From Candidatus Aenigmatarchaeota archaeon (GTDB taxonomy: Archaea > Aenigmatarchaeota > Aenigmatarchaeia > CG10238-14 > SpSt-28): a stretch of DNA of 41,086 nt. A program made the position numbers and the translations under genes. The stretch is taken from assembly GCA_018920305.1 (NCBI GenBank), contig JAHLMO010000004.1, positions 1 to 41,086 of the forward strand, written 5' to 3'. This document shows, one piece after another, positions 1 through 41,086 of this stretch. Position 1 is the first letter of the stretch. Each line of letters starts with the position of its first letter. The notes beneath the pieces are model-generated. The model saw nothing but the letters and a program-made list of their open reading frames with translations, did no database searches and was not told the DNA's origin.

Positions 1-91
1 AATCAGACTAATGTAGGATTGAAATCAAATGGTTGAAGTTGATCGAATAGTTCAGCATAATGTTAGAATCAGACTAATGTAGGATTGAAAT
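1..91 (+). CRISPR. 3' (or terminal) end of a CRISPR array: truncated repeat 1-25, 36-nt spacer 26-61, repeat GTTAGAATCAGACTAATGTAGGATTGAAAT 62-91
   Basis: Exact repetition of AATCAGACTAATGTAGGATTGAAAT at 1-25 and 67-91, separated by unique sequence; GATTGAAA-type 3' end typical of archaeal CRISPR repeats. Array continues off the left edge. Confidence 0.82.
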
Positions 92-103
92 AATATATTA
101 TTC

Positions 104-832
104 ATGGAAGGCCCAGGAGTATTAGTAATTAAAGAGAAGTTGGAATTTTTAAAGGGAAAAATCATAGAAAAAGTTTCTGGTAACACAAGAGAAAACAAAG
201 AAAAAATCTTAAATAAAAGAATAGTAGATATTAAGTCTTTTGGAAAGAGGTTAATTTTTGATCTTGAAGATGTTTATCTCATAATTCATTTTTTGATGTA
301 TGGTAGCTTCAGAATAAATGAAAAAGTAGAAAATAGGAAGGAAAGACTACAAATTGTTGTCGAAAACAATGTTATAAACTTTTATAATACTTCTGTTAAG
401 ATTGTAGAAAAGGATAAATTTGATATAGATGAAAGAATTGACGTAATGAGTAAAAAGTTTGATAAAAATTTAGTAAAAGACAAAGTTAAAAGTTACGAGG
501 GTTTTGTTTGTGATGTATTACTAGATCAAAGTATTTTTGCAGGAGTTGGAAACATAATTAAAAACGAAGCACTATTTAGAGCGAAAATTCATCCATTGAG
601 CATAGCAAAGAAATTGAATGAGAATTTGATCGATAATTTAATAGAAGAAGTTGTTAACTTCTCTAACATTTTTTATTTGTGTAGAAAAGAAGGCAAATCA
701 CTAAAAAACTTCATGCTAATATATGGCAAAAGAAGATGTCCATCTTGCAATTCTAAGATAAGAATAGCAAAGCTTGGAAAGTACAACAGAAGAACTTATT
801 ATTGCGAAAATTGCCAAATTATTTATAAATAA
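104..832 (+). CDS. Fpg/Nei (endonuclease VIII-like) DNA glycosylase
   Basis: MEGPGV N-terminus, SFGKRLIF, GVGNIIKNEALFRAKIHP (H2TH) and C-terminal zinc finger CPSCN...RRTYYCENCQ. Confidence 0.85.
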   Translation: MEGPGVLVIKEKLEFLKGKIIEKVSGNTRENKEKILNKRIVDIKSFGKRLIFDLEDVYLIIHFLMYGSFRINEKVENRKERLQIVVENNVINFYNTSVKIVEKDKFDIDERIDVMSKKFDKNLVKDKVKSYEGFVCDVLLDQSIFAGVGNIIKNEALFRAKIHPLSIAKKLNENLIDNLIEEVVNFSNIFYLCRKEGKSLKNFMLIYGKRRCPSCNSKIRIAKLGKYNRRTYYCENCQIIYK

Positions 833-838
833 AAAACA

Positions 839-1687
839 TTATTCGAATGTTTTTATCATTCTAATTACTTCTGAACTATTTCGTAATTCATAAGTAGCAA
901 TAGCTATTTTATTAGCAATTTCTTTAGCAACATTTCCTTCGTACTTTCTAATAGTTTTAGCCATTTCAATAACAGCTTCTTTATCTCTTAATCGAGAAGC
1001 AACGATAGCTATTCTCATGGCAATTCCTCTAGCAACATTTCCTTCATATTTTTCAATAGTTTTAGCCATTTCAATAACAGCTTCTTTATCTCTTAATTCA
1101 TAAGCGGTAAGAGCTGTCCAAATAGCAATTTCTCTAGCAACATCTTCTTCATATTTTCTAATAGTATTAACAACTTCATCCGTTCTAAGTATTTTGCTAA
1201 TTTCGGCAATTGCTTTTTCATCTTTTGATTGATAAGCAGCAAAAGCTATTTCACTAGCAATTTCTCTAGCAACACTTCCTTCATACTTTTTAATAGTATT
1301 AACAACTTCATCCATTCCAAGTATTCTGCTAATTTTAACAACTTCATCTTTGTCTCTTATTCGATAGGCAGCATTAGCTATTCTATCAGCGATTTCTTTA
1401 GCAACACTTCCTTCATACTTTCCAATAGTTCTAGCCATTTCAATAATTGCTTCTTTATTTCTTAATTGATAACTGGAAAAAGCTATTTTATTAGCAATTT
1501 CTCTAGCAATATCTTCTTCATATTTTTCGATTGTATCTCTAATTTCTTTGTTAGCTAGTATTTCAATTACTTTTTCATCTTCAAGAATACTTGGACTAAC
1601 ACCTAAATTTTCAAATAATTTTTTTGTTTCGAAAAGTTCTTCAGCGAGTTCTTTATTTTGTTTTTTTGTTGCGTTTTCCCCCATCAT
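839..1687 (-). CDS. Helical-repeat protein (35/44-aa units), short paralogue of the 1827-4238 gene
   Basis: Tandem units of the type EAVIEMAKTIEKYEGNVARGIAMRIAIVASRLRD; N-terminal ~70 aa nearly identical to the neighbouring gene product. Confidence 0.7.
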   Translation of the reverse strand: MMGENATKKQNKELAEELFETKKLFENLGVSPSILEDEKVIEILANKEIRDTIEKYEEDIAREIANKIAFSSYQLRNKEAIIEMARTIGKYEGSVAKEIADRIANAAYRIRDKDEVVKISRILGMDEVVNTIKKYEGSVAREIASEIAFAAYQSKDEKAIAEISKILRTDEVVNTIRKYEEDVAREIAIWTALTAYELRDKEAVIEMAKTIEKYEGNVARGIAMRIAIVASRLRDKEAVIEMAKTIRKYEGNVAKEIANKIAIATYELRNSSEVIRMIKTFE

Positions 1688-1826
1688 GATAATAGTATCA
1701 AAGATAAAAATATATATTTTTCTGAGTTTGATCCTATGTGTTTTTCTAGTTTTTCGTCACAAGTTTTATCGAACATAATTTAAGTATTTTTCTATATTTC
1801 TTTGTATACTTTATTTAGATTTTAGA

Positions 1827-4238
1827 CTATTGACTAATTCTAACGATGTATCCTCTTATTGGTTTTTTTGCCTCGAGATAAGCGCCCGTATTTAATTTCA
1901 TTTCGATTTCTTTTTCTTCTAAATTTTTTCTTTTTAGATAATCTAAGAATTTTCTAGATGTTTCGTTCATAACATTTGTATTAAATATTACAATCTCAAC
2001 TCCCCATTCTTTTGCTCTTTCAATTAAATCTCTATAAACAATTTCAAATATCTCTTCTTTTCTGAATCTTCTATGCCCTTCTATAGAATCAACTAATAGT
2101 TTCTTATCTTCCAAGTAACAAATTGCACTTCCTAATGTTTTATTTCCAATATCGTATTTTATCAATTTAATTCTATCGTCTTTACAATATTTAAGAATTC
2201 CATCTTCCATACGCGCTCCATAAGGAAGATAAACGCAAGCCATTTGTATTCTATTATCATAATCTAAAGGATTCTTACTCTCAACAGCTTTGACAACATT
2301 ACTATTTATATTTACATCTCTATAGTTAATCGCGTTAATAACATCGATTATTGCTTCATTATTCGTTTGTTTTAGTATACTAATTGCTTTTTCATAATTT
2401 TTTTCATTAAAAGCGTTTGCTATTTCTCTAATTAAGTTTCTATAATTTTTATAAAACTCATTTCTTGCCCTATTTACTGTTTTTTCTCCAACAATACTAG
2501 AAATAATTTTTATAGCTTCCTTTTCGAGGTTTTTATTTTTCGAACCAACTATAGCTATAATAGAGTATTTTTCGAGATCTTTTCTACTATAATTCAGAGA
2601 ATTGTCTCCATCTTTTATAGAGAGGGAGTAGTACTTAGGATTTACTTCTTTTGAAATATTTACTAAATTAATAATTTCTTCTCTAAGATGTCTCTGAGTG
2701 CTAAATAATAGCAATAATTGATCATAATTTATATCTTTTTTTAGACCATACTTACTTTTTAGATGATTTAATGCTAAATCTAAATAATTATCTATGTTAT
2801 TTTTTGTTGGTAGTGGAAGCTCTTTATTTGATTTTATGTAAATAGCAATAGCATAAAGATCTTTTTTGTCTCTAACTAAATTATCTAATCCAAGATTGAT
2901 TACTTTATATAATTCGCGACTACTAAAAAAATCAAAAATATCTTCACCAAATTTTTCAGTAAATCTTATTAGTCTAGTTACTTTCGAAGCATCTCTTAAT
3001 TCAGTTATAGCATAAACAATCCTTATAGCGACTTCTTCAGCGGTAACTCCTTTATATTTTTTAATAACATTAACAACTTCATCCATTCCAAGTATTTTAC
3101 CAATTCTAATGGCTTCATTTTCATCTTCTGATTCGTAAAAAGTAGCAACTATTAAATCTACAATTTCTCTAGCAACACTTCCTTCATATTTTCTAATAGT
3201 ATTAACAACTTCATCCATTCCAAGTATTCTGCTAATTTTAGCAACTTCATCTTTATTTCTTGAGGCATGAGCTGCAGCGCCAATCCATATAGCAACTTCT
3301 TCAGCAGCAACTCCTTCATATTTTCTAATAGTATTAACAACTTCATCCATTCCAAGTATTCTGCTAATTTTAACAATTTCATCTTTATTTCCTAGCTCAT
3401 AGGCAGAAATAGCTATTCTATAAGCGATTTCTTTAGCAATGCTTCCTTCATATTTTTCAATAGTTCTAGCTATTTCAATAAGTGCCTCTTCATCCCTTAA
3501 TTCATAAGCAGTGGTAGCTATTCTATCAGCGATTTCTTTAGCAATGTCTTCTTCATATTTTCTAATAACATTAACAACTTCATCCATTCCAAGTATTCTG
3601 CTAATTTTAACAATTTCATCTTTGTCTCTTAATAGATAAGCAACAAAAGCTATTTTATTAGCAATTTTTCTAGCAACATTTCCTTCATATTTTTCAATAG
3701 TTCTAGCTATTTCAATAAGTGCCTCTTCATCTCTTAATTCATAAGCAATACGAGCTATCCAATCAGCAACTTCTCTAGCAACACTTTCTTCATATTTTCT
3801 AATAACATTAACAACTTCATCCATTCCAAGTATTCTGCTAATTTTAACAACTTCGTCTTCGTTTCTTAATATATAGGCAGCATTAGCTATTCTATCAGCG
3901 ATTTCTTTAGCGGGAGAACCTTTATATTTTCTAATAGTATTAACAACTTCATCCATTCCAAGTATTCTGCTAATTTTAACAACTTCATCTTTATTTCTTA
4001 TTCGATGAGCAGCAATAGCTATTCTAGCAGCAATTTCTTTAGCAACATCTTCTTCATATTTTTCGATTGTATCTCTAATTTCTTTGTTAGCTAATATTTC
4101 AATTACTTTTTCATCTTCAAGAATACTTGGACTAACGCCTAAATTTTCAAATAATCTTTTCGTTTCGAAAAGTTCTTCAGCGAGTTCTTTATTCTGTTTT
4201 TTTGTTGTGTTTTCTCCCATCATGATATATGTTATCAC
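1827..4238 (-). CDS. Large helical-repeat protein with C-terminal globular domain (possible GNAT-like fold)
   Basis: Same N-terminus as 839-1687 product; alternating 44- and 35-aa repeats; C-terminal non-repeat region (ACVYLPYGARMEDG...LLVDSIEGHRRFRKEEIFEIVYRDLIERAKEWGVEIVIFNTNVMNETSRKFLDYL). Start may be the internal MMGEN (4220). Confidence 0.7.
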   Translation of the reverse strand: MITYIMMGENTTKKQNKELAEELFETKRLFENLGVSPSILEDEKVIEILANKEIRDTIEKYEEDVAKEIAARIAIAAHRIRNKDEVVKISRILGMDEVVNTIRKYKGSPAKEIADRIANAAYILRNEDEVVKISRILGMDEVVNVIRKYEESVAREVADWIARIAYELRDEEALIEIARTIEKYEGNVARKIANKIAFVAYLLRDKDEIVKISRILGMDEVVNVIRKYEEDIAKEIADRIATTAYELRDEEALIEIARTIEKYEGSIAKEIAYRIAISAYELGNKDEIVKISRILGMDEVVNTIRKYEGVAAEEVAIWIGAAAHASRNKDEVAKISRILGMDEVVNTIRKYEGSVAREIVDLIVATFYESEDENEAIRIGKILGMDEVVNVIKKYKGVTAEEVAIRIVYAITELRDASKVTRLIRFTEKFGEDIFDFFSSRELYKVINLGLDNLVRDKKDLYAIAIYIKSNKELPLPTKNNIDNYLDLALNHLKSKYGLKKDINYDQLLLLFSTQRHLREEIINLVNISKEVNPKYYSLSIKDGDNSLNYSRKDLEKYSIIAIVGSKNKNLEKEAIKIISSIVGEKTVNRARNEFYKNYRNLIREIANAFNEKNYEKAISILKQTNNEAIIDVINAINYRDVNINSNVVKAVESKNPLDYDNRIQMACVYLPYGARMEDGILKYCKDDRIKLIKYDIGNKTLGSAICYLEDKKLLVDSIEGHRRFRKEEIFEIVYRDLIERAKEWGVEIVIFNTNVMNETSRKFLDYLKRKNLEEKEIEMKLNTGAYLEAKKPIRGYIVRISQ
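2959..4220 (-). repeat. Tandem intragenic repeat array, 132-bp and 105-bp units
   Basis: ATCCATTCC landmark occurs at 3081, 3213, 3345, 3582, 3819 and 3951; spacings are 132, 132, 237 (=132+105), 237 and 132. Confidence 0.85.
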
Positions 4239-4319
4239 GAATTGATAGTATAAAATTAAATTTAAATATTTTTCTATATTTTTTTATATAGAAATTCTAT
4301 AAATATTTTTATTGAAAAA

Positions 4320-4580
4320 ATGAGCAAAGAATTGATTGAAGAAGCAATCGAAAAATATAACAAATATAGGAGTCCGGAAGCAACAGCTAGGCTAGTGTAT
4401 TATCAAGAAGATAAATTTTTGGTGGAATTTAGTGGTTACTTTTGTCTCACTTGTGGCTATTATGACTATTTTGAGGACCTAATATACATCTTAAAGGAGA
4501 TGGGATTGAGAGCCAAGACAGAAAAAATAGAAGAAAAAGAGAACAATATTACTTTAGTTACATTTATTTTACTCAAATAA
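4320..4580 (+). CDS. Conserved hypothetical protein with CxxC (FCLTCGYYDYFED)
   Basis: ORF with clear start; resembles small crenarchaeal SPEA...CxTCG proteins from memory. Confidence 0.55.
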   Translation: MSKELIEEAIEKYNKYRSPEATARLVYYQEDKFLVEFSGYFCLTCGYYDYFEDLIYILKEMGLRAKTEKIEEKENNITLVTFILLK

Positions 4581-4611
4581 TATTTAGAAATGTGTAGGAT
4601 AGAATGATAAA

Positions 4612-4621
4612 CTATATATAG
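4612..4621 (+). promoter_or_regulatory. TATA box for the SOD gene (leaderless-type spacing)
   Basis: CTATATATAG about 28 nt upstream of ATG 4645. Confidence 0.5.
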
Positions 4622-4644
4622 ACTTTTTAAATTATTTTTAATAA

Positions 4645-5283
4645 ATGGTCACAACTAAAAGATATACACTTCCACATCTACCATATGCATATAATGCTCT
4701 AGAGCCCTATATAGCAGAGGAGATTATGAAGCTTCATCACCAAAAACATCATCAATCTTATGTGATTGGAGCAAATACTGCTTTAGAAAAACTAGAAAAG
4801 TTTAGGAGGGGCGAAATTCAACAAATTGACATTAGAGCAGTTTTAAGAGATTTGTCTTTTCATCTTAATGGTCATATACTACATTCTATCTTTTGGCCAA
4901 ACATGGCTCCAAATGGCAAAGGTGGTGGTAAACCTGGTGGTAGAATAGGAGATTTTATAGATAAGTTTTTTGGTAGTTTTGAAAAATTTAAAGAAGAATT
5001 TTCACTAGCTGCTAAAAATGTAGAGGGCGTTGGATGGGCTGTTTTGATATATGAACCACTAGAGGAGCAGCTACTTATTCTACAGATAGAAAAACACAAC
5101 TTAATGCATATAGCAAGTGCACAAATACTACTAGCGCTAGATGTATGGGAACATGCATATTATTTACAATATAAAAATGATCGTAGCTCATATGTTGACA
5201 ATTGGTGGAATGTTGTAAATTGGGAAGATGTAGATAAGCGTCTTGAAAAAGCTTTGAACGGTCATCTAGCATTGAAAATATAG
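4645..5283 (+). CDS. sod: Superoxide dismutase, Fe/Mn family
   Basis: LPHLPYAYNALEPYI, HHQKHHQSYV, DVWEHAYYLQYKNDR...YVDNWWNVVNWEDV. Confidence 0.95.
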   Translation: MVTTKRYTLPHLPYAYNALEPYIAEEIMKLHHQKHHQSYVIGANTALEKLEKFRRGEIQQIDIRAVLRDLSFHLNGHILHSIFWPNMAPNGKGGGKPGGRIGDFIDKFFGSFEKFKEEFSLAAKNVEGVGWAVLIYEPLEEQLLILQIEKHNLMHIASAQILLALDVWEHAYYLQYKNDRSSYVDNWWNVVNWEDVDKRLEKALNGHLALKI

Positions 5284-5316
5284 CTTTTAAAATTTATCAC
5301 TCTTAAATAATAAATA

Positions 5317-6006
5317 ATGGAAAATAGAAAATATAATCCGCCATCTATGAGAAAAATGTTAGATATAGTTAATTACTTATTCGAAAATAATAGTGATATT
5401 CTTATGAGTTTAATAGGTAGTCTATCTATACAAGGTTTCTTATCGAAACGCCAAACTAGATGGGTTTCCGATATTGATATAGTAGTTAAGGATAAGAACT
5501 ATGCAGAAAAACTCATTAGAAGATATGAAGATAGTGAATATCAAACTTACTATAATCAAAATTTAGACAAATATGCTATCTATAATCGGGAAAGAGGTAT
5601 TCACATAGATGTTTATCCAGGAAAGATAGGTAAATACAACTTCGATGGAAATTTTTGGAATAGAATTATTTGTCCTGAAGGTTATTCTTTTTGTTATGCA
5701 TCGCCAGAGGATTTAATTTCAATTAAACTTTATGCTTATATAGATTCGAGTAGAGGAAAATATAAACATCTCGTAGATATATACACAATAATTTTGGGAA
5801 AAGCTAATATAGATGTTCTCTATCTAGCTGAAAGAATAAAATATTTGGGTAAAGTTTTAGGTGTTGAAGCAAAATACATTTTAGAAATTTTGGGTGAGGA
5901 AAAAGAAAATATATACTCATTATTTAGATTGAGAGAAATTAGAATGCTTAAAGAGAAAATTTCCCATATATTGGATAGATTAAAAAAGATGCTTGATAAT
6001 CTATGA
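5317..6006 (+). CDS. Nucleotidyltransferase-fold protein (MNT/AbiEii-like)
   Basis: GSLSIQGFL...WVSDIDIVV (GS-x-DxD pattern), HIDVYPG, ASPEDLISIKLYAY. Confidence 0.6.
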   Translation: MENRKYNPPSMRKMLDIVNYLFENNSDILMSLIGSLSIQGFLSKRQTRWVSDIDIVVKDKNYAEKLIRRYEDSEYQTYYNQNLDKYAIYNRERGIHIDVYPGKIGKYNFDGNFWNRIICPEGYSFCYASPEDLISIKLYAYIDSSRGKYKHLVDIYTIILGKANIDVLYLAERIKYLGKVLGVEAKYILEILGEEKENIYSLFRLREIRMLKEKISHILDRLKKMLDNL

Positions 6007-6068
6007 TTTGTTTTGTTATGTATTAATAATCGTTAAAAAAATATCGTAGCAGAATATTCTAAATATTC

Positions 6069-6662
6069 TTACTCTAATTTGGCTAAAAACTTTCTAATAA
6101 ATTCTTTATTTTTTAACCAATCGTTAATTATTTTTTCTTTTAAACTTGGATTATATAATGCACTTGCTGGATGAAACATTGGCAAGACAAAATAATTCTT
6201 AAATTCAAAAACTTTTCCATGTATACTCATATTGACAAATTTTTTTCCATTTTTTTCAAAAATATATTTTGTTGCGATTTCTCCTAATGTAATTATAAGT
6301 CTTGGTTTTATAACTTCTATCTGTTTGTCTAAATAATTAGAAGTACATATGAAAATTTGATGTTCATTTGGCTTATTATTTGGTGGAATACATTTAACAA
6401 CATTTGTTATATAAACTTCTTCTCTTTTTATTCCAACAAGATTTAATAATTCATTAAGAAATTTACCAGCAGCACCAACGAAAGGTCTGCCTTGAATATC
6501 TTCGTCTTTTCCAGGTCCTAATCCAATAAGCATTATTTTAGAATTTATATTACCTTCTCCAGGCACAGCATTTTTTCTTATTTTATATAAATCACATAAT
6601 TTGCAAATCTTTATTTTTTCGTTTATTTCGCTAATTAATTTTTCTTTAGGATTTAAATCCAT
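6069..6662 (-). CDS. Uracil-DNA glycosylase, family 4 (Fe-S type)
   Basis: CKLCDL...AVPGEGN, GLGPGKDEDIQGRPFVGAAGKFLNELLNLVGI, YITNVVKCIPPNNKP. Confidence 0.9.
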   Translation of the reverse strand: MDLNPKEKLISEINEKIKICKLCDLYKIRKNAVPGEGNINSKIMLIGLGPGKDEDIQGRPFVGAAGKFLNELLNLVGIKREEVYITNVVKCIPPNNKPNEHQIFICTSNYLDKQIEVIKPRLIITLGEIATKYIFEKNGKKFVNMSIHGKVFEFKNYFVLPMFHPASALYNPSLKEKIINDWLKNKEFIRKFLAKLE

Positions 6663-6696
6663 AAGAATGTCTATATTTTTTATTTTAATTATAATT

Positions 6697-7344
6697 ATGA
6701 GAGTTTTTGAAATAAAAAATGTAAAAATAGAATGGCTTGGTCATGCTAGTTTTAGAATTTATAACGATTTAATTTTATATTTCGATCCATACATTTTAGA
6801 TACAAATCCGAAAAAAGCAGATTTAATTTTTGTTTCACATGATCATTTTGATCACAAAGATGATGAAAATATAAAAAAGTTAATGAGAGAAGATACAATA
6901 ATTGTTGGTCCAGAATGTGTAACAAAAGATTATAAAAATTCAATTACTTTAAAACCATATGATGAAAGAGAAGTTAAAGGAGTAAAAATTAAAGCATTTC
7001 CATCCTATAATCCACAAAAACCATTTCATCCAAAAGAAAAAGAATATTTAGGTTTTATTGTAAATTTCCATAACGTAAAAATTTATCATCCAGGAGATAC
7101 AGAGTTAATAGAAGAGATGAAAGAGTTGAGAAAAGAAAATATAGATGTAGCTTTGTTGCCTATAGGAGGAACTTATGTTATGGATGTTGATCAAGCACTA
7201 AAAGCTATAGAATACATACTTCCTAAATATGTTATACCAATGCATTTTGGAAAGTGGAGAAACATTGAGTTAAAAGCTGATGTTGAAAGATTTAAAAAAG
7301 AATCAAAAGTTGAAGTGATAGTTTTAAAGCCTTTAGGTAAATGA
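6697..7344 (+). CDS. MBL-fold metal-dependent hydrolase (UPF0173-like)
   Basis: WLGHASFRI, SHDHFDHKDD, HPGDTEL, MHFGKW. Listed ORF starts at 6601; the MRVFEIKN start at 6697 is more plausible. Confidence 0.8.
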   Translation: MRVFEIKNVKIEWLGHASFRIYNDLILYFDPYILDTNPKKADLIFVSHDHFDHKDDENIKKLMREDTIIVGPECVTKDYKNSITLKPYDEREVKGVKIKAFPSYNPQKPFHPKEKEYLGFIVNFHNVKIYHPGDTELIEEMKELRKENIDVALLPIGGTYVMDVDQALKAIEYILPKYVIPMHFGKWRNIELKADVERFKKESKVEVIVLKPLGK

Positions 7345-8525
7345 AATTAAGAATTGCATTATTTTCTTGGGAAAGTTTGCACTCTTTAGCTGTTGGTGGT
7401 TTAGCGGTGCATGTTACAGAGTTAGCTGCTGCATTAGAGAGATTAGGAAATGAAGTTCATGTATTTACTAGAATAGGACCAAATCAAGGAATGTATAGTT
7501 TAATAGATGGTGTTCATTATCATAGAGTTAGTTTTGCTTTCGATAGCGATTTAATTAGAGAATTAACAGTTAATATGGCTAGAAGTATGGTTGAACGATT
7601 TAACGAAATAGAGAATATTTTTGGAAGTTTTGATATAATTCATGGACACGATTGGCATGTTGTTACTGCTATTGATGAAATAAAAAGGACAAAAAATAAA
7701 AAAGTTGTTTTTACTTTACATTCAACTCAATATGGAAGAGATGGAAACAATTTTTACGATGGAAAAGCTAAACATATTAGAGATTTAGAATGGTTTGGAA
7801 CTTATATTGCTGATAGAGTAATAGTTTGTTCTCAAACTATGAAAGAAGAAATAGTGAATATTTATCAAGTGCCAGAATACAAAATTAGAGTTATACCAAA
7901 TGGAATATGGGCAAGAAATTTTGATGGAGAAATAGATCCATATCACGATGTTAAAAAATATTTTGGATTTGGAGTTTATGATCCAGTAATTACTTTTTTA
8001 GGTAGAATGACTCATCAAAAAGGTGTAGATATATTATTAGAAAGCATTCCTTTAGTTTTACAGGACTTTCCAAATACAAGATTTATATTTATTGGCGACG
8101 GATATTTAAGACCTCAATTAGAAAGAAGAGCTTATGAGATGGGATTATTAGGTAAAAATGTATTTTTTACTGGCTATATAAGTGATGAATGGAAAGCAAA
8201 AATAGTTAAAGCTAGCGATTGTGTAGTGGTTCCAAGTAGGAACGAACCTTTTGGAATAGTAGTTTTAGAGGCTTGGAGTTGTAAAAAGCCAGTGATAGCT
8301 ACTTGTGGAACAGGGGCAGGGGAATTAATTTGGAGTGGAGTTAATGGTTATAGAGTTCAATTAAATCCTGAAAGCATTGCATATAGTATAAAAGAAATTA
8401 TCAAAAATCCTGTGCATGCAAAATATATGGGAGAAAACGGTAGAAAAATTGCTGAAACTATTTTTAATTGGGATAATATAGCAAAGCAAACTTTAAGAGT
8501 TTATGAAGAACTCTTAAATAAATAA
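7341..8525 (+). CDS. GT4-family glycosyltransferase (glycogen synthase-like)
   Basis: GGLAVHVTELAAALERLGNEVHVFT, HGHDWHV, FLGRMTHQKGVDILLES, PSRNEPFGIVVLEAWSCKKPVIAT. Confidence 0.85.
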   Translation: MKLRIALFSWESLHSLAVGGLAVHVTELAAALERLGNEVHVFTRIGPNQGMYSLIDGVHYHRVSFAFDSDLIRELTVNMARSMVERFNEIENIFGSFDIIHGHDWHVVTAIDEIKRTKNKKVVFTLHSTQYGRDGNNFYDGKAKHIRDLEWFGTYIADRVIVCSQTMKEEIVNIYQVPEYKIRVIPNGIWARNFDGEIDPYHDVKKYFGFGVYDPVITFLGRMTHQKGVDILLESIPLVLQDFPNTRFIFIGDGYLRPQLERRAYEMGLLGKNVFFTGYISDEWKAKIVKASDCVVVPSRNEPFGIVVLEAWSCKKPVIATCGTGAGELIWSGVNGYRVQLNPESIAYSIKEIIKNPVHAKYMGENGRKIAETIFNWDNIAKQTLRVYEELLNK

Positions 8526-8534
8526 TTATTTTCG

Positions 8535-9773
8535 TTATTTTCTCAGTAAACTTTCATAAATTTCTAAGGTTTTCTTTGCTGTGTATTCTATTTTGAAATT
8601 TTCTTCAACTCTCTTTCTTCCATTTTTTCCCCATTTTTTAGCTTCTTCTAAATTACTTAAAACGACTTCTATACCCCAAGCAATATCTAGTGGATCTTCT
8701 CCATTTACATGAACACCACATCTATTTTCTCCGCTAGGTATTACTTGTTCTTTTAGTCCATTAACATTTTTTGCTCCGACTACTACGGGCTTTTCCATAC
8801 TCATTGCTTCTAAGCTAACTATTCCAAAAGGTTCATTAATAGAAGGAAATACACATAGATCTGCTAATGCGTAATGTGCAATTCTTTCTTCTTCACTAAC
8901 CCATTTAGAATAAATTTCAACATTATTTAAATTTAATTGTTGTTTTAACTGTAATAAATTACTATATTCTTCTCCTTTTCCCAAAATAACTAATTTAACA
9001 TCATCAAACTTTTTGTTTATTTCTGCCATTGCTCTAAGTAAATTATAAACACCCTTAATCCATGTTAATCTTCCTACAAATAATATAACCTTTTCATTTT
9101 CTATTTTATATCTATTTTTTAATTCTTCAACTAATTTCCAATTTACGTTTTTTAAACTATATTTTTCTGTATCAATTCCATTATAAACTACTTCTATTTT
9201 ATCTTTTGGATAACCTAAAGAAACTAAAAAATCTTTCATAGAATATGAAACTGTAATTATTTTATCTGCATATTTTGCTGCAATTCTTTCAATTTCTTTA
9301 ATTGTTTCACTTCCTCCACCTAATGCTCTTTGTTCTTCTATTGAATGAATATGAAATACTGCTGGTAAATTAGTATTTTGCTTACATATAATTCCGCTAA
9401 ATGCAGATAGCCAATCGTGAAAGCTTATTATATCGAATTTTCTTCTTTGTTTTTTTATTAATAAGTTAACAAATTTAGTTGCAGAAAGTATATTATATGT
9501 ATATATATCTGCAAAAAATTTTAAATGCCAACCCCATCTTCTTAAATCTTCTTTAACAACAATAGGAAAAATATCCATTACGTTAACTAGCATAGGTCTA
9601 TGAATTTCTATTCCATTCCAAATTTCATAAGTACTTAAATTTCCATCGTTCAAAGTAAATACAGAAATATCGTTTCCAAATTCTTTAATTTTTCTTGTTA
9701 TTTCTATTGCATAAGTTCCTAAACCACCAACTAATAATGGATAATATTCATAACAGAAAAATCCAATATTCAT
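8535..9773 (-). CDS. GT4-family glycosyltransferase
   Basis: GGLGTYAIEITRKIKEFGNDISVFT, FVGRLTWIKGVYNLLRAM, PSINEPFGIVSLEAMSMEKPVVVG. Confidence 0.85.
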   Translation of the reverse strand: MNIGFFCYEYYPLLVGGLGTYAIEITRKIKEFGNDISVFTLNDGNLSTYEIWNGIEIHRPMLVNVMDIFPIVVKEDLRRWGWHLKFFADIYTYNILSATKFVNLLIKKQRRKFDIISFHDWLSAFSGIICKQNTNLPAVFHIHSIEEQRALGGGSETIKEIERIAAKYADKIITVSYSMKDFLVSLGYPKDKIEVVYNGIDTEKYSLKNVNWKLVEELKNRYKIENEKVILFVGRLTWIKGVYNLLRAMAEINKKFDDVKLVILGKGEEYSNLLQLKQQLNLNNVEIYSKWVSEEERIAHYALADLCVFPSINEPFGIVSLEAMSMEKPVVVGAKNVNGLKEQVIPSGENRCGVHVNGEDPLDIAWGIEVVLSNLEEAKKWGKNGRKRVEENFKIEYTAKKTLEIYESLLRK

Positions 9774-11263
9774 ATTAGCTTAAAGTATATTTTTCGAATA
9801 TACTTTATTGCACATTTTCTCATATCTACTAACTTTTCGCTTTTTAAACAATTAATTAATAATTTTTTCCATTTTGTTTTATCTTTATAAATTTCTACTA
9901 TATGTTTAAATTTGCTTAGAAATGCATAACCTTTGAATTCATTATACTCATCTTCCCAAACTAAGAAAGCATTTCCTTCTAAACTAACATCATCGAATTC
10001 TTTTAAAACCTCATCTAATCCACCAGTTTTTGTTCCTAAGGTTGGAGTAGCATTTACTAGTGCCATCATGTATCCAGTACCACAAGGCTCTTTATTTGGT
10101 AATGAAGGATATAAAAGCAAATCGCTTCCAGCATACATTAATTTCGCTAATTCTTCATTGAATCCAAAAATGAAAACAAACTCATTATATTTTTGGTGTA
10201 ATTCTCTAAACTTATCAGCTATATATTTTCCATATCCATCATTTGGGTGATGTTTTCCCAAAACTATAAATTGCGCTCCTAAATTAATCATTTCTGGAAT
10301 AATTGGTATAGTTTCTTCAAAACCTTTTTGATGCGAAATTCTTCTTGGTATTGAAATTATAATTTTATTTATGTCTAATTCTTTACCAGTAATTTCTTTA
10401 ATTTTTCTAATTAATTCTTCCTTTTTCTTTCTTTTTATATCTAATATATTTTTATAGTTTGAATTTCTATAATCTTTATCTTGCCAAAATTCTACATCAA
10501 TTCCATTAACTATTCCAAAAACATTTTTTTGATTAAAAATTTCCTTTAATCCTTCTCCATATACTTTTAGAGTAACTTCATAATCTTTACTAACAGTATT
10601 TACTATATCACTTAATTTAACTCCACAATACAATAAATTTATTTTATTATCATAAACCAAATCTTTGTGATTATTATCGCTAATTTCATTTAATCTTGAA
10701 ATATCATAAATTTGCTGATAAGCAGTTCCAGCGTTATGAATAGTAAAAACAAATTTTACTGTGGAAAATTCATAATAATGAATGCTATTTTTTGCATAAA
10801 AAGCTACTAAGCTTGTTAATGCATCGTTAAGATGAATTATATCTGGAATAATTTTTAAATATCTTAATAATTCTAATGTTCCTTTTCCTAAAAATATTGC
10901 ATATTTTAGCAAATCTCCATAGTATAATGAAGTACAAATTTCTTCGTTGTATAGAAAGTAAAAATCGATATCATATTTATTAACTTTATAGATTTTTGTT
11001 TTATAAATTTTTTCTATAGGAATTTCTATTTCTCCAATTAATTCTAAATTTAAATCAGAATAATCTATTTCTTCAATTTGATTATAATCATTAATCCTAT
11101 ATTTGTATAGTGTAGATATAGTAATAACGTTTAGTCCTAATTCTTTCAAAGATTTTACTAGCTCTTCTGCAACTTGACCAAGACCACCAGCTCTATTTTT
11201 AAAAGTTTTTAATTCTGGAGTTACGAATACAATTTTTTTAGTAATAGGGAAAGAATATCCCAT
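9770..11263 (-). CDS. Glycogen/starch synthase (GT5, GlgA-like)
   Basis: FVTPELKTFKNRAGGLGQVAEELVKSLKELG, FTIHNAGTAYQ, IVNGIDVEFW, PRRISHQKGFEETIPII, GTGYMMALVNATPTLGTKTGGLDEV. Confidence 0.8.
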   Translation of the reverse strand: MGYSFPITKKIVFVTPELKTFKNRAGGLGQVAEELVKSLKELGLNVITISTLYKYRINDYNQIEEIDYSDLNLELIGEIEIPIEKIYKTKIYKVNKYDIDFYFLYNEEICTSLYYGDLLKYAIFLGKGTLELLRYLKIIPDIIHLNDALTSLVAFYAKNSIHYYEFSTVKFVFTIHNAGTAYQQIYDISRLNEISDNNHKDLVYDNKINLLYCGVKLSDIVNTVSKDYEVTLKVYGEGLKEIFNQKNVFGIVNGIDVEFWQDKDYRNSNYKNILDIKRKKKEELIRKIKEITGKELDINKIIISIPRRISHQKGFEETIPIIPEMINLGAQFIVLGKHHPNDGYGKYIADKFRELHQKYNEFVFIFGFNEELAKLMYAGSDLLLYPSLPNKEPCGTGYMMALVNATPTLGTKTGGLDEVLKEFDDVSLEGNAFLVWEDEYNEFKGYAFLSKFKHIVEIYKDKTKWKKLLINCLKSEKLVDMRKCAIKYIRKIYFKLI

Positions 11264-11302
11264 ATAATATAATTAAATAACATTACTATAAAATAAATCT
11301 TT

Positions 11303-11821
11303 ATGAAAATTAAATTGAAGGAAATAATTGAAATAGTATTAATTTTTGTTTTAGTACTTCTTGTATATAGAGTTCTTTTAGTCTGGTTATTTAAAAATCC
11401 ATATCCAATGGTAGTTGTTGTTAGTGGATCTATGAGGCATGATATAAATTTAGAAGAAAAACATTTTAGATATTTAGAAGAAAGATTCGGATATAATAGA
11501 AGTTTTATTAAATCGTGGCCAATAAAAAATGGATTTGGAGAGGGAGATGTATTAGTTGTAATTAAATATGATAATTATAATATTGGTGATGTTGTAGTTT
11601 TTAGGAATAAATGCCATAATATTCCAATTTCACATAGAATTATAGCAATTAATGAAGATGGAACATTCCAAACAAAAGGTGATAATAATTTTGGTCAAAA
11701 CATTTCACCTTGCTACGATGAAAGAAAAATTTCTAAAGATGATATATATGGAAAAGTAGTCTTAGTAATTCCTAAAATAGGATTAATAAGATATGCATTT
11801 TATAAAATTTTTGGATTTTAA
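11303..11821 (+). CDS. Signal peptidase I, S26B (Sec11-like)
   Basis: N-terminal TM, VVVSGSMRHD (Ser), DVVVFRN, ISHRIIAI (His), TKGDNN. Confidence 0.88.
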   Translation: MKIKLKEIIEIVLIFVLVLLVYRVLLVWLFKNPYPMVVVVSGSMRHDINLEEKHFRYLEERFGYNRSFIKSWPIKNGFGEGDVLVVIKYDNYNIGDVVVFRNKCHNIPISHRIIAINEDGTFQTKGDNNFGQNISPCYDERKISKDDIYGKVVLVIPKIGLIRYAFYKIFGF

Positions 11822-12321
11822 ATTAGACTCTTCCTTTTTTGTAATTCTCTTACTATAAAAGAGTAGACAGTTGAGTGCATTCTTCCCTCTAGTATTAACT
11901 CTATAGCCCTTCTTACTAAATCATAATTTTCTTCGCTAGATATTATGCCAATAGCATTTCTTTTGATAATAATCTTTGATTTTGTCAATTCTTCTATATT
12001 TCTTTTTGCCTTTCCTTCTTTTCCAATTACTCTTCCTTTAAGTTCTTTTAATCTATTTCTATTGTTTCTATTTCTTATAAAATTCTTTATTTCAATTATT
12101 TGAAAACGAAAATTATCATTAAAAAGTTTTCTACATTCTTCTTCGCTAAAACCAAAAATATATGCATCTATAATTTCTTTTGCCTTTAAAAGTTTATATC
12201 CATCTTCACTTTCAATATTTAATGAATTAGCATCTTTATATATTTTTACATCTAAATTTTTCTCTATTTCTTCCAAAAATTTATCATCTATTTCTTTTTG
12301 TAAAAATATTTCTGTTTTCAT
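11818..12321 (-). CDS. KH-domain RNA-binding protein (archaeal Dim2/Pno1-like)
   Basis: RVIGKEGKAKRNIEELTKSKIIIKRNAIGIIS; C-terminal ILEGRMHSTVYSFI. Confidence 0.78.
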   Translation of the reverse strand: MKTEIFLQKEIDDKFLEEIEKNLDVKIYKDANSLNIESEDGYKLLKAKEIIDAYIFGFSEEECRKLFNDNFRFQIIEIKNFIRNRNNRNRLKELKGRVIGKEGKAKRNIEELTKSKIIIKRNAIGIISSEENYDLVRRAIELILEGRMHSTVYSFIVRELQKRKSLI

Positions 12322-12328
12322 ATATATT

Positions 12329-13756
12329 TTATATTTTTATTCTAAATTCGCTTTTATCTTTTTTATCAAAAACTTCTATTCCATATTCATTTAATAAACT
12401 TCTTATTTTATCAGAATACTTATATAATCCTTCTTTTCTCATCTCATCTCTTATTTCTAATAATTTTTTGATAAAACTTTCATCTAATTTACTTTCTCTC
12501 TTAGTATAAAATAAACCTAAAATTTTATTTCCTAACTCAAAAAATATTTGATAAACATTTTCCGCTTCTTTTTTTCCTATACTTTCTATATTTGATAAAA
12601 TTAGATCGCTCATTTCTAAATATTTAGATAGTGCTAATGGAAAATTTAAATCATCCGCCAATGCTTCTAAAAATTCTGTTTTTAATTTTTCTACTTTCTC
12701 TAAAATTATATTAGTATCTTCTTCTTTATTAACTTTTTTTAAGTAATCTAAAGTTCTATATAGTTTATCTAAAATTTCTTTACATTCATTTATGGCTTTT
12801 TCATTATAATCTAATTCGCTTCTATAATGAGCTCTTAAAACAAAAATTCTTAAAATTTCTGGATTATATTTTGAAAGAAAATCTTTTAAAGTTATGAAGT
12901 TTCCTTTTGATTTACTCATTTTTTCTCCGTTAACAGTTAAAAAATTAACATGTATCCAATATTTTGCAAATTGCTTTTTTGTTATAGCTTCTGTTTGTGC
13001 AATCTCGTTTTCGTGATGTGGAAAAATTAAATCCATTCCACCACCATGTATATCTATTTGTTCTCCTAAATGTTTCAAATTCATTATACTACATTCTATA
13101 TGCCAACCAGGAAATCCTTTACCATATTTAGAATTCCACTGTAAAGGATAATTCTCATCTTTAACAAATTTCCATAATGCAAAATCAGCAGGATTCTTTT
13201 TAGTTATATCTGGTTCAACTCTATGTTTTATTAATTCTTCTCTTTTTATTCCACTTAATTTTCCATAATTTTCGAATTTTGAAACATCATAATAAATTCC
13301 AGTTTCAGTAATATATGCATATCCGTTTTCAATTAATTTATCTATAAATTCTAAAATTTCTGGAATTAATTGAGAAGGTCTTGGTTGAATATTAGGTCTT
13401 CTAATGTTTAGTAAATCCATCGCTTTAAAGAATTCAAACATGTATTTATCAACTATTTCCCAAGGACTTAATTTTTCTTTTTTTGCCTCTAATATAATTT
13501 TATCCTCTCCTTCTAAAATTTCTCCACTTAAATGACCAACATCTGTAATATTTCTTACATATTTAACCTTATAACCCAAATATTCTAAAAATCTTATTAA
13601 AATATCAAAAGTTATAAATACTCTAGCATGTCCTAAATGAGAATGAGAGTAAACAGTAGGACCACAAACATATATTTTTACTAGATTATCTTCTAATGGT
13701 TTGAAAATTTCTTTTCTTTTAGTTAAAGTATTATAAAGCTTAATCTCAATTTTCAT
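12329..13756 (-). CDS. cysS: Cysteinyl-tRNA synthetase
   Basis: YVCGPTVYSHSHLGHARVFITFDIL, GWHIECSIM, HGGGMDLIFPHHENEIAQTEA, KMSKSKGN. Confidence 0.97.
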   Translation of the reverse strand: MKIEIKLYNTLTKRKEIFKPLEDNLVKIYVCGPTVYSHSHLGHARVFITFDILIRFLEYLGYKVKYVRNITDVGHLSGEILEGEDKIILEAKKEKLSPWEIVDKYMFEFFKAMDLLNIRRPNIQPRPSQLIPEILEFIDKLIENGYAYITETGIYYDVSKFENYGKLSGIKREELIKHRVEPDITKKNPADFALWKFVKDENYPLQWNSKYGKGFPGWHIECSIMNLKHLGEQIDIHGGGMDLIFPHHENEIAQTEAITKKQFAKYWIHVNFLTVNGEKMSKSKGNFITLKDFLSKYNPEILRIFVLRAHYRSELDYNEKAINECKEILDKLYRTLDYLKKVNKEEDTNIILEKVEKLKTEFLEALADDLNFPLALSKYLEMSDLILSNIESIGKKEAENVYQIFFELGNKILGLFYTKRESKLDESFIKKLLEIRDEMRKEGLYKYSDKIRSLLNEYGIEVFDKKDKSEFRIKI

Positions 13757-13804
13757 AAAAATTAATTAAAACCAAATCTTAAAAAAAATAAAAATAAGAT
13801 TTGC

Positions 13805-14095
13805 TTACTTTGCTAATACAATTTCTATCGTTGAAACATTTACTTTTTTTCCTGTTTGTGGATTTTCTTTTTCTTCGCTATCTATTGTTATGCTTTTTAT
13901 TTGAGCTTCTTTTACATATTTCTTTCTTACTATATTTGCTACATCTACAGCTCTACTTATTGCTCTACCTCTTGCTCTTATTCTTACTTCTTTTTGTCCT
14001 GCACCAAACTGAGTTATCACTGCTAAGATATAGCTCATTATTGGTTTCTTTCCTATTAGTATTACATTATCATTTTCTTTCTTTACTTCTGTCAT
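13805..14095 (-). CDS. albA: Alba chromatin/nucleic-acid binding protein
   Basis: [51 protein letters not shown]. Confidence 0.95.
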
Positions 14096-14129
14096 TTTAA
14101 ATAAATTAATCTTAAAAAATAAATTTATT

Positions 14130-14435
14130 ATGCTCTTTCAAGATATTATATTTGAATTTGTTTTGCCGTTTTTTTTATTTTTTCTAATTACTCTTTCTCT
14201 ATTGAGAAAATCTCAAATATTTAAAGATTATACAATAGAATTTGGAATTTCTATTATTATTTCTCTCTTAGGAAGTTATTGGCTATATATTAATAAACTT
14301 AGTAGTATAATAATATCTTCTTCAGGTATAGTTATTTTTATAATATTTGTATTAGTTATTTTGGTTTCTATAGCACTTAAAGGTTATAAAAAAATAGAAA
14401 AAAGCTATGAAGAAATTAAAAAAGAAAAGAAATGA
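14130..14435 (+). CDS. Small membrane protein, unknown
   Basis: 101-aa ORF with three hydrophobic segments; ATGA overlap with next ORF. Confidence 0.5.
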
Positions 14436-14707
14436 TCGAAACTGTAATTTTTGGAATATTAATATTTTTTCTAACTTTTTTAATAGTTTTTGGAATTTTA
14501 AATAGGCTAAATATTTTTAATTCAAAATTCATTAATTATATTATTTCTTTATCAGTAGCCTTTTATTCATTATTAACTTTAAATTATCTAAATCTTTTTT
14601 CCTCTTTTCTCTCTTTCTTATTATTATCTTTATTATTCATATTATTTATATCAATAGTACTAATAGGGTTTTCTATTATCAGAAAAATTTATAAAAAGAA
14701 TACCTAA
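14432..14707 (+). CDS. Small membrane protein, unknown
   Basis: 91-aa hydrophobic ORF overlapping the previous one by 4 nt. Confidence 0.5.
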   Translation: MIETVIFGILIFFLTFLIVFGILNRLNIFNSKFINYIISLSVAFYSLLTLNYLNLFSSFLSFLLLSLLFILFISIVLIGFSIIRKIYKKNT

Positions 14708-14716
14708 TTTTATTTT

Positions 14717-15364
14717 ATGCCTACCTTAAGAAGTGGTGCTGTTATAGTTGGAGCATATGCAAAAAAAATAAGAAAAACTCTATTTGCTCAACTAAAAGAT
14801 AAGGTAAAATCAAGAGAAATAAGTTCTCAAGAGATAGCAAGAGCAAGCGGAGAAATAAATAAAATGCTATATATTTTATTTGTAGAAAAGTTAAGATTAG
14901 ATAAGGGAGATACTGTAAGAATATCTATAGATTATGATTTAGTAAATAATCAAATTGTTTGGAATTATGATACATTAAAGGTTGAAGCATATAGAAAAGT
15001 TCCAGAAGATGATATAAATAGATATTTAGAAGAAATTAAAAAGGGATTAGAGAAAATATCTCAGCTAAATATTGAAGAATATAACGTAGTTAAGGCAAGG
15101 GAAACAAGATTGGGTGATGTAATTTTTGATATTAAAAAAGGTAAAGAGGTTGTTGGAATACTGATTGCAACTCAAATAGATGAAGATGTAATTGTAAGGG
15201 GCGCTATTAAAGAACCACCCTTTTTAATTACAAAATCAAAATTAAAATTCGAAGAAAGTGTGGAAAATACTGTAATTAAAAATTTTACAAGTTTGTTAAG
15301 AAAAGCAACACCTACTAGCGAAGAAGAAGCAGAAAAAACAATAAAAGAAATAAGAGAACTTTAA
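14717..15364 (+). CDS. Conserved archaeal protein, DUF2258 / ThermoDBP-related-like
   Basis: MPTLRSGAVIVGAYAKKIRKTLFAQLKD...SREISSQEIARASGEINKMLYILFVEKLRLDKGDTVRISIDY; family name from memory. Confidence 0.5.
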   Translation: MPTLRSGAVIVGAYAKKIRKTLFAQLKDKVKSREISSQEIARASGEINKMLYILFVEKLRLDKGDTVRISIDYDLVNNQIVWNYDTLKVEAYRKVPEDDINRYLEEIKKGLEKISQLNIEEYNVVKARETRLGDVIFDIKKGKEVVGILIATQIDEDVIVRGAIKEPPFLITKSKLKFEESVENTVIKNFTSLLRKATPTSEEEAEKTIKEIREL

Positions 15365-15945
15365 TGAAATATCCTTTAAATTTTTTTGTTGAATTTCAAA
15401 AACTTATTTCTAAAAATGTTACTATTGAAGGTTTTGATTTTGATAAGATAAAGAAAATAGGTTTCTTAGATTGTGGATATAAAAAAGAAAAGATAAAATG
15501 CGTATGTGTTATTTATAATAAACAGAGAAATGAAATTGAAAAGATAGATGAAATAATTGATAAGGCAATTTTTCCATATGTTCCTACCTTTTTATTTTTA
15601 AGAGAGGCACCATATATGATTGAATTAATAGAGAAAAATTCAGCAGATTTGTATGTTATAGATGGTCATGGATTGTCTCATCCGAGAAAAGCTGGAATAG
15701 CTACAGTAATAGGAGTTTTAAAAGAAATTTCTACAATAGGCATTGCAAAAAATTTTTTGTATGGAAAAATTGAAGATAATAAAATTTTTGTTGATGGAAT
15801 TCAAGTAGGAATAAAATTTAAAGAATATTATATAAGCATAGGTAATAAAGTTAATATTGAAACGTTAGAAAAGTTTATTAAATTTTTTAATTATGAATAT
15901 CCTTGGCCAATGAAAGAAGCAGATAAAATATCAAAAATTATATAA
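15364..15945 (+). CDS. nfi: Endonuclease V
   Basis: DCGYKKEKI, YVPTFLFLREAPYMIELIEK, VIDGHGLSHPRKAGIATVIGVL. Confidence 0.92.
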   Translation: MKYPLNFFVEFQKLISKNVTIEGFDFDKIKKIGFLDCGYKKEKIKCVCVIYNKQRNEIEKIDEIIDKAIFPYVPTFLFLREAPYMIELIEKNSADLYVIDGHGLSHPRKAGIATVIGVLKEISTIGIAKNFLYGKIEDNKIFVDGIQVGIKFKEYYISIGNKVNIETLEKFIKFFNYEYPWPMKEADKISKII

Positions 15946-17212
15946 TTTCTCCTACTAAAAAATTAGAATAAATGTTAGTAACTTTTACATTAGTAAAGTC
16001 TCCAAAATTTGCATTTTTTAAAAATATTGGTTTATAATAAATATTTCTTGCAATGTATCCATCTTCTATTTTTTCATCTACTAAAACTTCTCCTTTCCAA
16101 TTTAACCACTTTTTATTATTTTCTAAAGTAATTTCCCTAATTAAGTTATGCAAAATTTTAGACCTTTCATCTATTATTTTTGAATGTAATTGTTTTAATT
16201 TAGCTGCATATGTATTTGGTCTTGGAGAAAATTTTGATAGATTAACTACATCTGGTTTTAATTCTTTTATTAATTCTATTGTTAATTCAAAATCTTTTTC
16301 TGTTTCTGTAGGATATCCTACAATAATATCTGTTGCTATAGTTATATCCTTTATTTTACTTCTAAAAATATTTATCCAATCCAAAAATTCTTCTACTGTA
16401 TATCCTCTTCTCATATCATTTAAAACTTTATTAGATCCACTTTGTACTGGAACATGCAAGAATTTAAATATTTTTTCATTTTTAAATAATTCTGCTAATT
16501 TTTCAACTTCTAATTTTTTAAAATGTAAAGGATTCATCATACCTACTCTAATCCAAAATTTACCTTCTATTTCTATTAAACTTTCCAAGAGATCTATTAA
16601 ATTTGTTCCAATATCTTTTCCATATGCAGAATTATCTTGAGATGTTAGCCATATTTCTTTTGCATTGTTCTTTATGGCATTTATAACTTTTTCCTTTATA
16701 TCGCTTATTCTATAACTTTTTAAATTTCCTCTTGCTAATTTTGTTTCACAAAATGTACAAAAAGATAAGCATCCGCTTGCTATCTGAACTATTTCAATAA
16801 TTGGGTTAAATCTTATTGATGGTAATTTCGCTTTATTGGAATTTCCATTTAATTCTACTCTTTTTATTCCTATCAAAGAATCTTTTACAACTTCAACAAT
16901 TTTATCTATAGAATTTGGAGATATTAAACTAGCTTTTGAATTTATTTTTTCAACTCTTTCTTTTTCAGCTTTTGCCATACAACCAGCAACTATTAATGGT
17001 TTATTAAGGGAAGATAAATATCTAATTCTTTGTACCATTCTACTGGCTGTTGCTTGTTTTACTACACAAGTATTAATTATATTTATATCTGCTTTCTTTG
17101 GATCATTAACTAACTCAAATTCATTATTTAGCAACAGAGCTATAATAATTTCGCTATCATTCTTATTAGCTGCACATCCATAAGTTTCTATGTAAAACTT
17201 ATATCTTTGCAT
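15938..17212 (-). CDS. Radical SAM methylthiotransferase (archaeal MiaB/MtaB-like, t6A methylthiolation)
   Basis: YIETYGCAANKNDSEI, CLSFCTFCETKLARG, VPVQSGSNKVLNDMRRGYT, TDIIVGYPTET. Confidence 0.93.
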   Translation of the reverse strand: MQRYKFYIETYGCAANKNDSEIIIALLLNNEFELVNDPKKADINIINTCVVKQATASRMVQRIRYLSSLNKPLIVAGCMAKAEKERVEKINSKASLISPNSIDKIVEVVKDSLIGIKRVELNGNSNKAKLPSIRFNPIIEIVQIASGCLSFCTFCETKLARGNLKSYRISDIKEKVINAIKNNAKEIWLTSQDNSAYGKDIGTNLIDLLESLIEIEGKFWIRVGMMNPLHFKKLEVEKLAELFKNEKIFKFLHVPVQSGSNKVLNDMRRGYTVEEFLDWINIFRSKIKDITIATDIIVGYPTETEKDFELTIELIKELKPDVVNLSKFSPRPNTYAAKLKQLHSKIIDERSKILHNLIREITLENNKKWLNWKGEVLVDEKIEDGYIARNIYYKPIFLKNANFGDFTNVKVTNIYSNFLVGEII

Positions 17213-17224
17213 AATTTGATTTTT

Positions 17225-18568
17225 ATGTATAATTCTATTTTAGTTGGTGTAGATGAAATTTGGTTAAAATCAGAAGTAAAAAGAAAAAAATTAATGAAAA
17301 TTTTGTTAGAAGATATAAAAAAGAGAATTAATACAGAAAAAATTATAGAAAAGAGAGGAAGAATTATAATAGATGAATATAATGATGAATATCTAGAAAA
17401 ATTAAAAAAAGTTTTTGGAATTAAAGTAATCTATCCAGCTATTAAGGTAAAATCTGATATAGATGAAATATCTAAAGCAGCTTTAATTTTGCTAGAAAAT
17501 TCAAATTTAAGTTTTAAAGTAAAGACTAAAAGAGTTTATAAAGGATTTTCAAAAAATTCTTTAGAAGTAAATAGGGAAGTTGGAGATTTTATAGTTAAAA
17601 ATAAGAATTTAAAAGTTGATTTAAAGAAGCCAGAAAAAATAATTTATGTAGAAATTCATAAAAAATTTTCTTTTGTTAGCGATAAAAAAATTAAATGCTT
17701 AGGTGGTTTACCTATTGGAAGTGAGGGGAAAGCAATAATGTTATTCTCTGGTGGAATTGATTCTATGGTAGCTTCAATATTAATAGGTAAAAGAGGAATA
17801 AATTTAGATTTTTTATTCATTAATTTAGGCGGTAATGTAATGGAATATTTTATAGTAAGGGCTTTTGAAAAAATAAAAGAATATTTTCCTTATTCTAAAC
17901 TTTTTATATTAGATTTTGATTTTGAAAATTTTTTTAAAATAAGAGAAGGTTATAGACAAATTTGTTTTAAATATTTAATTTATAAAGTTGCTGAGGAATT
18001 TTCAAAATTTAATAATTATAAAGCTATAGTTAGCGGAGAGAGTATTGGCCAGGTATCTTCTCAAACTTTTGATTCTTTAATACTATTAGAAAATCAAATT
18101 GAAGTTCCGATATTAAGACCTTTAATTTCATTTAATAAAGATGAAATAGTCGAACTTGGAAAAAAATTTGATTTGCTAGAATTTAGAGCTTCAGAATTAT
18201 GCCAATTAGAAAAACATTCTAATGCACATCCGTCAGAAAATATTTTAAAGGAAGAATTTTCAAAATTGAATATTGATTTTAGAGATTTAATAAAGAATAT
18301 AAGAGAAGCAAAAAAAGAAGAATTGGACTTTTCTGTATTTATAGAGAATTATAATGAAGATTTAGTTGTTGTTGATATAAAAGAAGCTGATAAGTTAAAT
18401 TTTAAAAGTGATAAAGGTTATTTAATAGTTTGTTCTAAGGGAATTTTAGCTTATCATTATGCAAAAAAATTAAGAGAAAAAGGTATAAATGCATATGCTT
18501 TAGATTACAAGACAGCAACAAGATTGGGATATAAAGTTGAACAAATGAGTGTAGAAAATAATAAATAA
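17225..18568 (+). CDS. thiI: ThiI-like tRNA sulfurtransferase with C-terminal rhodanese-like segment
   Basis: PP-loop MLFSGGIDSMVASILI, THUMP-like N-terminus, ASELCQLEKHSNAHP, C-terminal VVVDIKEAD...YLIVCSKGILAYHYAKKLREKGI. Listed ORF starts at 17207. Confidence 0.85.
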   Translation: MYNSILVGVDEIWLKSEVKRKKLMKILLEDIKKRINTEKIIEKRGRIIIDEYNDEYLEKLKKVFGIKVIYPAIKVKSDIDEISKAALILLENSNLSFKVKTKRVYKGFSKNSLEVNREVGDFIVKNKNLKVDLKKPEKIIYVEIHKKFSFVSDKKIKCLGGLPIGSEGKAIMLFSGGIDSMVASILIGKRGINLDFLFINLGGNVMEYFIVRAFEKIKEYFPYSKLFILDFDFENFFKIREGYRQICFKYLIYKVAEEFSKFNNYKAIVSGESIGQVSSQTFDSLILLENQIEVPILRPLISFNKDEIVELGKKFDLLEFRASELCQLEKHSNAHPSENILKEEFSKLNIDFRDLIKNIREAKKEELDFSVFIENYNEDLVVVDIKEADKLNFKSDKGYLIVCSKGILAYHYAKKLREKGINAYALDYKTATRLGYKVEQMSVENNK

Positions 18569-18594
18569 CTTATAAATTTTATATAATATAAATA

Positions 18595-18921
18595 ATGAAC
18601 GAGTTAAAAAACTTAGAAGAGTTTGAAAATGTTTTAAAGGATTCAGAAAAATATGCGATATTAATAGATTTTTATGCAGATTGGTGCATGCCTTGTAAAT
18701 ATGTTGCACCAATATTAGAAAGAATCGAAGAAAAGTATAAAGATAAATTAAAAGTTCTTAAAATTAATGTTGAAGATTTTCCAGAAATAACGATGAAATT
18801 TGGAATTGTAGGTGTTCCAACGATTGTTATAATCAAAAATAGAGAAGAAATAGATAGATTTGTTGGTGCTGCGTCTGAAACTAAAATTATTGAATGGTTA
18901 AAGGAAAATAATATTATCTAG
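18595..18921 (+). CDS. trx: Thioredoxin
   Basis: LIDFYADWCMPCKYVAPILERI, GVPTIVIIKN. Confidence 0.95.
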   Translation: MNELKNLEEFENVLKDSEKYAILIDFYADWCMPCKYVAPILERIEEKYKDKLKVLKINVEDFPEITMKFGIVGVPTIVIIKNREEIDRFVGAASETKIIEWLKENNII

Positions 18922-19951
18922 TTTTTTTAGTAATCCATCTATCTACATATCTTTCTTTATTTTGTAAAACAACTACTCTAGATCTCTTATCTTCATCCAT
19001 ATATTCGAAATTTGGCAAATACTTTAATAATTCAAATGCCCATTCTTTTATTTCTTCGTGAGTTAACATATCTTCTTTTTTCAATCTTTTTGTTGATAAA
19101 CCTAAATGCATATATGATTTTACCTCAACAAAATGCGGATTTCCAATCTTAATTAATTCTGCCCAATTAGGTATTTTTGATTTATCATAATTTAAACTTC
19201 TTATTAATGTTATTCTAATTACTGTTCTACAATTAGCTTTAGATAAAAATTGTAAACTTTTATTCCATCTTTCCCACGCATCTTTGTAGAGAGGAACATT
19301 AACTTTTTTGAAAGTTTCGAAATCAGCTGCATTCATAGATAAATATAATTGCGTAGGTAATGCGTTTTCTTTTTGTAATTTTTCTAACATTTCTGGTTCT
19401 TGACCATTAGTAACTAAAAAAATTGATTTTGTTGAAGGAAGTGATTTTAAATAATTTACTAATTTATCTAGTTTTGGGTACATAGTTGGTTCTCCGCTTA
19501 ACGAAATTGCAAAATGAGATGGCATGCCATTAAAAATTTCTTTAAAAACTTTTTTATCAACTTTTGGATTTCCGCCGAAACCACTTAATAATCTTTTCCA
19601 TTCTTTTATCAAATTTTTTATTATTTCTTTTGGCTCGTCTACTTTATTTTCATCCATTTTTAAGAGTTTATAAAATTCTGTCGCTCTCCAGCAATATATA
19701 CATCTATTTTGACAAAACATTGCAGCAGGACTAAATTGCATACATCTTAGTGTTTCAATTCCATAAAATTTGTTTTTATAGCATCCACTCTCGCCTTCTA
19801 AGGCTTTTTCATGTAGATGACATATTTCGACAGCAGAATGATTGTATACACCATACCCAGCTTTAAGTAATTTTTTCTTCGTGTTTTCATCTATCTTTAT
19901 TTTATCTTCTATTATCTCTATTATCGAGAATTCTTCTTTAGAATTTTCCAT
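18914..19951 (-). CDS. taw1: TYW1/Taw1: tRNA 4-demethylwyosine synthase (radical SAM)
   Basis: CMQFSPAAMFCQNRCIYCWRATEFYK, MPSHFAISLSGEPTMYPKL. Confidence 0.93.
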   Translation of the reverse strand: MENSKEEFSIIEIIEDKIKIDENTKKKLLKAGYGVYNHSAVEICHLHEKALEGESGCYKNKFYGIETLRCMQFSPAAMFCQNRCIYCWRATEFYKLLKMDENKVDEPKEIIKNLIKEWKRLLSGFGGNPKVDKKVFKEIFNGMPSHFAISLSGEPTMYPKLDKLVNYLKSLPSTKSIFLVTNGQEPEMLEKLQKENALPTQLYLSMNAADFETFKKVNVPLYKDAWERWNKSLQFLSKANCRTVIRITLIRSLNYDKSKIPNWAELIKIGNPHFVEVKSYMHLGLSTKRLKKEDMLTHEEIKEWAFELLKYLPNFEYMDEDKRSRVVVLQNKERYVDRWITKKTR

Positions 19952-19980
19952 AAGATATATTTCCCTTCTATGAATTAATT

Positions 19981-20316
19981 ATGAAAATCTTATGCGAAGT
20001 TGTTAGTAACGAGTTTTTGCCTATAGTTAGAGCTTTGATATCTAAGAATTTAATAGAAAAATATGGATTTACACAAACTGAAGTAGCTGAAATATTAGGA
20101 GTATCTCAACCTCTAATTTCCTTTTATCTTTCTGGTTTAAGAGCAAAAAACGTTAAAAAATTTCTAGAAAACAAAAAGGAAGTTCTCGAAGAAATTGAAA
20201 ATCTATGTAGAAAAATTGTATACGAAAAAATAGACGAAAAAGAGCTTGCTCAAAAAATTATTGAAATAGCGAAAAAATGTTATAAAGAAGATAATGTGAT
20301 AATTCCATGCAGATAG
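19981..20316 (+). CDS. HTH transcriptional regulator (XRE-type)
   Basis: EKYGFTQTEVAEILGVSQPLISFYLSGLR. Confidence 0.78.
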   Translation: MKILCEVVSNEFLPIVRALISKNLIEKYGFTQTEVAEILGVSQPLISFYLSGLRAKNVKKFLENKKEVLEEIENLCRKIVYEKIDEKELAQKIIEIAKKCYKEDNVIIPCR

Positions 20317-21555
20317 CTATTCGTATCTTAATGCTTCTATAGCTTCTAATTTCGAAGCCCTTTTAGCTGGGAAATATCCGGCAAGAGTTCCACTTAAAAA
20401 TCCAATTAGAAGAGCAATACCGATTGAAGTATACTCAATAGTAAAGAAATTTTCTATTCCAGCTCTAAATATCGTGGAACTCATATAACTAGTTACTATA
20501 TATTGTAGACCTAAAGAAAGAAGTATTCCAATTATGCAACCAATGATAGAGCCAATCAATCCTATTATTGCAGATTCAAATAAGAAAATTTTTAGAATAT
20601 CTCTGTTTCTTGCTCCTATCGCTTTTAATATTCCTATTTCTTTTGTTCTTTCCATGACAGCTGTAAACATGGTATTAGAAATTCCTACAGAACCAACTAA
20701 AATAGAAACAAAAGCTATCGATAGAAGAAACAATGATAAAGTAGATAGAGTTTCTGAAACTATGCTTCTGTAAAAGGAAGGAGTTACTATTGTAAAAGTT
20801 TCTCTTCCCTCTCTTTCTCTTCTTAAATATAATAGAAGTTCATAAACCTTTTTTCCAACTTCTTCTATATCGTAATCATTTCTAACTTTTATTACAATAT
20901 GGCTTAATTGATTATTCGTTTCATAAATTTTTTTAAAATCTTTAATCGAAATAAAAACTGCTCTATCAAAATTGCTTAACATTCCGCCAGCTTCATTTAA
21001 TATTCCAACTACTCTAAATGTTTTATTTAGTATTTGAATTTTATCTCCAACTTTTATATTTTCCTTAAAAAATTCGGTAGAAGCTCTAAATCCAAGAATT
21101 ACTTCTCCTTCTTTTTCTATAAACCTTCCATATTTAATTCCAATTCTTTCTGCCTCTATTTTTTTCCAAGAATCGATACCATAAATTCCATATACATTTA
21201 GTCCGTATTCTTCTCTCTTATACCTAACAGGTAAATTATGATAGAATACTCCATAGACATTTTCTACACCATCAATTTTTTTAATTCTCTCTACATCGCT
21301 TTCAGAAAAAGTAGCAGTTCTTGCAAATGCGAATTGTAGCTTTCTGCCCATCTGAACTGGTAATATAGTTATGATGTCTGAACCTAAACTTTTTTCTAAG
21401 CTATAAGCAATGCTTTTTTCCATAGCTTTTCCTAAATTAAATATTGCTACAAAAACGGCAGTTCCAATTATAATTCCTAGAATTGTTAAAAAACTTCTTA
21501 GTTTTCTTCTTTGTAAATTTTTGAAAACAATAATAAGAATTTCAATTAAATTCAT
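20317..21555 (-). CDS. ABC transporter permease, MacB/FtsX type
   Basis: LRSFLTILGIIIGTAVFVAI; VGSVGISNTMFTAVMERTKEIGILKAIGARNRDIL. Confidence 0.92.
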   Translation of the reverse strand: MNLIEILIIVFKNLQRRKLRSFLTILGIIIGTAVFVAIFNLGKAMEKSIAYSLEKSLGSDIITILPVQMGRKLQFAFARTATFSESDVERIKKIDGVENVYGVFYHNLPVRYKREEYGLNVYGIYGIDSWKKIEAERIGIKYGRFIEKEGEVILGFRASTEFFKENIKVGDKIQILNKTFRVVGILNEAGGMLSNFDRAVFISIKDFKKIYETNNQLSHIVIKVRNDYDIEEVGKKVYELLLYLRREREGRETFTIVTPSFYRSIVSETLSTLSLFLLSIAFVSILVGSVGISNTMFTAVMERTKEIGILKAIGARNRDILKIFLFESAIIGLIGSIIGCIIGILLSLGLQYIVTSYMSSTIFRAGIENFFTIEYTSIGIALLIGFLSGTLAGYFPAKRASKLEAIEALRYE

Positions 21556-22700
21556 TTCTTTTTTTTCTTAGAAAAAGATTTATAAATAATTATACTCAAA
21601 ATTATAAAAATTGATATAACGATGATATACAAAATAGGAAACATTTGAATAGATTGATTTGATCGTTGAACGTTTTTTATTCTTGATTGATATTTTTGAG
21701 AAATTATAAGATTAGAAGTTTCTATCGAAATTTCTTTTTCTTCTTCGTATTTATTATTCAAGGAGTCAAAATAAGTTAAACTAACTAATAAAAACTCTTT
21801 TAAATCAACATCGACTATATCATAATCTCCAGAATTCAATTCCTCTATAAAAAATGATTTTTCATTAATTTTTATTAAAATATTCTTTGCTTTTGATAAA
21901 CCAACGTTTACAATTTTTATGCTTACTCTATTTTCATAAACATCTTCTAGAAGAACATCTAATTTTGGTTTTGCTAAAACCTTTAATGAAAAGCTTTTTG
22001 TTTCATTAAAAATTCTTGAATAATCTTCATCAAAATATGAAATTAGGAATGGAATGCTATAATATCCTACGCTAGTCCAAGAATTAGCTAAAAGTGTAAT
22101 TGAAATTTTTGAAGATTCAAATTTTCTAATTTCTTTAATATAGAATTCATCTTTATGTGGAATTATATTTTGATTTGGTAAAATTTTTATTTTAACATCT
22201 CTTGCACTAGAATAACCACTATTATAAATTTCTAGTGTAACTGTAATGTTTTTTCCTAATTCTAAATATTCGCTTGAGAATTCAACATTTTTTATAAATA
22301 GAATTGGAAATCTAATAATTTTAATAGGAATATTGAGATCGAAGCTTTTCTTTTCAGAATCTATATAATATGAAATGTATGCTTTAATATTTGTTGTTTT
22401 TGCATTTTCACTTGTTTTAATTAAAAAACTTTGAGAAAATAAAGAGTTTGGAATTAGCTTTTCTAAATTAAATCTTTTTGGATAAATTTCTATATATTCG
22501 TTACTTTCGAAAATAATGTTTATAGATCTTATTTCATTTTTTGTAGGATTTTGAATATTTAAAATTAAAGTTGCATACGAATTTGGATATATTTCTTTTT
22601 CTGAAATTTGATAATTAACAATAAGCTGAGAATAGGTTGGAAACACTAGGAAAAAACCCAAAAACAATACTAATGTTTTTATTAAATTTTTCTTTGTCAT
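21552..22700 (-). CDS. Secreted/membrane-anchored CARDB-like (COG1361-type) protein of the ABC cluster
   Basis: N-terminal signal, Ig-like beta-strand pattern (YSSARDVKIKIL), C-terminal TM; overlaps both ABC genes by 4 nt. Confidence 0.65.
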   Translation of the reverse strand: MTKKNLIKTLVLFLGFFLVFPTYSQLIVNYQISEKEIYPNSYATLILNIQNPTKNEIRSINIIFESNEYIEIYPKRFNLEKLIPNSLFSQSFLIKTSENAKTTNIKAYISYYIDSEKKSFDLNIPIKIIRFPILFIKNVEFSSEYLELGKNITVTLEIYNSGYSSARDVKIKILPNQNIIPHKDEFYIKEIRKFESSKISITLLANSWTSVGYYSIPFLISYFDEDYSRIFNETKSFSLKVLAKPKLDVLLEDVYENRVSIKIVNVGLSKAKNILIKINEKSFFIEELNSGDYDIVDVDLKEFLLVSLTYFDSLNNKYEEEKEISIETSNLIISQKYQSRIKNVQRSNQSIQMFPILYIIVISIFIILSIIIYKSFSKKKKK

Positions 22701-23380
22701 GATAATTTTTCTTCTATAATTTTTCCATCTTTAATTCTTATTATTCTATCTGCATATCTAGTCAATTCTTGATTATGAGTAACCATAATAATTGTCGTGC
22801 CACTATTATTTATTTTTTCAAATATTTTCATTACTTCCATCGCAGATTTATAATCTAAATTTCCTGTTGGTTCGTCTGCTAAAAGAATTTTAGGATTATT
22901 AGCTATTGCTCTAGCTATTGCAACCTTTTGTTGTTGACCTCCAGATAACTGGTTTGGTCTATTATAAAATCTTTCCTTTTCTAAACCAACTAATTCTAAT
23001 AATTCCATTGCTTTTTCTTTTGCATATTCTCTTGATTTTCCAGAAATTAACATTGGAAGCATTACACTTTCTAATGCATTTAAATATGGAAATAGATAAA
23101 AGAATTGAAATACAAAACCAATTTTTTCTCTTCTTATTAATGCTAATTCATTATCATCAAGCTTTGAAACATCTTCATTATCTATTATAACTTTTCCTTT
23201 AGATGGTTTATCTAAACAACCAATTATGTGAAGTAATGTTGATTTACCAGAGCCAGAGGGACCAAGAATACATAAAAACTCGCCTTTATCTACTTCTAAA
23301 TTGATTCCTTTCAAAACATAAACTTTAGAATTTCCAATAATATAATATTTCCAAATATTCTCTAGCTTTATAATTTTCAT
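22697..23380 (-). CDS. ABC transporter ATPase, MacB/LolD type
   Basis: LGPSGSGKSTLLHIIGCLDKPSKG, LSGGQQQKVAIARAIANNPKILLADEPTGNLD. Confidence 0.96.
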   Translation of the reverse strand: MKIIKLENIWKYYIIGNSKVYVLKGINLEVDKGEFLCILGPSGSGKSTLLHIIGCLDKPSKGKVIIDNEDVSKLDDNELALIRREKIGFVFQFFYLFPYLNALESVMLPMLISGKSREYAKEKAMELLELVGLEKERFYNRPNQLSGGQQQKVAIARAIANNPKILLADEPTGNLDYKSAMEVMKIFEKINNSGTTIIMVTHNQELTRYADRIIRIKDGKIIEEKLS

Positions 23381-23458
23381 ATAATAAATTTACGATAAAT
23401 GGAAAATTTAAAAATTATCAAAAATTTAATGGATTGTGTTCTGAGAAATCAAGAAAGC

Positions 23459-24274
23459 TTAAGAAATTAAAGTTCTATTTAAAAGTTTAAGGAATTGAAA
23501 CAATATATATGCAAGATTTATAGCACTTTCTTTATTTTCTATTACAAATTCAACAAAATCTATTGCAACTATTTTTTTTATTTCTAATGAATTTATTATC
23601 TTGTAAATTTCATACATATTCAATCCAAAAGCTTCGGGAAAATTAGATTTTATCAAATAGTTTTCCATAACATCTACATCAAAGCTTATGTAAGTGCTTT
23701 CATATGATTTTAAGAAATTATTTATCTTTTTGATTGAATTTTCTAAATTTTCCTTTATATCAAAACTTGTAATATATTTAATTTTTTTATATTTTAAAAA
23801 CTCTTTTTCATCTTCATCCAAACTTCTTATACCTATTAGAAAAATTCTCTTAGAATCGATGGATTCTAACAGTCTTCTTAACCATGTAGCTCTTGAATAT
23901 TTATTTTCGTAGAAATTTTTTAAATCGGCATGTGCATCAAATATTAAAAATGAAAAATCTTCTTTGAATACTTGAGAAGAAAAAAACGTTATTAAATGAT
24001 TAGAAGAGAATATAATCGGAATTTTTTTATCGCTAGAAATTTTTAATATTTTTTGATAGATTTCTTCGAATTTTTTAATCCTTATATTTCCAAAATCAAA
24101 AATTTTTAAATTTTTCATTACATTATCAAAATTTTTAGGATCTAAAGGTTCTATATCTGCAAACTCTCTTAGTTTTTCTAAGTTTTTCTTTTCACTTTTT
24201 GTTTGATAAAAAGAAATTAGGCAAACATTAGATTCTTCGTATCCATGAATTGCAAATTTGAATTTTTTTACCAT
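23459..24274 (-). CDS. Ureohydrolase (arginase/agmatinase superfamily)
   Basis: IFDAHADLKNFYE, YISFDVDVMENYL, upstream NHLITFF. Confidence 0.75.
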   Translation of the reverse strand: MVKKFKFAIHGYEESNVCLISFYQTKSEKKNLEKLREFADIEPLDPKNFDNVMKNLKIFDFGNIRIKKFEEIYQKILKISSDKKIPIIFSSNHLITFFSSQVFKEDFSFLIFDAHADLKNFYENKYSRATWLRRLLESIDSKRIFLIGIRSLDEDEKEFLKYKKIKYITSFDIKENLENSIKKINNFLKSYESTYISFDVDVMENYLIKSNFPEAFGLNMYEIYKIINSLEIKKIVAIDFVEFVIENKESAINLAYILFQFLKLLNRTLIS

Positions 24275-24275
24275 T

Positions 24276-25364
24276 TTATGAATTTTTAAATATTTTTATT
24301 AGTTCTTCGAAATAAGAAGTTCTTATTGATTTAGAGTCAAGATAACTTTTACTGGCTTTTAAATTTTTTTCTTTTAATTTCTGAATTAAAAAGTTTATAC
24401 TTTTTACATTAGTTTTTAATTTTTTTGCTAGAAGATGAGTATTGAAAGATATTGGAGGTATTGTATAATCTTCTGCAATATCGTTTAGAGCTTTTTCAAA
24501 AATTTTTCTTACTTCTGGATTTTCGACATTTTTAATAGATTTTTCAATATACTTTTCATCAAAAAGTTTTCCTATATATGTAGGTCCAAAATGCGAGAAC
24601 TTTTCATTACATATTTCGCATTTTTCATGAATACCAATTTTTTTGTTTAAACATGCTTTACAAAAACTTATAAAGTTTATATTTTCTCTAAGGTTCTTTT
24701 CAATTTTCTTTATAGACGATTTTTTAAGAATTATATATACTTTAGCGAAATGTTTTTCTGAAAAACTAAAAACCACATTTGAAATATATTCGAATGCACT
24801 AAAAAAATTAATAGTTTCTGAAATTAAATTTCTAATAGCAATTTCCCTTTCCATGTCATTTTCATAACAAAATATTCCATATCTCATTAAACATTTATCA
24901 CTATATTTTCCAGCTAGAGTTGCAATATCTGTTGCTGTTAAAGATAAAAGAGTTTCCTTAGATAAAAAATCTAAAATGTATGGAAAGAAAGATATTGGAG
25001 ATCCAAACGGATCTATATCTATTATATTAAACTTTTCGTTTAATTTACATTTCAAATTCTTTGCATTTTCGTTTAATATATTTATCTTTACATCGTTTAT
25101 TTTTGCATTTAATTTTAGATATTCTATTGCTTCTCTACTAACATCATTTGAATAAACCTCTAAATAGGGAATAGATTTTTTTATTCTTATCGAATTTGCA
25201 CCTATTGAAGCCAATAAATCTAGAAATTTATAATTCTCTTTTGCAAAATTTTTATAAATTTCGATATTTAGATTTCTTACAATTTTCATTTGCGGATTAT
25301 AAAAACTCTTTTTGTTTAGTAGCTTATTTAGTTTCAATTTAATATCTTCTTCAAAAATTTCCAT
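24276..25364 (-). CDS. trm1: tRNA (guanine26-N2)-dimethyltransferase Trm1
   Basis: FYNPQMKIVRNLNI, FLDLLASIGANSIR, NIIDIDPFGSPISFF, LLSLTATDIATLAGKYSDKCLMRYG. Confidence 0.92.
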   Translation of the reverse strand: MEIFEEDIKLKLNKLLNKKSFYNPQMKIVRNLNIEIYKNFAKENYKFLDLLASIGANSIRIKKSIPYLEVYSNDVSREAIEYLKLNAKINDVKINILNENAKNLKCKLNEKFNIIDIDPFGSPISFFPYILDFLSKETLLSLTATDIATLAGKYSDKCLMRYGIFCYENDMEREIAIRNLISETINFFSAFEYISNVVFSFSEKHFAKVYIILKKSSIKKIEKNLRENINFISFCKACLNKKIGIHEKCEICNEKFSHFGPTYIGKLFDEKYIEKSIKNVENPEVRKIFEKALNDIAEDYTIPPISFNTHLLAKKLKTNVKSINFLIQKLKEKNLKASKSYLDSKSIRTSYFEELIKIFKNS

Positions 25365-25383
25365 ATTTTAGAAAACAAACGAA

Positions 25384-25400
25384 AGCAATATATATACTTA
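25384..25400 (+). promoter_or_regulatory. BRE/TATA promoter of the 23S rRNA gene
   Basis: GAAAGCAATATATATACTTA upstream of the leader; similar to the promoter at 39993-40008. Confidence 0.55.
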
Positions 25401-25498
25401 AGTTATAATTGATAAATTATACTAGCCGATGAAATAATGGAATATAATATAAATGATCTCTAATGAGTGCAGTGGGCACCTATAGAGGCTTAGATGCA

Positions 25499-25523
25499 AC
25501 CCTTAGCATATTTTGCTAAGGGT
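25499..25523 (+). other. Hairpin in the pre-23S leader: 10-bp perfect stem, 5-nt loop
   Basis: ACCCTTAGCA (25499-25508) - TATTT - TGCTAAGGGT (25514-25523). Confidence 0.7.
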
Positions 25524-25555
25524 GAAGATTGAAAGCGATGATATGAGCTTAATGA

Positions 25556-25588
25556 GAGGGAGATACAAGATAATATTCGGGTTGGTGG
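25556..25588 (+). other. 5' strand of the pre-23S bulge-helix-bulge processing stem
   Basis: GAGGGAGATACAAGA-TAAT-ATT-CGGGTTGGTGG, complementary to 28589-28621. Confidence 0.85.
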
Positions 25589-28500
25589 TGCTAAGCCCGC
25601 CGGGGGATGCCTCGGCTCGGGAGCCGAAGAAGGGCGTGCCAAGCTGCGATAAGCCCGGGGTAGGCGCATGGAGCCTTTGATCCCGGGATCCCCGAATGGG
25701 AATCCTGCTAGGGATTTAAGATCCCTAGCACTCGGGCTTTATGCTCGAGGGGGAACGGGGGGAAGTGAAGCATCTCAGTACCCCCAGGAAAAGAAATCAA
25801 TAGAGATGCCGGGAGTAGGGGCGACCGAAACCGGCACAGGGCAAACCGAACTCTATAGCGATGAGCTATAGGGGATGTGGAGTTGTAGGACCCGGGTCTA
25901 CCCTTCCTCCCATATCCGAAGTCCGCTAGAATGCGGCGCCGTAGAGGGTGATAGCCCCGTAGGAGAAATGGGAGGGGGGTAATGCCGGGTATTCTGAGTA
26001 CCACTGCGTGGTTTCGCAGTGGGAAGCTGGGGGGCATTACCCTCCAACTCTAAATACTCCCCGAGTCCGATAGCGAACTAAGTATCGTGAGAGAAAGGTG
26101 AAAAGAACTGCGTGAGCAGAGTGAAAAGAGCCTGAAACCGGCGGGCGACGGTTAGCCATGGCCCAAAAGCTTACCTCCTCTAAAGAGCTAAATACTCGAA
26201 GAGGGGGTAGCGGGGTCATGGCGTCCGTGTTGAAAAACGGGCCAGGGAGTGTGGGGGAGTGGCGAGCTTAAGAGAATTAATCTCGAAAGCGTAGCGAAAG
26301 CGATTTCCCGCAGCGCATATGCGCGAGGGGAAAGGTCTTAAAGGGCCTTAAGTCACTTCCCCACAACCGGAAGCCGGGCGATCTAGGCCGGGGCAGGGTG
26401 AAGGGGGTTAATAACCCCTGGAGGTCCGAAGGGGTGGTGAGATGCCAGTCTCTCCTCTGACCCCGGTCTAGGGGTGATAAGCCAAACGAGCCCGGGCATA
26501 GCCGGTTCCCCCCGAAATAGTCCACAGGCTAGCCTCCCTGGAGCATTCCTGGCGTGTAGAGTTACTGATTGAACGATAAGGGCCGAAAGGCCTGGTCGTT
26601 CAGTCAAACTCCGAAGCACCAGGATGCGAAGAAGGGGGGAGTTGGGGTGCTGGGGAAAGCTCGGCATCCGAAAGGGGAACAACCCAGTCCCGGGTTAAGG
26701 TCCCAAAGTGGTCTCTAAGTGCCGAAGGGGTCAACCCCCTTAGACAGCGGGGCCGTAGGCCTAGAAGTAGCCATCGGCTAAAAAGTGTGTAACAACTTAC
26801 CCGCCGAGGGGGTTGGCCTTGAAAATGGAAGGGACTAAGAGACTCACCGAGACCCGGGACCACCTAGCTGAGCTAGGTGGTGGTAGGGGGGCGTGCTATG
26901 GGTTGAGAAGGGGGTGAGTGATCATCCCTGGAACCCATAGCAATGCAGATCCTGGCAGCAGTAGCAGCTTAGTGGGGTGAAAATCCCCACTCCCTTAGGG
27001 GCAAGGGTTTGCCGGCAATGTTCGTCAGCCGGCAGTTAGCCGGTCCTAAGGGCAGGGCTAATCTACCTGCCCGAAAGGGAAACCGGTTAATATTCCGGTG
27101 CCACCCCCATACATGCGGCAACGCAAGCCCTGTTGGTGACGCCTCGGGCTAGGCGGAGGTAACCCAAGCCTATAAGCCCCCGAAGTCTCGTAATGAGGAG
27201 AAGGGGGTGAAATGGCGATGGGCCTGGTGTATGCCAGGTTCCGCCGATGCCTGGGGCCTGTGAAAAGCCAACAGGGAAGGATTGGGGGCGACCGTACCGA
27301 GAACCGACACAGGTGCCCTGGCTGAGAAGGCTAAGGGGGTGCGGGATAACCCGCCCTAGGGAACTCGGCAAGTTGGCCCCGTATGTTCGCTAGAAGGGGT
27401 GCCTGGACTCCTGAACTATCGCTCAGCGAAAAGCTGGGTGATAGCTAGGGAGCCCAGGTCGCAGTGACAAGGGGAGGGCGACTGTTTAACAAAAACATAG
27501 GGGGCTGCAAGCCCGAAAGGGTGTGTACAGCCCCTGAGGTCTGCCCAGCGGGGGTGTGTGAAAGCCGGTTCCAACCGGCTGAAGCCACCCCCGAGCGGCG
27601 GCGGTAACCCTGACCGTCGTAAAGTACCGTAATTCCTTGCCGCTTAATTGGCGGCCAGGGAACGGCTTAACGACCCTCCCACTGTCCCAGGGCGGGACCC
27701 GGCGAAAATACCATCCTGGTGAATAGGCTAGGGACCTCCAGCGGGAAGCGAAGACCCCGTGGAGCTTTACTGCAGCCTGGCGTTGCCCTCTGGGTAAGGA
27801 TACGTAGAGTAGGTGGGAGCAATGAAGATGTGGCTCCGGCTACATCGGATGCGAAAGTGAAACACCACCTATCCTTACCTAGGGGGCTAACTCGGATGAG
27901 GACAGCGCCAGGTGGGCAGTTCGGCTGGGGCGGCTCCCTTCGAAAAGATATCGGAGGGGCCCAAAGGTCAGCTCAGGCGGGTCAGAAATCCGCCGTAGAG
28001 TGCAAGGGCAAAAGCTGGCCTGACTGGATCCCGACAACAAGGGATCCAGAGGCGAAAGCCGGGCCTAGCGATACGCTGGTTGCCTGTAATGGGCGCCAGC
28101 GGTAACGGAAAAGCTACCCCGGGGATAATGGGTCCGTGGCCGGCGAGAGTCCATATCGACCCGGCGCGTTGATACGTAGATGTCGGCTCCCCCCCTCCTG
28201 GGCGTGCAGAAGCGCCCAAGGGTACAGGTGCCCACTGGTTAAAGGGGGACGTTAGCTGGGTTCAGAACGTGGTGACACAGTTCGGCCGGTATCTGCTGGG
28301 GGTGCAGGGGGCCTGACCGGAACGACCTCCTAGTACGAAAGGAACGGAGGTCGGGGGCCTCTGGTGTACCGGTTGTTAATCGCAAGCCGGGCAGCTACGC
28401 CCCAGTGGATAAGCCCTGAAAGCATCTAAGGGCGAAGTCACCCGGGAAAACAGGCCCCCAATCGTACTGCTGGGAGAAATCCCGGCAGTACGACGAAGCC

Positions 28501-28599
28501 CCTCCTAGACGAGGAGGTTGATGGGGTGGGGGTGTAAGCGTCGAGCTTTCGAGCGAGGCGCGAGCCCGCCACTCCCAATAAGGCTAGGCCACCAACCCG
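25578..28599 (+). rRNA. rrl: 23S (large subunit) ribosomal RNA; mature ends approximate
   Basis: Recognisable LSU blocks: P-loop GCTGGGGCGGCTCCC, GAAGACCCCGTGGAGCTTTACTGCAGCCTG, CTACCCCGGGGATAA, AGCTGGGTTCAGAACG, CCTAGTACGAAAGGAACGGAGG; terminal complementary stem; high GC island. Confidence 0.97.
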
Positions 28600-28621
28600 A
28601 TTAAAATCTTGTATCTCCCTC
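28589..28621 (+). other. 3' strand of the pre-23S bulge-helix-bulge processing stem
   Basis: CCACCAACCCG-ATTA-AAA-TCTTGTATCTCCCTC. Confidence 0.85.
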
Positions 28622-28677
28622 AATGGTTAAGTAATTAGAAAAAAATATTTATACTTTTTCGTATATAAATTAATAAC

Positions 28678-28869
28678 ATGATAATACCGGTTAGATGTTT
28701 TACATGTGGAAAAGTAATAGGACATTTATGGGAAGAATATGAAAGAAGAGTTAAAAATGGAGAGGAAGCAAAAAAAGTTTTAGATGATTTAGGATTAAAA
28801 AAATATTGTTGTAGACAAATACTTTTAACTCATAGAGAATTAATAAAAGAAATTGCAAAATTTAAATAA
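28678..28869 (+). CDS. rpoN: DNA-directed RNA polymerase subunit N
   Basis: [28 protein letters not shown]...[15 protein letters not shown]. Confidence 0.97.
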
Positions 28870-29117
28870 TGTATCCAAAAGATAGATTAACAAGATTTGA
28901 AGTAGCGAGAATTATTTCAGCAAGAGCACTACAAATCGAATTTGGTGCTCCTTGTTTTGTCGATATAAAAGGAAATTCAATACAAAAAGCTAAAGAAGAA
29001 TTTAAGAGAAAATTAATACCTTTATCTGTTAGAAGAAGGATGCCTAATGGAGAAATAGTTGAAGTTGATTTAGAAAAAGCTATTGATAATTGGCTGAAGG
29101 AACACGGCGACGTTTAA
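28869..29117 (+). CDS. rpoK: DNA-directed RNA polymerase subunit K
   Basis: DRLTRFEVARIISARALQIEFGAPCFVDI...KLIPLSVRRRMPNG. Confidence 0.93.
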   Translation: MYPKDRLTRFEVARIISARALQIEFGAPCFVDIKGNSIQKAKEEFKRKLIPLSVRRRMPNGEIVEVDLEKAIDNWLKEHGDV

Positions 29118-29682
29118 ATACAAAATAAATTATTAGAATTAATGCAATTAAAGAACAACAAAATATTATTAAAATTTTAAATAAAAAATCTCTTTTTTCT
29201 TCTTTAGAATCTTTTGTAGGAAAGTCTTTTTGATTTTCAAAATGAGATTTAAATAATTTCAAATTTTTTAAATCTATTAGATAACTTTCAACTTCTCTAT
29301 TATTGTTGTAAATTTTTAAAATTTTTGAATTGTTTGGAAGATTAATTATAACATTTTTAATAATAAAGTCATATTTCTCTATTCTTTTTCCTCTTATTAA
29401 ATCGAAAGTTTCTTCGAAGAATTCGTCTTCAGTATAATCTAAGTATATCGATTTAATTTTTTTCTCATTTTCATCAAAAATTGATATTTCTATTTTTCCC
29501 ATCTTATTAATACTTTCACTTTCATTTTCTATTATATTGATTCCACTATAAAAGTAATAGGTTGAAAGAGAAATATCACCTTCTTTACTAATTAGAATTT
29601 GTAGTTCCAAGTAAATTTGAGAAAGAGTTATATTAATAGCTAGAAACAAAAAATTAATTAAGACGAAATATTTTAGAATCAT
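29080..29682 (-). CDS. Secreted protein with N-terminal signal and C-terminal TM anchor, unknown
   Basis: Hydrophobic N-terminus, C-terminal TM followed by KRRR. Confidence 0.6.
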   Translation of the reverse strand: MILKYFVLINFLFLAINITLSQIYLELQILISKEGDISLSTYYFYSGINIIENESESINKMGKIEISIFDENEKKIKSIYLDYTEDEFFEETFDLIRGKRIEKYDFIIKNVIINLPNNSKILKIYNNNREVESYLIDLKNLKLFKSHFENQKDFPTKDSKEEKRDFLFKILIIFCCSLIALILIIYFVFKRRRVPSANYQ

Positions 29683-30404
29683 AATTTTTTAATATATTTA
29701 ACTTTTTTGTAATAGTGGATGAACAAGAAAAGAGAAATGATGATAATTATAATAAAGATAATCCATATTGGAAATCTAGTTGTCTCGATTATACAATCTG
29801 GATCATCAATACAATTTTCATCACAAATACCATCCCTTATGTTTAAACAGATTATATTAGGTTTTAATTCTACGCAATCTGGATCTATTCCGGGAAGACA
29901 ATCGGGATCACAAATACCATCTCTGTCTTTAATACAAACACCATCTCTACTATCTAATGGACAATCTGAGAGACAACTCAAATAACTCTCATATTCTTCA
30001 CAAATCTTATTGTAATTACATAGCGAAAATTCTTTAGAGAAAATTTCCCTTTCGTCCTTATAAATTTTTAAATATCTATATTCTATATTCTTATCATATA
30101 GAAATCTTACATGGATAACTGTAAAATCTACTTCAATGGGAGGATTTGTTAAAATATAAAATACTGGTTGAAATGTAGTTTCATTAATAACTTTCTTATT
30201 TTTATCTAGTATTTGTAACTTGTAATTTCCAGGAATAGTAAAAATTGTAGGGTTACCAATTCTTACTTTAATTTCATCAATTTTAACGCTATCATTTTTA
30301 TATATTTCAAAAAGTATAGATAAAACTGATTGAGAAAGAGATATATAGAATAAGAATTGCAATAGAATAGTGATAAAAAATAAAAATAAGTATACTTTTC
30401 TCAT
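29679..30404 (-). CDS. Secreted type I membrane protein with DGxCDPDC...DPDC repeats
   Basis: Signal peptide; CIKDRDGICDPDCLPGIDPDC and CLNIRDGICDENCIDDPDC; C-terminal TM. Confidence 0.65.
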   Translation of the reverse strand: MRKVYLFLFFITILLQFLFYISLSQSVLSILFEIYKNDSVKIDEIKVRIGNPTIFTIPGNYKLQILDKNKKVINETTFQPVFYILTNPPIEVDFTVIHVRFLYDKNIEYRYLKIYKDEREIFSKEFSLCNYNKICEEYESYLSCLSDCPLDSRDGVCIKDRDGICDPDCLPGIDPDCVELKPNIICLNIRDGICDENCIDDPDCIIETTRFPIWIIFIIIIIISLFLFIHYYKKVKYIKKL

Positions 30405-30417
30405 AATAATTTAAAAT

Positions 30418-31806
30418 TTAACATTGAAGAAATGGAAGTGAAGATAAGTATTTCCAACTTTCTTCGGCAAAAGCTCTAGGTTCTGGTGCTCCTGCAAAAC
30501 TCATTATATCCCTTCCTCCGAATCTATTTTTATTACCAAAACAAGTTACATCGTAGCTTCTCGGACATTTTGTACCTCTTTCACCACAATATTCTCTTGT
30601 ATATGGTGGAACAGGATCATCTCCACTAAGATACGATTTTAAACAGTTAGCTCTTGGATTTACTAAACCAAAACCACATCTACACGCATCTATATATTCG
30701 TCGTTAAGTCCAAATTCATGACCAAGTTCATGAGTAGTTATTTCTCTAGAAAGTGCTGATGCAACAACTACTTTCATCAGCATAGAATAACCGCCAGCTC
30801 CACAAATTAAACCTTCTACTAGACCAACAATATAGTCATATGTTTCTCCTGTACTATCTGCGCACCTTTTGATTTCCATCAAATTATTCCTTAGACCTAT
30901 ATTACCACACTCTATTTTAAATCTACAATTTTTTTCGACTATTATAGACTTAACCTTTTCTGGACAAGCAGATAATGGAATACTTTTAACAAAAAAATCA
31001 AATTGTTCCTCGGCAGCTCTTCTAAAACTTTGCATATCTCTATTCCAATTTACAGGTATAAACAGAATTCTCAATTTTGGTTTTTCTTCTATACAATCAA
31101 TTCCGTTCCAATATTTTCCTTCTTCGCAACATGCTCTACTATATTTTTTAAAACCAGATGCAACTGGATTGCATCTTAAATTACCAGAACATTGATTATC
31201 ACAAAAACATTCTTCTCCTCTATTTTTTTTCTTTGTGTATCCTTTTTCGTCTGAATTTGGATCTTCTGGACAACAAACTTTTTCTTTAGTATCTTCAATA
31301 CAATCTATTGAATTTCTACAATTCTCACCAATGAATCTATTACAATAACCATCTCCAATACATATTGGATTTGGTCCTTTACATTCTCTCGATTCCAATT
31401 TGCATTTTTCTATATCACAAAAATTAGTAGAAATATTAATTGGATAATCACAGTTAAAAATTTTTATCTTTTCGGAATCTTTTAGAATACAATATTTAGA
31501 AGCTTTATATATTTCTGTTTCTTCTATATTAAAATCGAGAAAAAAAGAATAGTTTCTATTCCCAATATTAATTTTTATTATATTATCTTTAACTATTAAA
31601 TCACTTAATCCAAGAAAATATTGTGTATAAAAATATTCTGTTGAAATTTTCGAAATTTTCTTAATTAATTCGATAAAATTTTTAACTTTCTCTTCTTCTA
31701 TCTTTTTTTCGATTTCTTTAGAAAAATAAAATAATAAGTTTTGAACAGAAGAAAATATTATAATTCCTATAAGAAATGAAATAATTATTATAGATATCAA
31801 ATTCAT
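30418..31806 (-). CDS. Membrane-anchored, Cys-rich metzincin-like metallopeptidase
   Basis: N-terminal TM; HELGHEFGLNDEY (HExxHxxGxxD) and downstream DIMSFAG (candidate Met-turn); many Cys. Confidence 0.75.
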   Translation of the reverse strand: MNLISIIIISFLIGIIIFSSVQNLLFYFSKEIEKKIEEEKVKNFIELIKKISKISTEYFYTQYFLGLSDLIVKDNIIKINIGNRNYSFFLDFNIEETEIYKASKYCILKDSEKIKIFNCDYPINISTNFCDIEKCKLESRECKGPNPICIGDGYCNRFIGENCRNSIDCIEDTKEKVCCPEDPNSDEKGYTKKKNRGEECFCDNQCSGNLRCNPVASGFKKYSRACCEEGKYWNGIDCIEEKPKLRILFIPVNWNRDMQSFRRAAEEQFDFFVKSIPLSACPEKVKSIIVEKNCRFKIECGNIGLRNNLMEIKRCADSTGETYDYIVGLVEGLICGAGGYSMLMKVVVASALSREITTHELGHEFGLNDEYIDACRCGFGLVNPRANCLKSYLSGDDPVPPYTREYCGERGTKCPRSYDVTCFGNKNRFGGRDIMSFAGAPEPRAFAEESWKYLSSLPFLQC

Positions 31807-31808
31807 AG

Positions 31809-32324
31809 TTATACTACTCTTAAAACAATATAACCAACCTCTCCATCAGGTATAGGAATTGTCAAAACATAACTTTTTATATTACTTTTTCTGTTATCTA
31901 ATATATCATTACCATAGACATAGTATAACGTTTGATTATAATATATAACTAATTGCCATCTATTTTTTCCTATAAAATTATCAAAAATAGGAAAAATTAT
32001 ATCTGAAACATTATATGCTCCCAATGAAATTCCATAAAAGACTTTATCTCCTAAATCTATTCTTTTTCTTGTTTCTTCATCATATCTTTTTAAATATAAT
32101 AAACTATCGATCATCATTTGAAGGTATGTTTTTTCTAATGTTTGAAATTTTGCAATATATAATTTGGCAATTAATCTAAGTGCTAAATCATCGAATACTA
32201 TAGATCTAGATATTTCATGAGTTTTAGAGGAAAAATAAGAAGTATAATAGATAGAATAAATTATTACAAAAGAAGTAATAATTACAACAATTATAATCCA
32301 TATTAATTCTGATTGAAATATCAT
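31809..32324 (-). CDS. Single-TM pilin-like protein, unknown
   Basis: MIFQSELIWIIIVVIITSFVIIYSIYY N-terminus; listed ORF extends to 32369. Confidence 0.6.
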   Translation of the reverse strand: MIFQSELIWIIIVVIITSFVIIYSIYYTSYFSSKTHEISRSIVFDDLALRLIAKLYIAKFQTLEKTYLQMMIDSLLYLKRYDEETRKRIDLGDKVFYGISLGAYNVSDIIFPIFDNFIGKNRWQLVIYYNQTLYYVYGNDILDNRKSNIKSYVLTIPIPDGEVGYIVLRVV

Positions 32325-32345
32325 AAAATTATTATTTTTATTTTT

Positions 32346-34148
32346 ATGAAAAAAAAGTTTAAAATTCAATCAACTCATTTTTTAGCTATAATTTCAATAG
32401 TAATTTCTCTTTTTTCAATTTCTTTAATAATTTTTTATAATGAATATTTTAGGTCAAAATATTTGGAAGAACAAGAAAAAATAAATTTTAAAAACGAAGT
32501 TTATCAAATCGCTAAAAAATTAATAAGTTGTTTAGGAGAGGAAAAAGAAGGAATTTTTTATATTAACAAATCTAAACTCGACAAATTTTCTAAATTATAT
32601 GAAGAAATTGAGCCGAGATGTGCAATAGCAGATAGTTTTGATTATACAGTTAAAGTAATTCAATTAGAAAAAGAAATACGAAACTATCCATTTAATTTAG
32701 GAGGGGGATGTGGATGGGCATGGGTAATAAATAGTGGAGCGGGTAAAATGCATAGTTCTGTTTCTTTAGTAACTTCAGATGGAAAAGAATTAAGAAGACA
32801 CTATACATCTCCAAATATGGATGGAGATCCTTCTAGAACTGCTGTTGATAAAATGGGAAATATATGGGTTGGTAATAGAAATAATAATTTGTTAGTGAAA
32901 ATTGCGTTTGATAAAAATCTTTGTAAAGGAAAAATTCCAGAAGATGTTAATAAAAACGGTAAAATAGATGAAGATGAAATGATTTCTTTTAATGAAGATG
33001 GATGTATATTGGCAAAAATTTATTTGAAAGATTGTTATAGAGGAGATAGAGGTATAAGGGCTGTGTGTATTGATAAAGATGAAAATGTATATGTAGGATG
33101 CTGGGATAGTAGAAAATTATTTAAAATTTCTAAAGATGGAAAAATAGAAAAAGAGTGGCGACTTCCATCTAGTCCTTATGGTTGTGTAGTTGGTAACGAT
33201 GGAAAAGTATACATTACTACACTTTCTTCTAATATTTTAATATTAGATCCAGAAAGCGGAAATATAGAAAATATAAATATTGGTACATATGAAGCTACTT
33301 ATGGTGTTTGGAGATGTTATAATTTAGATTGCATAGTTTTTTCTACATGGCAAGATGGAGGAGTAATTTTATTCGATACAACTTCTAAAAAAATAATTTG
33401 GAAAAATTATTGCGGTAGCTATACTAGAGGAGTTTTCGTTGATAAAGAAAATAATATTTATGTAGTTTCTAGTAGTCACTCTAAAGTATGTAAATTTAAT
33501 TTTAAAGGAAAACTCATAAAGGAAGCACTTACTTGTAAAGAACCAACAGGAATATCTATGGATGCTTGTGGTAATTTATGGGTTGAATGCAGATCTTCAG
33601 GAATCGATATCTTTGATACAGATCTTAATAAAATCAATTCCTTTACAATCTTAGGTTCTCACTATACCTATTCTGATTTTACTGGTTTTCTTTCAGATGC
33701 AAGAGTAGAGATAGCAGAGGTTGAGGAAAGAAAAATCATCATAGAAAGAAAAGAGTGGAATTTTGGTTTAAGAGGTAGTGAAGTTTTAGGTGGAAAAATA
33801 TCTATAGGTCCAAAAATTTATTACGAAACTTCAATTTCTTTACCTATTTTAATAAAATATAATGAGACACATATAATCGAAGGAATTTTAGTAATCACAG
33901 CTTATAAAGGATTTTTAGAAATTTTCTATAGCTTCCTAGACAGTTTATGCAATAAAGAAATAAAAGAATTAGAAATATCAAAAAAATTTTATTTCGATTA
34001 TGATGTAAAAGTATTTAAAGATAAAGTATGTAGCGAAAATGTCTGTAAAAAACTTGTTTGTAATTATGATATAGAGGAAAAAGAATTTAAAAAAGGAGAA
34101 AATATAATAAATATAAAAATATATGACGGAAAACTAATTTTTAGTTAA
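32346..34148 (+). CDS. Membrane-anchored beta-propeller (NHL / streptogramin-lyase-like) with pilin-like N-terminus
   Basis: Repeated blades: DKMGNIWVGNRNNNLLVKI, DKDENVYVGCWDSRKLFKI, GNDGKVYITTLSSNILIL, DKENNIYVVSSSHSKVCKF, DACGNLWVECRSSGIDIF. Listed ORF starts at 32313. Confidence 0.75.
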   Translation: MKKKFKIQSTHFLAIISIVISLFSISLIIFYNEYFRSKYLEEQEKINFKNEVYQIAKKLISCLGEEKEGIFYINKSKLDKFSKLYEEIEPRCAIADSFDYTVKVIQLEKEIRNYPFNLGGGCGWAWVINSGAGKMHSSVSLVTSDGKELRRHYTSPNMDGDPSRTAVDKMGNIWVGNRNNNLLVKIAFDKNLCKGKIPEDVNKNGKIDEDEMISFNEDGCILAKIYLKDCYRGDRGIRAVCIDKDENVYVGCWDSRKLFKISKDGKIEKEWRLPSSPYGCVVGNDGKVYITTLSSNILILDPESGNIENINIGTYEATYGVWRCYNLDCIVFSTWQDGGVILFDTTSKKIIWKNYCGSYTRGVFVDKENNIYVVSSSHSKVCKFNFKGKLIKEALTCKEPTGISMDACGNLWVECRSSGIDIFDTDLNKINSFTILGSHYTYSDFTGFLSDARVEIAEVEERKIIIERKEWNFGLRGSEVLGGKISIGPKIYYETSISLPILIKYNETHIIEGILVITAYKGFLEIFYSFLDSLCNKEIKELEISKKFYFDYDVKVFKDKVCSENVCKKLVCNYDIEEKEFKKGENIINIKIYDGKLIFS

Positions 34149-34159
34149 TTAATAAAAAG

Positions 34160-35416
34160 ATGAATCCAATTCACATTTCTATAATAATATTTTCGGTTTT
34201 TATTTTATTATTAAGTTATTTTTTCTTGAATGTTAATTTTTCAAAATTTGCTGAAAAGTTTTTTGAAATTAAAAAGATAGATATATTTGAAAATATAAAA
34301 AATATTATTTCATCTTATTCTAAGTTATCTCTTTATTATTCAGCAACTTATAATTTGAGAGGCGAATCCCATACATGGATTTTTAATGGTTTCAATCCCT
34401 TAGAGTTTGAATTTTTAAAAAGTTGTAAAGAAAATATTACTAGAGATTTATTTAATACTTATTTATCAAAATTTTATATTTCTCTACCTCTAAATATAAA
34501 TATAAATTTTACTCAAAAATGTCAGTGGAATTTAAAGGAAGAAGATGTATTTTTCGGAAAGCATGATGAAGGAAAATTTAGTTTAAATTGCTCAGAAGTA
34601 GAAATTATTATCTTTACTAATGATACTATTTCGTTAGATAAAATTGAACCAGAAAATTTTATAACGAATAATAGATATTGGTATTTATATAGAAAAATAT
34701 ATGAGTGGGCTAGAGAAAATGGTGATGAATTTGCAAGTTGTGTTTGTAGCTTAGTTAGTTCTTGTGCAGATTGTAAATCAATAGATATATGCTATCAAAA
34801 TTTGTTTGAATCTTTAAAAGAAAAGTTTAAAGATGATGAATATGTAATTTGTAGAAAAACAAAACCATGTTGCTATAGAGAATTGGGTGAGCCTTGTATT
34901 GATTTAGACGGTTGTCACTTTTGGACAAAAAATATTTGCTATTTAGATCCAAATTATGAATGTCCTTCTATAGGTTCTAATTTTGAGAAAGTGTTTCCTA
35001 TTACTAGGGTTTCTTCTTCAAATGTTTTTATTTATTTAACATGTTTATGGATCGAAAATAGAATGGAAACGAGTGTAATTTATGAATGCAGCGAACATAA
35101 ATATTATGAATCAACACCTTCAGGTCCTGATAAGCTAATCTTTACAATTGGAGTTTTTGCAGGTTGGAAAAATTATAAAGCTTGCAGAGAGATAATAGAA
35201 TGTTATTATGACGCAAATAATGCTAAATGCAAAAATTGTAATAATAATATATGTGAAGTTTGTTATTTGCCTTTTATAAGTTGTGAAAAAAAACCATGCT
35301 ATCCACCTCCAAAATACATGGAATGTATGAATTGTAAAGCTCAATGTAGAAATGAAACTTGTAAAGTCATAAGATGCGAAGAATGTAAGGATAAAGAAGA
35401 AAAATGTTTTTCCTAA
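34160..35416 (+). CDS. Secreted/anchored Cys-rich protein, unknown
   Basis: N-terminal TM; dense Cys in the C-terminal half (CKNCNNNICEVCYLP...CMNCKAQCRNETCKVIRCEECKDKEEKC). Confidence 0.6.
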   Translation: MNPIHISIIIFSVFILLLSYFFLNVNFSKFAEKFFEIKKIDIFENIKNIISSYSKLSLYYSATYNLRGESHTWIFNGFNPLEFEFLKSCKENITRDLFNTYLSKFYISLPLNININFTQKCQWNLKEEDVFFGKHDEGKFSLNCSEVEIIIFTNDTISLDKIEPENFITNNRYWYLYRKIYEWARENGDEFASCVCSLVSSCADCKSIDICYQNLFESLKEKFKDDEYVICRKTKPCCYRELGEPCIDLDGCHFWTKNICYLDPNYECPSIGSNFEKVFPITRVSSSNVFIYLTCLWIENRMETSVIYECSEHKYYESTPSGPDKLIFTIGVFAGWKNYKACREIIECYYDANNAKCKNCNNNICEVCYLPFISCEKKPCYPPPKYMECMNCKAQCRNETCKVIRCEECKDKEEKCFS

Positions 35417-35422
35417 AAAATT

Positions 35423-35806
35423 ATGAAAATATTTGAGATTATAATTATTTTAATTTTTACACTTTTTTCTTTAATAATTATCTTTCAATATTTTTTTGAA
35501 AATAGATTAGAAATAAAAGAAAAAGAGATTGTAATAAATTCGAAAGAAAATTATTTATCTAAAATAAGAGATTTAATAGTTAGTTGCTTTAATGAGAATA
35601 AAAAAGAAAATAAAATAATTGTGTGCTACAAAATAAATTATTTAGGAAAAAACGAAATTAAAAAGAAAGAGATCGAAAAAGCAATCTCCAATTTAAATAT
35701 ATATGTTGAAATAAATTTTGAAACAATTAATACAAACGAGAAAACTATAATTGTTTATTCTATTGATAAAATTGTATTGAAAAAAGCAAAAGAGATAATA
35801 GGTTAA
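35423..35806 (+). CDS. Small single-TM pilin-like protein with Cys pair
   Basis: N-terminal hydrophobic helix; LIVSCFNENKKENKIIVCYKI. Confidence 0.55.
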   Translation: MKIFEIIIILIFTLFSLIIIFQYFFENRLEIKEKEIVINSKENYLSKIRDLIVSCFNENKKENKIIVCYKINYLGKNEIKKKEIEKAISNLNIYVEINFETINTNEKTIIVYSIDKIVLKKAKEIIG

Positions 35807-36285
35807 AATATCTCAACTTTAGTAAAATTTCTATACAAAGTAACTACAATTTCAAATTCCTTAATTCCATAGAAAGATTTAATAATAAAATCTAAAAACT
35901 CTTTTCTTCTTTCAAAATGATAAGTTTTCATGCTTGCGTTACAGCTCAATTTTTCACATTTTATTCTTTCATCTTTATAAGCTATACATAGAAATTCGCC
36001 TTCAATAACTTTATCTTTAATATCGTTTAAATTATCTAGTTTTGTAATACTTATAGGATAAACAAAAAGTGCTCGAACGTTTTCATTTAATATAATTTTT
36101 TCGTCTTCTTGAGAAAACGGAAAACTCCAACACATGTTTTCTATCTTATTTCTTAAATTATAAAAACTTTTAAAAACTTTGTTTCTACTTTCTTCCTCTC
36201 TATATATACCAAACAAATAAACAAAAGTGAATAAAAGAATTATCGAAACTATTGCTGCAAAAATTATTTGAAACGGTATTTCCAT
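35803..36285 (-). CDS. Small single-TM pilin-like protein
   Basis: MEIPFQIIFAAIVSIILLFTFVYLFGIY; conserved-type Cys residues. Confidence 0.55.
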   Translation of the reverse strand: MEIPFQIIFAAIVSIILLFTFVYLFGIYREEESRNKVFKSFYNLRNKIENMCWSFPFSQEDEKIILNENVRALFVYPISITKLDNLNDIKDKVIEGEFLCIAYKDERIKCEKLSCNASMKTYHFERRKEFLDFIIKSFYGIKEFEIVVTLYRNFTKVEIF

Positions 36286-36287
36286 AA

Positions 36288-36809
36288 CTATGCAATAATT
36301 TCTATTTGATTAGAATCTAAATATTTTATTATTACTATATCATCTTTTCGAATATATCTGTTTTCTACATTCCATACTATATCATCTCTATATCCACAAT
36401 TATAACTTTGAAACTGAAGAGTTCTACAATTATCGTAATCTCTCAAAACTTTTGAAATGTTATGTGGAAAAATTTTGAAATCCTTTGATGTATGGAAAGA
36501 AATTTTAAAGCAATAATGTGTTTTAAAATTTTTATATTTTTCAGCTTCTATCCAACATTTAATCAAATAAGATGTAAATTTTCTTATAATTTCATCTTCA
36601 TCTTCAGAAAAAATTTTTATACTTTCGATATTTTCCTCAATTTTACATTTTTCTGGAATTTTTTGGTTTGGAAAAATTTTTGTATATAAGTTACAATAGA
36701 AATAATTTGAGATATTTTCCTTCCAAAAGATTATTATACTAATTGAAATAAGTAAAGCTGCAATTCCTATAACAAAATACCAATTAATTTCAATTGCAAT
36801 TAATTTCAT
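36288..36809 (-). CDS. Small single-TM pilin-like protein with MKLIAIE N-terminus
   Basis: MKLIAIEINWYFVIGIAALLISISIIIFW; YLIKCWIEAEKYKNFKTHYCFKI. Confidence 0.55.
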   Translation of the reverse strand: MKLIAIEINWYFVIGIAALLISISIIIFWKENISNYFYCNLYTKIFPNQKIPEKCKIEENIESIKIFSEDEDEIIRKFTSYLIKCWIEAEKYKNFKTHYCFKISFHTSKDFKIFPHNISKVLRDYDNCRTLQFQSYNCGYRDDIVWNVENRYIRKDDIVIIKYLDSNQIEIIA

Positions 36810-36823
36810 AATAAATATTATTT

Positions 36824-38911
36824 TTGTTTCTAAATTTTAGAATTATGATTTCTGAAGAAAAACTTCAAAAATTAAAAAAAGAATTTTCTGATGTTTATAT
36901 CGAATTTTATCTAAGAGAATTAGAAAAAAAGGAAAGAAAAAATTGGTATGAAAAACTTTGTTATATTTCATCTAAAATTATTCCTTTGAAAATCGAAAAT
37001 AAAAAATTAAGTGAAGATATAGTTTTTTCAAATTTAAATGTTTTACCGAGTGAAGTAATTTCTTTGGCTTTATTTTCTTTTATTTTTCTTTTTATAATTT
37101 TCATCCCCCTTTATTTCGTTTTTACTGATATTGGAATTTTTTTATTTATAGTTCCAATAGGAGTTTCTTTTATACTTTATAACTATCCTAGTTTTAAAGC
37201 ACAAGTAAATAAAATTCAAACTAATAGCGAAGCGATTAAAATTATAACTTATTTAGTTTTATATTTAGAGCAAAATCCAAATTTTGAGGCTGCACTAGAA
37301 TTTACTTCTAGGAAAGTTAAAGGAATATTAGCTGACGATATAAGAAAAATAATATGGGATCTAAAAACAGGAAGATTTTCTAATTTAAAACAAGCTATTG
37401 AATTTTATGTTCCAAAATGGATGAAATGGAATGAAAATTTTGTTAGAACGTTAATTTTATTATCTAATATAGGCTATGTTACTTCTCAAGAAGAAAGAAG
37501 AAATTTGTTGAGAAAAGCACTAGATTTTATTTTATCGAAAAATTTAGAAGAAACAAAAATATATGTAGAAAAAGTTAGAAATCCAATAACACTTCTTTTT
37601 ATGTTTGGCTTATTAATGCCATCAATTGGTTTAATTATGTTTCCCATGATTTCTGTTTTTTTGCATTTGTCTGTAAAACCAGGATATATAATTTTTGGAT
37701 ATTTAGTTGTTTTGCCATTATTGAATTTATATTTAATAACTAGAACTATTTCTTTAAGGCCTGGAGCTTTTTTGGTAGTAGATATTTCTAAACATCCTAA
37801 ATTAGCTCCAACAAATTATTTTTATTTGGGAAAAAATTTAATTCCAATAATACCTTTAGTGATTATTGTTTTCTTAATAATAAGTCTCTATGGATTTTTG
37901 CATTTTATTGATTTTTACTCAGAATATTATAAACTTTTAAATATAGGTGCTGAAAGAAAGTTAGAAGAGTTAATAAGAGAGGAAAATAGCATAGAAAATA
38001 TCGGAAATTTAATTGCCAGCTTTCTTATTCCATTAGCTTTAGGAGTTTCTTTATTTCTATATTTTTATTTAAATTCCTTTCAGAAAATTAAAATGAGAAA
38101 AGAAGTTAAAGATATAGAAGAAGATCTTCCTAATCTTTTAGTAACGAGCGGAAATTTTTTGGAATCTGGATATCCAATTGAGAAAACAATAGAAAAAACT
38201 TTAGAAGAGTATGAAAGATTAGGATTAAAAGAAAAACCTGGTTACAAATTTTTTAGTCTTTTAAGAGAAAGAATAATGAAATTTGGAGAAAATGTTAACT
38301 TAGCAATATTTGGTAAGAATGGATTAATTAATTATTTTCCTTCAGTATTATTAGAAGAGGTGTTTAGAATTTTAATAGATACAACTTATAAAAGTGTAAG
38401 AAGTGCAGGTAACATAGCAAAAACTATAGCGAGATATTTAGAAAATATATTTCAAGCTGAATTTAGACTAAAAGAATTGTTAAGCGATGTTAGAGGTAAT
38501 TTGAAAATGCAAGCACAATTTTTAATTCCAATAATTACTGGAATAGTTTCTTCCACAGGAATATTTATTATTAATATGCTTGCAATTTTATCTAATTGGT
38601 TAGGAGAATTAGAAAAAGCTTTCGGAGCAGTTGGAACATTTAAAGAAATTATTGATGTAATGGTCGGAGATTTTAGAAAAGTAATTCCACTAACAGTTTT
38701 ACAAGCTGTTGTTGGATGTTATACTGTTATTGCAATAGTCTTAATGTCTTATTTACTTAGTGGAATAGAAAGTGGGTTTGATAGAGTTGCAAGAGATTAT
38801 GAAATTGCTGAAAATTTAAAATTTGGATTAATAATATATTTTATAGTTGGAATTATGAGTTTAATTGTATTTTCACAAATTACTCAACAATTAAAACTAG
38901 GACTAACTTAA
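36824..38911 (+). CDS. TadC/FlaJ-family (T2SSF-domain) membrane platform protein of a type IV pilus-like system
   Basis: Two halves with TM pairs around LPNLLVTSGNFLESGYPIEKTIEKTLEEY and SVRSAGNIAKTIARYLENIFQAEFRLKELLSDVRGNLKMQAQFLIPIITGIVSSTGIFIINML. Confidence 0.82.
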   Translation: MFLNFRIMISEEKLQKLKKEFSDVYIEFYLRELEKKERKNWYEKLCYISSKIIPLKIENKKLSEDIVFSNLNVLPSEVISLALFSFIFLFIIFIPLYFVFTDIGIFLFIVPIGVSFILYNYPSFKAQVNKIQTNSEAIKIITYLVLYLEQNPNFEAALEFTSRKVKGILADDIRKIIWDLKTGRFSNLKQAIEFYVPKWMKWNENFVRTLILLSNIGYVTSQEERRNLLRKALDFILSKNLEETKIYVEKVRNPITLLFMFGLLMPSIGLIMFPMISVFLHLSVKPGYIIFGYLVVLPLLNLYLITRTISLRPGAFLVVDISKHPKLAPTNYFYLGKNLIPIIPLVIIVFLIISLYGFLHFIDFYSEYYKLLNIGAERKLEELIREENSIENIGNLIASFLIPLALGVSLFLYFYLNSFQKIKMRKEVKDIEEDLPNLLVTSGNFLESGYPIEKTIEKTLEEYERLGLKEKPGYKFFSLLRERIMKFGENVNLAIFGKNGLINYFPSVLLEEVFRILIDTTYKSVRSAGNIAKTIARYLENIFQAEFRLKELLSDVRGNLKMQAQFLIPIITGIVSSTGIFIINMLAILSNWLGELEKAFGAVGTFKEIIDVMVGDFRKVIPLTVLQAVVGCYTVIAIVLMSYLLSGIESGFDRVARDYEIAENLKFGLIIYFIVGIMSLIVFSQITQQLKLGLT

Positions 38912-38912
38912 T

Positions 38913-39287
38913 ATGTTACCTTTAAATATAATATTTTTAGTAATTATAAGTATAATTGCTGTTATTATAGTTACTATTTTGATTTTAAATGTTAGAGGAA
39001 TTACTTTGGAAAAAATATTAGATTTCTTACATATATATAAACCTTCTTACGAATTTCAAACATGTATTACGAGATTTATTAGTGAAAATAATGTAGATTT
39101 AGATAAATTGTGTAATATATGTAAAAATATTGGAAAAAAAATAAAAAGAAATTGTATTTGTTTTGCTGTGCATGCTAATGAAATATCTTTTTCAAAATGC
39201 GAAAATAGATGTCAAAATATATATGATAACAAAGTTTTATTGATTAGATATTCTTTGGCAGAAGATTTGTCATTTATAGAGTGCTAA
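38913..39287 (+). CDS. Small single-TM Cys-rich pilin-like protein
   Basis: MLPLNIIFLVIISIIAVIIVTILIL; CNICKNIGKKIKRNCICF. Confidence 0.55.
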   Translation: MLPLNIIFLVIISIIAVIIVTILILNVRGITLEKILDFLHIYKPSYEFQTCITRFISENNVDLDKLCNICKNIGKKIKRNCICFAVHANEISFSKCENRCQNIYDNKVLLIRYSLAEDLSFIEC

Positions 39288-39679
39288 TTTATAAAATATA
39301 CGATTTTCTTCTCTTTATTATAAATAATTAATAAATAATTTTTTTCTCTATCGAAATTTTCAATATTTATTTTATTGAAATTATCTATAGTTATACCTTG
39401 AAAGTTTCTAGTTGACTTTAAATAAAAACATGTATAAATACTTATATCTAACTTACTATTTTCAGCTTTTTGTGCACATAGATTAGCAAGTTCTATCAAA
39501 TAATTTGTAGAAAATTTTTCCTTACTAATTATTTCTACTTCAAAACTTTCTAGTTGCTTTTTTTCTTCAGAAAAGCCATGTATGGCATCTTTTATATTAA
39601 AAAAAAAGATGATAAAAACGATAGCTGCTATCATAGACAATATAAAAATAAACACAGTTTCTATTGCGATAACTTTCAT
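39284..39679 (-). CDS. Small single-TM pilin-like protein with MKVIAIE N-terminus
   Basis: MKVIAIETVFIFILSMIAAIVFIIFFF; LIELANLCAQKAENSKLDISIYTCFYLK. Confidence 0.55.
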   Translation of the reverse strand: MKVIAIETVFIFILSMIAAIVFIIFFFNIKDAIHGFSEEKKQLESFEVEIISKEKFSTNYLIELANLCAQKAENSKLDISIYTCFYLKSTRNFQGITIDNFNKINIENFDREKNYLLIIYNKEKKIVYFIN

Positions 39680-39721
39680 AAATCTAAAAAAGTAATTTAT
39701 TTATTTAAGATATATTTATTT

Positions 39722-39967
39722 ATGAACAAACATACAATGGTAGATAAATATATTATAGCAAAAGAAAATTATTTAAAAAGAACAATGAAATTAAGCTTTT
39801 TGAAAGTAACATTTATTATATTTCTTGTAATCCTTGTAACTTCTATTATTTTAATATTTACTACTAAAGAAAAAGACGAAATACCACCGTTTCCATCAAT
39901 GATTGAAACTGAAGTAGAAGAAGAAATACCTCCTTTTCCGCCATTTCCACAAGAAGAAGGAATATAA
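39722..39967 (+). CDS. Small single-TM protein with Pro-rich acidic tail
   Basis: MNKHTMVDKYIIAKENYLK...TM...IPPFPSMIETEVEEEIPPFPPFPQEEGI; listed ORF starts further upstream at 39554. Confidence 0.5.
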   Translation: MNKHTMVDKYIIAKENYLKRTMKLSFLKVTFIIFLVILVTSIILIFTTKEKDEIPPFPSMIETEVEEEIPPFPPFPQEEGI

Positions 39968-39992
39968 AATTTAAGCTTTCGAGGTTTTGAAG

Positions 39993-40008
39993 CGAAAAGT
40001 ATATATAG
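39993..40008 (+). promoter_or_regulatory. BRE/TATA promoter
   Basis: CGAAAAGTATATATAG about 24-30 nt upstream of ATG 40032. Confidence 0.55.
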
Positions 40009-40031
40009 GGGTTCCTTTATATTATTAATTT

Positions 40032-41086
40032 ATGAATATAAAAAGCGTTAATATTTTACTAATATTGTTTACATTAATAATAACTTTATTTATTTCTTTT
40101 TCTGAAAATGATTATATTGAATCAAAATTAGAATTAAATTTGAATAGAGGATGGAATTTAATTTCGATACCGTTTGAAAAATATAAAATAGAATATAATG
40201 ACTGTCAAATTAGAAGTATATTTAGCTATGAAAACAGAGAATGGAAAAGAGTAAATATAAATAACTTAGAACCAGGAAAGGGATATTTTATAAGAGTTAA
40301 TAATAATTGTAAGATAGTTATTTCAGGAACAATAAAAACTGATGTAGAAAAAGTTATTAAATTAGATAGAGGATGGAATTTAATTGGAGTAATATCTCCT
40401 ATTCCAGTAGGATATATTTTAGATAGGTATAATGTTTCAAAAATTTATGTTTTTGAGAATGGACAATGGAGAGAATTGAAAGAAAATGATTTATTAGAAC
40501 CAGGAAATGGATATGCTATAAGAACTACTGCTAATATCGAATTGAGATTAGAAGGAATGTTGGGAACATATCTTGCAAGAACAAGTAGTATAGAATGTGA
40601 TGTCCCATCTGAGGCATTTGTTGGAGATAAAGTAGTTATAAGATGTATTTGTAATTTTTATCCTTTAGGAGGTTTAGAAGGAAGGTTAATATCTCCATCT
40701 AAAAATGGGGAATATTCTAGAACTTACCCTATTTATTACGCTTGTAGAAGTAAATTTCGAACTTATTCTTTTTCATTCGACGCAAATATAGAGGGTACTT
40801 GGAGATTTGTAATTAATAGAGGTATATCAGAAGTAGTAAATGAATATAGAATAAATGTAAAAAAACCATTGACTCAGCAACAGTGTAAAATAGAATGTGA
40901 TCCAATTCCATCTGAAGCATACATAGGAGATAAGGTAAACATAACTTGTAAATGTAGTGGATGTGAAAGACCTATACAAGTATATGTTAAACCTATTGTA
41001 ACAGACGTGATTGAATCAATTTTCCCTCTTGGGAAATATACATTTAAAATTGGGGAAGGTATGTGCTCAATAAATGGTACATATAT
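40032..41086 (+). CDS. Secreted surface protein with GWNLIS repeats and Cys-containing Ig-like modules (truncated by window end)
   Basis: Open frame from ATG 40032 to window end: MNIKSVNILLILFTLIITLFISFSENDYIESKLELNLNRGWNLISIPFEK...VIKLDRGWNLIGVISP...CDVPSEAFVGDKVVIRCICNFYP...CDPIPSEAYIGDKVNITCKC; not in the supplied ORF list. Confidence 0.75.
   Translation, partial: MNIKSVNILLILFTLIITLFISFSENDYIESKLELNLNRGWNLISIPFEKYKIEYNDCQIRSIFSYENREWKRVNINNLEPGKGYFIRVNNNCKIVISGTIKTDVEKVIKLDRGWNLIGVISPIPVGYILDRYNVSKIYVFENGQWRELKENDLLEPGNGYAIRTTANIELRLEGMLGTYLARTSSIECDVPSEAFVGDKVVIRCICNFYPLGGLEGRLISPSKNGEYSRTYPIYYACRSKFRTYSFSFDANIEGTWRFVINRGISEVVNEYRINVKKPLTQQQCKIECDPIPSEAYIGDKVNITCKCSGCERPIQVYVKPIVTDVIESIFPLGKYTFKIGEGMCSINGTY

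Follow-up and report, generated by a model that had tools for sequence, protein, structure and literature searches.

In the peptidyl transferase centre (PTC) of E. coli, the bases C2501, A2450 and C2063 form a pocket by the P-site tRNA and are, of the whole PTC ring, the least flexible towards mutation (PMC7049736), and second-shell contacts have been described between positions 2452 and 2504, 2452 and 2500, and 2453 and 2499 (PMC4652758). Among archaea, a Pyrobaculum ribosome with a 'divergent active site' has been reported (Nissley et al. 2025, Nat Microbiol, as cited by PMC12605026 and PMC13324472), and PDB entry 9E71 is the ribosome of Pyrobaculum calidifontis (PMC12605026). The uL3 of entries 9E6Q, 9E71 and 9E7F is 100% identical to that of a genome (G455) whose LSU rRNA (L159) reads A2447, A2450, A2451, C2452, C2453, C2499, C2500, A2501, G2502, A2503, C2504 and C2063; a solved ribosome therefore exists from an organism with A2501. 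This genome belongs to the class of genome G278 (LSU L116), in which A2501 is widespread, with a pattern match in 48 of the 81 genomes, most reading the LSU string TTGGTACCCAGACGTCGTCT and a minority among those listed being unrelated sequence. No mention of C2501A, C2501U or C2501G was found in the literature searched.

The window analysed here, a stretch of DNA comprising positions 1-41,086 to which all coordinates refer, derives from an uncultured Aenigmatarchaeota archaeon and carries an LSU rRNA gene with the following features (bases in E. coli numbering):

25556..25588, + strand: 5' arm of the LSU processing stem (33-nt inverted repeat)
25579..28598, + strand: LSU (23S) rRNA gene, archaeal type, intact and intron-free (RF02540 1-2987 of 2987, 2593.4 bits)
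28121..28190, + strand: helix 89 with the strands of the PTC loop (roughly E. coli 2444-2513), from gapless alignment to RF02540 and E. coli L038
28129..28130, + strand: U2452 and G2453 (E. coli: C and A), phylum-standard (67/73 and 65/73 rows)
28176, + strand: G2499 (E. coli: C), partner position of 2453, commonest phylum state (39/73), in 0/52 other archaeal LSUs sampled
28178, + strand: A2501 (E. coli: C), rare (2/73 phylum rows; 2/52 other archaeal rows, L116 and L133)
28180, + strand: A2503, canonical base yet atypical in the phylum (A in 3/73 phylum rows)
28253, + strand: U2576 (E. coli: G), phylum-wide (73/73 phylum rows; 10/52 other archaeal rows)
28286, + strand: C2609 (E. coli: U), tunnel entrance, common to the window and L019
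28589..28621, + strand: 3' arm of the LSU processing stem (33-nt inverted repeat)

The LSU gene is a full-length match to RF02540 above the gathering score (cmscan; 2593.4 bits vs a cut-off of 50), it scores near the top of all phylum rows, and it is the sole LSU match in the source genome (553,587 bases, 94.8% complete, 19 contigs). It is flanked by the two arms of the processing stem, which are 91% complementary and lie 3000 nt apart, and is neighboured by a gene for a TRM-family tRNA methyltransferase on one side and by those for RNA polymerase subunits N and K (RpoN, RpoK) on the other; these archaeal flanking genes place the LSU gene on an archaeal chromosome. Among named relatives the closest is Candidatus Aenigmatarchaeota contig JAPLUY010000043.1 (L033), which is identical, across the compared domain V segments, to the LSU (L022) of a genome of the window's order (G031), and by which the window LSU groups with the named Aenigmatarchaeota. 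Elsewhere in the window, two adjacent genes on the minus strand (839-1687 and 1827-4238) encode long proteins composed of a degenerate repeat (VKISRILGMDEVVNTIRKYEG...), the first of which gave weak Pfam matches only.

From GGGGATAA to GGCTC, the window and E. coli 23S (L038) have segments of equal length, 69 nt, so that E. coli numbering could be transferred directly, with A2451 at position 28128 by gapless alignment. A preliminary description of this DNA had correctly placed 2451 there and 2501 at 28178, and its observation of four non-canonical PTC bases (U2452, G2453, G2499 and A2501, within 28121-28190) is confirmed: the sequence reads as quoted, the PTC aligns with the covariance model RF02540 without gaps (cmscan), and the same alignment agrees that A2451, A2503, U2504, G2505 and U2506 are retained. 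The catalytic core is complete, with A2450, A2451, C2063, G2061, G2502, G2505 and U2506 all present, and A2503 and U2504 are likewise conserved. The flanks of helix 89 pair, as had been claimed, with G2455-U2496, U2456-A2495 and C2457-G2494 at its base; standard pairs occupy these positions in 69/73, 68/73 and 72/73 phylum rows, respectively, and the pair 2456-2495 occurs as G-C, C-G, U-A and A-U across the 73 rows. Two pairs higher in the helix are flagged as non-standard by cmscan, and helix 89 was not recovered by folding 28129-28178 alone (z = 0.52), which says little about it because the helix forms in the context of domain V. Absent from the preliminary description were U2576 (28253), A2661 (28339), C2609 (28286) and the unusualness of A2503 within the phylum. 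The sarcin-ricin loop (28332-28345) reads GAAA for GAGA, with A2661 phylum-wide and A also present in 11/52 other archaeal rows, and helix 93 carries a compensated C2594G/G2599C swap (28271, 28276), shared by the window and L019, alongside U2609C.

The distribution of these bases within the Aenigmatarchaeota was surveyed in 156 genomes, which yielded 73 LSU rows. As many relatives are interrupted by introns close to 2449-2451 and within helix 89, their LSUs were projected onto the window by intron-allowing (spliced) alignment, and the counts of U2452 (67/73) and G2453 (65/73) are to be read with the caveat that bases beside intron junctions may be misassigned in some relatives. Position 2499 is G in 39 and U in 28 of the 73 rows, 2501 is C in 71 and A in two (the window and L019), 2503 is C in 50, U in 20 and A in three, 2504 is C in 14, and 2576 is U throughout. 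A phylum clade (L073-L083 and L017) shows U2504C together with U2452, C2500 and C2503. Introns of about 40-700 nt are present at the 2449/2450 equivalent, inside the PTC loop, in many members of the phylum (e.g. L013, L018, L025, L041), and the window has none. One apparent match (L067, in G132) was rejected as not being rRNA, and the assemblies of G001 and G004, from the window's family, yielded no LSU match. The identical 3' strand TTGATACGTAGATGTCGGCT, A2501 and A2503 included, is carried by L019, from a genome (G002) of a different, sister genus of the same family. With the PTC columns left out, an LSU tree pairs the window (L001) with L019 at full SH-aLRT support and places L015 (same family, C2501/U2503) next to them, a topology indicating that A2501 arose once inside the phylum, with A2503 on the same branch.

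Outside the phylum, 52 LSUs, nearly all of different archaeal families, were compared. Position 2452 is C in 40 of them, U in nine and G in two; 2453 is A in 21, U in 20, G in six and C in four; 2499 is U in 20, C in 19 and A in 13, with G2499 not seen among the 52; 2503 is A in 27, C in 23 and U in two; 2576 is G in 41 and U in 10; and 2501 is C in 50 and A in two (L116 and L133). On a 105-row LSU tree, at least 12 changes were counted at 2452, 17 at 2453, 25 at 2499, 20 at 2503 and three at 2501. From these base and change counts it follows that neither C2452 nor A2503 comes close to universality in archaea, and that A2501 alone is rare. The earlier statement that C2452 is nearly universal thus fails in archaea, where U2452 is found in 67/73 phylum rows and 9/52 other LSUs. 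Likewise, the bases had been presented as exceptional, with the proviso that they might prove standard across many archaeal lineages: the proviso applies to U2452 and to variation at 2453 and 2499, and comparison with related genomes, which had been proposed as a check, shows U2452, G2453 and G2499 to be the commonest states of the phylum, but A2501, confined there to the window and L019, stays rare. The second case of A2501 outside the phylum, L133 (G305, from a small-genome lineage), combines it with G2452, U2503, C2504 and U2505. The small-genome archaea L127, L133 and L135 all have U2505, two of them also C2447, and their PTCs are far more divergent than that of the window. Scanning GTDB for the pattern of U2452 with NGG after it gave seven matches, of which two are LSU (L033, Aenigmatarchaeota; L032, Neobacillus mesonae) and the remaining five were rejected as giving no alignment as rRNA. 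The Neobacillus mesonae match (L032:6022-6041) is a bacterial 23S copy with U2452 in an otherwise canonical PTC.

The reading that we favour, with a probability of roughly 0.88, is that the gene encodes a working 50S rRNA in which the second shell of the PTC has drifted with the catalytic and tRNA-contacting bases fixed, and which would be lineage-typical apart from A2501. In this reading A2450, A2451, C2063, G2061, G2502, G2505 and U2506 stayed fixed, U2452, G2453, G2499 and U2576 represent the phylum background, and along the branch leading to the window's genus and its sister genus both C2501 and position 2503 changed to A. A2501 takes the place of the third base of the C2501.A2450.C2063 pocket beside the P-site tRNA. 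With A2501 tolerated by Pyrobaculum and its relatives, as well as by the L133 lineage, we infer that the pocket takes a purine at this position by rearranging locally and that the chemistry of peptide-bond formation stays the same. Since C2501 ranks as one of the three least mutable bases of the E. coli PTC, the change to A2501 stands out as a notable case of convergence. For the same reason A2501 may need compensation, a point that weighs against this reading.

That the odd bases are assembly or sequencing errors is extremely improbable: the source genome is a 19-contig assembly, but independent genomes agree with it, G002 having the same haplotype and U2452, G2453 and G2499 being phylum-wide. 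Just as improbable is a decaying rRNA pseudogene with a working copy elsewhere, which divergence at positions thought essential might suggest, since this is the only LSU match in a 94.8% complete genome, its 2593 bits rank with the highest scores in the phylum, its processing stem is intact and its helix-89 pairs are conserved. The earlier view that the rRNA is divergent yet functional, and not decaying, is supported: the gene is full-length and single-copy and has a processing stem, its pairing is conserved and relatives carry the same bases. Resistance is a further candidate explanation, positions 2452, 2453, 2499 and 2576 being linked to linezolid or other PTC drugs. C2452U and G2576U are resistance changes, the latter being the classical clinical linezolid-resistance change. 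In other organisms, C2499A with G2032A and other PTC substitutions gives linezolid resistance (PMC4652758). Selection of the bases of the window as resistance to PTC antibiotics is nevertheless highly unlikely, as they are phylum-wide and recurrent in many archaea and the window holds no sign of drug exposure; resistance may be a by-product of these bases.

A refinement compatible with second-shell drift is that A2501 is coupled to A2503 in a compensated pair, the pocket having been remodelled as a unit, perhaps with C2609 and the 2594/2599 swap. The changes at 2501 and 2503 fall on one branch, C2609 and G2594/C2599 are also common to the window and L019, and A2501 accompanies A2503 in the Pyrobaculum class too. 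However, L133 has A2501 with U2503, C2501 with A2503 is common elsewhere, and the three origins of A2501 on the tree are too few for a test, so that we consider such coupling possible but doubtful. Among the results listed for coupled changes on the 105-row tree (2452-2504, 2453-2499, 2501-2500, 2452-2576 and others) none was significant, and no compensating partner is therefore claimed.

The PTC is often treated as frozen, and the archaeal survey reveals a small fixed core amid many second-shell positions that vary repeatedly (2448, 2452, 2453, 2499, 2500, 2503, 2504 and 2576); three or more changes are counted even at 2501, one of the positions that mutate least readily in E. coli. For ribosome engineering, the base combinations of natural PTCs offer starting points that are already tested, and PTC variants in metagenomes should not be assumed to be errors or resistance mutations.

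When compared with known systems, the window shares with the RF02540 consensus and E. coli 23S the overall fold and A2450, A2451, G2502, A2503, U2504, G2505 and U2506, whereas the consensus has C2452, a2453, c2499, C2501, G2576 and G2661. Other Aenigmatarchaeota LSUs (e.g. L033) share U2452, G2453, mostly G2499 or U2499, U2576 and A2661, but carry C2501 and C or U at 2503 in place of A2501 and A2503. Linezolid-type PTC resistance substitutions involve the same second- and third-shell network positions 2452, 2453 and 2499, but the bases of the window are a fixed phylum background, and G2499 and A2501 were not found described in that work (PMC4652758). Pyrobaculum shares A2501 in the 2063/2450/2501 pocket, together with A2503, A2450, A2451, C2063 and G2505, but has A2447, C2452, C2453, C2499, C2500 and C2504 where the window has G2447, U2452, G2453, G2499, U2500 and U2504, along with U2576. 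Tentatively, and at somewhat less than even odds, the window's family may have evolved a purine at 2501 independently of Pyrobaculum, as a second natural solution on the background G2447/U2452/G2453.G2499/U2504/U2576 and together with A2503, with a PTC geometry that would be unlike that of every solved ribosome. Natural PTC divergence of this kind is already known, and what is new here is the combination of bases.
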